This document shows, in pieces, positions 1 through 64,000 of a stretch of 64,000 bases of DNA. The stretch comes from Bdellovibrio sp. CG22_combo_CG10-13_8_21_14_all_39_27 (GTDB lineage: Bacteria > Bdellovibrionota > Bacteriovoracia > Bacteriovoracales > Bacteriovoracaceae), in contig PCTW01000084.1 of assembly GCA_002786715.1 (NCBI GenBank), positions 1 to 64,000 on the forward strand. The letters are read 5' to 3'. Position numbers and translations under genes: made by a program. The notes below the pieces were generated by a model, which did no database searches, was not told the DNA's origin, and saw nothing but the letters and a program-made list of their open reading frames with translations. Position 1 is the stretch's first letter. Every line of letters begins with the position of its first letter.

Positions 1-72
1 GAACAGTGGCATCGTTGGCTCTGAAAAAAGCGGCGATGACAAAAAAAGAAAAAGAATTAGTAATGATTTCAT
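1..72 (-). CDS. N-terminus of an exported protein (partial, runs off the left edge)
   Basis: The minus strand reads from an ATG at 72 through 24 open codons to the window edge. The product begins MKSLLILFLFLSSPLFSEP: a lysine, a run of leucine and phenylalanine, then S-P-L-F-S before an acidic residue, which looks like a Sec signal peptide with cleavage near residue 17. Function cannot be judged from so little. The ATG lies only 8 bases after the encoded CCA of tRNA-Pro on the same strand and has no Shine-Dalgarno sequence, so it may be expressed from a tRNA-processed transcript. Two plus-strand frames are also open here, but they give lysine-rich tails that look like the complement of the hydrophobic run. 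Confidence 0.45.
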   Translation of the reverse strand, partial: MKSLLILFLFLSSPLFSEPTMPLF

Positions 73-80
73 AAGATAAA

Positions 81-155
81 TGGTCGGAGTGATTGGATTT
101 GAACCAACGACCCCTTGCTCCCAAAGCAAGTGCGCTACCCCTGCGCTACACTCCG
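81..155 (-). tRNA. tRNA-Pro (anticodon TGG)
   Basis: Read on the minus strand, a 7-bp acceptor stem (CGGAGTG with CACTCCG) encloses a D-arm with AGCGCAGGGGTAGCGC, a 5-bp anticodon stem CTTGC/GCAAG around loop TTTGGGA, and a T-arm GTTGG-TTCAAAT-CCAAT. The anticodon is TGG, which reads proline CCA and other CCN codons. The discriminator A and the CCA end are encoded. It lies 25 bases downstream of the rdgB stop on the same strand, so it is probably co-transcribed with rph and rdgB. Confidence 0.96.
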
Positions 156-180
156 ACAAAGTGGTAAAAAGGAGTTTAAC

Positions 181-786
181 TTATAGAGAATTGGAAGCTT
201 TTTGGCAATATCCTCTTTCAAAGAAAGCGAGAGATTCTTTGCATGCTTGGGCCCGATGAGAGAATTCTTTCTTATATTCAGGGCTTTGGGCCAAACTACC
301 ATCATTTGATTTTTCTGCAATAAAAACAGGATCATAGCCAAATCCATGCTCCCCGACGTACTGATCGCCTATTGCGCCCTGCATTCTTCCTTCAAAGAAA
401 TAAATTTCTTCTGGTGAAATATAGAAGCATAGCACACAAGTAAAGAAGGCTTGTCGATCCGCCTTTGAAACATGGGCCATTTTTTCTAGTAATAATAGGG
501 CTCGATCTTTGTCACTTAAACCTTCTCCGCCAAAGCGCGCGGAATAAATCCCAAGCTCATCAGGTAAGGCGTGGACAGTTAAGCCTGAATCATCGGCCAG
601 TGTCGGCTTCTTATATTTTTTAAAATAAGCTTCGGCTTTTAACAGTGCATTTTCGCGAAATGATTTTCCAGTTTCCTCAACTTCAATTTTCAAATCAGCG
701 GCAACCACATTCAGTTTCGAACCACTAAAGAGTAAATTAAACTCTTCAGCTTTGTGACCATTGGAAGATGCTAAAATAAATTCCAT
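181..786 (-). CDS. rdgB: XTP/dITP diphosphatase (Ham1/RdgB family)
   Basis: This 201-residue enzyme removes non-canonical purine nucleotides (XTP, dITP, ITP) by hydrolysis to the monophosphate and pyrophosphate, which keeps deaminated bases out of DNA and RNA. The family signatures are all present: an N-terminal LASSNGHKAEEF phosphate-binding loop, LADDSGL with the metal-binding acidic pair near residues 65-70, GEHGFGYDPVF in the second half, and SHRAQA near the C-terminus. Length is normal. The start lies 3 bases after the rph stop, so the two form an operon; this pairing is common in bacteria. tRNA-Pro follows. Confidence 0.95.
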   Translation of the reverse strand: MEFILASSNGHKAEEFNLLFSGSKLNVVAADLKIEVEETGKSFRENALLKAEAYFKKYKKPTLADDSGLTVHALPDELGIYSARFGGEGLSDKDRALLLLEKMAHVSKADRQAFFTCVLCFYISPEEIYFFEGRMQGAIGDQYVGEHGFGYDPVFIAEKSNDGSLAQSPEYKKEFSHRAQACKESLAFFERGYCQKASNSL

Positions 787-789
787 GAA

Positions 790-1500
790 TTAACCCTGTG
801 TCGTAATCTTGTCTTGCTCATCAAAAACTGTTTTCAAAGAAAACTGTGCACACTCTACCAAGGCTTGCAATTGTTCCATTGAGAATGGCTCGCCTTCCGC
901 GGTTCCTTGAACTTCAATGAATTTTCCTTCCTTCGTCATGACGATATTCATGTCAGTGTGACATGAGCTATCTTCTTCATAATTAAGGTCCGAAATTATT
1001 TTTCCTTCTGGATTAACACCAACGCTAATCGCAGCGATTTGATTAATGATAGGTGTTTCTTTTAATTTTCCATTCTTCATTAAATTATTGACGGCCAATT
1101 GAAGAGCCACCATTGCTCCAGAAATTGATGTTGTTCTCGTTCCTCCATCGGCGACTAAAACATCACAATCAATCATGACAGTTCTCTCACCTAGTTTCTT
1201 AAGATCAATCGCAGCTCTCAAGCTTCTTCCTATTAATCTTTGAATCTCTTGAGTTCTTCCGCTAACTTTTGAACGCTCTCTCTGCGAACGAGTATGAGTT
1301 GAACCTGGAAGCATAGAGTATTCAGCAGTAATCCAACCTTCGCCCTTTCCCTTCATCCATGGTGGAACCGATTCTTCTACACTGGCCGTAATATGAACTT
1401 TAGTGTTTCCGAACTCCGCAATCACAGAGCCAGAGGCATAGGGATTAATATGGGAAGTGAACTTAATTTGGCGTGGGTGATTTCGTGAAATCAAAGACAT
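790..1500 (-). CDS. rph: Ribonuclease PH
   Basis: This 236-residue 3'-5' phosphorolytic exonuclease trims the 3' ends of tRNA precursors in the cytoplasm. Hallmarks are the N-terminal R.....R basic patch, [14 protein letters not shown], the R-S-Q-R-E-R segment, [15 protein letters not shown], and the phosphate-site stretch [18 protein letters not shown] around residues 112-130. Length is typical and all catalytic blocks are present. The gene is the first of rph-rdgB-tRNA-Pro on the minus strand and is divergent from birA. A GAGG ribosome site precedes the ATG. Confidence 0.96.
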
Positions 1501-1574
1501 AGGTATTTCCTCTTCGCTGTATTTAAACTTATAATTGATGTATCAAAGGCACCTACGTTTGAAAAGGCTTAAGC

Positions 1575-2300
1575 ATGCACCATCTGCATTTTGATGAAAT
1601 AGGCTCTACACAAGAGTATCTCAAGCAAAATTTTGAGAAACTCAAAGTCGATGATTCAAGTATTCTTGTTTCAACTTCCCATCAAACTTCGGGTCATGGA
1701 AGACAGGGAAATACTTGGATTGATTTCAAAGATAATCTGGCCTTTTCCTTTTCTTTAAAGCCAAGTCAACCTACGACTCTCACTTCTCTTGAAATAGGAA
1801 TTCATCTAGCTCATTTTTTCAAAGCCTACACACGTGAAAAAATTTATCTAAAATGGCCGAACGATATCATTAGTGAAGAAAATAAAAAGTGCGGCGGTAT
1901 CATTTGCCAGTTGCAAGATGGAGTGATTCTCGCAGGTGTTGGAATTAATTTTAATAACGATAATTTAATTTCTCAAAAAATTGTTCGTCATTCTGGAACT
2001 TTCCCCATTGGCTCTTTTTCCAGCAAGCTTGAGCTCGATTCTCGAAACAAAGAAGAACTTCCAAAATTATTCTATCAATATGTTCTTTCTCATCGCCTCT
2101 CCAGTGACGAAATTATCCAACAATGGAATCTCCTTTGCTGTCATATGAACTGCTCAGTTACTCTTTGGGAAAATGACAAGATAACTGCGAGTGGTCAGTT
2201 TTTAGGAATTGGAAACATGGGGCAGGCTCAACTGCGAACTGAGCAGGGTGAGAAAATCGATGCATACACTGGTAGTTTGATTTTTAATGAGAATCAATAA
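1575..2300 (+). CDS. birA: Biotin--protein ligase (no DNA-binding domain)
   Basis: This enzyme activates biotin to biotinyl-AMP and transfers it to the lysine of biotin carrier proteins. The 241 residues show GSTQEYL at the N-terminus, the biotin/ATP loop HGRQGNTW, the catalytic-core KWPNDI, and KCGGIICQ with GVGINFN after it. No helix-turn-helix precedes the catalytic domain, so it is a class I ligase and not a repressor. An AAGG ribosome site lies 7 bases before the ATG. The likely substrate in this window is the biotin carrier at 37138-37647. The 3' end overlaps the convergent receiver-domain gene by 17 bases. Confidence 0.93.
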   Translation: MHHLHFDEIGSTQEYLKQNFEKLKVDDSSILVSTSHQTSGHGRQGNTWIDFKDNLAFSFSLKPSQPTTLTSLEIGIHLAHFFKAYTREKIYLKWPNDIISEENKKCGGIICQLQDGVILAGVGINFNNDNLISQKIVRHSGTFPIGSFSSKLELDSRNKEELPKLFYQYVLSHRLSSDEIIQQWNLLCCHMNCSVTLWENDKITASGQFLGIGNMGQAQLRTEQGEKIDAYTGSLIFNENQ

Positions 2301-3561
2301 CAGAATCTGAAATTCGCCGAATTTCTTTTTTGATTAAATTCTCAGCGAGATCTGGAATGACTTCCCAAGAGATTTCTTCAACCTTAGATTCAATTGCTCG
2401 TTTAACAATTTCTTCTAATTGATCAGCTATTTTTGCCGTTACTCTTTCGACAATTTCATCAATATTTACTTCAGCATATTGAGGTATTTCAGCTGGTTGT
2501 TTTTTAACTTCAGGGAACTCTAAATCTTCTTCTTTCATCTGAACTTCTTCGAAATTTAGAGTGAATGGGTTCTCCTCCTGATCTTCTTCTGTCACAGGAG
2601 CTAAGTCTTCGCGAATTTCTTCAACTTGCTCATTGTCTTCAGTTGAAAAGTTCATGTCACTTTCATCAGAATGTTCATCGATGGCCCAAAAATCATCCGA
2701 AGTCACACCTTCTAACTCTTTCTCAAGAAGTTGGTTGGACGGAACTTTAGAGTGATTTGTATCTGTATCTGTATGCCATTCATCCTCTTCTTCCTCTGGA
2801 GCCAGTTCGGCAACAGAAATGAAAGACAAGTCTTTTTCTTTTTGAGATTGCTCGTGAGACAGGTCAAAGGTATTTCCTTCATCTGATAGCTCATCGTCAA
2901 CCAGGGATGCCAAATCTTGAGATTTCTCTTCCGTTTCACTGATAACTGGTGGGAACACAGGACCTGCATTAGCAGCTTTTCCAATGACTTCAGGAACTCG
3001 CACTCCCCATGAATTTAGTTCATTATGAAGCTCTTCGCTTGAAAACTCTGATGTTTCATTTAAATCTTCACTGTCGCTGGAAAGATTGAAATCTTCATTA
3101 TTTCCTTCCATGGAAGGTTGGCCATTAACCACCCACTCATCTTCTATTTGATTGTCATCACTTATTTCTTCACTCGATTCTGTAGCAAAAAAACTTTCAA
3201 GGTCTGTTTCAATCAATCGGTTGCACAAATTGATAAACTTTTGACTTTCAAAAGGCTTTTGAATTTTGTCTAAAATACCGGTTTCGACCATTTTGTTATC
3301 TTCTATAGAATCGAAGGTGCCGAGCATAGCCAATATTTTAGTCTTACGCTTTTCGTTTAATTTTCTGGCCAATTCATAGCCATCTTCTTTATCAGAAAGA
3401 GTAAAGTCGAGAAGAACAAGATCATATTCAGTGTCGGCCGATTTTGAAAAGAGCTCATCTGGATTTGCAGCAATATCCAAATTATGACCAGAACTAGAAA
3501 GAGTTAGTTGAACTACTTTGTGAATGGTAGGACTATCGTCCGCTATTAAAATCTTCGCCAT
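2284..3561 (-). CDS. Receiver-domain protein with long acidic linker and C-terminal helical domain
   Basis: Residues 1-115 form a CheY-like receiver: acidic pair D8-D9, phospho-acceptor D52 in LVLLDF, and the conserved lysine in IQKPF. The next 230 residues are strongly acidic and low in complexity, probably disordered. The last 70 residues (from about VNIDEIVERVTAKI) form a helical segment with repeating E-I-V and a VIPDLAENLIKKEIRRI motif. Similar tails occur in receiver proteins of myxobacteria and bdellovibrios, as far as I recall. No DNA-binding or enzymatic output domain is visible, so it probably works by protein contact. It follows the PP2C/FHA genes on the same strand after a 79-base gap. 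Confidence 0.8.
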   Translation of the reverse strand: MAKILIADDSPTIHKVVQLTLSSSGHNLDIAANPDELFSKSADTEYDLVLLDFTLSDKEDGYELARKLNEKRKTKILAMLGTFDSIEDNKMVETGILDKIQKPFESQKFINLCNRLIETDLESFFATESSEEISDDNQIEDEWVVNGQPSMEGNNEDFNLSSDSEDLNETSEFSSEELHNELNSWGVRVPEVIGKAANAGPVFPPVISETEEKSQDLASLVDDELSDEGNTFDLSHEQSQKEKDLSFISVAELAPEEEEDEWHTDTDTNHSKVPSNQLLEKELEGVTSDDFWAIDEHSDESDMNFSTEDNEQVEEIREDLAPVTEEDQEENPFTLNFEEVQMKEEDLEFPEVKKQPAEIPQYAEVNIDEIVERVTAKIADQLEEIVKRAIESKVEEISWEVIPDLAENLIKKEIRRISDSVIDSH

Positions 3562-3640
3562 TAAAATTTCCTCATGTCATTTTCACAGAATTTACATGCG
3601 TTAGCAACGACAATACGGATAGTTGAACGTTAAGCTCGGA

Positions 3641-4378
3641 TTAAAAATCTAGAATCGTTGCACTTTGATTATCCAAATTGCCCCGAGAGTTCACCATATT
3701 GAAAATGTCATGAATTTTTTGTGAGCCACGAGAAGGCTTATTCAAAATCTGTTTTAACTCAGAATCCGACAACCTTGAATATGCACCATCTGTTAGCATG
3801 ATGAGACTGTCGTCTTCCTGAACTCTAAGCTCCTTAACTGTCATTGAAAAATCATCATAGAGCCCAATAGCTGAAAAGGGTGCTGTATGAAATTGTTTTT
3901 CAAAAAAATCACCAGACAAATATTCCATATTATCAGGAGCAATAACTTCTCTCAGCTCTCCTCCTCTAAAGAGTAGCCCTCGACAATTTCCGACATTAAC
4001 CAAGGTTAGGAGATTATCGGCAAGAGCAGCAATCATGATTGAAGCTCCAGCTCTTTCATTCATCGATTTGGGTGAATTTTGCTTTTTTAAATTTTGGTGA
4101 GCAAAATGAAGCGCGTTGATAACAGCATTTCCTTCAATCAAATAGCGTGGACTATAAAAATGAGGCATGGTTGAATCTGGGTCTCCCCCAATATTGATAT
4201 AGAATCTTTTTACATCTTCTTTAAGCTGAGCAACGGCACGGTCACCTATATTAGCCCCACCAAACCCATCAATAATCATAAATAAGCCATTTACTAAATC
4301 AGACTCAACAGAATCCTCATTGATTTGAAGATAAGGCCCTTGATCACTAACGGCTGCATAACTTTTCAATTCCAACAT
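3641..4378 (-). CDS. PP2C-family serine/threonine protein phosphatase
   Basis: This 245-residue cytoplasmic protein carries the metal-dependent PP2C signatures: NEDSV near residue 21, FMIIDGFGGANIGDRAV with the catalytic aspartate near residues 33-45, MLTDGAYSRLSD near 195, and LDNQSATI at the C-terminus. It should dephosphorylate phosphoserine or phosphothreonine. Its start lies 2 bases after the stop of a double-FHA protein, so it is translated with the FHA genes. FHA domains bind phosphothreonine, so the phosphatase probably resets the binding state of its neighbours. No partner kinase gene is in the window. Confidence 0.9.
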   Translation of the reverse strand: MLELKSYAAVSDQGPYLQINEDSVESDLVNGLFMIIDGFGGANIGDRAVAQLKEDVKRFYINIGGDPDSTMPHFYSPRYLIEGNAVINALHFAHQNLKKQNSPKSMNERAGASIMIAALADNLLTLVNVGNCRGLLFRGGELREVIAPDNMEYLSGDFFEKQFHTAPFSAIGLYDDFSMTVKELRVQEDDSLIMLTDGAYSRLSDSELKQILNKPSRGSQKIHDIFNMVNSRGNLDNQSATILDF

Positions 4379-4380
4379 AA

Positions 4381-6606
4381 TTATTCCAAATATTCTTTCA
4401 AACGATTTGTCGCCTTTTCATAGTATTCACTATCAGAAGGAGAGATTTGTTGAACTTCTTTAAATTTCTCTTTTGCATCATCAAATAGACTTAACGATTC
4501 CGATATAATAGCTTCGCGATATATCTTTTTCGATCTTGCGATTAAGATATCTCGAATTTCATCCATTTCGTTTAAAGCTTCCGTGCTGCCTTGATCGAGC
4601 TTTAAAATTTCAGCATATTGCTCATAGGCTCCTTTGAGATCTTGTCCTTCTTTCAAAGACCTCGCCTTTCCAAGCATAGGCTGAATAATTGCATTCAAAT
4701 TGTCTTTTGACTCTGTTAGCATTTTTGTTGCTTCATCTCGTAGATCTTCATCAATTGATTTTTCTAAAAGAAATGAACTCAATCTCTGAATGGCCTTATA
4801 CCATTCACTCTTCAAGTAATGCCCCTTTCCAGGCGCTAAGGCATCAAGTTGCCTTTTTCTTTCTGCTTCTTTAGCAGCTCTTTCAATTTCAATTCTTTCT
4901 TGTTCGCGTTTATACGAATCAATTTCTAATTTTAATCGCGAAACTTCAAAATTCTCAGGATCAAGTTCAATAATTTTGGCAAAAAGGCCCTCTGCCAATT
5001 GAACTTGTTTTTTCTCCGTTGCTGTTTTGGCTTCTTCAACCAAAAGCTTCACTTTCTCCATTCTCAATCGCTTCTCTTCTTCTTCTCTTTGCTTTCTATT
5101 GAGAGCTTCAATTTCAGCAATTTTCTGCTTCGCAAGAGCTTCAAGCTGAAGAGTGTTCTTATATGAAGCTTGAATTCTTTTAATCTTATCCAATTCAATC
5201 AGGGCTTCATTAAACTTGCCCACGTCAATTAATTCCTTGGCCAAAAGATAAGTTGACTCAACCATGGCCAATTCTTCAGGTGTTAATTTCTTTTCGTTCG
5301 GATTGGTTGTGTTTACGCCTTGTTTTTGGCTCTCAAGAAGACGAGCATCTTCTTTACTTTGCTTTGGAACAGGCTTCTTTGCAGGCTCTTCATCTAAGAG
5401 AACCCATAGGGCCAATAATCCGATAAGTCCGTAGAGAAGTTTCTTTCTTTTGACTGGATCTTTTAGAGCTTCTTTTGAAAAAAGAGATTTAGATTTAGGA
5501 GCCCCAGCTTGATCGCCAAATTCCTGCATTCCAGTATCATCAAAATCCTCATCAACTTCAACAATCTCCTGAACTTCAATTTCCTGGCCTTCTTCAACTG
5601 GCATTAAACGGTCTTCTTCTTGCTTAAAGAAATCACTCTTGATTCTTAAAGTAAGAGTGGTTGATCCTAGAAGAACTTCGTCGCCATTTGATAGATCCTG
5701 TTTGTTTACGGCTTCACCATTAACTAGAGTTCCGTTGGCCGACTGTAAATCCTCAATTGTACAAGTGATATTATTTTTTCTTATAACTGCGTGAACACTG
5801 GATATTTCAGGATCATTAATAACCAGCTTACATTTCGACGGGTCACGACCAATAAAGACTTCTTTATCATCGAGCTTAAACTTGTCGTAGGGTGCATACT
5901 CACCAGAAATTTCAAAATAGAGATCAACAAATGTTTGTAGAACTCTCGTGCTTTCATTGAGGTCATCGCCTTCATCATCTTCAGGAATGATAGCAAAGTC
6001 TTCGTCCCCATTATCAAAAGAGATATCATCTTCGTCGGTCGCATCTTCAGAGCTTATTTCTGAGGTTTCTTCACCAAAGGAATCATCGACTGCTTCTTCT
6101 TGTACATTATCCCCAAAATCATCATCAAATTCTTCTTCTTGAACAAGTCCCGCATCTTCCTCAGTTATCATTTCTACTTGAGGCGCTTCTTCGATAAAAG
6201 TCTCCGTCATCTCTGGACTTGCGTCCTCAACTTCAATTAAGTCTTCTACCTCGGCTTCTTCAACAATCTCTTCTGCAACTGGTACATTTTCAGAATGAGA
6301 AAATTGAAAGTTAAGAATATAAGGTCCACAGGAAGCTGAATCTCCAGGCTCCAGAACTTTATCTTGGATCGGTTGACCATTGACTAAGAGGCTTCCAAAG
6401 CCTGAACTAGCTATAAGTTTCCACTGACGATTGCCATAATGAAGCTCGGCATGAACCCTAGAAATGGTTCGATCATCCAAAACAATAGTACAATCCTTGG
6501 CCCTTCCTATATAAAAAACAGCTTCGCTATTTCCAAGTGAGGAAACTTCTTGAGATAAATCAATATTTAAGACAATTTGATTGTCTTTAGAAACACTGAT
6601 ATTCAT
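4381..6606 (-). CDS. Membrane protein with two FHA domains and a helical/TPR C-terminus
   Basis: The 741 residues divide into an FHA domain (about 25-105, with GRAKDCTIVLDD and RVHAEL), a very acidic linker of about 120 residues, and a second FHA domain (about 225-325, with GRDPSKC, SSVHAVI and SANGTLVNGE). A second acidic linker, one membrane helix (LLYGLIGLLALWVLL near 390-410) and about 320 residues of charged helical repeats follow, with TPR-like and coiled-coil character. The two N-terminal FHA domains would be cytoplasmic and the repeats extracytoplasmic. The start overlaps the previous gene by 20 bases. Function is unknown; the architecture suits a phospho-dependent scaffold of an envelope machine. 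Confidence 0.85.
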   Translation of the reverse strand: MNISVSKDNQIVLNIDLSQEVSSLGNSEAVFYIGRAKDCTIVLDDRTISRVHAELHYGNRQWKLIASSGFGSLLVNGQPIQDKVLEPGDSASCGPYILNFQFSHSENVPVAEEIVEEAEVEDLIEVEDASPEMTETFIEEAPQVEMITEEDAGLVQEEEFDDDFGDNVQEEAVDDSFGEETSEISSEDATDEDDISFDNGDEDFAIIPEDDEGDDLNESTRVLQTFVDLYFEISGEYAPYDKFKLDDKEVFIGRDPSKCKLVINDPEISSVHAVIRKNNITCTIEDLQSANGTLVNGEAVNKQDLSNGDEVLLGSTTLTLRIKSDFFKQEEDRLMPVEEGQEIEVQEIVEVDEDFDDTGMQEFGDQAGAPKSKSLFSKEALKDPVKRKKLLYGLIGLLALWVLLDEEPAKKPVPKQSKEDARLLESQKQGVNTTNPNEKKLTPEELAMVESTYLLAKELIDVGKFNEALIELDKIKRIQASYKNTLQLEALAKQKIAEIEALNRKQREEEEKRLRMEKVKLLVEEAKTATEKKQVQLAEGLFAKIIELDPENFEVSRLKLEIDSYKREQERIEIERAAKEAERKRQLDALAPGKGHYLKSEWYKAIQRLSSFLLEKSIDEDLRDEATKMLTESKDNLNAIIQPMLGKARSLKEGQDLKGAYEQYAEILKLDQGSTEALNEMDEIRDILIARSKKIYREAIISESLSLFDDAKEKFKEVQQISPSDSEYYEKATNRLKEYLE

Positions 6607-7579
6607 TTTTCTCCATTCCCATTTGCGACTCTAAAAATTCGATATTCTTCTTGGCATCAATAAATCTTTTATCCTCAGGATAATCTTGTAAAAGTCTCAA
6701 AATTTCACAATAGGAAATCAATGCTCCTGAATATTTTAAAGCTTCTGCCTCTTGCTTGGCCTTTAAAAAGATCAATTCAATGAGATTATCCAACTTTTGC
6801 TTGGTTCTGTTGAGATAAAAGTTAGCATCTCCATTGCTCGGACTCAAAATAAGGGCCAAATTAAATTCTTCAATCGCTCTAAAGTAATTACCTTCGCGAT
6901 ATTCTCTCAATCCACGTTGAATATAAGTATCAAGTTTTTCACGAAGCTCCCTATCTTCTTCTTTTTGTTTTTTATCAATCAAGTCAGTGATGACGTCTTG
7001 CGCACCAATATTATTGGGATTATTTTTGTTGTCCCCTGGCTTAACCACTTTCTCATCTGGCAAAAGAAATACGACGGCCAAAAGAACGATCGCAATCATG
7101 ACTAGTGGTTTTTTCTTTTGCTCATTCTTTTTTGCATTTTTTTTCTTTGACTTAGTAGTCTCTTCTTCTTCCTCTTCATACTCTTCGACTTCATCATCCT
7201 CGACGACAGCTAAATCTTTACTTTCTTTGACAGTGATCGTGTCGAACTTAAATACGGTCTGACCAATAATAATTTTGTCGCTTTCTTTAATTTGATGTTG
7301 AGTAACCTTAAGGTCATTTACGACAACCCCATTCTGTGAGCCAAGATCAGTAAGCACAAATTGTGTTCCGACGAGAACCAACTCCGCATGTTCGCGAGAG
7401 CTTTTTGCATCCAAAACTTGAATATCGACTTTATCCCCTCTTCCAAGAACGACGCGTTTTCCAGTTAAGTAATAACAAAAACCTTTGTTCTTTCCGGTTA
7501 AGCACGAAAGACGATAATACTTACCAGGCAACGTTGGCTGCTTAAAATTTTTGGTAATTTTAGTAACGCCTTCTGACAT
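6587..7579 (-). CDS. Membrane protein with FHA domain and TPR-like C-terminus
   Basis: Of the 330 residues, about 20-115 form an FHA domain (VVLGRGDKVDI, SREHAEL, DLGSQNGVVVND). A glutamate-rich then lysine-rich linker follows, then a single membrane helix (PLVMIAIVLLAVVFLLP near 157-173). A helical segment of about 150 residues comes last and contains a TPR-like unit (YREGNYFRAIEEFNLALILSP). It is a shorter version of the neighbouring double-FHA protein, so the two are probably related by duplication. Its ATG shares a base with the stop of the preceding gene (TAATG), which indicates translational coupling. No enzymatic motif is seen. Confidence 0.85.
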   Translation of the reverse strand: MSEGVTKITKNFKQPTLPGKYYRLSCLTGKNKGFCYYLTGKRVVLGRGDKVDIQVLDAKSSREHAELVLVGTQFVLTDLGSQNGVVVNDLKVTQHQIKESDKIIIGQTVFKFDTITVKESKDLAVVEDDEVEEYEEEEEETTKSKKKNAKKNEQKKKPLVMIAIVLLAVVFLLPDEKVVKPGDNKNNPNNIGAQDVITDLIDKKQKEEDRELREKLDTYIQRGLREYREGNYFRAIEEFNLALILSPSNGDANFYLNRTKQKLDNLIELIFLKAKQEAEALKYSGALISYCEILRLLQDYPEDKRFIDAKKNIEFLESQMGMEKNEYQCF

Positions 7580-9138
7580 TATTCAACCTTATTCATGGTG
7601 ACTAAGAAGGATTTTGCAAACCCATCCTTTCCCATGAGCGATACAACGTTAATGGAATGAGGATTTCCTCCGAGCTCGTACTCTCCCTGTTGATGAGTAC
7701 CATCATTGTTAGCAGAACTATCACAGAGCTCAATGACTGTTGCCGCAAACCCCTGCTCTCTCGCAATATCCAACAAGCTCATGCCTACTGAAGCATTTTC
7801 TCTAATACCGGTGAGGTCTTCTGCCATCATATTCATTTTTGCTAAGTTTTTATGCGAATCAAGAACAATCGCGGCCGTTCCAGTCGCCCTTAAGAACTCA
7901 CCCATCGCGGAGACATAAGAAGAATCGCTCTCTTCTTCAAACTCACTATCGTCTTCTTGATTTTGTAGCTCACGCATTCTTTGCAGAATTGTATTGATTG
8001 AACTTCGTAGTCCTTCAAAGGCTTCAAATAGATAGCGACTCTCAAGGTTTTTTCTCTTTCCACGAAGAGTATCTTCAATTTGATACTTCATTTCTTCTAT
8101 TGGTCTTAGTGTGAGATAGTAAACAATTCCAAAAAAGACAATCGCCACGATGGCACTTGTCACCAAGGCTTCTAAGTAGGCTTTTGAACTTTTCACAGCT
8201 TCAAGCTGCAAAGACTTTGGTGTAAAGCGAATAGCAATAATTCCGACGGGATCTTCAACACCTGTTCTAGGGTTAAAAACCATAATTGTTTTCGCAATTC
8301 CCACTTCTCCGTCATCTAGCAATTTTTTGAGCTCTCCACGTTTATTAGGATTCTTACTTGTGGCCCAGTTTAATGATTCAACAGAAAAGGTATCCACAAC
8401 ATAGGTATTGAGTTTTTCCATTGGTCGAACAATACGTCCGTTCAAGTCAAAGAGGCGATATGATTTAACACCGTCTTCTTTATCCAAGAAACCTGTATCA
8501 AGAGCATCCAATTGTTTCTGATCGAGGGCCTTACGATTTAATCGAGCAATTTCTTCAGCATAATGGGCTCCACGAAGAGCAACTTCACTCAAAAGAATTC
8601 GCTTTGAATCTTCTAGAACTGGATAAATGGTCAAAGTAATAACCACCACACAAAATATACTGAGAAGAATTCCAAACAAGGCCTTCCATTCATATTCTTC
8701 ATTGATTCCATGGACGACAGGCATAAACTTAAATCGAAAGAGCCACAAAATCTTTGCCGGAAGTGATGCAGGAGGAGATCCTCCTGTTAACCATTCATCT
8801 TCATCCTCTTCTTCTTCAACCTTCTTCTTTTTAATAACAACTTTTTTCTCTTTAACATAAACGACTTGAAGGATGAGATCAGGGAGTGCAATCTTATCGC
8901 CATTTTTAACAGTGGCACGCTTTACAACTTTTCCATTAACAAATGTACCGTTAGAACTACCTAAATCCTGAAGATAACAAACGTCATCAGTTACTGTTAT
9001 TGAAAAATGTTTTTTAGAGACACCATTAACGGTTAATGCAATATCACATGAGTCTTCGCGACCTGCGATATTCTCGCCATTCTCTAGTGGAAATTCCTTT
9101 CCACGCAATTTTCCACCAACTACGACTAACTTATACAT
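7579..9138 (-). CDS. FHA-domain membrane sensor with extracytoplasmic loop and PAS-like domain
   Basis: The 519 residues show an N-terminal FHA domain (about 15-95: GREDSCDIALT, SKKHFSI, DLGSSNGTFVNG). A membrane helix lies near 152-175, a loop of about 155 residues resembling Cache-type sensor loops follows, and a second membrane helix lies near 325-345 (TSAIVAIVFFGIVYYLTL). After a HAMP-like stretch comes a PAS-like domain near 405-500 (GTAAIVLDSHKNLAKMN). This resembles a sensor kinase, but no histidine kinase, GGDEF or methyl-accepting module follows. The FHA domain may therefore be the output. The start overlaps the DUF192 gene by 13 bases. Confidence 0.82.
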   Translation of the reverse strand: MYKLVVVGGKLRGKEFPLENGENIAGREDSCDIALTVNGVSKKHFSITVTDDVCYLQDLGSSNGTFVNGKVVKRATVKNGDKIALPDLILQVVYVKEKKVVIKKKKVEEEEDEDEWLTGGSPPASLPAKILWLFRFKFMPVVHGINEEYEWKALFGILLSIFCVVVITLTIYPVLEDSKRILLSEVALRGAHYAEEIARLNRKALDQKQLDALDTGFLDKEDGVKSYRLFDLNGRIVRPMEKLNTYVVDTFSVESLNWATSKNPNKRGELKKLLDDGEVGIAKTIMVFNPRTGVEDPVGIIAIRFTPKSLQLEAVKSSKAYLEALVTSAIVAIVFFGIVYYLTLRPIEEMKYQIEDTLRGKRKNLESRYLFEAFEGLRSSINTILQRMRELQNQEDDSEFEEESDSSYVSAMGEFLRATGTAAIVLDSHKNLAKMNMMAEDLTGIRENASVGMSLLDIAREQGFAATVIELCDSSANNDGTHQQGEYELGGNPHSINVVSLMGKDGFAKSFLVTMNKVE

Positions 9139-9479
9139 TCTATTTCGACCTTTGTTCCAACCTTAAGTTTCTCTGACATGGTTCCCGCCTTCATCTCCAA
9201 TACTTTGCGTGATTTGAAGTGAATTCGAGTGGCCCTCCAAGGCTTCATATTTTTTTCAATATGAATAATTTCATTATTTTTACTAATAAAAGCGATATCC
9301 AAATTAAATTTCATAAAAAAAGTATGAATCGAATTGCACGGATCAATAAGAAAGCCTTCACAATTTGGCATACTGCTCGCAAACATCAAACCTTTCATGC
9401 GAGAGAGGGTCGATGTTGCGATCACAACATTTTCAACCAATACTTCTCCGTTATGTTCTTTTAGTTTACACATCTTCAT
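9126..9479 (-). CDS. DUF192 family protein
   Basis: The 117-residue protein matches the DUF192 pattern: SRMKGLMF near residue 27, the IHTFFMKFNLDIAFIS core, NMKPWRA, and a C-terminal strand-rich end. The family is widespread, small and of unknown function. Many members carry a signal peptide, but this one does not and is probably cytoplasmic. Its ATG overlaps the stop of tadC by one base (TAATG), and its end overlaps the FHA sensor gene, so it is embedded in the same transcript. DUF192 genes near Tad or secretion loci are something I recall from other deltaproteobacterial genomes. Confidence 0.85.
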   Translation of the reverse strand: MKMCKLKEHNGEVLVENVVIATSTLSRMKGLMFASSMPNCEGFLIDPCNSIHTFFMKFNLDIAFISKNNEIIHIEKNMKPWRATRIHFKSRKVLEMKAGTMSEKLKVGTKVEIECIS

Positions 9480-10378
9480 TATTTCCCCACCACCAGCTCG
9501 AGCATAATAGGCGCTGCCACAATAATAAAAACGGCAGGGACGATAAGGAACAACATTGGGAATAAAATTTTTGTCGCGGCTGTAGCTCCAGCTTTCTCAA
9601 CATCAGAAGACCTCTTTTGACGTATCTCTGCTGAAAGAGCTTTAAGAATCGGTCCAATTGAGGCACCGACTGAATCGGCTGCAATGAGAGTTGCACAAAA
9701 AGAAGATATTTGAATGAGATCAATTCTCCATGACATATTTCTCAAAGCTTCAGCACGGCTTGCTCCGATTTTAATTTCCTTCATGAGAATTTCAAATTCT
9801 TGAGTGAGTGGACTTGGCTTTGCTTTCTCCACAACTTTCGCCATGGCTGCCACGAAATCCAAACCTGCTTCAACTGATAAGGCCAACATGTCGACAGCAA
9901 ATGGCATTGATCTCATCACTTCATTTTGTCTATTCTTGATTGTTCCATCAATCCACAAGTCTGGATAAAAGAATCCAAAACCTGAGATTAAGGGAATGTA
10001 ACTCAGTGGCCAGTCGGCTTCAATAAACCAACGCACTCCGAAGAATACAATTGGGAATCCTAGGATGAGAAATAATTTGAAAGAAAAGAAATCTTCAGGT
10101 GTCAGAATTTCAGTTAGACCAGCAGAAGCTAATTTTCTTTTATATTTTTCTCGTATTTTTTTCTTACTCTTCATTGAAGAGACAATGGGAGTTACATATC
10201 GTTTGAAGAATGGACGAGAGTAACGAAGAATGACGCCTTGTTGATTAACAGAATCTTGAACAGTTGCTTGCTGTTCTAATTTTTCTTGTGCCTTATATTC
10301 GCTCTCATCGAGAAACATCATACTCGTCACGATAAACACCGCAACTCCGAACAAAATGAGCGAGGCCCATAAAAGCAT
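9479..10378 (-). CDS. tadC: TadC-like type II secretion F domain membrane protein
   Basis: This 299-residue inner-membrane protein has an N-terminal helix, a basic segment, two close membrane helices near 105-155 and a C-terminal hydrophobic pair (ILFPMLFLIVPAVFIIVAAPIML). The T2SF core MPFAVDMLALSVEAGLDFVAAM is present, followed by a second cytoplasmic helix block with AEIRQKRSSDVEKAG. This is the TadC form of the platform protein used with a TadA ATPase in Flp/Tad pilus assembly. Neither tadB nor the ATPase lies upstream: nagZ is there, so the gene is separated from a full Tad locus. It heads the DUF192/FHA/PP2C operon. Confidence 0.88.
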   Translation of the reverse strand: MLLWASLILFGVAVFIVTSMMFLDESEYKAQEKLEQQATVQDSVNQQGVILRYSRPFFKRYVTPIVSSMKSKKKIREKYKRKLASAGLTEILTPEDFFSFKLFLILGFPIVFFGVRWFIEADWPLSYIPLISGFGFFYPDLWIDGTIKNRQNEVMRSMPFAVDMLALSVEAGLDFVAAMAKVVEKAKPSPLTQEFEILMKEIKIGASRAEALRNMSWRIDLIQISSFCATLIAADSVGASIGPILKALSAEIRQKRSSDVEKAGATAATKILFPMLFLIVPAVFIIVAAPIMLELVVGK

Positions 10379-10398
10379 AAATTTCTCCTACTTACCTA

Positions 10399-10404
10399 AG
10401 TATA
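10399..10404 (-). promoter_or_regulatory. Possible -10 element upstream of tadC
   Basis: The minus strand carries TATACT, one mismatch from TATAAT, 21 bases before the tadC ATG. The AGGAG ribosome site follows, 6 bases before the start. No good -35 box is visible at the right distance. This is weak evidence that the tadC/FHA operon has its own promoter. Confidence 0.25.
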
Positions 10405-10450
10405 GGATAACAAAAGGATTTGATTATTTGCGTTGAGAGGAAAGGAATAC

Positions 10451-11548
10451 CTAGGCGCGGACCTCTCCAGAGGCCACTTTCAGTTGATTGATTCTCTCAA
10501 CCAACTCTTCAATGAGGATCTGATTGGCGCGAACTCCAATTTTTTTCGAAATTTCTGGTATATAAACCGGGCGGTATTCAGCAAAGTAGGTCTTTTTGCA
10601 ATTTAATACCCGATCAATTTTGGCCTTAAAGGTCTCATTCTTGATCTTTTTAGTTCGCTTTGCTTCTTTTAAAGCTTCAACCGCCAACATCGCCTTATCC
10701 ATATCTTTATACTCGATAATGTCGCAACCAGCGGCGATCGTCATGACTGCCGCTTCTTCATATGTCCAACGATCGACAATTGCTTTCATCGTCATATCAT
10801 CTGAAATAATAATTTTGGTATATCGCAATTCTTTTCGTAAAAGATTGTAGGCGTGCGGAGAAAGCGTTGTTGGCAAATCAGGGTCAATGCAATCAACTTG
10901 AAGATGCGCCATCATAATAAATTCGACTCTCGATTTGATCGCCTTTATAAAGGGTTGAAATTCATTTTGGCGAAGTTCATCCAGTGTTTTTTTGATAATA
11001 GGTAGATCATAGTGAGAATCTTTTGTGGTGTCTCCATGGCCAGGAAAGTGCTTTGAACAAGCAAGGAGTCCATTTGTTTGAAAACCCCTGATAACAGATG
11101 AAGAAAACTTAGAAACAACTTCATGATTATTTCCGAATGAACGATCACCGATAACTTTATTGTTGGGATTGGTCCAAACATCACATACGGGAGCAAGATC
11201 AAGATTCACACCAACAGCAGTTAGTTCATCAGCAATAATTTTTGCGACATTATAAACGACTTTTGGAGAATCCAATCGAGCAACATCAAACATACTTGGT
11301 ATAACATTAAAGGGAGTTTTAAATCTTTGAACACGCCCCCCCTCTTGGTCTACTGAAATAAAAAGAGGATATTCTTTTCTCAGAACTTGAATAGAGTTGA
11401 TGAGTTCTGCAACCTGTGCAGGAGACTCATAGTTTTGAGCAAAGAGTACAACTCCTCCAATATTTTCTTCTTCTAAAAATTTTTTCTCTTCTGTCGTTAA
11501 GCTTGTTCCGCTAATTCCAGTAAAAACGAGTTGTCCAATCTCACTCAT
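10451..11548 (-). CDS. nagZ: Beta-N-acetylhexosaminidase, glycoside hydrolase family 3
   Basis: This enzyme removes N-acetylglucosamine from anhydromuropeptides in peptidoglycan recycling, normally in the cytoplasm. Clear family marks are VDQEGGRVQRF near residue 70, the KHFPGHGDTTKDSHYDLP loop with the catalytic histidine-aspartate dyad near 165-180, and ISDDMTMKAI with the nucleophile aspartate near 245. There is no signal peptide. The ATG at 11548 is chosen over an upstream in-frame TTG because a run of five G lies 5 bases before it. This gives 365 residues, slightly longer than E. coli NagZ because of the C-terminal tail. Confidence 0.92.
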   Translation of the reverse strand: MSEIGQLVFTGISGTSLTTEEKKFLEEENIGGVVLFAQNYESPAQVAELINSIQVLRKEYPLFISVDQEGGRVQRFKTPFNVIPSMFDVARLDSPKVVYNVAKIIADELTAVGVNLDLAPVCDVWTNPNNKVIGDRSFGNNHEVVSKFSSSVIRGFQTNGLLACSKHFPGHGDTTKDSHYDLPIIKKTLDELRQNEFQPFIKAIKSRVEFIMMAHLQVDCIDPDLPTTLSPHAYNLLRKELRYTKIIISDDMTMKAIVDRWTYEEAAVMTIAAGCDIIEYKDMDKAMLAVEALKEAKRTKKIKNETFKAKIDRVLNCKKTYFAEYRPVYIPEISKKIGVRANQILIEELVERINQLKVASGEVRA

Positions 11549-11659
11549 TAATTCCCCCAATTGGAATTCATTTTACCTAAACTATTGTTTTAAACCTAGT
11601 TCAATATGATAAAGTCATTGTTGACTAAATTGATTGGTGTCATTTCGACTACACTTGAA

Positions 11660-12421
11660 TTAATTAACTGTAAGACCTTGAGAAACCCAAAACTTTTTTA
11701 TCATTTCTTGTTTCCCATTGAGGAAATAGAAAATGGATTGACCAGAGAAATTGAGAGAATAACGCTTCTCTCCCTGTGGATTGGTACCATCATAGACAAG
11801 TTGGGCCCTTATGAGAGGAGAATCCTCGACTCCAATATACTGTTCTTGAAAGAATGGATATCCCTCAACAATTAAATAAAAATTCATCGTCCCCGTTTGG
11901 GCCTTAATAGATTTTGAAATAAATCCCGTTTGCTTGGCGCATTCCATAATTTGACCCAAGTAGCACATCAAGATGGCATCCTTTGGCAGCGGAAGAGACT
12001 TACTTCCATTCCATTGTTTTTCAGGACTTTCTAACTTGAGGTCTAATGTTTTCGATTTGGGATTGAGCTTAATTTCAGTGAAGTATTTTTTGCCTTCAAA
12101 CCAGACAGTGTACTGCGAGATCTCTGGACGACTCAATGACACTTCTTTGACTCGACCGGGATTAGAAAAAATTACTGCCTGCTCTAAAACTTTCCCCTCT
12201 GTATCGCGGGCCTTGACCTGATACTTTGTAATGAGACGATTATTTTTCTTCACATAATTTGACTGATGAGTGTATTCAAATACGCCTGATTTATCTGTAA
12301 GTGTGTAAGTATGAGAACTTTTTACTTTGCTTGTTGGCACTTGATCTTGAGTTCTCTTAAAAAAGGAACAACCTGCTAGCAGCAGAACAATGAAAAGATT
12401 AATTGCCTTTGAAATCTTCAA
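11660..12421 (-). CDS. Predicted lipoprotein of unknown function
   Basis: The product begins with a basic residue and a hydrophobic stretch, then the lipobox LLAG-C near residue 18, so it is a predicted lipoprotein of about 253 residues. The rest is rich in beta-strand-like alternating patterns with no family I recognise. The start appears to be TTG at 12421, because no ATG precedes the signal peptide. A GAGG site lies 7 bases before this TTG. The gene overlaps the end of the PilZ gene by 23 bases, so it is coupled to the mreB operon and may act in the envelope. Confidence 0.72.
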   Translation of the reverse strand: MKISKAINLFIVLLLAGCSFFKRTQDQVPTSKVKSSHTYTLTDKSGVFEYTHQSNYVKKNNRLITKYQVKARDTEGKVLEQAVIFSNPGRVKEVSLSRPEISQYTVWFEGKKYFTEIKLNPKSKTLDLKLESPEKQWNGSKSLPLPKDAILMCYLGQIMECAKQTGFISKSIKAQTGTMNFYLIVEGYPFFQEQYIGVEDSPLIRAQLVYDGTNPQGEKRYSLNFSGQSIFYFLNGKQEMIKKFWVSQGLTVN

Positions 12422-13253
12422 ATTCGCGCCTCATTGAATCTAATTTCTCAGATGAGTGGATAATACTATTAATTTTCTGGGCCAAGCTCGCTTGCGGATG
12501 ATACGTCATTCCCACTTTGAAAAGTGATTCCGTTGCTTTGCTTTGATCACTTGAAAGATAATCGACGACATAGACTGTTTTAGCTCCTTGAATTTTGAAA
12601 ACAGAATCTTCAAAGAGAACAGTTAAGTCTGCATTTTTCAAATTTTCAAAATAGGCTTTATGCGCAGACTGTACCAAAAAAGCAGCACCACTAACCGAAA
12701 TGTCCAAGACTCGAAAGTCTGTTAAGTGGTGGCATTCCCCAATATGAGAAGCCAATCGTTCTAAAAGTTTTTCTTTTTGCTGACTTTTAAAATTATCATA
12801 ACCTTTCTCTACATTCTTATTCAGTTGAACAATATTCGTCGCTTCCTTCACACTTTCAGGTATTTCAAAAAAGGCATAAACTTTATGATGCGGAAAAGTT
12901 AGCAGTCGAGTATTTATGCGAGACTCTGTTCGATAAACAGGCTCTTCAATCACAAATTCAAAACCATCATCTTCAAACTTGCTAATCTTGCCTTCACTGA
13001 AGTAAGCAAGTTCATTGAGTTCAAAATTTATATACAAAGTTTTTCCAATCAGGGTTGTTTCAATTTCAGCTTTCTCACTGAAAAAAACCATTGTTATTCG
13101 TGATTCTTTTTTGAGAACTCTGACCTGCTTACATTTATAAGAAACAGAATCTTTTCCTTTCGCCCAAAGCTTGATCTCAATTTTCTCTTTCACCAAACGA
13201 TGAAATTTACTGATGATCTCGGCAATTTCTAATTTGACGAAATTGTTTTCCAA
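12399..13253 (-). CDS. PilZ-domain-like protein
   Basis: The 284 residues include an N-terminal beta-rich half and a C-terminal half with a PilZ-like signature: R-x-x-x-R (RTESRINTR, about 101-109) and, further on, LDISVSGAAFLV near 180. In PilZ domains the arginines and the D/N-x-S-x-x-G motif bind cyclic di-GMP. The spacing between them here is wider than usual, so binding is uncertain. The start is a TTG at 13253 with AAGGA 6 bases upstream. It lies 25 bases after the mreB stop, suggesting a role linked to cell shape or wall growth. Confidence 0.72.
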   Translation of the reverse strand: MENNFVKLEIAEIISKFHRLVKEKIEIKLWAKGKDSVSYKCKQVRVLKKESRITMVFFSEKAEIETTLIGKTLYINFELNELAYFSEGKISKFEDDGFEFVIEEPVYRTESRINTRLLTFPHHKVYAFFEIPESVKEATNIVQLNKNVEKGYDNFKSQQKEKLLERLASHIGECHHLTDFRVLDISVSGAAFLVQSAHKAYFENLKNADLTVLFEDSVFKIQGAKTVYVVDYLSSDQSKATESLFKVGMTYHPQASLAQKINSIIHSSEKLDSMRREFEDFKGN

Positions 13254-13278
13254 GAAACGTCCTTTATTCTTACAAAAA

Positions 13279-14316
13279 TTAAGTCAAGCTTGCGACTTGT
13301 CTTAGCAATTCAAGCGATTCGAGAGCCTTTCCACAACCTCTCACGACACAAGTGAGTGGATCTTCAGCTAAAGAAACAGGCAATCCCGTTTTCTCTTTAA
13401 TCAGAACATCAAGGTTTGCTAATAAGGCTCCACCACCAGCGAGAATAATACCGTTATCAACGATATCGGCAGCTAGTTCAGGAGGAGTTTTTTCAAGAGA
13501 TATTTTTATGGCTTCCACCACTTCTGCTATAGGATCAGACAACGCGTCTCTAATTTCATCTGAAGTCACTTCAATAATTTTCGGAGCACCAGCAATAAGG
13601 TCGCGACCTTTCACTTCCATACTCTTAACTTCATCATCAAATGGATAAGCATTACCAATGGCAATTTTAATTTGCTCTGCCGTTCTTTCACCTACGAGTA
13701 GTGAATATTTCTTTTTAATATACTGAGCGATGGCTTCATCAAACTTATCACCCGCAACACGAACTGATTTTGAATAAACAATTCCACCGAGAGAAATCAC
13801 GGCCACTTCAGTAGTACCACCACCAATATCGACAATCATGTTCCCTGATGGTTCAGTGATTGGAAGACCTGCACCAATGGCAGCGGCCATCGGCTCTTCA
13901 ATCAAATAAACTTCGCGAGCACCAGCTTGTTCAGCTGATTCTTTAACAGCTCTTTTCTCCACCTGAGTAATACCAAATGGAATACAGATAACGATTCTAG
14001 GCTTAATTAGTTTTGAACCTGGAAGTGCTTTCTGAATAAAGTAACGAAGCATAGCTTGAGTCACTTCAAAGTCGGCAATAACGCCATCTTTCATGGGGCG
14101 AATAGCTTTAATTGAGCCAGGAGTTCTTCCCAACATTTCTTTGGCCTCCTTACCGACGGCCAAAACTTTATTGATTCCTTTCATTCCTTGGTGAACCGCC
14201 ACTACTGATGGTTCGTTAACAACGATCCCCTTATCTCTTACGTAGACGAGACAGTTGGCCGTACCAAGATCAATTGCTAAGTCATTTGAAAACCAATCCA
14301 AGAACTTTTTAAACAT
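13279..14316 (-). CDS. mreB: Rod-shape-determining protein MreB
   Basis: This 345-residue bacterial actin polymerises with ATP under the inner membrane and guides side-wall peptidoglycan synthesis. It starts with an amphipathic membrane-binding stretch (MFKKFLDWF). The actin phosphate loops follow: [10 protein letters not shown] near residue 17, [13 protein letters not shown] near 165, and the adenosine motif [10 protein letters not shown] near 290. Length and motifs are canonical. The usual partners mreC and mreD are not adjacent; instead a PilZ protein and a lipoprotein follow on the same strand. Confidence 0.97.
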
Positions 14317-14416
14317 AGAAGACTTCCTTATCTGCGACGTTTTTCACGTCCTCGAGACCTTGGCCGTACATGGCGCGTCAAGAGCTTTTCTATTAATAAA
14401 CAATTAGCCTAATAAA

Positions 14417-14445
14417 ATTTAACATTTGAGACCGATTTCTGACAA
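14417..14445 (-). promoter_or_regulatory. Candidate promoter for mreB operon
   Basis: On the minus strand TTGTCA (14445-14440) is followed after 17 bases by TTAAAT (14422-14417). The -35 has one and the -10 two mismatches to the sigma-70 consensus. This predicts a leader of about 95 bases before mreB, which contains a small hairpin GACGT-GAAAA-ACGTC. Confidence 0.35.
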
Positions 14446-14497
14446 GAAAGAACTCTTTTTAACCCATTAATAACTTAAGATTAATAAATGATCGGAC

Positions 14498-14527
14498 TTG
14501 TCAATTTTCAATAGCTTCGGCTATAGT
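14498..14527 (+). promoter_or_regulatory. Sigma-70 type promoter for the small basic gene
   Basis: TTGTCA at 14498-14503 and TATAGT at 14522-14527 are separated by 18 bases; each box has a single mismatch to consensus. Transcription would start near 14534, about 45 bases before the ATG at 14579. An ATAGC-TTCG-GCTAT hairpin sequence (14511-14524) overlaps the spacer and -10 box and may be chance. Confidence 0.6.
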
Positions 14528-14578
14528 CAGTTTCCTAAGTAAAATTATCAACTCAATGCATCATAACAGGAGCTAAAA

Positions 14579-14686
14579 ATGGGAAGAGGTCGTAAGCAGT
14601 TAGCAATTAAAATGAGCCGTAGAAAAAGCCAAATGAAGAAAAAGATGAGAATCAAGAAGGCCATCGCTAAAGGTAAAGCTAAGTAA
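14579..14686 (+). CDS. 35-residue highly basic protein, function unknown
   Basis: The ATG at 14579 opens a 35-codon frame ending in TAA. The product has 18 lysines or arginines and no acidic residue: it begins MGRGRKQLAIKMSRRK and ends AIAKGKAK. An AGGAG ribosome site 7 bases upstream and a near-consensus promoter at 14498 make it a real gene in my view. The composition suggests a nucleic-acid-binding or ribosome-associated peptide. It does not match bL34, bL36 or bTHX. It is divergent from mreB and convergent with the HprK-like gene, ending 1 base before that gene's stop. Confidence 0.75.
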   Translation: MGRGRKQLAIKMSRRKSQMKKKMRIKKAIAKGKAK

Positions 14687-14687
14687 T

Positions 14688-15689
14688 CTAAAGCTCTGAG
14701 AGGACCTTTTTAATCAGAGACGCGTTCTTTGTATGATCAGGTCCTCTGTAAAGCCGATAGCATGGGTTTTCTCTAACTAATGCTATCGCTAAAAAAAGTC
14801 GGTTAAAACCAATCTTCATCACTCTCATTAAATCGAGAAGAGCAAAGCTCCAATAAAACTCAATAATCTGAGGCAAACCGATTCCAATAACCATTTCTTT
14901 CCACAAGTAGTAAAAAGCCAATCCCTTATTCACAACCTCGATCTTCGAATCATTTTCTGAAGGTGCACCAAAGATAAGAACTTTTTTGGAAAGGACACTT
15001 GTTTCAACGGTCAAAGCTATTTCATTGCTTCCTAATAAATACTTTGCTCCGTATCCACTACGATTGAGCTTAACGAGAGGTTCAGTCAAAAATGGATAAT
15101 CTTGTGGTAGCTCACTTTTGCCAATTCGAAAGGGATAGGGATGAACATTTCGTTTTGTATCTACTAATGGGGTATCATCAGAAACAAAACGAAACTCGCG
15201 ATCCTTTAAAAGTTCAAGCAAGAGAGTAGATTTTCCACCTCCAACTGGCATTAAAATCAATGCGACTTTATCTTTGAGGGAAACCGCGCAGGCGTGAATC
15301 TTATGAAGGCCTTCGAGGTCTAACATTTTGCCCGTGCGAGATGAAATTAGCTGTAAAACAAGGTCGTGAAGTCGATCATTATTACTGGCCTGAATCAGAC
15401 CTCTTTCCGCTTGATAATCGTATTCAACCAGAGCTCCATCAAAATACTCAACTCTTCTTACCAATTCCTTATCTAGAACTTGGGCTTGCTTGGTTTTAAA
15501 ACTAAATTGAAAATGATCGTGACGAAATTTAGGTTGATCATTATTTTCGAGTTTTATTTTCATCTTAAATTTTGCATTTTCGAGAGGGGGAAACCATGAA
15601 AAATCATGCTGAATTAGCTTTATTAAATCTTCGTTTGGAGCTTCGAGCTCAACTTGGAAGTAAGATGTTTGTATTAGGCTTTTGAACAT
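14688..15689 (-). CDS. HPr-kinase-like P-loop protein
   Basis: The 333 residues contain a nucleotide-binding core like the C-terminal domain of HPr kinase: ALILMPVGGGKSTLL (a P-loop) near residue 145, then FRFVSDDTPLV near 172. The first position of the A/G-x4-GK-S/T pattern is methionine, an atypical Walker A. The domain lies after about 130 residues of unassigned N-terminal sequence. Proteins of this group often lie near polysaccharide or peptide-export genes, and here a glycosyltransferase is divergent 93 bases away. The substrate is unknown, and it is unlikely to be a true HPr kinase. Confidence 0.68.
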   Translation of the reverse strand: MFKSLIQTSYFQVELEAPNEDLIKLIQHDFSWFPPLENAKFKMKIKLENNDQPKFRHDHFQFSFKTKQAQVLDKELVRRVEYFDGALVEYDYQAERGLIQASNNDRLHDLVLQLISSRTGKMLDLEGLHKIHACAVSLKDKVALILMPVGGGKSTLLLELLKDREFRFVSDDTPLVDTKRNVHPYPFRIGKSELPQDYPFLTEPLVKLNRSGYGAKYLLGSNEIALTVETSVLSKKVLIFGAPSENDSKIEVVNKGLAFYYLWKEMVIGIGLPQIIEFYWSFALLDLMRVMKIGFNRLFLAIALVRENPCYRLYRGPDHTKNASLIKKVLSEL

Positions 15690-15782
15690 ACTTTATTTTA
15701 ACTTTTTAATCTAAAAGTGCTACTACTCAAATGATCAATCTATTGCACAAAAGTCTATATAAGTGCATCATTATAGCAATAT

Positions 15783-16790
15783 ATGAAAATCATTGTCGTC
15801 ATTGTGACATTTAATCGCCACACACACCTTCGACGATGTCTCGATTCATTAAAATCACTTCAAGATCAATATAATTGTGAAACAAAAGTTGTTCTCAATG
15901 GCATGGACAAACTTTCTAAAGATATCGTGGAAGGACATTACTTAAAGCCTGAATTGATTCAATGTTTCTCACCTCAAACTCCTGCTTTTTGTCGAAACCT
16001 TGCTCTTAAAAATGAGGAATTTGAATACGCCTTTTTCTTAGATGATGATGCCTATCTTCCTTCTGGCTATACACCATTAATTAAATCACTTTTGGCATCC
16101 AAAACTCGTCCTCACATTTTTGGTGGACCTGATTTATCACCTCCCGATGCTTCTCTCTTTGCTCATTCTGTAGGAATTGCACAGCAATCTCCACTGGCAA
16201 CGGCCTCAACTCGCTTTCGTCACATGAAGATTGCCGAACCATTATCGGACAAAGGTATCGCTGTTTCAGAAAAAAAGCTGATCCTTTGCAACCTCTGGGT
16301 TTCGCAACATATATGGAATCAAGTGGGAGGATTTGATACACGATTTACTCGAAATGAAGAAAATATTTTTCTAGAAAAAGCAGTTAAGCTAACAGATTCT
16401 GTTTTTTACTTTAGCCATCTTTTTGTTTTTCACTCTAAAAAAGAAAATCCGTTAACACTGATTCGTGCAGTTTTTAAGAGTGGATTTTTTAGAGTGCAGT
16501 CGGCCCTTTTGACTGATATTCCCCTTCCGCTTATTTATTTAGTTCCTCTCATTTTTAATTTCTATCTGATTTTTATTATTAGCAATTTAAATTCACCTTT
16601 GATCTTTTTTTTACCAGCACTTTGCTATGTCTTCGCTAATTTTGCCACTTCGCTTTGGGTCTGTAGACGCAACCAGCTCTTCAAAGCTCTGCCTCTAGTG
16701 ATGATCATCCAATTTATGATTAATGTATTTTATGGACTTGGAACCCTATGGGGAGTTTTGGGAAAAATAGAAACTAAATCACAGAACTAA
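15783..16790 (+). CDS. Family 2 glycosyltransferase with C-terminal membrane segments
   Basis: The 335-residue protein begins with the GT-A Rossmann strand IIVVIVTFNRHTHLRRCLDSL and has the metal-binding DDD motif in FFLDDDAYLP near residue 87. RNEENIFLEKA near 195 may be the acid/base region. The last 90 residues hold two or three hydrophobic segments, so the enzyme is anchored to the inner membrane. It probably adds a sugar to a lipid-linked glycan; donor and acceptor cannot be told. No Shine-Dalgarno sequence precedes the ATG. The 3' end overlaps the convergent LppC-like gene by 12 bases. Confidence 0.85.
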   Translation: MKIIVVIVTFNRHTHLRRCLDSLKSLQDQYNCETKVVLNGMDKLSKDIVEGHYLKPELIQCFSPQTPAFCRNLALKNEEFEYAFFLDDDAYLPSGYTPLIKSLLASKTRPHIFGGPDLSPPDASLFAHSVGIAQQSPLATASTRFRHMKIAEPLSDKGIAVSEKKLILCNLWVSQHIWNQVGGFDTRFTRNEENIFLEKAVKLTDSVFYFSHLFVFHSKKENPLTLIRAVFKSGFFRVQSALLTDIPLPLIYLVPLIFNFYLIFIISNLNSPLIFFLPALCYVFANFATSLWVCRRNQLFKALPLVMIIQFMINVFYGLGTLWGVLGKIETKSQN

Positions 16791-18731
16791 TTTCTCGTAT
16801 TTTCCATTGCGTAGTTTAATGAGGGCCATCTCTTTAATCCAAACGCCTTCTTCAAGTTTCCACTTGCCTGATTTTCCTGATAAAAATTCTGTTGAACGAA
16901 CTTTGCGATCAAGATCAATTCTCGACTCAACGGTTGAATCTTTCAGCAACCCGATGGCGATACTTAGAGCATCATGGGCAACAATTTCAATCAAACGAGG
17001 TCTGCGCTTATAGTCCGCAAGAAAGGCATTAGAAAAACTTTCATCAACAGATTCGATATCATCGCCTAAAAGGAAAAGCTCTCCAAGCTTTGTGCTTTCA
17101 TCTGAAATCGCCTTTGATCTCCAGCTCGGTCCACCAATAAATTTAACGTTAAAGGCATCATAATAGGCAAATGAAGGAATGATTTGAAGAGCTTCTTTAG
17201 GGAAGGCAGGTACAAATATCCAATCGAAATCTACTCGTGGAGGAAGAACTTGCAATCGTCTGGTTCCTCTGGCTTCTTCAATATTGAAAATATCATTTAA
17301 GATGTCATATTCTTCTTGGCGAACCCTTGGGTACTTAAGACCCAAAACATTGCGTACAACTTCTCTAAAGTCTGTTTGATTTTCATCAAACGGAAGAACG
17401 TCGATAACTTCAACACCTAGGCTGTGGGCTTTTCTCCAAAACTCATTAACGATGGCCTCACCTCGAGGTCCTTTTGGATAGAGAACCGAAGCTCTCTTGC
17501 CGAGATTTTTGATACTATCTTGTTTAAACAGCATGTTGATTTGCGATTCAATACTTCCAGGAATTTCAACCACAAGATGATCTTTCATTTCTTTTGGAAT
17601 ATAGATTTGTGAAAGTGAAACAAACAAAATGCCATTTCTTTTCGCTTCTAAATATTCTCTTTCCGCTTCATTTGAAAAGAGACCACCAATGACAAGTGAC
17701 GCTGACTCTTTTTCAATAAGCTCTTTAATTCTCAAAGCTCCTATTGCGCCTGAACCTTCAGAGTCTTTAATCACGAGCTTGTAGTTAGCAAAACGTGGAT
17801 TTTCCTTAATCGCCTCTCTTAACATGCTGTCAATTCCGACGAGGGCCCTTTGACCGTAAGATTTTTTATCACCCGTCAGAGGGAGAATAACACCGATAAC
17901 TTCTGGATTCATTCTTGAGAGGTTGAGAGCTCTTTGTTGTAAACCTTCAGAGAGATCTTTGAGCTCTGAAGAATCATCAAATTTCTGAAGGATCCATCTA
18001 ATGATCGAGTTGGCCTCATCGCGCGATGATGAGTAGTAGAGACGTTCAGCTTCACTAAAGCCTAGAAATCCCACCACAAAGAATTTCTTATTTTCAAATT
18101 CCTGTAAAACTTTTAAACGAGAATTACTATCGAGGTTAGAAAATGAAAGTGACAGCTTTTCAAACAGGGGATCAGTCTTTAAGTCGTTGATTGATTTTTT
18201 ATCCGATAGATAATGAATCAAAGATAAAACGACTTCTCTATCACGCCCCAATTCAGAGGCTATACGATAAAGAATTCTGAAATGCTTTCTCTTATCCGCT
18301 TCTGGTAAATTCTCTGCATCCACTAACAGCGATGCACTATAAGCTTTCTCATAATTACCCAACTTAAAATAACTTGAAGCGAGATTGAGATGAACTTGAG
18401 ATGTTAGGGCTGAGTCTAGCGAAGAAGTTGTTAAGGCTTGATCAAAGTTATAGATGGCCTGCTCATAACTATCTTTGCTAAACCAAATAACACCCATAAG
18501 GTTTCTACGTGAGGCTTTTTCTGTTGGTAATAAGACTGAGTCATCAATCTGTTTTAAAGTTGATAGAGCTCTATCGGCTTGGCCTTGGCGAAAAAGGTTT
18601 TTCACCTGCTCAATTTGCTGAATAAATTTTTCAGAATAAAGATCATCTTTCTTTTGATTGAGCATCGTTATGCCAGAGCACCCAACAAAAAGGAGGACGA
18701 CGATATAAAAAAAGGTTTGGCGAATTGACAT
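16779..18731 (-). CDS. LppC/LpoA-like lipoprotein with TPRs and a periplasmic-binding fold
   Basis: The 650-residue protein has a signal peptide with lipobox LFVG-C near residue 18. TPR-like helices (about 40-265) come first. A type I periplasmic-binding domain follows (from VIGVILPLTGDKKSYGQRA near 278 to the end), similar to branched-chain amino acid receptors. LpoA of E. coli has the same layout: a TPR-like half plus a PBP-I half that activates penicillin-binding protein 1A at the outer membrane. The match is by architecture, so a solute receptor remains possible. Upstream is the end of the dnaK operon. Confidence 0.8.
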   Translation of the reverse strand: MSIRQTFFYIVVLLFVGCSGITMLNQKKDDLYSEKFIQQIEQVKNLFRQGQADRALSTLKQIDDSVLLPTEKASRRNLMGVIWFSKDSYEQAIYNFDQALTTSSLDSALTSQVHLNLASSYFKLGNYEKAYSASLLVDAENLPEADKRKHFRILYRIASELGRDREVVLSLIHYLSDKKSINDLKTDPLFEKLSLSFSNLDSNSRLKVLQEFENKKFFVVGFLGFSEAERLYYSSSRDEANSIIRWILQKFDDSSELKDLSEGLQQRALNLSRMNPEVIGVILPLTGDKKSYGQRALVGIDSMLREAIKENPRFANYKLVIKDSEGSGAIGALRIKELIEKESASLVIGGLFSNEAEREYLEAKRNGILFVSLSQIYIPKEMKDHLVVEIPGSIESQINMLFKQDSIKNLGKRASVLYPKGPRGEAIVNEFWRKAHSLGVEVIDVLPFDENQTDFREVVRNVLGLKYPRVRQEEYDILNDIFNIEEARGTRRLQVLPPRVDFDWIFVPAFPKEALQIIPSFAYYDAFNVKFIGGPSWRSKAISDESTKLGELFLLGDDIESVDESFSNAFLADYKRRPRLIEIVAHDALSIAIGLLKDSTVESRIDLDRKVRSTEFLSGKSGKWKLEEGVWIKEMALIKLRNGKYEKLVL

Positions 18732-18792
18732 GAAAAGCCCTTAGCAAGAATCAATTTAATTTCAATATTCTAAGAGCTTAGTGCAATATTGT

Positions 18793-18821
18793 AAAAAAAT
18801 TCTCTTATTAGATGATAAGAA
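18793..18821 (-). terminator. Intrinsic terminator after dnaJ
   Basis: On the minus strand TCTTAT and ATAAGA enclose a 6-base loop and are followed by GAATTTTTTT. The hairpin is short and AT-rich but the T-tract is long. It lies about 10-38 bases beyond the dnaJ stop and would end the grpE-dnaK-dnaJ transcript. Confidence 0.65.
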
Positions 18822-18830
18822 CAGTCAGTC

Positions 18831-19958
18831 TTACTGAAAGAGTTCTTTCACTTTGTCGAAAAAACCTCTGCTCATTGGGTTTGAGTTCTTTTCAACTTCA
18901 GATAATTTCTTAAAAAGTTCTTTTTGATCATGAGAAAGCTTAGTCGGTGTCTCAACATGTATTGTTACAATCTGGTCACCCTGGCCATAACCACCAAGCT
19001 TAACAATTCCCTTTCCGCGTAGCCTCATTTTTTCACCAGACTGAATACCTTCAGGAATCTTTACCAAAACTTTGCCGTCAAGTGTCGGAACTTCCATATC
19101 GGCTCCGAGAGCTGCCTGACTAAAACTAATAGGAACGCGACAATGAACATCAAATCCATCGCGTTCGAAAATTTCGTGTTGTTCAATTTCAATTTGAACG
19201 TAAAGGTCTCCATTGTGACCACCCATAGCACCTGAATCACCCTCACCGCTCAATTTTAAGCGCTGACCTTCATCAATACCTGCCGGGACTTTAACTTCGA
19301 GCTCTACTTTTTTCTTCTTGCGACCTTGGCCATGACAACTCTTGCACGGATCTTTGATCATTTGGCCAGAACCCTGACATTTTGGACAGGTCGTTGCGAC
19401 AGTGAAAAAACCTTGCTGTCTTCTAATCTCGCCCATGCCTTGGCACATATCACATGATGTCGGTCCTGATCCTTTTTGAGCGCCTGAACCATCACATTCC
19501 TCACATTGAACCTGTCGAGTAATGTTGATTGTTTTTTCCACACCAAAAGCTGCTTCTTTAAATGTTATATTGATTCCCATTTGAAGATCATTGCCAGGCC
19601 GACCAGAACTTCTGCGCCCACCACGACGGCGACCACCACCAAGAATATCACCAAAGATATCCCCAAAAATATCACCTAAGTCAGCGAAGTCTCCATTGAA
19701 ACCACCACCGCCTCCAAATCCTCCACCCATGCCATCCACTCCGGCGTGGCCAAATTGATCGTAGCGACTGCGCTTATTATCATCAAGTAAGACTTCCGCA
19801 GCTTCAGAGGCTTCTTTAAATTTTCCTTCAGCTTCTTTATTATCTGGATTTCGATCAGGATGGAATTGCATCGCTAATTTTCTATAGGCCTTCTTGATTT
19901 CATCTTTTCCGGCACCTTTTTGAACACCGAGTGTTTCGTAATAATCGCGTTTGCTCAT
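18831..19958 (-). CDS. dnaJ: Chaperone protein DnaJ (Hsp40)
   Basis: This co-chaperone binds unfolded proteins and stimulates DnaK ATPase. It has a J domain with HPD (FHPDRNPD near residue 33), a glycine/phenylalanine-rich region, four CxxCxGxG zinc motifs ([32 protein letters not shown]) and C-terminal substrate-binding domains. The start [11 protein letters not shown] at 19958 is preferred over an upstream in-frame ATG because GAGG lies 5 bases before it and the J domain begins at once; this gives 375 residues. It is the last gene of the grpE-dnaK-dnaJ operon. Confidence 0.97.
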
Positions 19959-19976
19959 CTCATCCTCATTAAACAA

Positions 19977-20004
19977 GAAGGTCCCTCGCGAACGAGAGAC
20001 CTTC
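19977..20004 (-). terminator. Strong hairpin between dnaK and dnaJ
   Basis: The minus strand forms a 12-bp stem GAAGGTCTCTCG / CGAGGGACCTTC (one G-U pair) around a TTCG tetraloop, followed by TTGTTTAA. The stem is very stable, but the T-tract is broken, so it may be a partial terminator or an mRNA 3'-end stabiliser that sets the DnaK to DnaJ ratio. Confidence 0.6.
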
Positions 20005-20028
20005 AGAAAACAATAATTTTATTAACTG

Positions 20029-21957
20029 TTAAACTTCTTTAAAATCAGCATCGACAACATCATCGTCGTTCTTGCCTTGTGCTCCACTAGCTTGCCCTTG
20101 AGCTTCTGGCCCTGCTCCACCAGCATTGAAACCTTCTGCTCCAGGAGCGCCACCTGCTTGATACATTTCAGTCGCAATTTTATGTGAAACCGTTTGAAGG
20201 GCTTCGTTTGCAGCCTTAAGTTCTTCCAAGTTTTCGCTCGCAAGTTTAGTCTTTGCTTCAGCAATAGCGTTTTGGAGTTCAGTTTTTGTATTCGCTGAAA
20301 TCTTTTCGCCTGCTTCAGTAATCATTCTCTCAGAAGAGAGGATCAAGCCATCGAGTTGGTTTCTTGTGTCAACCACTTCACGACGTTGCTTATCTTCTTC
20401 TCTGTGCTCTTCAGCTTCACGAACCATCTTCTGAATTTCTTCCTCAGATAATCCTGATCCTGAAGTGATGCGGATATCTTGTTTCTTGCCAGTTGCTTTA
20501 TCAACAGCTGAAACGTTTACGATACCGTTGGCATCAATATCAAACACAACTTCAATTTGAGGCACGCCTCTTGGAGCTGGGCTGATTCCCACAAGGTCAA
20601 ATTTGCCAAGGGCCTTGTTATCTTTTGCAAAATCTCTTTCCCCTTGAAGAACGTGAATCGTAACTGCTGGTTGATTATCAACAGCTGTTGAGAACACTTG
20701 AGATTTCTTAGTAGGAATTGTTGTGTTCTTTTCGATAATCTTTGTCATTACGCCACCGAGAGTTTCGATACCGAGTGACAATGGAGTTACGTCAAGAAGA
20801 AGGACGTCTTTAACGTCACCAGCAAGAACACCACCTTGAATAGCGGCACCAGCTGCCACAACTTCGTCTGGGTTCACTGAGCGGTTTGGCTCTTTAGTAA
20901 ACACATCTTTCACTTTAGTTTGAACTAAAGGAATACGAGTTGAACCACCAACAAGGATAACCTCATCGATTTCGTTCTTAGATAATCCTGAATCCTTAAT
21001 ACATGTTTCACAAGGTACAGTAACACGATCAAGTAATGGACGAATCAATTCTTCAAATTTATTACGAGTGATGTTGAGGTTCAAGTGCTTTGGACCTGAA
21101 GCATCAGCTGTAATGAACGGAAGGTTCACGTCAGTTGAAGTGGTTGAAGAAAGGTCATGCTTAGCTTTTTCCGCAGCTTCCTTCAAACGTTGAAGTGCCA
21201 TTTGATCTTTTCTGAGATCAATATTGTTATCTTTTTTAAACTCATCTGCGAAATAGTTAATGAGGGCTTCATCAAAGTCTTCACCACCCAAGAACGTATC
21301 ACCGTTTGTCGCTTTAACTTCGAAAACACCGTCTGAAGTTATTTCGAGGATTGAGATATCAAATGTACCACCACCCAAGTCAAACACAGCCACGTTGCGA
21401 TCTTTCTTTGAATCAAGACCGAAGGCCAAAGCCGCAGCTGTTGGCTCGTTAATGATACGCTTAACTTCTAAGCCTGCGATTCGACCAGCATCTTTTGTCG
21501 CTTGTCTTTGAGCATCGTTGAAGTAAGCAGGAACTGTAATAACAGCTTCTGTTACTGGCTCACCAAGATAATCTTCAGCAGACTTCTTCATTTTTTCAAG
21601 AATACGTGCTGAAACTTCTTGTGGAGTTACATCTTTACCATCAACGCGAATCCATGCGTCGCCATTTTTGTTAGCGAAGATTTCAAAAGGAGCGACATGC
21701 TTAAACTTTTGAACTTCTGGAGTACTTTCTTTACGACCAACTAATCTCTTCACACCATAAAGTGTTTTTGAAGGATTCGTTACCGCTTGGCGCTTAGCCA
21801 CTTGGCCAACGAGGATTTCTCCACCTTTGCCGTAACCAACGACTGACGGAGTTGTATTCTGTCCTTCAGCGTTTGGAATAATTTTGAATTTACCGTTTTC
21901 CATGACAGAAACACATGAGTTTGTAGTTCCTAAGTCAATACCAATAATCTTTCCCAT
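20029..21957 (-). CDS. dnaK: Chaperone protein DnaK (Hsp70)
   Basis: The 642-residue Hsp70 binds hydrophobic peptides in an ATP-dependent cycle in the cytoplasm. Visible motifs are the first phosphate loop [14 protein letters not shown], the second [16 protein letters not shown] near residue 195, the adenosine loop [15 protein letters not shown] near 335, the interdomain linker [19 protein letters not shown], and the acidic end [12 protein letters not shown]. Length is normal. It follows grpE by 24 bases with an AAGGAG site. Confidence 0.98.
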
Positions 21958-21981
21958 AAATATCTCCTTATAAAATTTATC

Positions 21982-22566
21982 TTAATCGTTTTTCGCTACT
22001 ATTACTTTTGCCGCTCTTAATAATCTTCCATTTAACACGTAGCCTTTTTGATACTCAGTTATAATTTCTTGATCTTCCTTCCCTTCTGCAGGTTGCGCTC
22101 CCATAGCTTCGTGAAAGTTAGGATCAAAAATTTTGCCCAATGAATCTACCGGCTCTAAACCAAATTTCTTAAGATTATCAAGAAACTGAGTTCTCACCAT
22201 TTCAAGACCAATGCAAATATTCTTAACTTTTTCATCTTGATCATTACCAATCATATTAATAGTGCGATCAAAATTATCGACAACTTCAAGCATTGAAGTG
22301 AGAACCTTATCATTCCCAAACTTAATCAATTGCTCTCTATCGCGCTCATTTCTCTTGCGGACGTTTTCCATTTCAGCAGCAAGATAATAATATTTCTCTT
22401 TAAATTTCTTTAATTCTTCTAAATCTTTTAGATCGCCTAAATCTTTGTGAATCTCTTCAGCATCTTCATGAATTTGATGAGCTTCAGCTTTCATTTCAGC
22501 TGCCTCTTCATGGATTTTCTCTACTTCTTCTTTTAAATCTTTTTCAAAATCTGTATTTTCACTCAT
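21982..22566 (-). CDS. grpE: Nucleotide exchange factor GrpE
   Basis: The 194-residue protein releases ADP from DnaK. The first 60 residues are a charged helix with heptad-like E/H repeats, followed by the long dimer helix and the beta domain with RNERDREQLIKFGNDKV, VVDNFDRTI and FDPNFHEAMG near residue 150. The ATG at 22566 lies 7 bases after AAGGAG and is preferred over a GTG one codon earlier, which would be only 4 bases away. It is the first gene of the heat-shock operon. hrcA is not adjacent. Confidence 0.96.
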   Translation of the reverse strand: MSENTDFEKDLKEEVEKIHEEAAEMKAEAHQIHEDAEEIHKDLGDLKDLEELKKFKEKYYYLAAEMENVRKRNERDREQLIKFGNDKVLTSMLEVVDNFDRTINMIGNDQDEKVKNICIGLEMVRTQFLDNLKKFGLEPVDSLGKIFDPNFHEAMGAQPAEGKEDQEIITEYQKGYVLNGRLLRAAKVIVAKND

Positions 22567-22591
22567 CACTCTTCTCCTTAAACTGTTCTTA

Positions 22592-22618
22592 AGATGGGAA
22601 GTAATGAAATGATGTCAA
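22592..22618 (-). promoter_or_regulatory. Sigma-32 type heat-shock promoter of grpE-dnaK-dnaJ
   Basis: On the minus strand TTGACA (22618-22613) and CCCATCT (22598-22592) are 14 bases apart. CCCATnT is the RpoH -10 consensus and the -35 resembles CTTGAA; the sigma-70 -10 at this place is poor. No CIRCE repeat (TTAGCACTC-N9-GAGTGCTAA) is present, so control by RpoH and not HrcA is inferred. Confidence 0.65.
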
Positions 22619-22631
22619 TGTAAGGAAAGTT

Positions 22632-22660
22632 AAAAAAAAGATGCTTATTTATAAGCATCT
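22632..22660 (-). terminator. Intrinsic terminator after hemW
   Basis: On the minus strand a perfect 9-bp stem AGATGCTTA / TAAGCATCT with a 4-base loop is followed by eight T. It lies 7 bases after the hemW stop and separates hemW from the heat-shock promoter just downstream. Confidence 0.92.
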
Positions 22661-22667
22661 GAAATTG

Positions 22668-23789
22668 CTAAGCTAATTCATGGGCCATGAGCTCATTTAG
22701 AAGTGAATCCATGACCAAATATCCTTTCGCTCCGAGTCGAAAACGACCATTTTGCCATTCTCCCAATTGACGATTTTCCTGCCAATCTCGTGTTAACTTT
22801 AAAAAAGTTGGGCGAGATTCAAGAGAAAAATCTTCTTCGGATAAGCCCATGTCAGTTCTCAGTTGGAGAAAGATTTTTTCCAATTTCAATTCTTCGCTAT
22901 TTAAATTTTCAATATCGGGCTGATCACTCTCTTTCCATTTAAAGCGCAACTGTGCCTCTTTTAAAAAACCAGTAGCAGATGGGCCAAGCGCCAAAGTACT
23001 TTCTTGTTTCCAGTATTGCGAATTATGAAAGGAGCGAAGGCCAGGCTTAGCGAAATTTGAAACTTCATAATGTTCAAATCCCTGCTCTTTCAAAAAACTC
23101 GAAACGGTTAAATATTCCTCTTCAATGTATTCTTCATCGGGAATATCTTTTTGATGAACATAATTGCTTTTGACAGTCAGAATATAGAGCGAAAGGTGGC
23201 TAGGGTTGTATTTTAATACTTCTATTAATTCGGCAATAATATCTCTTTTAAAGTCTTTTGAATGGGGTAACCCCAACATAAAATCAACAGAGAAATTAAG
23301 TTCCGACTGTTTCAACATTTCGAGTGTTTCAAGCGCATCTTCGCGGTTGTGAACGCGATCTAATATTTTAATAAATCGTTGATCAAGAGATTGCATCCCC
23401 ATCGAAATTCGATTGAGTCCCAATTCCTTCCAATGTTCAAGATCTGATTTTTTCCAAGATCCAGGATTGAGCTCCATGGTGAATTCACAGTTAGGATCAA
23501 GGTCAATCTGATGCTTGATCATGAATTGCTTCCAAAAAAGTGCGCCCGACTCACCCCATAAAGACGGGGTGCCTCCACCAAAATAAAGGGATTTTAATTG
23601 TCCGAAACTCACATTTTCTTCGAAGAGAATTTGATCAAGTTGCTTTTTTTGGAATTCGAGCAAGGAGTGAAAGTCAACAACTTCACTTTGACTCTGAGGG
23701 ACACGTTTAAAAAAGTCGCAATAGTTGCACAAATGCCGACAAAAAGGGAAATGAACGTAGAGAGAGTTCGCCAAAAATTTTTCTTTCAT
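22668..23789 (-). CDS. hemW: Radical SAM protein HemW (HemN-like)
   Basis: The protein has the radical SAM cluster motif Cx3CxxC in PFCRHLCNYCDF near residue 17, LYFGGGTPSLW near 68, MELNPGS near 100 and NRISMGMQSLD near 125, all typical of HemW/HemN. It ends in the HemW-like winged-helix tail (GRFRLGAKGYLVMDSLLNEL). The extra N-terminal cysteine of true oxygen-independent coproporphyrinogen oxidase is absent, so haem chaperone activity is more likely. The ATG at 23789 with GGGA 8 bases upstream is preferred over a TTG two codons earlier, giving 373 residues. It is divergent from the M16 protease. Confidence 0.9.
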   Translation of the reverse strand: MKEKFLANSLYVHFPFCRHLCNYCDFFKRVPQSQSEVVDFHSLLEFQKKQLDQILFEENVSFGQLKSLYFGGGTPSLWGESGALFWKQFMIKHQIDLDPNCEFTMELNPGSWKKSDLEHWKELGLNRISMGMQSLDQRFIKILDRVHNREDALETLEMLKQSELNFSVDFMLGLPHSKDFKRDIIAELIEVLKYNPSHLSLYILTVKSNYVHQKDIPDEEYIEEEYLTVSSFLKEQGFEHYEVSNFAKPGLRSFHNSQYWKQESTLALGPSATGFLKEAQLRFKWKESDQPDIENLNSEELKLEKIFLQLRTDMGLSEEDFSLESRPTFLKLTRDWQENRQLGEWQNGRFRLGAKGYLVMDSLLNELMAHELA

Positions 23790-23827
23790 ATACAATTTCC
23801 CAATATCATCAATGTAACGGGAGAAAT

Positions 23828-26401
23828 ATGTTTCATCAACTCGAGAAACTGAATAATAACTTAAACGTCCTTTTTATCGATATGCCAGGTTCCACGGCGG
23901 CCACTACTCAAATTTGGTTCAGAGCTGGATCGGCCCTTGAAGAATATAGCAATGAAGGCATCGCACACTTTTTGGAGCATATGTTTTTTAAAGGAACCGA
24001 GAGACATCCAGGTGCTCAAATTGCTCATCAAGTCGAAAGCTTTGGCGGAGATATCAACGCGTTCACTTCTTTTGATTACACCTGTTACTATATCAACTCG
24101 CCAGTTTCCCGTTTAGATAACTCGATCGACATCTTACTTGATATGGTTTCAAACCCTATGTTTAAGGAGGAAGATATTATTCCGGAGAGAGGAGTCGTTT
24201 TCGAAGAATATCGTCGTTCTCATGACAATCCAGGACAATATGCTTTTCAAAATTTACAACAAGCCATTTTCACAGATGGTTATGCTCATCCCATTTTAGG
24301 ACGAGAAGAAACAATTAAAAACTTTTCACGTGAGCAGCTCACTTCCTTTCGATCAAAGTACTATAACCTCGAAAATTCGCTCTTGGTTGTTGCCGGTGAT
24401 ATGAAAAAGAAAGATCAGTTTATAAAAACAATCTTGAAGTACAAACTTCCAAGCGGAGAAGTTTCAAATTTCCCTCAATTTAAAATCAAAGTTAAACCAG
24501 TAACAGAGATTCATAAAAAAGACGCACGAATGGCGCAATTGCATTTCCTTTTCCAGGCTCCAAAATACACAGATCAAGACGCAGCAGCAGAGGATTTGGC
24601 CCTTAATTGTTTTGGTCATGGAGAATCTTCACGAATGTACAAAAGCCTTATCTTAGATACAGGCCTTGCCAACTCATGCGGCACTTCGACAATGTTTATG
24701 AATAAGGGTGGCGTTCACTTCTTAAAAGTTGTCTGTACCCCAGAAAATATTGATAAAATTCTCACCAAATTATCTGGTCTTTTTATCAACACTTTAAAAG
24801 AAGGCTTTGAAGAAGATGATATTCAAAAAATTAAGAATCAATACATCTCGAGCAAAACCTTTGAACTTGAAACCGTAGAATCTTTTGCTTTTTCTTTAGG
24901 CCACAGTTATGCCCAAACCGGCGACATGGCTTCAGAAGAAGAATTCATCAAAAGAATCAAGGCGACTTCATCTAAAAAAGTAAATTCATGTTTTGGCGAG
25001 ATACTGTCTCGTCCATTGCAAGTCAGTATTCAGCTTCCTGATAATGCTGATCAAAAGAAAGTAGAAGCTTCTGTCGCAAAATTTAGAAAGACCATTGAAA
25101 AAGCACCTAAGCAGTTGGCGAAGAAAGCCTTAACTAATAAAGTTATCAAGTCTGAATTTGATTCACAAACTCAAGTGATCAAAATCAAAAAAGGACTCTC
25201 GCTACTTTACCGCCACAATCCCGTCAACCCTACTTTTGTTCTTCACGCTTACCTCAAGGGGGGCTTAACTGAGGAAACGAAAAAAAATAACGGTATTTAT
25301 CATTTAATTACAACCTGTATGACCAAGGGACATAGCAAGATCCCAACGGCAAAGATTAAGCATGAGCTTGAAGATCTCTCGACTTCATTGCATTCCTTTT
25401 CTGGAAAGAATGCGTATGGTTTGACCATGCATGGTCTTTCACAAAACTTTTCTAAAAGTGTTTTTCATTTTATTGGGACTCTTTTAAAACCAGATTTTCT
25501 GCAAAAGAATTTTGGTATTGAAGTGAAGCATGCAGTTCGACAATTAGAGCAACAAGAGAAAGACCCTATCAAAGTCTGCTTTCGTCATGTTACTCACTTA
25601 CATTTCAATGATCACCCTTATGCTATGAATAATTTGGGAACTAAAGAAACGCTAAAAAAGATAACTCGCACTGCTGTTCAAAGTCTTCATCGCAAAAATA
25701 TCAGAGAGAAGGAAATACTCATCAGTTACTGTGGCGATCTCGAACTTGATCAGGTGATGGAAGAGTTCAAGCCTTTGTTTGACTCTCTTGCTCCAAGAGC
25801 TGAAAAGAAAGTTCAGTACAAAAAATACAAATCGCAAAAAGGACAATTCGTTTATACTCATTTTGATCGTGAACAGACTCAAATTTTCTATTCGATACCT
25901 TCTGGAAAAATGGGAACGAGAGACAACCTTGCACTTAAAATGTTAACAACTTATTTGTCAGGTCAATCTTCTGAGCTTTTTGTTGATGTACGAGACAAAA
26001 AGGGTCTTTGTTATTCAGCTCAACCCGTTCACTTCACTGCGCTTGAGGCTGGCTATTGGGGAATCTACATGGCCAGCGGATTTGATAAAGTGGCTGCCGC
26101 TATTGAGGCGATCAAAGGAATTATTAATCGCATTGCCGAAGAAGGCCTTCCCAAAGAAGAATTCTTGCGCATTAAAGGAATGATCGAAGGCCAAAATCTT
26201 TTGAACGTTCAGACCAATGATGATTACGCCAATATTTACTCTGTCTCAACACTTCAAGGACAAGGACTCGATTATTATCATCAAAATAATGAAGCGATTA
26301 GAAATCTTTCCTATGAAGAATTTTTGAGCCAGCTTAATAAACTTCTCAATCAAAAATGGAATACCGTTATTGTAGGAAGAGAGAATCCTTTTAACGCTTA
26401 A
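23828..26401 (+). CDS. M16 family zinc metalloprotease (double domain)
   Basis: The 857-residue protein has two tandem halves. The N-terminal half has the inverted zinc motif H47-F-L-E50-H51 and the third ligand region VVFEEY near 126. The C-terminal half has the M16 partner fold (RDKKGLCYSAQPV near 730) without the zinc site. This is the pitrilysin/PqqL-type arrangement that encloses and cleaves peptides. I see no signal peptide, so it is probably cytoplasmic or released without Sec. A GGGAG site precedes the ATG. The stop overlaps the convergent unknown gene by 4 bases. Confidence 0.9.
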   Translation: MFHQLEKLNNNLNVLFIDMPGSTAATTQIWFRAGSALEEYSNEGIAHFLEHMFFKGTERHPGAQIAHQVESFGGDINAFTSFDYTCYYINSPVSRLDNSIDILLDMVSNPMFKEEDIIPERGVVFEEYRRSHDNPGQYAFQNLQQAIFTDGYAHPILGREETIKNFSREQLTSFRSKYYNLENSLLVVAGDMKKKDQFIKTILKYKLPSGEVSNFPQFKIKVKPVTEIHKKDARMAQLHFLFQAPKYTDQDAAAEDLALNCFGHGESSRMYKSLILDTGLANSCGTSTMFMNKGGVHFLKVVCTPENIDKILTKLSGLFINTLKEGFEEDDIQKIKNQYISSKTFELETVESFAFSLGHSYAQTGDMASEEEFIKRIKATSSKKVNSCFGEILSRPLQVSIQLPDNADQKKVEASVAKFRKTIEKAPKQLAKKALTNKVIKSEFDSQTQVIKIKKGLSLLYRHNPVNPTFVLHAYLKGGLTEETKKNNGIYHLITTCMTKGHSKIPTAKIKHELEDLSTSLHSFSGKNAYGLTMHGLSQNFSKSVFHFIGTLLKPDFLQKNFGIEVKHAVRQLEQQEKDPIKVCFRHVTHLHFNDHPYAMNNLGTKETLKKITRTAVQSLHRKNIREKEILISYCGDLELDQVMEEFKPLFDSLAPRAEKKVQYKKYKSQKGQFVYTHFDREQTQIFYSIPSGKMGTRDNLALKMLTTYLSGQSSELFVDVRDKKGLCYSAQPVHFTALEAGYWGIYMASGFDKVAAAIEAIKGIINRIAEEGLPKEEFLRIKGMIEGQNLLNVQTNDDYANIYSVSTLQGQGLDYYHQNNEAIRNLSYEEFLSQLNKLLNQKWNTVIVGRENPFNA

Positions 26402-27081
26402 GAAGCTTTTAGCTTGTTTGGATCGTTAACCACTAAAATCATTTCATCCGAAAGTTGACTCGACTGAGACATCGACTTGCGCGACATAATACTCATGAGC
26501 GTCGTTAAATTTTCAAATGAGGCTGATAGTATTCGATAAAATGAATTCATCTCATAAAACGATGGGATGTGAGAATCCAAACGCTGGTAAGCAATTTGTC
26601 CCAATTCTTGATAGTAGCGAGTATCGACTAATTTTTTCGTGAGAGAATCTGAAAAGTACCCACAAATGAGAAGGGCCGTATCACCGATATCTTTTAACGT
26701 TCTTTTTTGTTGTTCGCGATTCATATTATTTGATTCGAGCAGTTTGATGCCGAGAATTTTTTCGCGCACTTTGCCTTCAACTGTTTCAAACAATTGTGCT
26801 GAATCCCCAAACTTATCCATGACGATAGATGAGTAATAGATGGTTTCACTGGGCAGAGGATTTGTGGACTTGCGATTAATTTCTTGAAGTTGATCAAAAA
26901 AATAAAATTGAAGACTACTCTCTAACACTAATTCAGGCGATTTGGAATTTTGGCTCATCATACCTCCCATGCTCAGAGGCCTAACACTTCCTTCTATTAT
27001 AATACCGTTTTCCCATGACGCTTGAGTGTATGAGGAAAAAGCTTCCTCTAAACCCTTAATCTCTCCAATAAATTTCTCCAC
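26398..27081 (-). CDS. Hypothetical helical protein
   Basis: I do not recognise this 227-residue protein. It has no signal peptide or membrane helix and is predicted largely helical by eye, with a low-complexity SMSQSSQLS segment near the C-terminus. The earliest start is GTG at 27081, because a stop codon lies two codons upstream; its ribosome site is weak, so a later start is possible. It is divergent from methylmalonyl-CoA mutase across 61 bases and convergent with the M16 protease. Confidence 0.65.
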   Translation of the reverse strand: MEKFIGEIKGLEEAFSSYTQASWENGIIIEGSVRPLSMGGMMSQNSKSPELVLESSLQFYFFDQLQEINRKSTNPLPSETIYYSSIVMDKFGDSAQLFETVEGKVREKILGIKLLESNNMNREQQKRTLKDIGDTALLICGYFSDSLTKKLVDTRYYQELGQIAYQRLDSHIPSFYEMNSFYRILSASFENLTTLMSIMSRKSMSQSSQLSDEMILVVNDPNKLKAS

Positions 27082-27142
27082 AACCTAGCGGATTTGCATG
27101 CAGTTTGATATGTTGAGGTACTTGTTTTAAAGAGGAATCGAT

Positions 27143-29299
27143 ATGAGCACAACAGATGCTAATTCACTGAAATCACAAAGAGAATCTTGGTCTAAGTTGG
27201 TTGAAAAAGAGACCAAAGGCAAAAAAGCTTCTGAACTTAATTGGCTCTCTCCAGAGGAAATCAACGTAAAACCTCTCTATACCCAAGAAGATAGCCAAAA
27301 TATTGAGCAACAACATTCGCTTCCTGGTATGGCTCCTTTTCTCCGTGGACCGCGAGCCACTATGTACTCCGTTAAGCCTTGGACCATTCGCCAATATGCC
27401 GGCTTTTCAACTGCCGAAGAATCAAATGCTTTCTATAAAAAAACACTCGCCGGTGGTGGCCAGGGTGTTTCAGTTGCTTTCGATCTTGCGACTCATCGTG
27501 GTTATGATTCTGATCATCCGCGAGTCAAAGGAGATGTGGGTAAAGCTGGCGTTGCGATTGATTCTGTTGAAGACATGAAAATTCTTTTCGATTCCATTCC
27601 ACTTGATACTGTTTCAGTTTCCATGACCATGAACGGAGCCGTTCTTCCGATACTCGCCAATTATATTGTGGCTGCAGAAGAGCAAGGAGTTGCTCAAGAA
27701 AAATTATCCGGGACGATTCAAAACGATATTTTAAAAGAATTCATGGTGCGAAATACTTATATCTATCCACCGACACCATCCATGCGATTGATCTCAGACA
27801 TTTTTGCTTATACTTCACAAAAGATGCCAAAATTTAATTCTATTTCAATTTCTGGCTATCATATGCAAGAGGCAGGTGCCGATGCCGCTCTTGAGCTTGC
27901 CTACACTCTGGCCGATGGAAAAGAGTATGTGAAAACCGCCATGGAAACGGGTCTCAAAATTGACGACTTCGCTCCTCGCCTCTCTTTCTTTTTTGGCATT
28001 GGCATGAATTTTTATATGGAAATTGCCAAGCTTCGTGCAGCTCGTGTGCTTTGGCATGAGATCATGACAAGTTTAGGTGCCAAAGATCAACGCTCAACCA
28101 TGCTTCGCACTCATTGCCAAACTTCGGGTTGGTCACTGACTGAGCAAGATCCCTATAATAATATTATTCGCACAACGGTCGAAGCTATGGCCGCCGTCTT
28201 TGGCGGAACTCAATCTCTTCACACCAATTCCTTTGATGAAGCGATTGCCCTTCCAACTGAATTCTCTGCGCGCATTGCTCGCAATACCCAAATCATTCTG
28301 CAAGAAGAGGCTCATATCACTCACGTAGTTGATCCCTGGGGTGGCTCTTTTATGATGGAAAGCTTAACTCAAGAGCTCATGACAAAAGCGAAATCAATTA
28401 TCTCTGAAATTGATCAGCTTGGCGGAATGGCCAAGGCGATTGAACAAGGAATTCCCAAGCTTCGTATTGAGCGTTCATCGGCGATCAAGCAGGCGAAAAT
28501 TGACAAGGGCGAAGAAACGATTGTTGGCGTGAATAAATATGTTCTCGATCAAGAGCAAGAAATTGATATCCTCCAAATTGATAATGAAAAGGTGCTCGAG
28601 AGTCAGCTCGCTGCCCTTAAAAATCTCAAAAAAAATCGCGATCAAAAGAAAGTCGATGCCGCCATTGCCGCTCTTGAAAAATATGCCCAAACAGGTGAAG
28701 GCAACGGACTAGCTTTGGCGATTGAAGCCTCTCGCGTTCGCGCAACCGTTGGTGAAATTTCCATGGCGCTTGAGAAGCATTGGGGTCGCTTTCAAGCCCA
28801 ATCAATGACTGTTAGCGGAGTCTATGGCAAAGAATTCAAACAGAATGTAGAATGGAATCAGATGATGAAAGAAATTACAGATTTTGAAACTCAATACGGC
28901 CGTCGTCCTCGTATGCTCGTTGCTAAAATGGGTCAAGACGGCCACGATCGCGGGGCTAAAGTTATCGCCACCGCTTTTGCCGATTTAGGATTCGATATCG
29001 ATCTTGCTCCTCTTTTTTCGACTCCAGAAGAGGTTGCAAAGCAGGCCGTTGAAAATGACGTTCATGTCATTGGGGTTTCATCTCTCGCGGCCGGACATAA
29101 AACATTAGTTCCGGATTTGATTAAAGAACTGAAAGCAAAAAATGCTGAAGATATCATTGTCGTTGTTGGTGGTGTTATTCCGCGCCAAGATTATGACTTC
29201 CTCGTACAGGCTGGAGTAAAAGGAATCTTTGGACCGGGAACTCCCATTTCAGATTCTGCTCGCCAAATTATCGACGAAATTAATAAGGCCCAAAAATGA
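27143..29299 (+). CDS. scpA: Methylmalonyl-CoA mutase, full-length single-gene form
   Basis: This adenosylcobalamin enzyme interconverts methylmalonyl-CoA and succinyl-CoA. The 718 residues show the substrate barrel ([20 protein letters not shown] near residue 70, [14 protein letters not shown] near 352, [11 protein letters not shown] near 397). A C-terminal B12 domain carries the cobalt-ligand motif [10 protein letters not shown] near 590. Because it contains both domains it can act as a homodimer, and no small subunit gene is present. A GAGGA site lies 6 bases before the ATG. The stop overlaps the meaB start by 4 bases. It joins the carboxylase at 37138-40663 in propionyl-CoA use. Confidence 0.96.
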
Positions 29300-30255
29300 T
29301 TGATGTTCAAAAATTACTCCAAGGTGATTTAAGAACGCTGGCGAGAGCAATCACTTTAGTTGAATCGCAAAAGTCGGAGCACCGTCTTGAAGCGGCTAAG
29401 CTTATTGATCAAATTCTACCCTACACTGGAAAAAGTCTACGCATTGGAATTAGTGGATCTCCCGGCGTTGGCAAATCAACTTTTATTGAATCTTTTGGCT
29501 GTTATCTTGCCGACCTCGGTCGCAAAATAGCCGTTGTTGCCATCGATCCAAGTTCTCCCGTAAGTGGGGGAAGTATTCTTGGTGATAAAACCAGAATGGA
29601 GCAACTCTCTCGTCGCGAGAACGTTTTTATTCGTCCTTCGCCAAGCCAAGGTCATTTGGGTGGAGTCGCTCAAAGCACGCGTGAAAGTATTTTGCTTTGT
29701 GAAGCAGCCGGTTTTGATACCATTTTAGTAGAAACTGTCGGTGTTGGTCAGTCTGAAATCACCGTAGCTTCAATGGTCGATTTTTTTATGGTTCTGCTTT
29801 TGCCTAATTCAGGAGATGAGCTTCAAGGAATTAAAAAGGGTATCGTTGAATTGGCCCAGGCGATCGTGATCAACAAGGCCGATGGAGCTTCTAAAACCTT
29901 GGCCGAATTAACTAAGGGTCATTACCAGCAAGCACTTCAAATTCTTCCCGACAGTAGCCAGTCTGGGGCAAAAGTGCTTTTAGCGTCTGCCCTTGAGAAA
30001 ACAGGTCTAAGTGAAATTTGGTCTACAATCGAAACTTATTATCAAAACGCAGTGCAAAACAACAGCTTTCAAGCCAAGAGAGAACTTCAGCTTCAAAAAT
30101 GGTTCAAGGATCATTTTCAAGAAGGCCTCTGGGAGTTGATTAAATCCCATGAAAAATTCCAAAAGAAGTACCAATCCGAGCTTCAAAAGGTCATTTCAAA
30201 AAAGTCATCTGTGAGCTCTTCAGTTTTAGCGCTTTTGAAAGAATTTCAGTCTTAA
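29296..30255 (+). CDS. meaB: GTPase MeaB, methylmalonyl-CoA mutase chaperone
   Basis: This G3E P-loop GTPase protects and loads B12 into methylmalonyl-CoA mutase. The 319 residues show Walker [17 protein letters not shown] near residue 53, a switch region [18 protein letters not shown] near 90, ETVGVGQSE with the metal-linked glutamate near 148, and the base-specificity NKAD near 196. The ATG overlaps the mutase stop (ATGA), giving translational coupling, as is usual for this pair. Confidence 0.96.
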
Positions 30256-30275
30256 ACGAGTCTTAAAATATCCAT

Positions 30276-30304
30276 TTGACGCCCCCTTAGAATAATTCTA
30301 TTAA
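30276..30304 (+). promoter_or_regulatory. Candidate promoter for speA-speY
   Basis: TTGACG (30276-30281, one mismatch) and TATTAA (30299-30304, two mismatches) are spaced by 17 bases. The predicted leader before the speA ATG at 30363 is about 50 bases and contains a short CCGC-CTGA-GCGG hairpin just before the AAGGA ribosome site. Confidence 0.5.
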
Positions 30305-30362
30305 TCGCATATTTATTTGTTTTAACGGCCGATTTCACCGCCTGAGCGGAAAGGAATGAGCG

Positions 30363-32282
30363 ATGGGTAATGACTGGACCAAAGAAGACGTTTATCGCAC
30401 CTACAATCTCCAAAATTGGGGAGAGGGTTATTTTGATGTAGATGAGGAAGGTCATCTCGTTGCTGTTCCTGACAAGGGCACGCATAAAATTGTCATCAAT
30501 AAAGTGGTTGAAGAAATGAAAACTCAAGGAATAAAACTTCCTGCGGTTATTCGCTTTCACGATATTCTTCGCCAACAAGTTCGCAACCTCAATCGTTCTT
30601 TCAGAAAAGTAATTGAAGACGCGAATTACCAAGGCCGTTACTTTGGTGTTTACCCTGTTAAAGTAAATCAGATGCGCGAAGTGGTCGAAGAGATCCTTGA
30701 TGCTGGTCAAACTTATGATTATGGACTTGAGGCAGGATCGAAGCCAGAATTGATGGCCGTTCTTGCATATAATACAAATAAAAATGCCATGACTATTTTG
30801 AATGGCTACAAAGATGAAGATTATCTTCGCCTTGCTCTTCTCGGTAATAAGCTTGGTCGCAAGGTTGTTGTCGTCATCGAAAAGTTTTCAGAACTTTCTC
30901 GTTTGATTAAATTGTCAAAAGAAATGAACGTCACGCCAATGATCGGACTTCGTGGTCGTATGGCCGTCGAAGGTCATGGCAGATGGAAGAGTTCTTCCGG
31001 CGAAAAGGCCAAGTTTGGACTTTCGATTTCAGAAATCATTCAGGCCGTTCAGTTTTGTGAAGAACAAGGTTTAAAAGACGCGATTAAACTTTTCCACTTT
31101 CACGTGGGAAGCCAAATCAGCGACATTAGAACCTTAAAAGACGCAATCTCTGAAGGTGGGCGCATTTACGCTAAACTTCACAAGATGGGCGTGAAGCTTG
31201 AATACTTTGATGCCGGTGGCGGTCTAGGTATCGATTACGATGGAACTCGTTCTGATAAAGATTCTTCCATGAACTATATCGTTGAAGAATATGCGACAGA
31301 TATCGTTTGGGGACTAAAGCAAATCTGTGACACTGAAGGTGTGCCCCATCCCAATATCGTGACCGAAAGTGGTCGTATGATCACAGCTCACCACTCTTGT
31401 GTGATCACTAACGTCATCGACCAAGTGAAGACAAGTCAAACAAGTTTCAATACTTCTAAGGTGACAGGAGAGCATCTCATCGTTGAAAACATGAGAGATC
31501 TCGAAGAGAGTTTGTCTCAAAAGAATTTTCAACAATACTACAACGAAGCCTTGCAACTTAAAGAAGAATGTTTGAATGCTTTTAAATTAGGCATTCTCTC
31601 TCTTGAAGAGCGCGCCAAGATCGAAACCATCTATTGGAAGATCATGAGTCGCATTAACGTGATGACAAAAAGTCTCGAATTTATTCCTGAAGGTCTCCAT
31701 TCTCTCGATGACGATCTCGCTCCTCAGTACCTCTGTAATTTTTCGGTCTTCCAATCAATTGCCGACTACTGGGCAATCGATCAACTCTTGCCAGTAGTTC
31801 CGCTTAATCGCTTAAACGAAGAACCTACGCTAAATGGCTCAATTGCCGATATCACCTGTGACTCTGATGGAAAGATGGATCGCTTTATTGATCGCGAAAG
31901 TGGCTTTAAAAGCACCATTCCTTTGCACGTCTTAAAAGAGAACGAAGACTATTTAATTGGTATCTTCTTAACAGGTGCTTACCAAGACGTTATGGGAGAT
32001 ATGCACAATCTCTTCGGCCGCCTAAACGAAGTTCACGTTTACTCTGATCCAGAAGATCCAGCCGGCTTTTATATCGAAGAAATTATTCGCGGTAACAACG
32101 CTTCAAGCGTACTTGCGACGATGCAATACAACCCAGAATACATGGCGCAAAAAATGAAACAACTGGTGAATCAAGAAGTGGTGAGAGGCATTATTCCTCC
32201 ACGCGAAGGTGTTCGCCTCGTTGATTTTTACGAAGAATGTTTAAGCAACTACACTTACTTAATGACCACACTTGGAGAATAA
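30363..32282 (+). CDS. speA: Biosynthetic arginine decarboxylase
   Basis: This PLP enzyme converts arginine to agmatine, the first step of one polyamine route. The 639 residues match the large SpeA type: the PLP lysine in VYPVKVNQ near residue 100, GLEAGSKPELMAVL near 122, FHFHVGSQISDI near 247, DAGGGLGIDYDG near 285, and the substrate region ITCDSDGKMDRFI near 500. Length is close to E. coli SpeA. AAGGA lies 7 bases before the ATG. It is immediately followed by a deoxyhypusine-synthase-like gene with a 1-base gap. Confidence 0.96.
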   Translation: MGNDWTKEDVYRTYNLQNWGEGYFDVDEEGHLVAVPDKGTHKIVINKVVEEMKTQGIKLPAVIRFHDILRQQVRNLNRSFRKVIEDANYQGRYFGVYPVKVNQMREVVEEILDAGQTYDYGLEAGSKPELMAVLAYNTNKNAMTILNGYKDEDYLRLALLGNKLGRKVVVVIEKFSELSRLIKLSKEMNVTPMIGLRGRMAVEGHGRWKSSSGEKAKFGLSISEIIQAVQFCEEQGLKDAIKLFHFHVGSQISDIRTLKDAISEGGRIYAKLHKMGVKLEYFDAGGGLGIDYDGTRSDKDSSMNYIVEEYATDIVWGLKQICDTEGVPHPNIVTESGRMITAHHSCVITNVIDQVKTSQTSFNTSKVTGEHLIVENMRDLEESLSQKNFQQYYNEALQLKEECLNAFKLGILSLEERAKIETIYWKIMSRINVMTKSLEFIPEGLHSLDDDLAPQYLCNFSVFQSIADYWAIDQLLPVVPLNRLNEEPTLNGSIADITCDSDGKMDRFIDRESGFKSTIPLHVLKENEDYLIGIFLTGAYQDVMGDMHNLFGRLNEVHVYSDPEDPAGFYIEEIIRGNNASSVLATMQYNPEYMAQKMKQLVNQEVVRGIIPPREGVRLVDFYEECLSNYTYLMTTLGE

Positions 32283-32283
32283 C

Positions 32284-33255
32284 ATGACTCAACCCATTCG
32301 CGATTTCATGGAAAGACACTATAAGCATTTTAATGCTGCAGCTTTAGTTGATGCCGCCAAAGGATATGAAACTCATATCAATAGCGGAAAGAAAATGTTG
32401 ATCACACTCGCAGGAGCAATGTCGACAGCGGAACTTGGAAAATCTCTGGCAGAAATGATTCGCCAAGATAAAGTCCACGCCATTTGCTGTACTGGCGCCA
32501 ACCTTGAAGAAGATGTTTATAACTTAATCGCTCATAACGATTACGCTCGCGTTCCTAACTATAGAGACCTCACTCCTCAAGAAGAAGTAGCGCTCTTTGA
32601 CAGGGGAATGAATCGTGTAACTGATACTTGTATTCCTGAAGACGTTGCCATGAGAAAAATCGAAGCTCTCATGTGGGAAGAATGGGCAGCCGCCGACAGC
32701 AAAGGCGAAACCAATCCTCCGCACGTTTATTTCTGGAACCTTTTGCGTTCAGGCGTTCTAGAGAAAGAATATCAAATCGATCCAAAAGATTCTTGGATGC
32801 ACGCTGCGATGTTAAAAAATATCCCTATCTTCACACCTGGTTGGGAAGATTCAACACTTGGAAATATGTTTGCCGCTGCCAATATCAATAAAAAAGTTTC
32901 TCGCACAAGCGTAGTTGAATCAGGCATTCAATTGATGATTCGCTTGTCTCACTGGTACAAAGACACAACAGTTGATAACACAATCGGTTTCTTCCAAATC
33001 GGTGGTGGTATTGCTGGAGACTTCCCTATCTGTGTTGTTCCTATGCTTCACCAAGATCTTGAGCTCGACGTTCCTCTTTGGAGCTTCTTCTGCCAAATCA
33101 GTGATTCAACAACCAGCTACGGATCATATTCTGGTGCCGTCCCCAATGAAAAAATCACTTGGGGTAAACTTGCTATCGAGACTCCAAAATTTATCATTGA
33201 AAGTGATGCCACGATCGTCGCGCCACTTCTTTTTGCCTACGTCCTCAAAATGTAA
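32284..33255 (+). CDS. speY: Deoxyhypusine-synthase-like enzyme (SpeY type)
   Basis: The 323 residues belong to the deoxyhypusine synthase fold. The NAD-binding and aminobutyl-transfer regions are visible (LITLAGAMSTAELGKSLAEM near residue 38, GGGIAGDFPICVVPM near 239). The catalytic-lysine context KITWGKLAIETP near 291 is followed by ESDATIVAPLLFAYVL. Bacteria lack eIF5A, so such homologues act on free polyamines (for example homospermidine formation), not on a protein. The start at 32284, with GGAG 7 bases before it, is chosen over an upstream ATG inside speA. The tight link to speA supports a polyamine role. Confidence 0.85.
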   Translation: MTQPIRDFMERHYKHFNAAALVDAAKGYETHINSGKKMLITLAGAMSTAELGKSLAEMIRQDKVHAICCTGANLEEDVYNLIAHNDYARVPNYRDLTPQEEVALFDRGMNRVTDTCIPEDVAMRKIEALMWEEWAAADSKGETNPPHVYFWNLLRSGVLEKEYQIDPKDSWMHAAMLKNIPIFTPGWEDSTLGNMFAAANINKKVSRTSVVESGIQLMIRLSHWYKDTTVDNTIGFFQIGGGIAGDFPICVVPMLHQDLELDVPLWSFFCQISDSTTSYGSYSGAVPNEKITWGKLAIETPKFIIESDATIVAPLLFAYVLKM

Positions 33256-33263
33256 TTAAGTCT

Positions 33264-33308
33264 CCTGGATCAATTCGTTTAAGCACCGTTTAAATGATTT
33301 GATCCAGG
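33264..33308 (+). terminator. Long imperfect hairpin after speY
   Basis: A 19-base arm beginning CCTGGATCAATTCG (33264-33282) pairs with 33290-33308 across a 7-base loop, with one mismatch and one G-T pair. It starts 9 bases after the speY stop. The downstream TATAAATTTATT is only moderately U-rich, so it is either an intrinsic terminator or a 3'-end stabilising structure. Confidence 0.65.
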
Positions 33309-33463
33309 TATAAATTTATTGAAACTAGTTTAAATTATTTAACTATTCTTTTACTTAAGAAGTATTAATCATTAATTTTTACTTTTTCGACCGTTAAAAT
33401 ATTGATCATTTTTTAAAAAGTGTTAACCTTAATAAAATAATTATTATAGAGGACCTTAGAGTT

Positions 33464-35101
33464 ATGGATGATTCGATTGCACAACAGATTCTAACTCGCT
33501 TAAACCAATTAGAAGAAAGATTACTTAAACTTGAAAACAATTTAAAGCTAGATAAAAAATCAGTCGATCAACCCATTCAAACCATACCTGAGAATATTCA
33601 AATCGCTCCTCAAATAAAAAGTTCCTCACCAACTTCTCTTCTTAACTCAACATTTAAAAAAAATGACAGTCATATGCTTGGTTATATAGGGGCAGCCTGT
33701 ATTCTCATGGCAGCTATACTTTTAATTAAATTTAGTATTGCCAGTGGCTGGCTCACTCCAATAAGACAATGCTTTATGGCCATCTTTCTAGGGCTTGGAT
33801 TAATCTCTATTCCATTTGTAATCAAAGACAAAGATAAAAGTTATTTTAGTATGCTTCCTGCACTAGGGATTGTGATCCTTCATCTTACTTCATATGGGGC
33901 AACAAGGTATCATCATCTTTTCGACTCTTCGACTGGATTATTTGCAATTACTATAATCGGTGCACTCTCTCTCTTTTTACTTACAAGATTTAATCAAATG
34001 ACTTATGCACTGCTGGCAATAGTAGGTACCTATGTTGGAATTCTTTTTTTTCACGATTCATTTAATAACAGCCTCTTTTTGGCTCTCTATCTTTTCACCT
34101 GGGATATTTCCTTTGCACTTTTTTCCATTTATTTGAAAAATAGACAAATCATTACCATTTCATCTTATTTAAGTATTGGTCTCATCGGTCTCCTTGGAAT
34201 TTCTATTATTTTCGAAGGTCAAATTGGCCATATTATTGTCATTCAAGCTATCCAATTTCTAATTTATTCGTTGGGTACGATTGGGTACTCTTTATGGAAT
34301 AAAGATACTCTTTCTGATTCTGAATCAATAAATTTCTTACCAGTTATTGTCTTCTTCTATGGCGTTGAATATTACTTTTTAAATCGATTATCAGAAAGTT
34401 ATGCCTTTATCTTTTCTATTCTCTTTTCTGTCTTTTTACTCTCACTCTATGCATTCGTAAAAATAAAGTTAAAGGATAAAAACTTAGCAAGTGGCTCGGT
34501 TGTTTACACATCGACCTCTATTATTTTTGCACATTCTGTTTTTTTAGTTCAGATGAATGATCTCACAAAGGTTCTATTTGCTCTTTTCCTCTCAATCGTC
34601 ATTGGATACTTCAAAGACCAAATCTTGCAGAATAAGAATCTTAAAGGCTCGATCATCGTATCAGCGTTAATGATTTTATTTGCTTATTTATTTGTACTTT
34701 TTGGAATGGCTTCCGTACAAACATCAATTGAAATAATATTCGGACTTTTAATAGGAAGTATTATTCTCTATTACGTTTCTCGTTCTGAACATGACCTTAG
34801 ATCATCCTTAATTTATCTTGCACATATCCAGGTAATAATTTCGCTTTTTAGATTAAAAGAATACTTCGGAACAATTTCAGTTGCTCCACTTGTAATAACT
34901 TATGCCTTTGTTATTCTCTTATGGTCGACCAAAATTAAGGAAAAATACATTGCCAAGAGCGCATTACCATTAATATTTATAGGATTGGCACGTTTTATCT
35001 TTTTTGATTTTTCAGGATTGAGCGGCATTCCGCAAATCCTCTCGCTCTTTGTTATGGGAGGACTCATTTATATTGGTGGGTATCTATATAGAAAAGTTTA
35101 A
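33464..35101 (+). CDS. DUF2339-like multi-pass membrane protein
   Basis: The 545-residue protein starts with a short coiled coil (ILTRLNQLEERLLKLENNL). A polar linker follows, then about 14 hydrophobic segments from residue 70 to the end. The first membrane block, HMLGYIGAACILMAAILLIKF, resembles the start of DUF2339 proteins, which are inner-membrane proteins of unknown role. AT content in the gene and the preceding 200 bases is higher than in the neighbours. It stands alone between two hairpins (33264 and 35110), so it is probably monocistronic. Confidence 0.75.
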   Translation: MDDSIAQQILTRLNQLEERLLKLENNLKLDKKSVDQPIQTIPENIQIAPQIKSSSPTSLLNSTFKKNDSHMLGYIGAACILMAAILLIKFSIASGWLTPIRQCFMAIFLGLGLISIPFVIKDKDKSYFSMLPALGIVILHLTSYGATRYHHLFDSSTGLFAITIIGALSLFLLTRFNQMTYALLAIVGTYVGILFFHDSFNNSLFLALYLFTWDISFALFSIYLKNRQIITISSYLSIGLIGLLGISIIFEGQIGHIIVIQAIQFLIYSLGTIGYSLWNKDTLSDSESINFLPVIVFFYGVEYYFLNRLSESYAFIFSILFSVFLLSLYAFVKIKLKDKNLASGSVVYTSTSIIFAHSVFLVQMNDLTKVLFALFLSIVIGYFKDQILQNKNLKGSIIVSALMILFAYLFVLFGMASVQTSIEIIFGLLIGSIILYYVSRSEHDLRSSLIYLAHIQVIISLFRLKEYFGTISVAPLVITYAFVILLWSTKIKEKYIAKSALPLIFIGLARFIFFDFSGLSGIPQILSLFVMGGLIYIGGYLYRKV

Positions 35102-35109
35102 TGGCAGTG

Positions 35110-35154
35110 CCAACACCTTCTTCCTTGCGCAATGTTTAAGGAAAAAGGTGTTGG
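35110..35154. terminator. Bidirectional terminator between convergent genes
   Basis: CCAACACCTTCTTCCTT (35110-35126) pairs with AAGGAAAAAGGTGTTGG (35138-35154) around an 11-base loop, with one mismatch. It fills the 59-base gap between the DUF2339-like gene and hflC, whose stops face each other. Confidence 0.85.
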
Positions 35155-35160
35155 AACTAA

Positions 35161-36138
35161 TTAAGGGGCTTTTTTGAGATATTTTAAAAATTCAGAATCG
35201 GAAGACAGAATCATCTTCGCATCTTCTTTAATTGAGCTTCTATAAGCTTCCATTGATCTTGTGAACTCGTAAAATCCTGGATCGCGAGAAAGAGCTTTAG
35301 CGTAAATTGCAATAGCTTTAGCTTCGCCGTTACCACGGAGGACTTGGCTTCTGCGGTAAGCTTCAGAAGTGATCTTTTCTAAATCGCGAGCGATACGCCC
35401 TTCGATCTTCGCTTTTTCACCCTGACCGATTGAGCGAATTTTCTCCGCCACTCTTTGGCGCTCAGAAATCATTCTCTCGTAAACTTTGGCCTCAACTGAT
35501 TTCTCATAACTGATACGTCTAAATTGAACGTCAATCAGACTAATTCCAAAAGAAGCAAGTTCCTTGTCGGCACCTTCGCGAATCATCTCACTAAGCTTCT
35601 CACGTCCAAGCGCTACACTTTCGATTTCACCAGTGACGCCTTCTTCAAGAACGTTAATTCCATTTTTCTTTTGTTGATCGATTTCATCTTGACCGCGTTT
35701 CATGTCATCGAGAATCTTATTCGAGTTTCGAACCGCTTCAACCAGACTGTGATTAGAAATCACGTCACGCGTGGCCGAGTCCAAAATAGCGTCGAGACGA
35801 GCTTTGGCTCCCGTTTCGTTTCTCACCGTTTGAATAAATTTCAAAGCATCGACAACTTGCCAGCGGGCAGTGGTATCAACTTTGATATATTTCTTATCTT
35901 TGGTAGGGATCTGATTGGGAAACCCATCCCAAGAAAGAATTCTTTTATCTACGTAGCGAACTTCTTGCGTGAAAGGCATTTTAAAGTGAAAACCAGCGTT
36001 AGTTATTGGATCGCCGATAGGACGACCGAACTGAGTGATAATCGCTTGTTGTCCTTCGTTGACCAAAAAGAAAGAAGTATTAAAAAGTGTCCAACCAGCA
36101 ATGATTAAAAGGACGAGTATGATTTTTCCTAATTTCAT
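35161..36138 (-). CDS. hflC: HflC, SPFH/Band 7 membrane protease modulator
   Basis: The 325-residue inner-membrane protein has one N-terminal helix (IILVLLIIAGWTLFNTSFFLV) and a Band 7 domain (NEGQQAIITQFGRPIGDPI; FKMPFTQEVRYVDKRIL). A long charged coiled coil follows with RSQVLRGNGEAKAIAIYAKAL near 255. With HflK it forms a large complex around FtsH and limits its proteolysis. The start overlaps the hflK stop by 4 bases. The gene ends the carboxylase-hflKC operon. Confidence 0.95.
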   Translation of the reverse strand: MKLGKIILVLLIIAGWTLFNTSFFLVNEGQQAIITQFGRPIGDPITNAGFHFKMPFTQEVRYVDKRILSWDGFPNQIPTKDKKYIKVDTTARWQVVDALKFIQTVRNETGAKARLDAILDSATRDVISNHSLVEAVRNSNKILDDMKRGQDEIDQQKKNGINVLEEGVTGEIESVALGREKLSEMIREGADKELASFGISLIDVQFRRISYEKSVEAKVYERMISERQRVAEKIRSIGQGEKAKIEGRIARDLEKITSEAYRRSQVLRGNGEAKAIAIYAKALSRDPGFYEFTRSMEAYRSSIKEDAKMILSSDSEFLKYLKKAP

Positions 36139-37133
36139 TTCTCACCAGCCTTTGAAAGATCATTGTAGATAGGAAGGAGTCCCTTCAACTGTCCATCAAC
36201 AATGGTGATATTTGTAAATTTTTTGAAGAGCGATTCCATCGTTTCCAGATAAATGCGTTTTTTCGTAATCGCCGGTGCCCTTTGGTATTCTTTCAAGACC
36301 GACTCAAACTTTTCAGCATCACCCAGTGACCTGTTAATGATTGAGGTAGCGTAACCTTCAGCTTCTGAAACAAGTTTTTCACCCTTACCGCGAGCTTCTG
36401 GAATAACCTTGTTGTAGGCTTCTTCTGCTTGGTTGATGACTTTCTCTTGTTCCTGTTTGGCCTCGTTCACTTCGTTGAATGATGGCTTCACGACATGCGG
36501 AGGGTTTACGTCTTGAAGTTTTACCGTCACAACTTTAATTCCCATGTCGTACTTATCGAGTACTTCTTGCATCAGAATTTTCGCATCTGCGGCAATCTCC
36601 ACTCTTCCGGTAGTTAGAACTTCAGTCACCAATCTATCGCCAACCACTCTTCTCATGATAGATTCTGAGACGTCTTTGATGTTTTGCTCAGGTTCACTGG
36701 TTTGAAACAAAAATTTGAAAGGGTCAGCGATTTGATACTGAACAACCCATTCCACGTCAGCAACGTTTAAGTCGCCAGTGAGCATCAAAGATTCTTCATC
36801 AAATTCTTTTTGAGAATACTGAGTGCGTGATGAGCTTGAATTCATCGCCGTTCTAAAACCAAATTCGGCCTGAAGCACTCGCTTGGTTTTAACGTTAATG
36901 ACATCATCAACTCCGAAGGGGAGCTTGAAATGAAGTCCCGGTGGGTAAGTTGCGATATATTTTCCAAAACGGATAATAATCGCTTCTTCGTCAGGTTCAA
37001 CTGTGTAATAAGCAGATTTAACGCCTACAAAAGCGATTAGGAATAAGAAAATAAGTGAAAATATTTTTCCGCTTTTTCCAAGCTCCTTCTTCATCTTTTC
37101 CACATCATTTGTCCATTGTGGTTCATTTGCCAT
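36135..37133 (-). CDS. hflK: HflK, SPFH/Band 7 membrane protease modulator
   Basis: The 332 residues begin with a cytoplasmic stretch, one helix (IFSLIFLFLIAFVGVKSAYY) and a Band 7 domain (VEPDEEAIIIRFGKYIATY; GLHFKLPFG). A coiled-coil tail follows with EARGKGEKLVSEAEGYA near 250. The glycine-rich N-terminal region found in many HflK proteins is absent. It lies 4 bases after the biotin-carrier gene and overlaps hflC by 4 bases, so both are expressed with the carboxylase genes, an unusual link. Confidence 0.94.
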   Translation of the reverse strand: MANEPQWTNDVEKMKKELGKSGKIFSLIFLFLIAFVGVKSAYYTVEPDEEAIIIRFGKYIATYPPGLHFKLPFGVDDVINVKTKRVLQAEFGFRTAMNSSSSRTQYSQKEFDEESLMLTGDLNVADVEWVVQYQIADPFKFLFQTSEPEQNIKDVSESIMRRVVGDRLVTEVLTTGRVEIAADAKILMQEVLDKYDMGIKVVTVKLQDVNPPHVVKPSFNEVNEAKQEQEKVINQAEEAYNKVIPEARGKGEKLVSEAEGYATSIINRSLGDAEKFESVLKEYQRAPAITKKRIYLETMESLFKKFTNITIVDGQLKGLLPIYNDLSKAGEK

Positions 37134-37137
37134 GAAT

Positions 37138-37647
37138 CTACTCCTCGACTTCCATCATTAAGACACCCGACTCTAAGGTGTCTCCGTTTTTGACGTGGAT
37201 CTTTCTGACCACGCCATCGATGCCACACTTTATCTCGTTTTCCATTTTCATGGCTTCCAAGATCAGCATTGTCTGGCCTTTGATAACCTTATCACCTTCA
37301 TTGACGAGGATTTTGACGACTTTACCTGGCATTTGAGTTTTCAACTCACCTGCACCAGCTCCGCTAAGACCTGAAGGCTTATATCCTCTGAATACATTAA
37401 AAACAGAATCGACATGAACAACGCGCGAAGGGAGATCTTGCTTGGCAAGTTTTCCCCATTGCTTTCCATCTGTACTGACGAAAAAACTTCCCGCTAGTTT
37501 TCTAAGAAAAATTGTTTGTCTGTCGATCACTTTGTTTTCTTCAATGGCGCAAAACTCGTACTCCACCAATTCACTTGAGTGGACTAAAGTTTTGGTAATA
37601 TCAAAGACAATTTCATTTTGCTCATGATCTATTAAATAAGTTCTCAT
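37138..37647 (-). CDS. Biotin carboxyl carrier subunit of an acyl-CoA carboxylase
   Basis: The 169-residue protein ends in a biotinyl domain: MPGKVVKILVNEGDKV, then the biotinylation site LEAMKMENEI with the modified lysine near residue 134. The first 95 residues form an extra domain that may dock on the biotin carboxylase. It carries carboxybiotin between the carboxylase (37650-39104) and the carboxyltransferase (39101-40663). BirA at 1575-2300 should biotinylate it. It lies 2 bases after the biotin carboxylase gene. Confidence 0.93.
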   Translation of the reverse strand: MRTYLIDHEQNEIVFDITKTLVHSSELVEYEFCAIEENKVIDRQTIFLRKLAGSFFVSTDGKQWGKLAKQDLPSRVVHVDSVFNVFRGYKPSGLSGAGAGELKTQMPGKVVKILVNEGDKVIKGQTMLILEAMKMENEIKCGIDGVVRKIHVKNGDTLESGVLMMEVEE

Positions 37648-37649
37648 AA

Positions 37650-39104
37650 TTACATCCCCATCCTTTTAGCTTCAATACCGGCCAAAAGTTTATAGAAACG
37701 AGAATATTTTTTGGTCTTCTTCACACGATCTTGTGGCTTATGTTCTTTAATATAAGTAGTCGTGTAGTTTCCATCGATAAAAACTTGATCTTCCATAATA
37801 ACTTTATGCAGAGGAATATTGGTTTTTAGTCCTTCAATATAAAGCCCTTTTAAGGCTGATCTCATCTTGCGAATAGCAATGTCTCTGACAATTCCTTTCG
37901 CAATAAGTTTTCCAACCATTGGATCAAAATCAGGAGTCACATCTAGATTTTTATAAACACAATGATCAAAGCGAATTCCTTGAGGAAAGTTAGTATCAAA
38001 TCCGGTCACAAGGCCAGGCGCTGGTAGCATGGTGATAGGATCTTCGGCACAGATACGACATTCAATGGCGTGACCCGTTCTGTGAATCCACTCTTGATCT
38101 GGAATGCCGAGTTCCTCTCCAAAAGCAGCTTGAATCATACAAATGATTAAATCCACTCCTGTGATTTCCTCTGTGATGGGATGCTCTACTTGAATACGTG
38201 TATTCATTTCAAGAAAGTAAAACTTGCGATCAGCGCCCATAATAAATTCAACCGTTCCAGCTGAATCATACTTCACGGCCTGAGCGAGCTTCACTGCTGT
38301 GGTGCAAATTTCTTGGCGAAGCTTTTCATCATCTCCAATAAACGGAGAAGGTGCTTCTTCAATAATTTTTTGATTACGACGCTGAACCGAACATTCTCTT
38401 TCAAAGAAATGATAAACATTTCCTTTCTTATCACCTAAGACTTGAACTTCAATATGATGAGGATCGAGAATGAGTTTTTCAACCAACAAATCTCCATTTC
38501 CAAATGCTGATTGCGATTCCCGCTGAACGGCTTCAAAATGGTCTTTAATTTCACCTTCACTGAAACACGCTCTTTGACCGCGGCCACCGCCACCAGCAAC
38601 AGCTTTTAAAAGCACAGGATAACCAATGTCATTAGAAATCTTTATTGCTTCGGCTACGCTCGGAACAGCTTCAGCTGATCCTGGTATAACGGGAACACCA
38701 ACACTTTTTGCAAGAACTTTTGAAGTGGCCTTATCACCCATCAGCTTAACGGCATTTGAATTAGGCCCGATGAAAACAATTTTTTCTTTTTCAAGCGCTT
38801 CGGCAAACTCCGTTCTTTCAGCTAAAAATCCATAGCCTGGATGAACAGCATCGATCTTAGATTCTTTGCAAAGCTTTATGATCGCTGGAATGTTGAGATA
38901 AGTTTCAGCGTTGGTTTTTCCTGGCAGGCGAACCCATTCATCGCAAAACTCTAAATGTTTTGCGGCTGGTTCATTATCGGTCCAAATACCAACGGCCGTA
39001 TGGCCGAGCTCACGACAAGCTTTGGCAATTCGAATAGCAATTTCGCCTCGATTACTTATCAGCACTCTCTTTTTTTCTTTGGGTAAAAATCTCAACTCGC
39101 TCAT
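37650..39104 (-). CDS. accC: Biotin carboxylase subunit of acyl-CoA (propionyl-CoA) carboxylase
   Basis: The 484-residue ATP-grasp enzyme carboxylates biotin using bicarbonate and ATP. Motifs are VLISNRGEIAIRIAKA at the N-terminus, HPGYGFLAE near 75, the ATP loop KAVAGGGGRGQRA near 165, ERECSVQRRNQKIIEE near 230, and EMNTRIQVEHPITE near 285. Length is slightly above the 450 of AccC, with a short C-terminal tail instead of a fused biotin domain. Its neighbours point to the propionyl-CoA enzyme, although the same subunit could serve acetyl-CoA carboxylase. It overlaps the pccB stop by 4 bases. Confidence 0.94.
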   Translation of the reverse strand: MSELRFLPKEKKRVLISNRGEIAIRIAKACRELGHTAVGIWTDNEPAAKHLEFCDEWVRLPGKTNAETYLNIPAIIKLCKESKIDAVHPGYGFLAERTEFAEALEKEKIVFIGPNSNAVKLMGDKATSKVLAKSVGVPVIPGSAEAVPSVAEAIKISNDIGYPVLLKAVAGGGGRGQRACFSEGEIKDHFEAVQRESQSAFGNGDLLVEKLILDPHHIEVQVLGDKKGNVYHFFERECSVQRRNQKIIEEAPSPFIGDDEKLRQEICTTAVKLAQAVKYDSAGTVEFIMGADRKFYFLEMNTRIQVEHPITEEITGVDLIICMIQAAFGEELGIPDQEWIHRTGHAIECRICAEDPITMLPAPGLVTGFDTNFPQGIRFDHCVYKNLDVTPDFDPMVGKLIAKGIVRDIAIRKMRSALKGLYIEGLKTNIPLHKVIMEDQVFIDGNYTTTYIKEHKPQDRVKKTKKYSRFYKLLAGIEAKRMGM

Positions 39105-40663
39105 AATTGAATATTCCCGTGTTTGCGCTTTGGCTTTTCAACTTTCTTATCTTTGAGTGCTCTCAAATATTCATACATACGAATACGAGTTTCTTCAGGA
39201 AGAATAACCGCATCAACGTATCCAAGTTCAGCCGCACGATAAGGATTACTAAAATTCTCTTCGTAATCAGCAACCAGTTCAGCTTTTTTCTTATCAAAAG
39301 CAGGGCCGGTTAAGCCTTCAAGCTCTTTTCTAAAAACGATATTCACTGCACCTTCTGCGCCCATTACTGCGACTTCGGCCGTTGGATAGGCGAGATTCAC
39401 GTCTGAGCGAATATGCTTTGAGGCCATAACGTCATAAGCACCACCATAGGCTTTCCGAGTGATCAAAGTAATGAGAGGAACTGTTGCTTCAGCATAAGCG
39501 TAGAGAAGTTTTGATCCATGCTTAATAATGCCGCCATATTCTTGAACTGTACCCGGTAAAAATCCTGGAACATCAACAAGAGTGACTACTGGAATATCAT
39601 AAGCATCACAAAAACGAACAAAGCGCGCTGACTTATTTGATGAATCAATATCGAGAACACCTGCCAGAACTGCTGGTTGATTGGCGACAACACCAATTTT
39701 AATTCCGCCAATACTTCCAAATCCACAAATAATATTCTTAGCGTAATCTTTATGAACTTCTAAAAATTGGGAGTCATCCAAGATATCAAGGATCACTTCT
39801 CTCATATCATAAGGCTTCTTCGGATTAGATGGAATCACTTCACGAAGTTTATTGTTGTCACGATAATGAGGATCAGACGTTGGCTTGAGTGTTGGCTTGC
39901 GATAATTTGATGCAGGAATGTAGGCAAGCAATTCTCTCACTCGCTCAAAACATTCATCTTCATCGAGACAGCGAAATTGAGCAACGCCCGATTTTTCTGC
40001 GTGAGTAAGCGCACCGCCGAGTTCTTCTTTCGATACTTCTTCGTGAGTTACAGTCTTGATAACATCAGGACCAGTCACAAACATGTATGAAGATTTATCC
40101 ACCATGAAAATAAAGTCGGTAATAGCAGGCGAATAAACAGCTCCACCGGCACATGGACCTAAGATCAAAGAAATTTGGGGAATAACACCAGAAGCTTTCA
40201 CGTTACGATAAAAAATTTCAGCATAACCTGCAAGAGACTCAACGCCCTCTTGAATACGAGCACCACCAGAATCATTCATTCCAATAATCGGAATGCGATT
40301 CTCGAGAGCGAAGTCCATAATCTTACATATTTTTTTGGCGTGAGAAGCTCCAAGAGCTCCACCCCAACAAGTAAAGTCCTGCGAATAGAGGGCGATTTTC
40401 TGGCCATTGATTTCGGCAATGCCAGTAACAACACCGTCACCTAAGAACTTTGTTTTTTCCATTCCAAAATTAGTACATCGATGAACAACAAAACGATCAA
40501 ACTCAATAAATGAGCCTGGATCTATTAACCGCTCAATTCTTTCACGAGCAGTATACTTTCCTTGTTCATGTTGTTTGTTGATTCGCTCCGGTCCACCACC
40601 AAGAGCCGCGCGATTACGAAGTTCAACGAGTTTTTCTCGTTTTAAATTTAAAACGTCAGGCAT
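39101..40663 (-). CDS. pccB: Carboxyltransferase (propionyl-CoA carboxylase beta subunit)
   Basis: The 520-residue crotonase-fold protein transfers CO2 from carboxybiotin to an acyl-CoA. It has the N-terminal YTARERIERLIDPGSF, the first oxyanion region GPCAGGAVYSPA near 163, and the second DVPGFLPG near 370 with TRKAYGGAYDVM near 410. These fit PccB/AccD5 and not AccA/AccD. With methylmalonyl-CoA mutase in the window, propionyl-CoA is the likely substrate. The ATG follows directly on a terminator-like hairpin whose arm supplies the AGGAGG ribosome site. It is first in an operon with accC, the biotin carrier and hflKC. Confidence 0.95.
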   Translation of the reverse strand: MPDVLNLKREKLVELRNRAALGGGPERINKQHEQGKYTARERIERLIDPGSFIEFDRFVVHRCTNFGMEKTKFLGDGVVTGIAEINGQKIALYSQDFTCWGGALGASHAKKICKIMDFALENRIPIIGMNDSGGARIQEGVESLAGYAEIFYRNVKASGVIPQISLILGPCAGGAVYSPAITDFIFMVDKSSYMFVTGPDVIKTVTHEEVSKEELGGALTHAEKSGVAQFRCLDEDECFERVRELLAYIPASNYRKPTLKPTSDPHYRDNNKLREVIPSNPKKPYDMREVILDILDDSQFLEVHKDYAKNIICGFGSIGGIKIGVVANQPAVLAGVLDIDSSNKSARFVRFCDAYDIPVVTLVDVPGFLPGTVQEYGGIIKHGSKLLYAYAEATVPLITLITRKAYGGAYDVMASKHIRSDVNLAYPTAEVAVMGAEGAVNIVFRKELEGLTGPAFDKKKAELVADYEENFSNPYRAAELGYVDAVILPEETRIRMYEYLRALKDKKVEKPKRKHGNIQL

Positions 40664-40713
40664 AAAAAAACCTCCTAAGACCGCAGTATTCTAAACCGAT
40701 TGGTCTTAGGAGG
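40664..40713 (-). terminator. Terminator hairpin that contains the pccB ribosome-binding site
   Basis: On the minus strand CCTCCTAAGACC (40713-40702), a 19-base loop, and GGTCTTAGGAGG (40682-40671) form a perfect 12-bp stem followed by seven T (40670-40664) and then the pccB ATG at 40663. The descending arm holds AGGAGG exactly 7 bases before the ATG. In a read-through transcript the structure would terminate transcription and mask the ribosome site. A TAGAAT in the loop could be a -10 for a start inside the element, which would free the ribosome site. Confidence 0.85.
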
Positions 40714-40737
40714 CTATTTTAAAGAATAAATTTGCTG

Positions 40738-42321
40738 CTAGTCGTCTTCGCCGACAGCTTTTTTAACGCGCTTATCCAGATCGTACTTATCGACCTTCAT
40801 AATGAGTGAAGCTCTTGAAACTCCGAGCTCTTTTGCAAGACGCGATTTATTGAAGTTACAACGCTTCAATCCTTCTTTGATCATCATCATTTCTAGCTCT
40901 TCAAGAGCATCTTTTAATGATCCAGAAGTATTAATGCCACGAGGCACACTAGAGCGTCCCTCCGTTCCATGTTCAAGAATTCTGGCACTCAAAAGATCAG
41001 GCGTAATGATCTTATCTTCACCCGCCAAAACAACCACGCGCTCAATTTCGTTTTCAAGTTCACGCACGTTACCTGGCCATGGGTAATCAAACATTTTCTC
41101 AAGCGTCTTCTTTGATAAAGTTTTCATGGGAATCCCCACTTCATCACAACGCTTCTTCATAAAGTGATCCATCAATACCGGAATATCTTCATTTCTTTCA
41201 CGCAACGGTGGAAGATTGATATTAATAACGTTAATTCTGTAATAAAGATCTTCTCTGAACTCACCTTTCGCCATCATTTCTTTAATTGGCTTATTGGTTG
41301 CAGCAACGATTCTTACGTCACACTTCTTAGGAGTTGTTGCACCAACAGGAAGGTAAGTTCCCTCTTGAAGCACGCGTAAAAGCTTAACCTGCATAGTTAA
41401 TGACGTATCACCAATTTCATCCAGGAACAGTGTTCCACCGTGAGCTTGTTCAAATAAACCTTTCTTATCTTTAATCGCACCGGTAAAGGCACCTTTCACG
41501 TGACCAAAGAGTTCTGAATCGAGAAGGTTATCGTTAAAAGCTGAACAGTTGATCGCCAAGAACATATTATCTTTTCTTGGAGAATAGTAATGAATCGCTT
41601 TTGCCACGAGTTCCTTACCAGTACCATTTTCACCTTGAACAAAAACACTTGATTCAGATCCTGAGATTTTCTCAAGCAAGCGATAAATCGCCTGCATCTT
41701 TTTCGATTTACCAATCATCATGTGATAACGATATTTATCACCGAGCTCACTATTGAGTTCCTGAATACGTTGTTCACGCTTTGTCACTTCTTCGTGATAC
41801 TCAATAACTTCATCACCAACCAGTTCTGAAAGTTCAACCAAATACTCCGAATCGATTGGCCCAAGCTTCTTCATGCTATCAACAGCAGACTTAGCATCAG
41901 CTTCACTACATCCACAGCTCACCATTTGCTTAACGACTTCTGCTTTTTCCGCATCAGTAATATTTAATGGGAGAAAAGGATAAGCATAAACAGTTCCTAA
42001 ATAATCACCATCAACAATCACTCGACTGGCAATTCCTTTGACATGCTTAAAGAACGAATCATACACCACTGTGTTTTTTTCTGATGCTTCAAGCTTCTCA
42101 ATTGTTTTTTCGACATCTTGTTGGAGATACTCATGGCCTAAACCCATGTGCATTTGCACTTTGGCAAAATGACTTTTAAAAGCAAAGTCCTTATCCATGA
42201 TTCCACTCTGGACTCGTCCATGCGAATCGGCCCAAACAAGCTCGACTCCAAACCAACGATTAAGGATGTCTTCCAACTTCCCAATCACATGCAGGTTTCT
42301 CATCTCTTTCCAGTTAATCAT
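40738..42321 (-). CDS. Sigma-54-dependent transcriptional regulator with PocR-like sensor domain
   Basis: The 527-residue protein has an N-terminal sensory region of about 185 residues resembling PocR/V4R-type small-ligand domains, with a CGC motif near 150. A short coiled linker, an AAA+ domain with Walker A GENGTGKE, the sigma-54 contact loop GAFTGA and LFLDEIGD follow. A Fis-type helix-turn-helix ends it (SRLAKELGVSRASLI near 500). The start at 42321 has AAGGAG 6 bases upstream and is preferred over an ATG six codons earlier. It stands next to the carboxylase operon and may control it, though no -24/-12 promoter was seen there. Confidence 0.9.
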   Translation of the reverse strand: MINWKEMRNLHVIGKLEDILNRWFGVELVWADSHGRVQSGIMDKDFAFKSHFAKVQMHMGLGHEYLQQDVEKTIEKLEASEKNTVVYDSFFKHVKGIASRVIVDGDYLGTVYAYPFLPLNITDAEKAEVVKQMVSCGCSEADAKSAVDSMKKLGPIDSEYLVELSELVGDEVIEYHEEVTKREQRIQELNSELGDKYRYHMMIGKSKKMQAIYRLLEKISGSESSVFVQGENGTGKELVAKAIHYYSPRKDNMFLAINCSAFNDNLLDSELFGHVKGAFTGAIKDKKGLFEQAHGGTLFLDEIGDTSLTMQVKLLRVLQEGTYLPVGATTPKKCDVRIVAATNKPIKEMMAKGEFREDLYYRINVININLPPLRERNEDIPVLMDHFMKKRCDEVGIPMKTLSKKTLEKMFDYPWPGNVRELENEIERVVVLAGEDKIITPDLLSARILEHGTEGRSSVPRGINTSGSLKDALEELEMMMIKEGLKRCNFNKSRLAKELGVSRASLIMKVDKYDLDKRVKKAVGEDD

Positions 42322-42342
42322 TGTCATCTCCTTGATCATGAA

Positions 42343-42359
42343 TGTTCATTTTTAGAACA
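42343..42359. promoter_or_regulatory. Operator-like inverted repeat before the sigma-54 regulator gene
   Basis: TGTTC (42343-42347) and GAACA (42355-42359) form an exact inverted repeat with a 7-base centre, 22 bases upstream of the chosen start codon. The spacing suits a dimeric repressor or autoregulation, but the half-sites are short and could be chance. I see no clear promoter boxes in the 138-base gap. Confidence 0.3.
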
Positions 42360-42459
42360 CCATGAGTGATTTACTGTTTAACTTTTCGGCAGATTGTAAA
42401 AATACTTGATAGTCCCGCCTAAAAAATGGACAGGGAAAGAAATGAGTAATTACAACAGT

Positions 42460-43068
42460 TTAATGAGTTTCGATCTTTTGATTCAACAAAGGTTTTGAAC
42501 TATTATGATAAAAAACTAGTCGATCATAATAGCGAGTTTGTTCCCAGCTTTGTGGGCCGATAAATTTGCTCAAGTTTGTTCCCTGATGATTAAAGACATA
42601 GGACTCTGGAACTTTAACTGTTCCAAACTTTGTCATTGAGTCACCATTAACATCGAGAGCAAGAACGATATTTTCTGGAAGAGTTCCAAAACGTTTCATA
42701 TATTTTGTCACTTTCTCAGCAGTATCTTGAACAGCGATTAAAACAAATTGCACATCACTGTTTTTAAATTTTTTCGCCATATCGAGAAGAGGTGGCAACT
42801 CTGCTTCACATGGACCACACCACGTTCCCCAAAAATGGATAAAAGTCAGACGACCTTCATTGTTAATAAAATCCTTTTTCGACATCAATTGCTTACTTTG
42901 GATCTCTTCAACTTGAAATTCTGGCAGCGTCTTTAAAATAAGATCACCATCAAATTGATTAATCATTGGCGAAAACTTATTGTGCCAATAAAGTGAATAA
43001 AGAAGAGTGACACTTATAATAAGTGCAATAATCGTGAGTTTTGTAGGAAGTGCTAAACCTCTTTGCAT
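42460..43068 (-). CDS. Membrane-anchored TlpA/ResA-like thioredoxin
   Basis: The 202-residue protein has an N-terminal membrane helix (LTIIALIISVTLLYSLYW) and a thioredoxin fold with active site FWGTWCGPCEAELPP near residue 75 and the cis-proline in VPESYVF near 155. This places it in the periplasm as a thiol-disulfide reductase of the TlpA/ResA type, used for example in cytochrome c maturation. No later start would keep the membrane helix, so the ATG at 43068 is used. That ATG follows directly on the terminator of the ribosomal operon, whose arm supplies the only ribosome-site-like GAGGG. Confidence 0.88.
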   Translation of the reverse strand: MQRGLALPTKLTIIALIISVTLLYSLYWHNKFSPMINQFDGDLILKTLPEFQVEEIQSKQLMSKKDFINNEGRLTFIHFWGTWCGPCEAELPPLLDMAKKFKNSDVQFVLIAVQDTAEKVTKYMKRFGTLPENIVLALDVNGDSMTKFGTVKVPESYVFNHQGTNLSKFIGPQSWEQTRYYDRLVFYHNSSKPLLNQKIETH

Positions 43069-43097
43069 AAAAAAAGACCCTCGTTTGAGGGTCTTTT
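43069..43097 (-). terminator. Terminator of the ribosomal super-operon, abutting the next start codon
   Basis: GACCCTC / GAGGGTC form a 7-bp stem with a 4-base loop (43076-43093), extended by A-T pairs on both sides. On the minus strand seven T (43075-43069) follow and run directly into the ATG of the thioredoxin gene. It lies about 30 bases after the rplQ stop. The T-tracts on both sides would let it work in either direction. Confidence 0.92.
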
Positions 43098-43128
43098 ATC
43101 ATTTTTTCATTAAAGAGTCTTGAAAGAA

Positions 43129-43485
43129 TTAGTCGACAAGAGCTATATAGGCCATCTTTGCACCGTCGTTAAAACGAGCATCAGCAACCTTAACGATACG
43201 AGTATAACCACCATTACGTGATTTAAACTTTGGACCAACTTCATCAAACAACTTCTTAACAACATCTTTGTTGTTGAGTTTTGAATAAGCTAATCTTCTA
43301 TTTGCAACTGAATCTTCCTTTCCAATTGTAATAAGCTTTTCAACATGTGCTTGAATCGCCTTACACTTTGTAAAAGTAGTCTTAATTTTTCCATGATCAA
43401 TCACTTCATTGGCCAAATTTTTAATTAAAGCCTTTCTATGAGAAGGATTGTTTCCAATTTTAAATTTACGTCTTTGGTGTCTCAT
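43129..43485 (-). CDS. rplQ: 50S ribosomal protein bL17
   Basis: The 118-residue protein shows the bL17 signature MRHQRRKFKIGNNPSHRKAL at the N-terminus, the NLANEVIDHGKIKTTFTKCKA block, and NNKDVVKKLFDEVGPKF. It binds 23S rRNA near the exit of the 50S subunit. It is the last gene of the alpha operon, 26 bases after rpoA, and is followed by a strong terminator. Confidence 0.98.
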   Translation of the reverse strand: MRHQRRKFKIGNNPSHRKALIKNLANEVIDHGKIKTTFTKCKAIQAHVEKLITIGKEDSVANRRLAYSKLNNKDVVKKLFDEVGPKFKSRNGGYTRIVKVADARFNDGAKMAYIALVD

Positions 43486-43511
43486 AACCGTAACTCCTCA
43501 ACAACAACAGC

Positions 43512-44534
43512 CTAGTCTTTTTTATCGTTTATTTCTTTCATGATGTGATCAACTTTCATTCCAAGTCCTAATCCCATCTGAGCAAGTAATTCTTTAATTT
43601 CGTTCAATGACTTTCTTCCGAAATTCTTAGTTCTAAGCATTTCGCCTTCTGTCTTTGAAACGAGTTCATAGATGTACTTGATATTTGCATTTTGGAGACA
43701 GTTTGCAGAACGTACTGAAAGCTCAAGTTCAGATACTGGCTTCAACAAGAAATTGTTTGTTGGAGCAGCAGCAGAAGAAGAAGTTGGCTTAGTTTCCATT
43801 CTTTGAACTTCTTCTTCATCTTCGAAGTTCAAGAATACTGCAAGTTGATCACGTAAGATTTTAGCTGCGAAGGCAACTGCATCTGAAGGATCAATACCAG
43901 AATTTGTCCAAACTTCTAAAGTCAATTTGTCAAAGTCTGTTCTCTTACCAACACGAGCGTTAGTAACAGTATAATTCACACGGTGAACCGGTGAGAAAAG
44001 TGTATCGAGGTAAACCCAACCAACTGGAAGATCGAAATCTTCTTTGTTATCGAGTGCAGTTACATAACCTTTACCTCTAGCAACTTTCAATTCCATTTTA
44101 ATTGAGCCGCCAGATGAAACGTTACAGATAACATAATCAGGGTTTAAAACTTCAACGTTTGCGTGACCTGAAATATCTCCAGCTTTAACTGGACCTTCTC
44201 CTGATTTCTCAAGAGTTAAAACAACATCTTCTTTCCCTTTGATTTTGAAATGTACTTCTTTCAAATTCAAAATGATTTCAGAAACTTCTTCTTTAACGTT
44301 ATTGATTGTTCCAAATTCGTGCTCAACACCGTCGATACGAATAGCAACGATACCTGCACCTTGAAGTGAAGATAAAAGAACTCTTCTTAAAGAGTTGCCT
44401 AAAGTTTGGCCGTAACCTCTTTCGAGTGGCTTAGCTACAAATTTACCATAGCTAGTTGTAAGTGAATCTGTATCGCACTCTAGTGCTACTGGTCTAATGA
44501 GGCTTGTCCAGTTCTTTGCTACAAAGGTGTCCAT
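43512..44534 (-). CDS. rpoA: RNA polymerase alpha subunit
   Basis: The 340 residues contain the N-terminal dimerisation domain (KPLERGYGQTLGNSLRRVLL near 38-57; DLPVGWVYLDTLFSPVHRVNY near 170) that holds beta and beta-prime. A flexible linker of about 25 residues rich in serine and alanine follows, then the C-terminal domain (LRTKNFGRKSLNEIKELLAQMGL near 305) that reads UP elements and activators. It sits after rpsK with 42 bases between them; the rpsD gene usually found here is missing. Confidence 0.98.
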   Translation of the reverse strand: MDTFVAKNWTSLIRPVALECDTDSLTTSYGKFVAKPLERGYGQTLGNSLRRVLLSSLQGAGIVAIRIDGVEHEFGTINNVKEEVSEIILNLKEVHFKIKGKEDVVLTLEKSGEGPVKAGDISGHANVEVLNPDYVICNVSSGGSIKMELKVARGKGYVTALDNKEDFDLPVGWVYLDTLFSPVHRVNYTVTNARVGKRTDFDKLTLEVWTNSGIDPSDAVAFAAKILRDQLAVFLNFEDEEEVQRMETKPTSSSAAAPTNNFLLKPVSELELSVRSANCLQNANIKYIYELVSKTEGEMLRTKNFGRKSLNEIKELLAQMGLGLGMKVDHIMKEINDKKD

Positions 44535-44576
44535 TCCAAACTCCTAAAATTGATATAAAACAAAAATTCTAATTAA

Positions 44577-44972
44577 TTAAACTCTACGACGCTTAGGAGC
44601 TCTACAACCATTGTGAGGTATAGGACTCTTATCTGAAACGAGAGTAATTCTCAATCCAGCAGCAACCAATGCTCTAATCGCGTTTTCACGACCTGCGCCT
44701 GGGCCCTTAACGTGTACTTCTACAGAGCTCATTCCACTCTCAACAGCTTTCTTAGCAGCTTCCATTGAAGCTGTTTGAGAAGCAAATGGAGTTGATTTTT
44801 TTGAGCCTCTGAAACCTAATTGGCCAGCACTTGCCCAACAAATCGCCTGACCTTGCATATCAGTGAAAGTTACAATGCAGTTATTGAAAGACGCTTGAAC
44901 ATGGCAAATACCATGAGTCACGTTCTTCTTTACTTTTTTCTTTGTTACTGTTGATGTCGTCTTCTTATTCAT
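44577..44972 (-). CDS. rpsK: 30S ribosomal protein uS11
   Basis: The 131-residue protein has [18 protein letters not shown] near 24, [17 protein letters not shown] near 50, and the C-terminal [15 protein letters not shown] that binds 16S rRNA in the platform. Length is normal. It is 18 bases after rpsM and directly upstream of rpoA. Confidence 0.98.
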
Positions 44973-44990
44973 AATCAGCCTCTACCTTAA

Positions 44991-45374
44991 TTACTTCATC
45001 GCCTTAATAGATTTCTTACCTGCGATAGCGACAGCAGGACCTTTTCTTGTACGTGCATTCGTATGAGTTCTTTGTCCTCTCATTGGAAGACTCTTTCTAT
45101 GACGAACACCTCTATAGCATCCCATGTCCTTAAGGCGCTTGATATTTAAACCAATTTCACGTCTTAAATCACCTTCAACCGTATAGTCTTCTTCAAGAAT
45201 TCTTCTGATTTCTTGAACCTCTTCTTCAGAGATATCATTTGAGTTTTTATTTAAATCAATTCCAGCTTTCGCTAAAACTGCTGTAGCAACATTTGCACCT
45301 ACCCCATAGATAGATCTCATAGCTACTCTCATAACTTTGTTTCTTGGAATGTCTACACCTAGAATCCGCGCCAT
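44991..45374 (-). CDS. rpsM: 30S ribosomal protein uS13
   Basis: The 127-residue head protein contacts the 50S subunit and P-site tRNA. It has the opening [13 protein letters not shown], the helix-hairpin-helix IYGVGANVA, and the conserved C-terminal [25 protein letters not shown]. It follows rpmJ by 21 bases. Confidence 0.98.
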
Positions 45375-45395
45375 ATACTACTCCTACGCCAACTA

Positions 45396-45512
45396 TTAAC
45401 CTTGTCTCTGCTTATGCTTAGGTGAAGATTTACAAACGACTCTTACGACTCCTTTGCGCTTCACAACCTTACAATCTTTACAAATTTTCTTAACCGAAGA
45501 TCTCACTTTCAT
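45396..45512 (-). CDS. rpmJ: 50S ribosomal protein bL36 (zinc-binding form)
   Basis: A 38-codon frame begins [17 protein letters not shown] and ends [10 protein letters not shown], almost the same as E. coli bL36. Cysteines 11, 14 and 27 with the late histidine form the zinc site, so this is the C+ type. It lies between infA and rpsM, the usual place. Confidence 0.97.
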
Positions 45513-45523
45513 GTCCGCTTCCT

Positions 45524-45748
45524 TTACTTCCCTTTACTACGATATGTGATTCTACCCTTCGTCAAATCGTACTTGCTTATCTCAACTAAAACTTTATCGC
45601 CTGGTAAAATTTTAATAAAATGCATCCGCATTTTTCCGCTAATATGAGCAATTATGTTGTGTCCATTCGGTAACTTAACTTTGAATTTGGTATTCGGAAG
45701 AAGTTCAGTAACTTCCCCTTCCACTTCAATGTATTCAACATCTGTCAT
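45524..45748 (-). CDS. infA: Translation initiation factor IF-1
   Basis: The 74-residue OB-fold protein blocks the A site during initiation. It has [38 protein letters not shown] and the C-terminal [13 protein letters not shown]. The usual methionine aminopeptidase gene is absent between adk and infA. It is 11 bases upstream of rpmJ. Confidence 0.97.
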
Positions 45749-45812
45749 ACTAACTTAACGCCTCTGTATACAAAACTCATCACACTTATGCAAGCTCCCG
45801 CCCGACTGAACA

Positions 45813-46448
45813 CTAGATCAAAGACTTAAGCGAAGAAAATACCTCGTCTGAGCCGTTTGATGCGTCAAGTCTTACTAGACGACCTTCACTTTCATAGTGC
45901 TTAAGCACTGGTTCAATTGTTTCTTTAAATACATCAAGACGGTGCTTTACTGTTTCAGCAACATCATCCTTTCTTTGGTTCAACTCAGTTGAACCACACT
46001 TATCACAAACGCCAGCTTGTGCTGGAGCCTTAAACTTTAAATTATAGATCTCGCCGCATTTGCCACAAGTTCTACGATTTACAAGTCTATCGAAGAGTAA
46101 ATCAAGGTCAATTTCAAAGTACACGGCCTTTGAGTTCGAACCCTTGAGAACCACTTCGTCTAGCAACTTTGCCTGGTCTCCATTGCGTGGAAAACCATCA
46201 AATATATAAGCGCCAGAGGCAAGATCCGTATTCTTTTTTAAAAGTTCCAATACCGTATTATCATCAACAAGCTTTCCAGCGTTCATGATAGCGGTAACCC
46301 TTTTTCCCAGTTCAGAAGCTTCTTTCACTTCTTTTCTCAAGAGGTCGCCCGTCGAGAGATGCTGGTAGCCACATTCCTTAATAAGTCGTGTAGCTTGAGT
46401 TCCTTTGCCAGAGCCAGGAGCTCCCAAAAAAATTAACTGAGGTTGCAT
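45813..46448 (-). CDS. adk: Adenylate kinase (zinc-type lid)
   Basis: This enzyme makes two ADP from ATP and AMP. The 211 residues show the P-loop LGAPGSGKGTQATRL, the AMP region HLSTGDLLRKEV, and FDGFPRNGDQA near 85. The lid carries four cysteines (CGKCGEIY and CDKCGS near 128-152) that bind zinc, a form common in Gram-positives and found in some Gram-negatives. It follows secY by 3 bases. Confidence 0.97.
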   Translation of the reverse strand: MQPQLIFLGAPGSGKGTQATRLIKECGYQHLSTGDLLRKEVKEASELGKRVTAIMNAGKLVDDNTVLELLKKNTDLASGAYIFDGFPRNGDQAKLLDEVVLKGSNSKAVYFEIDLDLLFDRLVNRRTCGKCGEIYNLKFKAPAQAGVCDKCGSTELNQRKDDVAETVKHRLDVFKETIEPVLKHYESEGRLVRLDASNGSDEVFSSLKSLI

Positions 46449-46451
46449 TAT

Positions 46452-47762
46452 CTAAAACCTTCTTGCGCTGCCAGAGTGCTTACCACGAACTTTGTAAGCA
46501 TTCTCATAACGATCAGCAAACATGAACGCTTGGATGTTCATCATGACTCTAATTGAAACACTCACGAGGATCAGCATCGAAGTGCCGCCAAAGCGAGTTC
46601 TGTTTCCGGTAAGCTCTGTAGGTAAAATACAAATTACAACTAAAAAGAGGGCACCGAAAAAGCTTAAACGATTCAACAACCAATCAAGATAGTCTTGAGT
46701 CTTTGCCCCAGGACGAACTCCTGGAATAAAAGCGTTGTTCTTTTGAAGCATTTCCGAAATCTTCTTTGTTTTAAACTGAATTGGAGCATAAAAATATGTC
46801 ATATACACAATCAATAAGCCAAAGAAGATATTAAATAGCATCTGCCCTGGATAAAGGGACTGTTGGATTACTTCAAAATAAGGCTTCAATGGACTTGTTG
46901 CAGGTACAAATGATGCAAAAGTCGCAGGGGCTGCCAATAAAGAAGAGGCCAAAATAGGAGGCATAACACCACCTGTATCAAGTCTCATCGGTAGACTTTG
47001 AGTTCCACCATAAACGCGATTATGAACAACTTTTTTAGCGTATTGAACAGGAACACTTCTAAATGATCTTTCAATGAAAGCCACTATAAAGAAGGCGCAA
47101 ATAATAACGACAACATCAAGAAGTAAGTGAAGTCCTGAGAGTTCACCATTTCTAAAGAGCGTCATGTTTTGAATAACTTCGGCTGGAAGTTCGACAGCGA
47201 TACCTGCAAAGATAATCAAAGATACGCCGTTTTCAAGGCCATATTCTGTAATTCGTTCACCTAGCCACATTAAGAACATTGTCCCCGCAGCAAGAGTGAT
47301 CATGGTTGTAACTCTAAAGAGAAGACCTGGCTCAGGAATTACTGGAATTCCACCTGGAGATCTAAACCCCTCAAAAACAGCTGCCATTCCGTAACCTTGA
47401 ATACAGCAAAGAATTACGGTTGCGTAACGAGTCCATTTCTGAATTTTTTTATTTCCATCGGCATCTTCTTGAAGCTCAGCAATTTGAGGAATAACTTCGC
47501 CCAAAAGACTGAAAATAATTGATGTCGTGATATAAGGCATGATTCCTAGTGCGAGCACTGAGAAGCGCTTAAAAGCACCACCGCTAAAAGTGTTGATAAG
47601 GTCGAATATTCCACCAGATGATCCCGCAAAGTATGCCTTAATTGCCGTGGCATCTACGCCAGGAACTGGCACCTGAGCTGCAATTCGATAAACGAATAGA
47701 AGCAGAAGGGTGAAAAAAATCCGTCTTTTTAAATCTTCAATTTTACTCTGAGAGGTAGACAT
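46452..47762 (-). CDS. secY: Protein translocase subunit SecY
   Basis: The 436-residue channel protein of the Sec translocon has about ten membrane helices. Typical pieces are the plug region after helix 1 (VPVPGVDATAI), FSVLALGIMPYITTSIIF near 67, the QYAKKVV loop near 238, and the C-terminal RKHSGSARRF-like basic tail (the sequence reads VRGKHSGSARRF). It follows rplO by 16 bases in the usual spc-operon position. Confidence 0.98.
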   Translation of the reverse strand: MSTSQSKIEDLKRRIFFTLLLLFVYRIAAQVPVPGVDATAIKAYFAGSSGGIFDLINTFSGGAFKRFSVLALGIMPYITTSIIFSLLGEVIPQIAELQEDADGNKKIQKWTRYATVILCCIQGYGMAAVFEGFRSPGGIPVIPEPGLLFRVTTMITLAAGTMFLMWLGERITEYGLENGVSLIIFAGIAVELPAEVIQNMTLFRNGELSGLHLLLDVVVIICAFFIVAFIERSFRSVPVQYAKKVVHNRVYGGTQSLPMRLDTGGVMPPILASSLLAAPATFASFVPATSPLKPYFEVIQQSLYPGQMLFNIFFGLLIVYMTYFYAPIQFKTKKISEMLQKNNAFIPGVRPGAKTQDYLDWLLNRLSFFGALFLVVICILPTELTGNRTRFGGTSMLILVSVSIRVMMNIQAFMFADRYENAYKVRGKHSGSARRF

Positions 47763-47778
47763 TGCTTAATAAACCTTC

Positions 47779-48237
47779 CTATTGGGCTTGCTTGATTTCC
47801 CCACCGGCTTTCTTGATGGACTCTTCAGCTGTTTTTGAGAACTTCTCTATTCCAACGAAAACGAGCTTCTTAGTCAACTCACCAGTTGCAAGAATTTTAA
47901 CAGGTTTACTTTTATTGGCACCTTTTAAAAGACCTTTTTCAATTAAAGCTTCTCTAGTTACTGCTTCTGAATCAAATTTCTCGTTCAAAACGCCTAAAGA
48001 AACGGTTGCAAATGAAACTTTGAAAGGTTCATTTTTGAATCCTCTCTTACCAAGTCTCATATACAGAGGTTGTGCACCAGATTCGAAACCTGTACGCATG
48101 TGACCACTTTTACGAGCTTTTGAACCCTTGTGACCTTTACCAGCTTGAGTACCTTGACCAGAAGCTTGTCCACGGCCAATTCTCTTTGTGTCTCTATTTG
48201 CGCCTTTTGGGCTCTTCAACGTAGTCAGCGTCAACAT
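47779..48237 (-). CDS. rplO: 50S ribosomal protein uL15
   Basis: The 152 residues open with MLTLTTLKSPKGANRDTKRI, followed by the glycine-rich GRGQASGQGTQAGKGHKG tail and GFESGAQPLYMRLGKRGF. The globular C-terminal half ends with IKKAGGEIKQAQ. Length and order (rpmD before, secY after) are standard. Confidence 0.98.
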   Translation of the reverse strand: MLTLTTLKSPKGANRDTKRIGRGQASGQGTQAGKGHKGSKARKSGHMRTGFESGAQPLYMRLGKRGFKNEPFKVSFATVSLGVLNEKFDSEAVTREALIEKGLLKGANKSKPVKILATGELTKKLVFVGIEKFSKTAEESIKKAGGEIKQAQ

Positions 48238-48269
48238 ATAATCCTCACTTATTCCTTAAATTCTAAAAA

Positions 48270-48452
48270 TTACTCTTTAACTTCGAGCCACTGGATCATT
48301 TTTTTGATCATGCCTCTTACTGCAGGAGTATTTTCAAGTGTTCTTGTTCTTCCAAGTTTAGTTAAGCCTAATCCAAGAACAGTAGCTTTTTGCTTCTCTG
48401 TGCACTTGTTAGTACTTCTAATCAATTTAACTTCTATAGTTTTCGCAACCAT
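48270..48452 (-). CDS. rpmD: 50S ribosomal protein uL30
   Basis: The 60-residue protein reads MVAKTIEVKLIRST with LGLTKLGRTRTLENTPAVRG in the centre. The ATG at 48452 is chosen over an in-frame codon four positions earlier because GAGG precedes it and the family length is about 60. It lies between rpsE and rplO. Confidence 0.97.
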   Translation of the reverse strand: MVAKTIEVKLIRSTNKCTEKQKATVLGLGLTKLGRTRTLENTPAVRGMIKKMIQWLEVKE

Positions 48453-48469
48453 AATCAACCTCAAATAAC

Positions 48470-49072
48470 TTATTTAATTCTAATTTTTTTAATATCAATT
48501 CCACGTGCTTTTGCAATTTGATCTACTGATCTTAATTTCTTAAGAGCAGAGAAAGTTGCCTTAACAACGTTGTGTGGGTTGTTCGTCTTAAGTGACTTAG
48601 TCAAAACGTTACGAACACCAGCTAGCTCTAGAATTGAACGACAAGCACCCGCAGCCTTAACACCTGTACCGTCTCCAGCAGGCATGAAAAGGATTTTACC
48701 GGCACAGTAATTACCTTCAACAAAGTGTGGAAGTGTTCCTGCTTCGATTGGCACGTGGATCATATTCTTCTGAGCAGCTTGAGTTGCTTTTCTGATCGCT
48801 TCAGGAACTTCTTTTGCTTTTCCTAAACCATATCCAACTCTACCGTTCTTATCACCAACGATCATTAAAGCTGAGAATGAAAAGCGACGCCCACCCTTCA
48901 CAACTTTAGCAACGCGGTTAACAGCTACTACTCTTTCCTCAAATTCTGACTCAGGAGCAGCCTGCTTCTTTCTTGCGTGAGAAGCTCTCTTCTTGCGCTT
49001 ATCCTCAATGGACTCTTCAGCCTCATTGCTAACTTCAGTAATTGTCTCATCAAATTTGGTTTCGTCGTTCAT
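48470..49072 (-). CDS. rpsE: 30S ribosomal protein uS5 with N-terminal extension
   Basis: The core shows [20 protein letters not shown], the double-stranded RNA-binding fold, [13 protein letters not shown] near 100 and the [18 protein letters not shown] block near 145. At 200 residues it is about 30 longer than E. coli S5. The extra part is an N-terminal acidic stretch followed by a basic [12 protein letters not shown] patch, which may lie near the mRNA entry site. It follows rplR by 21 bases. Confidence 0.97.
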
Positions 49073-49093
49073 TCTAACTCCAACCTACCACTA

Positions 49094-49465
49094 TTAAACT
49101 TGGATACCGTTTTCACGGATTGCAGTCGCCAACGAAGCAACTACACCAGTATATTTATAACCAGCTCTATCAAACACAGCTCTTGAAAGATTATTAGACT
49201 TTAAGAGTTCTGCAACTTTTGCACCAATAAGCTTCGCGCCTTCTCTGTTATTTTCACCTACAGCTTCTTTGCCATAAGTTTGAACAGTAAAAAGAGTCTT
49301 TGAAGCAATATCGTCGATCAATTGAATTTTTAGATGCTTGTTTGATCTAAAAAGATTGATACGTGGACATTCTGAAGTTCCAGAAACTTTCTTTCTAATT
49401 GAAAGTCTTCTTCTAAGTCTTTTCGCTTCACTTTCGTTCTGAATTTTGCCTTTTGCCTTTCTCAT
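49094..49465 (-). CDS. rplR: 50S ribosomal protein uL18
   Basis: The 123-residue 5S rRNA-binding protein has a basic start with RRRLSIRKKVSGTSECPRIN and the ISLFRSNKHLKIQLIDD-like strand (here LFRSNKHLKIQLIDD). The C-terminal block is FDRAGYKYTGVVASLA. Position between rplF and rpsE is standard. Confidence 0.97.
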   Translation of the reverse strand: MRKAKGKIQNESEAKRLRRRLSIRKKVSGTSECPRINLFRSNKHLKIQLIDDIASKTLFTVQTYGKEAVGENNREGAKLIGAKVAELLKSNNLSRAVFDRAGYKYTGVVASLATAIRENGIQV

Positions 49466-49480
49466 AACTTTATCCCACTT

Positions 49481-50020
49481 TTATTTCTTAGCGCCCGCTT
49501 TACCAGCTTTTCTAATAATTGTTTCAGTTGTGTACTTTAACCCCTTACCTTTATATGGCTCCGGTGGTCTGAAAGATCTAACTTTAGCAGCAACGAATCC
49601 AACCAATTCTTTATCGAAACCAGTTAAATCAATTACGTTCTTAGTTACTTTCGCAGTAATTCCCGTAGGAAGTTTATAATCAATTGGATGTGAATAACCT
49701 AAATTCAAAGTAAGCGTTGTTCCGTTTACAGCGGCCTTATAACCAACACCGTTGAACTCAAGAGACTTTGTAAAGCCCTTTGTCACTCCAGTTACCATAT
49801 TGCTAACCAATGTACGAGCTGTTCCCCATTGAGAACGAGCTTCTTTAGACTCGTCTATTGGATTTACAGTAATGACTTTGTCCTTGACTTCAACTTTTAC
49901 AAGCTTGTTCATGTCCATAGCCATCTGACCATTTGGTCCTTTTATACTTACATTGACACCTTGAATTTTGATTTCAACTTTTTCAGGTATCGCTATAGGT
50001 TCTTTACCAATTCTCGACAT
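49481..50020 (-). CDS. rplF: 50S ribosomal protein uL6
   Basis: The 179-residue protein has two similar RNA-binding halves. It opens MSRIGKEPIAIPEKVEI and contains the conserved loop PPEPYKGKGLKY near 152. It sits near the sarcin-ricin loop where elongation factors bind. Spacing to rpsH and rplR is 15 bases each. Confidence 0.98.
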   Translation of the reverse strand: MSRIGKEPIAIPEKVEIKIQGVNVSIKGPNGQMAMDMNKLVKVEVKDKVITVNPIDESKEARSQWGTARTLVSNMVTGVTKGFTKSLEFNGVGYKAAVNGTTLTLNLGYSHPIDYKLPTGITAKVTKNVIDLTGFDKELVGFVAAKVRSFRPPEPYKGKGLKYTTETIIRKAGKAGAKK

Positions 50021-50035
50021 ATTATCCTCTCTTAA

Positions 50036-50419
50036 TTACCAAATATTACAAAGGAGTTCGCCACCGATTTTCTTAACCTTCGCTTCACGAGTTGAAACAA
50101 CACCTTGTGAAGTTGAGATAATCGAAATACCAAGACCAGAAATAACCTTTGGTAATTCAGTGTAACTTCTATACTGACGTAAACCTGGTTTTGAAACTCT
50201 TTCTAAACCAACAATTGCGCCTTCTTTAAAAAGAACCTTAATGCGAATATCACTTTTTGTTTTAGCGATAATCTTAAAGCCCTTAATATAGCCTTCATCT
50301 TTTAAAACTTTACAAACAGCTGCTTTCAACTTGCTCGCAGGAAACTCAACCCGGTCTTGTCCAGCCTGGATCGAATTGCGCATTCTTGTCAACATATCTG
50401 CAATAGGATCGGTCATCAT
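50036..50419 (-). CDS. rpsH: 30S ribosomal protein uS8
   Basis: The 127 residues start with DPIADMLTRMRNSIQAGQ and end with the 16S-binding GISIISTSQGVVSTREAKVKK and GGELLCNIW. Two adjacent ATG codons open the gene; the first is 9 bases from AGGAG, so it is used. In E. coli this protein represses the spc operon by binding its mRNA. Confidence 0.98.
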   Translation of the reverse strand: MMTDPIADMLTRMRNSIQAGQDRVEFPASKLKAAVCKVLKDEGYIKGFKIIAKTKSDIRIKVLFKEGAIVGLERVSKPGLRQYRSYTELPKVISGLGISIISTSQGVVSTREAKVKKIGGELLCNIW

Positions 50420-50438
50420 AACTATATTCTCCTAAAAA

Positions 50439-50744
50439 CTACCAACTTGACTTTGTTACACCAGGGATCATTCCTTCGAGGGCCAACTTTCTAAATGAAA
50501 TTCTCGAAAGTTTAAACGCTCTGTAATAACCTCTTGATCGCCCAGTCATTTCACATCTATTTCTAACTCTAATTCCGGCTGAATTACGAGGAAGCTTTTG
50601 CATTTTAATCATTGCTTCTACTCTGTCTTCATCCGAAGTACTTGGATTACTTATTTTTTCGCGAAGTTCTGTGCGAAGATTCTTGTACTTCTTTGCCAGT
50701 TTCTTCTTTTTTTCATTAGCGACAATTTTAGCTAGTCTTGCCAT
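50439..50744 (-). CDS. rpsN: 30S ribosomal protein uS14 (zinc-free long form)
   Basis: The 101-residue protein is the long S14 type: [20 protein letters not shown] at the start, [22 protein letters not shown] in the middle and the conserved C-terminal [22 protein letters not shown]-type end. Only one cysteine is present, so there is no zinc site. It lies between rplE and rpsH. Confidence 0.98.
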
Positions 50745-50757
50745 GATTCCACCTTAT

Positions 50758-51300
50758 TTATTTGCTTGCGAAAGGCATACCCAACAATGTGAGAAGCTCT
50801 TTACCTTCTTCGTTACTTTTAGCTGAAGTTACAATTGTGATTCCCATTCCACGAATCTTATCGATTTTATCGTAGTTAATTTCTGGGAAAATAATTTGTT
50901 CTTTCAAACCCATATTGAAATTTCCACGACCATCGAAACCTTTAGGAGAAATCCCTCTAAAGTCACGTACTCTTGGTAATGAAATTGAAATCAAACGATC
51001 TAGGAATTCAAACATTCTCTCGCCACGTAAAGTTACGCTAGCACCAAGAGGCATTCCTTCTCTGATTTTGAATGAAGCAATTGATTTCTTAGCTCTTGCT
51101 ACAACTGGCTTTTGACCAGTAATAGATGCAAGATCAGCTACAATTGAATCAACAACTTTTGCATTTGAAACAGTGTCACGATGGACACAGCTCACAACAA
51201 CTTTTTCAATTTTAGGAATCATGTTTACGTTTTTATATCCATATTTAGTGGACAACGCGCCTTTGATTTCTGTTTCGTATTTTTGACCTAGTCTGCTCAT
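50758..51300 (-). CDS. rplE: 50S ribosomal protein uL5
   Basis: The 180 residues bind 5S rRNA in the central protuberance. Visible blocks are [15 protein letters not shown] near 24, the [20 protein letters not shown] block near 75, and [20 protein letters not shown] near 125. It follows rplX by 17 bases. Confidence 0.98.
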
Positions 51301-51317
51301 ATACTTCCTCGACTATC

Positions 51318-51632
51318 TTACTTGTCTAACTTTGAGCCACAAGCAACAGCAACTCTTATATTTTTTCCGTCTTTTTTCTCTATCTTTACTCTTGTAGCTT
51401 TTTTAGTCTTTGGACTAAGAACTGCTACGTTGCTGATATGGATAAAAGATTCTTTATCAATAATACCGCCAGCTGGGTTTTCTTGAGTCGGCTTTAAAGC
51501 CTTCTTTACAACGTTTACACCAGCAACAATAACTTTATTGTTCTTGTGATCAACTTTTACCAACTTTCCAGTCTTACCTTTGTCTTTACCAGCAAGAACT
51601 ACAACTTCATCATTTAATCTTAGCTTTTCCAT
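51318..51632 (-). CDS. rplX: 50S ribosomal protein uL24
   Basis: The 104-residue assembly-initiator protein has the KOW motif VVVLAGKDKGKTGKLVKV near 10, then VIVAGVNVVKKALKPTQENP near 35 and GGIIDKESFIHISNV. Length matches E. coli L24. Confidence 0.98.
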   Translation of the reverse strand: MEKLRLNDEVVVLAGKDKGKTGKLVKVDHKNNKVIVAGVNVVKKALKPTQENPAGGIIDKESFIHISNVAVLSPKTKKATRVKIEKKDGKNIRVAVACGSKLDK

Positions 51633-51644
51633 ATTGCCCTCTAA

Positions 51645-52013
51645 TTACAAAACTTCTGGAGCTAGTGAACAGATCTTACCAAAGTTTCTTGTTCTCAACT
51701 CACGAGCTACTGGTCCAAATATACGAGTACCGACAGGCTCATTGTTGTTGTTTAATATAACAACGGAGTTGTTATCAAACTTAATATAAGAACCATCTTC
51801 TCTTCTTAGTTCTTTGGCCGTTCTAACGATAACTGCTTTTTTAACTTCACCCTTCTTGATTTTTGAAGAGGCGATAGCCTGTTGAACAGCAACAACTATG
51901 ATGTCACCAATTCCAGCAGAAACGCGCTTTGAACCACCCAAAACTTTAATACACTTAACTTCTTTTGCACCTGAGTTGTCAGCAACTTCAAGTATCGTTT
52001 GCATTTGAATCAT
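51645..52013 (-). CDS. rplN: 50S ribosomal protein uL14
   Basis: The 122-residue protein begins [19 protein letters not shown] and contains [12 protein letters not shown], the [13 protein letters not shown] signature near 57, and [13 protein letters not shown] near 100. It forms an intersubunit bridge on the 50S. It follows rpsQ by 22 bases. Confidence 0.98.
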
Positions 52014-52035
52014 GGCTTACTCCACCAACTATTTT

Positions 52036-52287
52036 TTAATTAACGCTCAACAATTCCCACTTCTTCATTTTTGAGTATGGGCGTGATTCTATTATCGTAA
52101 CCTTGTCACCAATTTTTGCCTTATTTGCCTCATCGTGAGCATGCAACTTTTTGCTGCTTGAAACAAACTTGCTATATGTTGGGTGCTTAAGTCTTCTTAC
52201 AACTTTCACAACAACAGTCTTGTCGTTTGCATCGCTTACTACGATTCCGTCTAAAGTTTTCTTAAATGTCTTACTGTTCTCACTCAT
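52036..52287 (-). CDS. rpsQ: 30S ribosomal protein uS17
   Basis: The 83-residue OB-fold protein has [20 protein letters not shown] near 11, the [19 protein letters not shown] block near 35, and [20 protein letters not shown] near 60. It binds helix 11 of 16S rRNA early in assembly. Confidence 0.98.
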
Positions 52288-52305
52288 CTCTTATTCCTTG
52301 CTCAA

Positions 52306-52500
52306 TTACTTTGAACTAGCAGCTGTTAATAGTCTGGCAATATTCTTCTTAAGAGTTTTAATCTTATGAGGTTTTTCTAATCCACTTGTTGCTTTTTGCA
52401 TTTTCATATTAAAAAGCTCTCTCTTAAGTGAATCAACTTTACCGTCGATTGCTTTCTTATCTAACTTCACTACATCTTTATATTCTAGAACTTCAGCCAT
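52306..52500 (-). CDS. rpmC: 50S ribosomal protein uL29
   Basis: The 64-residue two-helix protein has the family signature DSLKRELFNMKMQKATSGLE-like centre and KIKTLKKNIARLLT near the end. It sits at the polypeptide exit and helps bind trigger factor and SRP. It is 27 bases after rplP. Confidence 0.97.
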   Translation of the reverse strand: MAEVLEYKDVVKLDKKAIDGKVDSLKRELFNMKMQKATSGLEKPHKIKTLKKNIARLLTAASSK

Positions 52501-52527
52501 AACTGCCTCTTCCTACTTTTATTATAT

Positions 52528-52950
52528 TTACGCTTGAGCCAAGCTCTCTTTACTTACAATTTTCGCTTTGATCGGAAGCTTATAAAGCGCAAGCTTTAGA
52601 GCTTCTTTACACAAGTTAGCGTCAGGATGTTGAATTTCAAATAAAACTCTTCCTGGCTTAACTACAGCTACCCAATGCTCTGGAGATCCCTTTCCGGCAC
52701 CCATACGAACTTCAGCTGGCTTACGTGTAAGAGTCTTATCAGGGAATACCTTGATCCAGACGTTTCCACCACGCTTGAGATGTCTTGTCATCGCAATACG
52801 TGCAGCTTCAATTTGGCGGTTGGTTATATAACCACAACCTGTGGCTTGTATAGCCATATCACCGTGTACGATAGTATTTCCACGGTACGCCTTCCCCTTC
52901 ATTCTTCCTTTCTGGGGCTTTCTCCACTTTACTCTTTTAGGACTTAGCAT
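52528..52950 (-). CDS. rplP: 50S ribosomal protein uL16
   Basis: The 140 residues begin [19 protein letters not shown]. They contain [20 protein letters not shown] near 42, [20 protein letters not shown] near 77 and the C-terminal [14 protein letters not shown]. It contacts the A-site tRNA on the 50S. The arginine of the G-S-P-E-H loop region is as in other bacteria. Confidence 0.98.
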
Positions 52951-52977
52951 TGTTAACCTCTGCTTTCACAATTAAAC

Positions 52978-53604
52978 TTATTTGTAAATTTCACCTTTAT
53001 AAACCCATACTTTCACGCCAATAAGACCATAAGTCGTTAAGGCTTCAGCAGTATTGTAATCAATGTCTGCTCTGAGGGTATGTAGAGGCACTTTTCTTTC
53101 AGAATAACCTTCTGTTCTTGCCATATCTGCTCCACCTAAACGGCCAGCAGTTTTAACACGAATACCTTTAACTCCAGCTCTGAATGCAGATTGAATCACT
53201 TTCTTCATAGCTCTTCTGAAAGCAACACGCTTTTCAAGTTGTTGAGCAATGCTTTCTGCAATTAATTTAGCATCTGAGTCTGGTCTCTTTACTTCAGCAA
53301 TATTGAAAATCAAAGTACCCTGAGTAAGTTTTTTCAGGTCGTTTCTGATTTTTTCAATTCCAGTACCTTTTTTACCAATGGCAACACCAGGCTTCGCAGT
53401 ATTAACCGTTACTTTTACCTGATCAGAGGTTCTAGAGATTTCAACGCTAGCTACGGCCGCGTTCTTCATATTCTTCGCAATATACTCACGAATTTTTAAA
53501 TCTTCGTGGAGGAGTTCAGAATAATTATTCTTTGCATACCAGTTGGAATGCCATCCTCTGATATAACCTAGTCTAAAACCATAAGGGTGTACTTTTTGTC
53601 CCAT
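52978..53604 (-). CDS. rpsC: 30S ribosomal protein uS3
   Basis: The 208-residue protein has [20 protein letters not shown] at the start and the KH domain loop [17 protein letters not shown] near 75. The C-terminal block is [21 protein letters not shown], then [19 protein letters not shown]. It lines the mRNA entry channel. It follows rplV by 10 bases. Confidence 0.98.
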
Positions 53605-53614
53605 TATTTCCTTC

Positions 53615-53950
53615 CTATGCTTCTTTTAACTCTACAGTTACTTTTGATGTTCTCTTACGGATTCTAAATGCTCGCCCTTGTGCACGAGGCATGATTCTTT
53701 TCAGAGTGACACCTTCGCCTGCATAAATTGTTCCGATAACCAAGTTATCGAGATCATATTTTTCAGATTCAGCGGCAATCGCTAATCCACTATTAATAAG
53801 TTTTGTAAGAACGAGTGCAATTTCTCTCTTTTCACAAAAACGAAGGATCTTAAGTGCATCACTCGCTTTTTTGTTTCTGATTAGGTTGCAAACCGCTCTA
53901 ACTTTATTAGGTGCTACCCCAATGCTGTTGTTTTTAACTGATATAGCCAT
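53615..53950 (-). CDS. rplV: 50S ribosomal protein uL22
   Basis: The 111 residues contain [20 protein letters not shown] near 9, the [20 protein letters not shown] loop near 75 that reaches into the exit tunnel, and [14 protein letters not shown] at the end. No change is obvious in the beta-hairpin. Confidence 0.98.
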
Positions 53951-53973
53951 AACAATAACTCCTCAACTAACCC

Positions 53974-54252
53974 TTACTTCTTCTTATCACCAGAGTGGCC
54001 ATTGAAAGTTCTTGTTAAAGAGAACTCCCCAAGCTTGTGTCCAATCATATTGTCAGTTACATAAACTGGGATGAATTTCTTCCCGTTATGAACCGCAAAG
54101 GTAAGACCAATGAACTCTGGAACGATTGTTGATCGTCTAGACCAAGTCTTAATCACTTTGTTGCCTTTCTTATTATCATCACCTTGAGCTGCCATAACCT
54201 TTTTCATGAGGCTAAAGTCAACATAAGGTCCTTTTTTTAATGAACGAGACAT
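53974..54252 (-). CDS. rpsS: 30S ribosomal protein uS19
   Basis: The 92-residue protein opens [19 protein letters not shown] and has the signature [19 protein letters not shown] near 65 with [13 protein letters not shown] at the end. The ATG at 54252 lies 9 bases after GGAG; an ATG two codons earlier would be only 3 bases away, and 92 is the family length. Confidence 0.98.
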
Positions 54253-54271
54253 AATCATTTACTCCGTCTAA

Positions 54272-55096
54272 TTACTTTCTTCTCTTAACGATAAACTTGT
54301 TAGTTCTCTTATTCTTTCTTGTCTTAAATCCGCGAGTTGGTTGACCCCATGGCGTACATGGATGACGTCCACCTGAAGTACGACCTTCACCACCACCCAT
54401 TGGGTGATCGATTGGGTTCATAGCAACACCACGAACTGTAGGACGAATACCTAACTTTCTTGTACGACCAGCTTTACCAAGATTAGTTTTCTCGTGATCG
54501 AGATTTCCAACTTGGCCAATCGTTGCTCTACAATTTTCTTTAACCTTTCTCAACTCACCAGATGGAAGTCTTAAAAGAATTTCTTTTCCTTCTTTCGCCA
54601 TAACTTGAACAAAAGATCCAGCTGAACGAGCCATTTGGCCACCAGCACCTGGGTGAAGTTCAACATTGTGAACTAAAGTACCCACTGGAATATCTTTTAA
54701 TAATTTCGAGTTACCAACTTTAATATCGGCTTGCGCTGAAGATACGATCACGTCACCAACACTCAAGCCCACTGGTGCAAGAATGAAAGTCTTTACGCCG
54801 TCGGCGTAATTTAATAGAGCAAGATTACATGTTCTATTTGGATCATAACAAATTGCTGCAACAGTCGCTGGAACTTCTTCCTTGTTGCGTTTGAAATCAA
54901 CAATTCTATATCTTCTCTTTACACCACCGCCCTTATGACGTGTTGTAATTCGACCATGGTTATTTCTCCCAGCAGTTGAACTCTTATGAGCCAAAAGCGA
55001 CTTTGGGATCTCGACATTTTTTGTCAATTCAGCACTAGAAAGCGTCTGTGCTTGTCTTAGTGTTGGTGTCGTTGGTTTAAATTTTTTAACTGCCAT
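54272..55096 (-). CDS. rplB: 50S ribosomal protein uL2
   Basis: The 274-residue protein is needed for peptidyl transfer and subunit joining. It shows [20 protein letters not shown] near 43, [20 protein letters not shown] near 150 and the C-terminal [20 protein letters not shown] with the conserved histidine. Length matches the family. Confidence 0.98.
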
Positions 55097-55115
55097 CTCA
55101 CAATCCTTTTTCTAC

Positions 55116-55406
55116 TTAAACGCCTTTGAAGAACTCTATCTTCTGGCCCTCAGCTAACTGTACGAATGCTTTTTTAGTTTTAGAAGTCTTCTTTGTATGA
55201 GCTCCAAAACGCTTCATTCTTCCAGGAGTTATGCTTGTCTTAACATTCAATACTTTCACTGCATAAAGCTTCTCAACTGCTTCTTTGATTTGGTTCTTGT
55301 TAGAACTCAAAGCAACAACAAATCCGAAACGATTATTAGTTTCTGATTCAAGTGAAGACTTTTCAGTGATCAAAGGTTTTACTAAAATATCAACTAACTT
55401 TGTCAT
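55116..55406 (-). CDS. rplW: 50S ribosomal protein uL23
   Basis: The 96-residue exit-tunnel protein reads LVKPLITEKSS-like at the start (here ILVKPLITEKSSLESE), then the NKNQIKEAVEKLYAVKVLNV block and the GRMKRFGAHTKKTSKTKKAF loop. It is the docking site for trigger factor and SRP. It is 2 bases downstream of rplD. Confidence 0.98.
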   Translation of the reverse strand: MTKLVDILVKPLITEKSSLESETNNRFGFVVALSSNKNQIKEAVEKLYAVKVLNVKTSITPGRMKRFGAHTKKTSKTKKAFVQLAEGQKIEFFKGV

Positions 55407-55408
55407 GA

Positions 55409-56026
55409 TTACACCAACCTTTGGAGAAGCTTTTCTAGAGCTTCCTTCTCAATAACGAGGTTTTCAAATTTTACTGCTTCGTAAACGCTGAAGCCACTAA
55501 CTGGAGTTGCTTTTGCATTCTTGATATTTCTTACTGCTTTTAACGCCGCAGAATCATCACTTGCTGTAACTACAAGAGCTGGCAAGAGAGACTTACTGTT
55601 AAGAGTCTTAAAGATATCTTTTGTCTTACCTGTTGATTCAACAGTTTCAACAACAGTGAGTTTTCCAGCTTGCAACTTATCAGCAATTACTGATTGGATC
55701 GCAAGATTGGCAACTTTCTTATTAACTTTTTGCTCGTAACTTCTTGGTTGAGGACCGAAAGCAGTACCACCACCAACAAAGAGAGGTGAACGTGAAGAAC
55801 CTTGTCTTGCACGGCCTGTACCTTTTTGCTTATAAGGCTTCATACCACCGCCACTTACAAAGCCTTTCGTCTTTGTGCATGCGTTCCCTTGTCTTCTTGA
55901 AGCCAAAAGAGCTTTAACAACTTGGTGAACAACTGGAACATTGATAACGTCTGCAGAAAGATCTACTTCAGTATTTAACTTCCCAGAAGATTCGAATTTT
56001 TTATTTAATACATTTATTTCAGCCAT
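55409..56026 (-). CDS. rplD: 50S ribosomal protein uL4
   Basis: The 205-residue protein has the rRNA-inserting loop near 70-90 with YKQKGTGRARQGSSRSPLFV and GGGTAFGPQPRSYEQKVNKK. In E. coli it also represses the S10 operon at its leader. The ATG at 56026 lies 8 bases after AAGGA and is preferred over a TTG two codons before. The basic loop is intact. Confidence 0.98.
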   Translation of the reverse strand: MAEINVLNKKFESSGKLNTEVDLSADVINVPVVHQVVKALLASRRQGNACTKTKGFVSGGGMKPYKQKGTGRARQGSSRSPLFVGGGTAFGPQPRSYEQKVNKKVANLAIQSVIADKLQAGKLTVVETVESTGKTKDIFKTLNSKSLLPALVVTASDDSAALKAVRNIKNAKATPVSGFSVYEAVKFENLVIEKEALEKLLQRLV

Positions 56027-56037
56027 GACCAAAATCC

Positions 56038-56685
56038 TTATTTCTTAATAGACTTGCTAATTTTTACGAAACCATTTTTAGCTCCAGGAACTGATCCTCT
56101 CACTAGCAAGTAACCCTTTTCTTCATTTACTTCGACAACTTTCAAATTTTGAACCGTCACCTTTGCAGCACCCATATGTCCTGGCATTTTCTTGCCTTTG
56201 AATACGCGGGCTGGAGTTGCTCTATTACCAATTGCACCTGGTCTTCTATGAAACATAGAACCGTGAGCAGCTGGACCACCTTTGAAGTTATATTTCTTCA
56301 TAACCCCTTGCATGCCTTTACCTTTTGATGTTGAACAAACATCAATTGAAGTTTCAGCTACAAATGGCTCGAGTGATAATTGTTTGCCTAGATATTCTGA
56401 AGTGACGCCTTCAGTTCTAATTTCAGCAAAGCGAGTAAGGTTTGCAGCAGTCTTTGACTTTGCAAGGTGACCTTTTGTTGCTTTGTTTACTAATGATTCT
56501 CTTTTTTCGCCATATCCAATTTGATAGGCTTCATAACCATCAGTTTCTTTTGTTTTGACTTGTGTTACAAAATTAGGAATCAACTTAATGACTGTAACTG
56601 TAACATGATTGCCTTCAGCATCGAAAATTCTGGTCATACCAGCTTTCACACCAAAGAATTGAGGTAGCGCGACTTTTTCAGACAT
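56038..56685 (-). CDS. rplC: 50S ribosomal protein uL3
   Basis: The 215-residue protein has FFGVKAGMTRIFDAEGNHV near 9, GKGMQGVMKKYNFKGGPAAH near 120 and the glutamine-methylation-site region FHRRPGAIGNRATPARVFKG near 143. GGAGG lies 4 bases upstream of the ATG. Two stem-loops lie between rpsJ and this gene. Confidence 0.98.
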   Translation of the reverse strand: MSEKVALPQFFGVKAGMTRIFDAEGNHVTVTVIKLIPNFVTQVKTKETDGYEAYQIGYGEKRESLVNKATKGHLAKSKTAANLTRFAEIRTEGVTSEYLGKQLSLEPFVAETSIDVCSTSKGKGMQGVMKKYNFKGGPAAHGSMFHRRPGAIGNRATPARVFKGKKMPGHMGAAKVTVQNLKVVEVNEEKGYLLVRGSVPGAKNGFVKISKSIKK

Positions 56686-56698
56686 TGGTCCTCCACAG

Positions 56699-56763
56699 CA
56701 TCACCCTGACATCAGGGATGCATTCATGGTTAATATTAAAAAAAAACCATCTTTAAACGATGG
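56699..56763 (-). terminator. Attenuator-like pair of stem-loops between rpsJ and rplC
   Basis: On the minus strand, just after the rpsJ stop, CCATC / GATGG (56763-56747) with a 7-base loop is followed by nine T (56746-56738). A second stem-loop with CCCTG / CAGGG and flanking CATC / GATG (56720-56699) comes next, before the rplC ribosome site. The first stem is short but its T-tract is strong. The pair could attenuate the S10 operon within the gene run instead of ahead of rpsJ. Confidence 0.6.
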
Positions 56764-56772
56764 GCATATATA

Positions 56773-57081
56773 CTAGTACTTAATTTCTACGTCAACACCT
56801 GCAGATAGGTCTAACTTCATTAGGCTATCAACGGTTTGTTGCGTAGGATCGACGATGTCGATCAATCTTTTGTGCGTTCTCATCTCGAATTGCTCACGAG
56901 ATTTCTTATCAATGTGTGGTGAGCGCAAAACAGTAAATTTATTGATCTCCGTTGGCAATGGAATAGGACCTGCCACGCGAGCACCCGTTTCTTTTGCTGT
57001 TTGAACAATCTCGTTCACACTCTTGTCGAGCAATCTGTAGTCATATGCTCTTAACTTAATTCTCAGTCTCGTCGCTTTCAT
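56773..57081 (-). CDS. rpsJ: 30S ribosomal protein uS10
   Basis: The 102-residue protein (NusE in antitermination complexes) has [20 protein letters not shown] at the start, [20 protein letters not shown] near 32 and the [20 protein letters not shown] block near 66. Length matches the family. It follows fusA after 124 bases that contain a likely promoter. Confidence 0.98.
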
Positions 57082-57121
57082 CTATGCCTATTCCTTACTT
57101 TCACGATTTGATTGAAGGGCA

Positions 57122-57151
57122 GTTTTAATTAAATATGCGGCCCTTTGTCAA
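57122..57151 (-). promoter_or_regulatory. Candidate promoter of the S10 operon (rpsJ onward)
   Basis: On the minus strand a perfect TTGACA (57151-57146) is followed after 18 bases by TAAAAC (57127-57122, two mismatches). Transcription would start about 35 bases before the rpsJ ATG. A short AT-rich inverted repeat TTTCTAAAA / TTTTAGAAA (57156-57177) lies just upstream and may be an operator or part of the fusA 3' end. Confidence 0.5.
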
Positions 57152-57205
57152 CTTCTTTCTAAAACTAATTTTAGAAATGTTAATAAACTTTTTAAACTAT
57201 TGTAA

Positions 57206-59290
57206 TTACTGAGTATAAATACCCTTTTTCTCAAGTACCGCTTTGGCCAAAGTTCGTTCCATGGCTTCGTATTTTTTGAAAGTCATTGTGAAATTCGCAC
57301 GGCCCTGCGTCTTTGATCGAATGTCGGTACTATAGCCGAACATTTCCGCTAAGGGAACTTCTGCTAAAATGATTTCTTTATTTTGTTTCATTCCCATATT
57401 TAACACTCTGCCTCGCTTCATATTAATGTCAGCAATGACTTCACCCGTAAAATCTGAAGGAGTGATGACCTCTAGCTCCATAATTGGTTCAAGGAGTGTC
57501 AGTCCACCTTTTCTGCAGGCCTCTACGAATGCTTGTGATGCGGCAATTGAGTATGCAACTTCATTAGCCTCAGTTTCTGAAAAAGGTGCCTTCAAGAGTG
57601 TCACTTTAATATTAATAAATGCGTAGCCTGCCAAGGCTCCACCTGGAGCAGTGTTGATAATACTTTTTTGAATGGCATTAATATATTCTTCTGGAAGATC
57701 TCGTTTTGTAACTTTTGATTCAAAAAGTATCCCGGCTTGGCAATCCACAGGTTCTACGTGGAGGGTACAAGAACCAAATTGCATTTTTCCACCTTGTTCG
57801 CGGTGAAATGTATTCTCTGCTGTGCCTTCAGCTGCAATACTTTCTCGATATGAAACTTGTGGCTTACCAACGTTAACACCGACATTAAATTCTCGAGAGA
57901 GTCTATCTGTTATAATTTCCAAATGGAGCTCGCCCATTCCATAGAGAAGAAGCTGTCCTGTTTCTTTATTAGAAGTATATTTAAAAGTTGGATCTTCGAC
58001 CGATAACTGTCTTAAAACTTCAGAGAGTTTTTTCTCATCTGCAGTTGTTTTAGGTTCTACTGCGATTGAAATAACGGCATCGGGAAATTCCATCAAGTCA
58101 AAAATGATTGGCTTGCCTTCGCTACAAAGAGTTTCGCCAGTTGTTGTATCTTTGAGACCCAAAACGGCGACAATATCACCCGCTTCAGCAACAGGTAATT
58201 CTGTTCTTTTATCTGCGTGCATTTGAAGGATTTTTGTCACTCTCTCTTTTTTCTTTTTGAGAGGATTATAAATAGTTTGTCCAACTTTCAACTCACCAGA
58301 ATATATTCTGACGAAAGTTAGTGTTCCTACAAAAGGGTCAGTCGCAATCTTAAAAGCAAGCGAACTGAACGGCTCTGAAACATCAGGTTGTCTCTCTTCA
58401 GGCTTGTCAAAATCTTTTACGTTATGACCTTTGATCGTTCCTCTATCGAGAGGTGATGGTAGGTAATCTATAACCGCATCGAGAAGCGGTTGAATGCCCT
58501 TATTTTTAAAAGCTGAGCCGCACATTACAGGAATGAATCCCTTATCGATTGTCGCTGTTCTAATGGCAGCCTTGATTCTCTCAATTGTAATTTCATTTCC
58601 AGATAAAAAATCCTCTGCAATTTGATCATCATAATCAGCAAGAGTTTCAATCAACTCTTCCTTTGCGATAGTGGCATCATCGTGAAGGTCAGGTCCAATT
58701 TCTTCCTCTACAACAGTTGCGCCAAGATCATCTTCTTTGAATAAGTAGGATTTCATTTTTACTAAGTCGATCATGCCTTTAAAAACATCTTCTGAACCGA
58801 TAGGAATTTGAATGGCAGCAGCTTTTTTGCCGAGCTTTTCTCTAATTTCAGAGAGGCAGTTATTGAAATCGGCACCCATGCGGTCCATTTTGTTAACAAA
58901 GGCGATTCTTGGAACATTATATTTATCAGCTTGTCCCCAAACTGTTTCTGATTGAGGCTCAACTCCAGAGACAGCGTCGAAAACGCCTATCGCCCCATCT
59001 AGAACACGTAACGAACGCTCCACTTCAATCGTAAAGTCCACGTGACCAGGAGTATCGATGATATTAATTTCTTTATTTTTCCAAAAACATTTTGTTGCTG
59101 CAGCGGTAATGGTAATTCCACGTTCTTGCTCTTGAACCATCCAGTCCATAGTGGCCGTTCCGTCGTGAACTTCACCAATCTTATGGCTTTTACCTGTATA
59201 AAAAAGAATGCGTTCTGTAGTTGTGGTCTTGCCGGCATCGATATGGGCCATAATTCCAATATTTCGAACGTCTGCTATTTTTTTTGCCAT
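57206..59290 (-). CDS. fusA: Translation elongation factor G
   Basis: The 694-residue GTPase drives translocation. Motifs are the P-loop [19 protein letters not shown], the switch I stretch [10 protein letters not shown] near 58, [20 protein letters not shown] near 82, NKMDRMG near 138, and domain IV with [15 protein letters not shown]. Length and domains are complete. It follows a hairpin that separates it from rpsG. Confidence 0.98.
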
Positions 59291-59316
59291 GGAAAAAATC
59301 CCTTCATTACATCGCT

Positions 59317-59359
59317 AAAAACACAAAGGCTTCTTAAAGGAGTTAACTTTAAGAAGCCT
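59317..59359 (-). terminator. Hairpin with U-tract between rpsG and fusA
   Basis: AGGCTTCTTAAA (59327-59338) and TTTAAGAAGCCT (59348-59359) form a perfect 12-bp stem with a 9-base loop. Reading the minus strand, TTGTGTTTTTA follows (59326-59316). It looks like an intrinsic terminator or attenuator inside the str operon, 26 bases before the fusA start. Confidence 0.75.
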
Positions 59360-59386
59360 AAGTATATTAAAAAAAAATTTAAACTA

Positions 59387-59884
<498 letters not shown>

Positions 59885-59939
59885 TTACTCTCTGATGGTC
59901 ATCATAAAAACCAAAAGAGTGGTTAAAAAAATTGCTAAA

Positions 59940-60314
59940 TTATTTCTTAGGTCTCTTCGCTCCGTACTTAGAACGACTTTGGCGTCTCTTATCAACACCT
60001 GAAGCATCCAAAGCACCACGGACAGTGTGGTAACGAACACCAGGTAGGTCTTTAACACGACCACCACGGATCAATACGATCGAGTGTTCTTGAAGATTAT
60101 GTCCCTCTCCACCAATGTACGAAATGACTTCGAAACCACTAGTGAGTTTAACTTTACATACTTTTCTCAAAGCTGAGTTTGGTTTCTTTGGTGTTGTTGT
60201 ATAAACACGAGTACAAACCCCACGTCTTTGAGGACATGATTTAAGAGCTGGAGACTTAGTTCTTACAACTTTGTCTTCTCTTCCTTTTCTGATCAACTGG
60301 CTGATTGTTGGCAT
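59940..60314 (-). CDS. rpsL: 30S ribosomal protein uS12
   Basis: The 124-residue decoding-centre protein opens [16 protein letters not shown]. It has [20 protein letters not shown] near 42 and the [20 protein letters not shown] block near 70. The lysine of K-P-N-S is the sensitive form with respect to streptomycin. The ATG at 60314 lies 7 bases after AGGAG; an earlier in-frame start would add 19 residues not seen in the family. Confidence 0.98.
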
Positions 60315-60340
60315 CCTACTGCTCCTTAATACATCTGCAG

Positions 60341-60379
60341 AAAAACTAGCTAGTCGATGTACCATGATCAACTAGCTAG
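60341..60379 (-). terminator. Terminator-like hairpin between rpoC and rpsL
   Basis: On the minus strand CTAGCTAGT (60379-60371) and ACTAGCTAG (60354-60346) form a 9-bp stem with a 16-base loop, followed by five T (60345-60341). The half ACTAGCTAGT is itself a perfect palindrome, so other foldings are possible. It begins 8 bases after the rpoC stop. Confidence 0.65.
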
Positions 60380-60387
60380 CACAAGTG

Positions 60388-63300
60388 TTAAAAACTAATG
60401 GCTACTCCGTCAGCAGAGGCTTCGGCTTCGTCCCCTGGTGTTGCTGCGTCAAAGTCGCGATATTTCGCGATCCCTGTACCAGCTGGTATCAAACGTCCCA
60501 TAAGAACGTTTTCTTTTAGGCCTCTCAATTGATCTTTCTTACCTTCCAAAGACGCCTGAGTTAAGACTTTTGTTGTCTCTTGGAATGAAGCTGCAGACAA
60601 GAAAGACTCTGTTGTCAAAGATGCTTTGGTAATACCAAGCAACAATGGACGAGCTTCTGCCGGCTTGAGATCTCTTGCAATGAGGTCATCATTGATAACT
60701 GCTAATTCACTCTTCGTAATAGAATCACCAACGATAAGTGTAGAATCTCCTGCATTCATGATTTCTACTTTCTTCAACATCTGGCTCACAATTACTTCGA
60801 TGTGCTTGTCATCGATTTTAACCCCTTGGAGGCGATAAACTTCTTGGATTTCATCAACGATATAACGAGCGAGAGCTTTAACACCCATAACTCTTAAAAT
60901 ATCGTGAGGATTGGATGGGCCATCCATGATCGGCTCACCAGCTCTAATATAGTCACCTTCGTTAACAACAACGAAGCGACCTTTTGGAACTGTGTAAGTT
61001 ACAGAATCAGATCCGTCTTCTGGACGAATAATAATTCTTCTGCTTCCTCTCAATTCTGGACCAAATTCAATGTTACCAGAGATGTCTGCAATTTGAGCGG
61101 CATTTGAAGGCTTACGAGCTTCAAACAATTCCGCAACTCTTGGAAGACCACCGGTAATATCTTTTGTTTTTGTCGTTTCACGAGCAACTTTTGAGAGTGG
61201 CATACCAGCACCGATTTCATCACCGTCAGCGACGATAATGTTGGCACCAATTTGCAATCTGTATGTTGCATGTCTTTTTGTTCCTGGAACAACGATCGGC
61301 TTTCCGTCCTTATCAAGAACCGAAATTCTTGGCTGGATAGAAGGATCTTTTGATTCAATAACTGTTCTTGTTGTAAGACCAGTAACCGTATCAACTTGCT
61401 CAGAAACTGAAGCACCTGGAATAATGTCTTCAAACTTAATGAAGCCTGTTACTTCAGTTAATAGAGGAATTGAGAACGGATCCCATTCAAGAATCTTATC
61501 ACCAACGTTAACTTCTTGACCTTCAGTGTAGAAGATTTTTGAACCGTAAACGGCTGGATATCTTTCTTTTTCAACGCCTCTGTTATCCTTGATGATAACT
61601 TCCCCGTTTTTCGTCATAACAACATTGTCACCAGCAGGTGTCTTCGCTGTTACGATATTTTGAAGCTGGATCACGCCGGCAGTTCTTGTTTCAGTCTTGT
61701 TAACCTGAGCACCAGCAGTCGCTGTACCACCAACGTGGAATGTTCTCATGGTCAACTGAGTACCTGGTTCACCAATTGATTGAGCAGCGATAATCCCAAC
61801 TGTTTCACCGAGACTTACTAGCGTTCCGCGAGCAAGGTCACGTCCAAAACAGAAAGCACAGAAACCGTGTCTCTCTTGGCATGTTAGAACTGAGCGTACT
61901 TTAATTTGATCGATGTCGTGCTCTTTCAAAGTCTCCATGTCACCTTCAGTGAACATGTGGTTTCTTGGAAGAACTTCTGTTCCTTCAGCATTAACAACTG
62001 GAGAAGCAGTTACACGACCCATAACTCTTTCTGAAACGTGTTCAACAACATCTCCACCTTCCACTCTTGAGTGAAGGATGATTCCGTCTCTAGCACCACA
62101 GTCAGTGTTTCTGATAATACCGTCTTGAGCAACGTCAACTAAACGACGAGTCAAGTAACCAGAGTTAGCAGTCTTCAAGGCTGTATCGGCAAGACCTTTA
62201 CGAGCACCGTGAGTAGAAGAGAAATATTGAAGAACGGTTAGTCCTTCACGGAAGTTAGAAGTAATTGGAGTCTCAATGATCTCGCCTGACGGCTTGGCCA
62301 TAAGACCACGCATACCACCGAGCTGTCTGATCTGTTGAGTAGAACCTCTGGCTCCAGAATCGGCCATCATAAAGATAGCATTAAATGAAGGAGCTTTTTC
62401 AACTGCGCCTTTCTCATTTGTGAAAGTATCAGTTGAGATTCTTTCAAGAAGAACTTTTGTAAGTCTTTCGTTTGTTTGTGTCCAAACGTCGACCACTTTG
62501 TTGTATCTTTCACCGTTAGTGATTGAACCGTCATTGTACTCTTCCATAATCTTGTCGACTTCTTTGTAAGCTTCGCCAAGAATTGCTGGTTTTTCCTCTG
62601 GAATAGTCATGTCGTTAACGTTGATTGAAATCCCTGCTTTAGTTGCATTGGCATAACCTAAGCGCATGAGAGAGTCGGCTAAAAGAACGGTGTCTTTTTC
62701 TGTTCCAACTCTATAAGCCTTATCAATAAGTTTACCGATAGCTTTCTTACTGAGAACAATGTTCACATCAGAGAACTTCAAACATGAAGGAATCACGTCG
62801 AGAACGAATGTACGGCCAACAGTTGTCTCAACAAGCTCACCATTAATACGAACGGTAATTGGTGATTGTAAGTGAAGATTTCCTGTGTGGTACGCAAATT
62901 GTGCTTCTTCTCTTGAAGAGAACACTTTGCCGTAACCTTTCGCAAATGGACGAATTCTTGTCATGTAATAAAGACCAAGAACAATATCTTGAGAAGGAAC
63001 GATAATTGGCGTTCCGTCTTTTGGAGAGAGAATATTGTTTGTCGACATTGCAAGAACGCGACATTCAATTTGAGCTTCAAGTGAAAGAGGAACGTGAACG
63101 GCCATCTGGTCACCGTCGAAGTCGGCGTTAAAGGCCGTACAAACGAGTGGGTGGAGTTGGATCGCTTTACCTTCGATCAATGTTGGCTCAAAACCTTGAA
63201 TACCAAGTCTGTGAAGAGTTGGAGCACGGTTGAGAAGAACTGGATGCTCTTGCACCACTTCTTCTAAGATATTCCAAACTTCTTCTTTTTGTTGATCAAC

Positions 63301-64000
63301 CATACGCTTAGCAACTTTGATAGTCGTACAGTGACCTTTTTCAATCAACTTGTTGTAGATGAATGGCTTAAAGAGTTCGAGTGCCATAAGTTTTGGAAGA
63401 CCACACTGATGCAATCTCAAACTTGGACCAACCACGATAACCGAACGACCAGAGTAATCGACACGCTTACCAAGTAGGTTTTGACGGAAACGACCTTGCT
63501 TACCTTTCAACATATCAGAGAGTGATCTCAATGGACGCTTGTTAGCACCAGTGAAAACTTTTCCTCTTCTTCCGTTGTCAAAAAGAGCATCAACAGCTTC
63601 TTGAAGCATTCTCTTTTCGTTGCGGATGATGATTTCAGGAGCATTAAGTTCTTTAAGTCTCTTGAGACGATTGTTTCTATTGATTACACGACGGTAGAGA
63701 TCGTTAAGATCTGAAGTCGCAAAACGACCAGCGTCTAGTGGAACCAAAGGACGAAGATCTGGAGGAAGAACTGGAACAACTTCCATCATAAACCATTCAG
63801 GCTTATTCTCTGACTTCATTAAAGACTCAACCACTTTTAAGCGCTTGATTGTCTTAGTTCGTGCCATTTCAGTTGTTGCTGCAAGTAAATCTCTACGAAG
63901 TACTTTGTTTTCCATATCAATATCGATGCGCTTTAAAACAGCCTTAACTGTTTCGCCACCCATAGAAGCTTCGAATTCAATACCTTGCTCTTTGAGCTCG
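60388..64000 (-). CDS. rpoC: RNA polymerase beta-prime subunit (partial, N-terminus off the right edge)
   Basis: The open frame continues to the window edge; 1203 codons are present and about 190 N-terminal residues, with the first zinc finger, lie outside. The catalytic [12 protein letters not shown] triple aspartate, the [18 protein letters not shown] rudder-side stretch and the trigger loop near [20 protein letters not shown] are all present. The second zinc finger cysteines are in NTDCGARD and the [11 protein letters not shown] cluster. It ends DGVAISF. rpoB should lie upstream beyond the window. Confidence 0.98.

Follow-up and report, generated by a model that had tools for sequence, protein, structure and literature searches.

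What is the function of a stretch of some 50 bases that has the appearance of a terminator for one gene and, at the same time, of the ribosome-binding site of the next? The question is posed by the junction between a regulator gene and a pccB-like gene in Bdellovibrio sp. CG22_combo_CG10-13_8_21_14_all_39_27, where the element lies on the minus strand of the window, a stretch of 64,000 nt of contig PCTW01000084.1 to which all coordinates refer unless another contig is named. The upstream co-directional gene (40738-42339, minus strand) is an open reading frame (ORF) for a sigma-54-dependent activator, with a Pfam Sigma54_activat (AAA+) domain and a Fis-type HTH, and its stop codon lies 74 nt before the pccB AUG. 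The downstream gene (39101-40663, minus strand), identified from its ORF and Pfam matches as a carboxyl-transferase subunit gene, is the first of a row consisting of pccB, biotin carboxylase and biotin carrier genes. We consider it likely that the element is best explained as a fused terminator, promoter and ribosome-binding site, with three overlapping functions.

A conserved hairpin that contains the pccB Shine-Dalgarno sequence

Read 5' to 3' on the minus strand, the element is TAGCCTCCTAAGACC-AATCGGTTTAGAATACTGC-GGTCTTAGGAGG-TTTTTTT-ATG, and the gap between the regulator gene and pccB ends in AAAATAGCCTCCTAAGACC AATCGGTTTAGAATACTGC GGTCTTAGGAGG TTTTTTT ATG. The 5' arm of the hairpin, CCTCCTAAGACC (40702-40713), pairs with the 3' arm, GGTCTTAGGAGG (40671-40682), through 12 perfect base pairs, or 14 if the flanking G-U and A-U pairs are included. 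The 3' arm ends in AGGAGG (40671-40676), the Shine-Dalgarno (SD) sequence of pccB, whose last base is 7 nt before the AUG and which is fully paired in the predicted read-through RNA; the 5' arm is thus an anti-SD sequence. The interval is filled by seven U residues (40664-40670) that abut the AUG (40663-40661) and would serve both as the U-tract of a terminator and as the spacer between SD and start codon. Folding of a 75-nt stretch gave −29.6 kcal/mol (z = −6.7), which was equalled by none of 200 shuffled sequences. The arrangement of stem, U7, AUG and SD sequence is confirmed as real and not a product of chance.

Viewed as an intrinsic terminator, the element has a stable G+C-containing stem followed directly by a U-tract. 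The loop of such terminators is usually 3-8 nt, whereas here it comprises 19 unpaired nt, a number that formation of a 4-bp inner helix would reduce to 7, and because of this long loop the element was missed by a simple terminator scan of the window that was limited to loops of 3-8 nt.

Within the genome the element stands out. In a sample of 0.46 Mb with 293 SD-bearing ORFs, the pccB stem ranked second with a score of 33.5 (99th percentile, 23.6); a single further ORF had an SD-pairing stem of comparable score, and none of the others combined such a stem with a U-tract spacer. A covariance model found no strong second match elsewhere in this genome; across 125 genomes of the family, every match with E < 1e-7 was at pccB, with strong matches in 34 genomes. 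Several matches to the simple pattern CCTCC..GGAGG..ATG in this genome were rejected as they did not extend into real stems, the exception being a long hairpin without a U-tract (positions 1282-1343 of contig C79, locus L126) that pairs the SD sequence of a 115-aa ORF. Its product is presumably similar to the four-helix proteins of 23S rRNA intervening sequences.

The original prediction proposed that the same gap in relatives be compared for covarying stem pairs. At the cut-off used, pccB was found in 102 of 129 family genomes, and from the upstream regions 33 distinct sequences with this layout, a few of them weak or decayed, were aligned. Relatives in the Bacteriovoracaceae/Halobacteriovoraceae retain the layout while their arms covary: both partners have changed in some sequences at 7 of 13 stem pairs, and 89.5% of the cells in the alignment pair, a figure that falls to 59-64% when the partner is slid by one column. 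Double changes were observed in 43 cells compared with 15.2 in shuffled alignments, although related rows inflate such shuffle-based figures. By this comparison the pairing of the hairpin is borne out in close relatives as had been anticipated. The inner pairs vary with compensation and the outer pairs are nearly constant because they constitute the SD sequence and its complement.

This pattern also bears on the possibility that the inverted repeat serves at the DNA level, as an operator to which a dimeric regulator such as the neighbouring sigma-54 activator binds, and that RNA pairing is incidental. The repeat does overlap the putative promoter described below and adjoins a regulator gene. 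However, the arms vary freely in their inner sequence but stay complementary, and only the SD sequence and its complement are constant; an operator would not be expected to be accompanied by a U-tract; and the same design recurs with other arm sequences, and with no neighbouring regulator, at the recN-NmrA junction considered below. We regard an operator as the least probable of the alternatives weighed here, and as very improbable indeed.

A putative promoter within the hairpin and its proposed consequences

The loop sequence TAGAAT (40688-40693) had been noted in the original prediction as similar to a −10 box, and comparison places it within a conserved promoter-like arrangement. The T, A and final T of TAnnnT are invariant in all 33 relatives and lie 12-14 nt before GGAGG. 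Upstream, a putative −35 hexamer (40711-40716), the last three bases of which also form the start of the 5' arm, reads TAGCCT in 30 of the 33 and TGGCCT in the other three, and its spacing to TAnnnT is 17 nt in 32 sequences and 18 nt in the remaining one. In relatives lacking the hairpin, TAG is found at the same position (TAGCTC, TAGCAC, TAGTAC; also TAG followed after 17 nt by TATGAT), and Bacteriovorax-like loci carry TTTACC-17-TATAAC, with the spacing read from the sequences. The comparison supports TAGCCT-17-TAnnnT as a promoter with the 5' arm in the −35/−10 spacer and the −10 in the loop. Judged as a sigma-70-type promoter, it has an invariant −10 and near-constant spacing; the −35 agrees with TTGACA at only three of six positions and the promoter was not listed by a promoter scan. 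Given this poor match, the promoter may depend on an activator or on a −35 preference that has diverged.

As a separate observation, most relatives (among them L035, L038, L045 and L024), whether or not they have the hairpin, carry a conserved TGACGCA/AACGCA box ∼10-14 nt before the pccB −35. The box, a possible activator site, is absent from the window.

From the position of the −10 we infer that pccB RNA would start ∼5-9 nt downstream of it, at 40679-40683, near the point where the 3' arm begins. The native mRNA would then be translated from a leader of ∼20 nt that carries the SD sequence without its complement and, lacking the 5' arm, would leave the SD sequence free; the predicted leader folds no more stably than shuffled sequences. 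RNA running in from the sigma-54 regulator gene would contain both arms, so that hairpin and U7 together would form the intrinsic terminator of the regulator, with polymerase released at the U-tract. In any RNA that still reads through, the pccB SD sequence would be paired in the stem, as both folding and covariation of the full-length upstream RNA indicate, and translation would be blocked. Under this proposal run-in RNA is either terminated or has its SD sequence hidden, and pccB would be expressed only from its own promoter.

Parts of this scheme have known counterparts. Protection of the IS10/IS200 type renders read-through RNA of transposase genes from outside untranslatable while their own promoter remains usable. 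These are mobile elements, and we know of no single hairpin there that contains promoter, terminator and SD sequence. Late promoters inside SD-sequestering hairpins have been described for I-TevI, I-TevII, I-TevIII and segB of phage T4 and for mobE of phage Aeh1, and T4 e and soc also have structures that sequester the ribosome-binding site (PMC2988022). As would hold at pccB, upstream transcripts of these phage late genes hide the SD sequence and transcripts from the internal promoter lack one arm and are translated (PMC2988022); the putative pccB promoter likewise has a position from which its transcripts would not include the 5' arm. The phage cases differ in that they concern temporal control of phage late genes, with no U-tract or terminator role described (PMC2988022), whereas the pccB element precedes a chromosomal metabolic gene, has a putative promoter of housekeeping type and carries a U-tract directly before the AUG.

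The other half of the arrangement is found in the pT181 repC attenuator, where the SD sequence lies in the 3' arm of an intrinsic terminator, with AGGAG 12 nt from the start (PMC5435934). There, as is proposed for the pccB element, a single hairpin ends transcription and also masks the SD sequence of the gene that follows. However, repC is transcribed from a promoter that precedes the entire leader, and the fold is switched by an antisense RNA (PMC5435934), whereas at pccB the promoter appears to lie within the hairpin, the search revealed no switch, and SD sequence and AUG are separated by the U-tract itself. Because terminator hairpins containing an SD sequence are known from repC, we considered whether the pccB element is a regulated attenuator, in which the main transcript would start in or before the regulator gene and some signal would open the hairpin. 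We think this very unlikely: a search for an upstream antiterminator fold in 39 loci revealed no complement of the 5' arm (AGGAGG, GGAGGC or TAGGAG) within 250 nt upstream, and the promoter geometry is conserved within the hairpin. An Rfam search for a riboswitch or other known RNA family likewise gave only sub-threshold matches near rplQ and none at the element.

In the open-licence papers searched, we found no chromosomal precedent in which a terminator also contains a promoter and an SD sequence; the Mycoplasma gallisepticum transcriptome (PMC4245973) was considered and rejected since its arrangement is not the same. The pccB element may therefore be viewed as combining the T4 and pT181 ideas on a chromosome, with the U-tract as SD-AUG spacer. 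If this reading is true, promoter, terminator and ribosome-binding site share ∼50 bases of ordinary chromosome, the same bases being constrained by promoter spacing, RNA pairing and ribosome binding, and together would provide leak-proof insulation between co-directional neighbours and a compact, ready-made insulator design for gene circuits. On a practical level, predictors that assume short loops or separate elements would miss such a module or fuse two genes into one operon.

Terminators at the regulator-pccB junction

Does the hairpin terminate transcription, or does it act on translation alone? In the second case read-through RNA would have its SD sequence hidden, in the manner of T4 late genes, with termination weak or absent and the U-run a mere spacer. 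We scored the SD hairpin with U-tract and, separately, ordinary terminators between stop codon and pccB in 66 distinct loci with the regulator directly upstream. The element alone was present in 26, both in two, an ordinary terminator alone in 28 and neither in ten. An ordinary terminator was thus found in 28 of 38 loci without the element and in two of 28 with it (Fisher p = 4e-8, kinship ignored). Only about five changes of each trait map to the pccB tree, and a tree-corrected paired test was not significant but lacked power, so that this distribution should be read as consistent support and not as proof.

Further evidence comes from the U-tract itself: a run of U5-U8 comes after the stem in most hairpin loci and is almost never found at loci without a hairpin, a co-occurrence that the comparison establishes. 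In one locus (L073) a minus-strand gene lies between regulator and pccB, and the regulator is followed by an ordinary terminator, AAGGCCTCGAAAGAGGCCTTTTTT; here the 5' arm and U-tract before pccB have decayed together, whereas −35, −10 and SD sequence remain. Another locus (L148) has a different upstream neighbour and has nevertheless kept the element.

An effect on translation alone is favoured by the loop, which has 12-20 unpaired nt in many homologues and is long compared with that of efficient terminators, and by one genus (g24; loci L018, L019 and L133) in which the pccB hairpin is kept without a U-tract and the scan detected no separate terminator. The outer pairs of these hairpins also differ, being A-U instead of U-A. 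Termination is therefore not universal, and the hairpin of this genus is possibly a version that acts on translation only. For the element in general we nevertheless judge this explanation unlikely in view of the hairpin loci that have no separate terminator, the fate of L073, and the joint presence or absence of hairpin and U-tract at the recN-NmrA junction as well.

The original prediction that RNA from the upstream regulator gene is stopped or silenced here is accordingly supported by the distribution of separate terminators, by L073 and by recN-NmrA, although the tree-corrected test at pccB is not significant. Its broader suggestion, that one 50-base element may insulate, terminate and gate translation, has gained support from covariation, the conserved promoter and the terminator distribution, with termination and gating inferred from these comparisons.

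Similar hairpins at other gene boundaries

A looser pattern, consisting of CCTCC, 22-46 nt, GGAGGNTTTTT, at most 5 nt and ATG, was searched across the phylum and occurred in 60 of 369 genomes, compared with 14 genomes for a control with the non-complementary CTCCC. Matches outside pccB were concentrated in another family (f6), in a genus (g83) that we take to be probably Bdellovibrio, and nearly all of the loci inspected in this family and elsewhere lay between co-directional genes with gaps of ∼60-160 nt.

The best example involves a gene recognized as recN-like on visual inspection of its sequence, with an NmrA-like gene after it. Of 20 loci inspected, 13 had the hairpin with a U-rich run and no other terminator, three lacked both hairpin and U-tract and had an ordinary terminator, and four lacked the full module and had no terminator detected by the scan used. 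Twelve distinct module sequences from g83 showed compensatory changes in the arms, with TAnnnT 12-16 nt before GGAGG in ten of them. To judge from these sequences, an unrelated junction here shows the same geometry as pccB, with arms of unrelated sequence. On balance, we favour the view that the Bdellovibrionota have repeatedly evolved a fused module of ∼50 bp, comprising the terminator of one gene and the promoter and ribosome-binding site of the next, which would be insulated both transcriptionally and translationally. Such modules would have arisen at unrelated junctions, namely regulator-pccB, recN-NmrA and possibly those before nitronate monooxygenase, guaB and a DsbA-like gene.

SD-containing terminator hairpins with a T-rich spacer were also seen at five other boundaries (L248, L259, L267, L285 and L286), where the following genes are DsbA-like, sodium:alanine-symporter-like, nitronate monooxygenase, a small putative lipoprotein and guaB/IMPDH; most have no clear promoter in the loop. 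Within the window itself, the rplQ terminator (43068-43097, minus strand; AAAAGACCCTCAAACGAGGGTC, followed by U7) runs straight into the ATG of a thioredoxin-like gene. It has GAGGG in its 3' arm and a loop of 4 nt, which leaves no room for a promoter inside. Many relatives also have a terminator directly before the thioredoxin-like ATG, several of them with GGAGG or AAGG in the arm.
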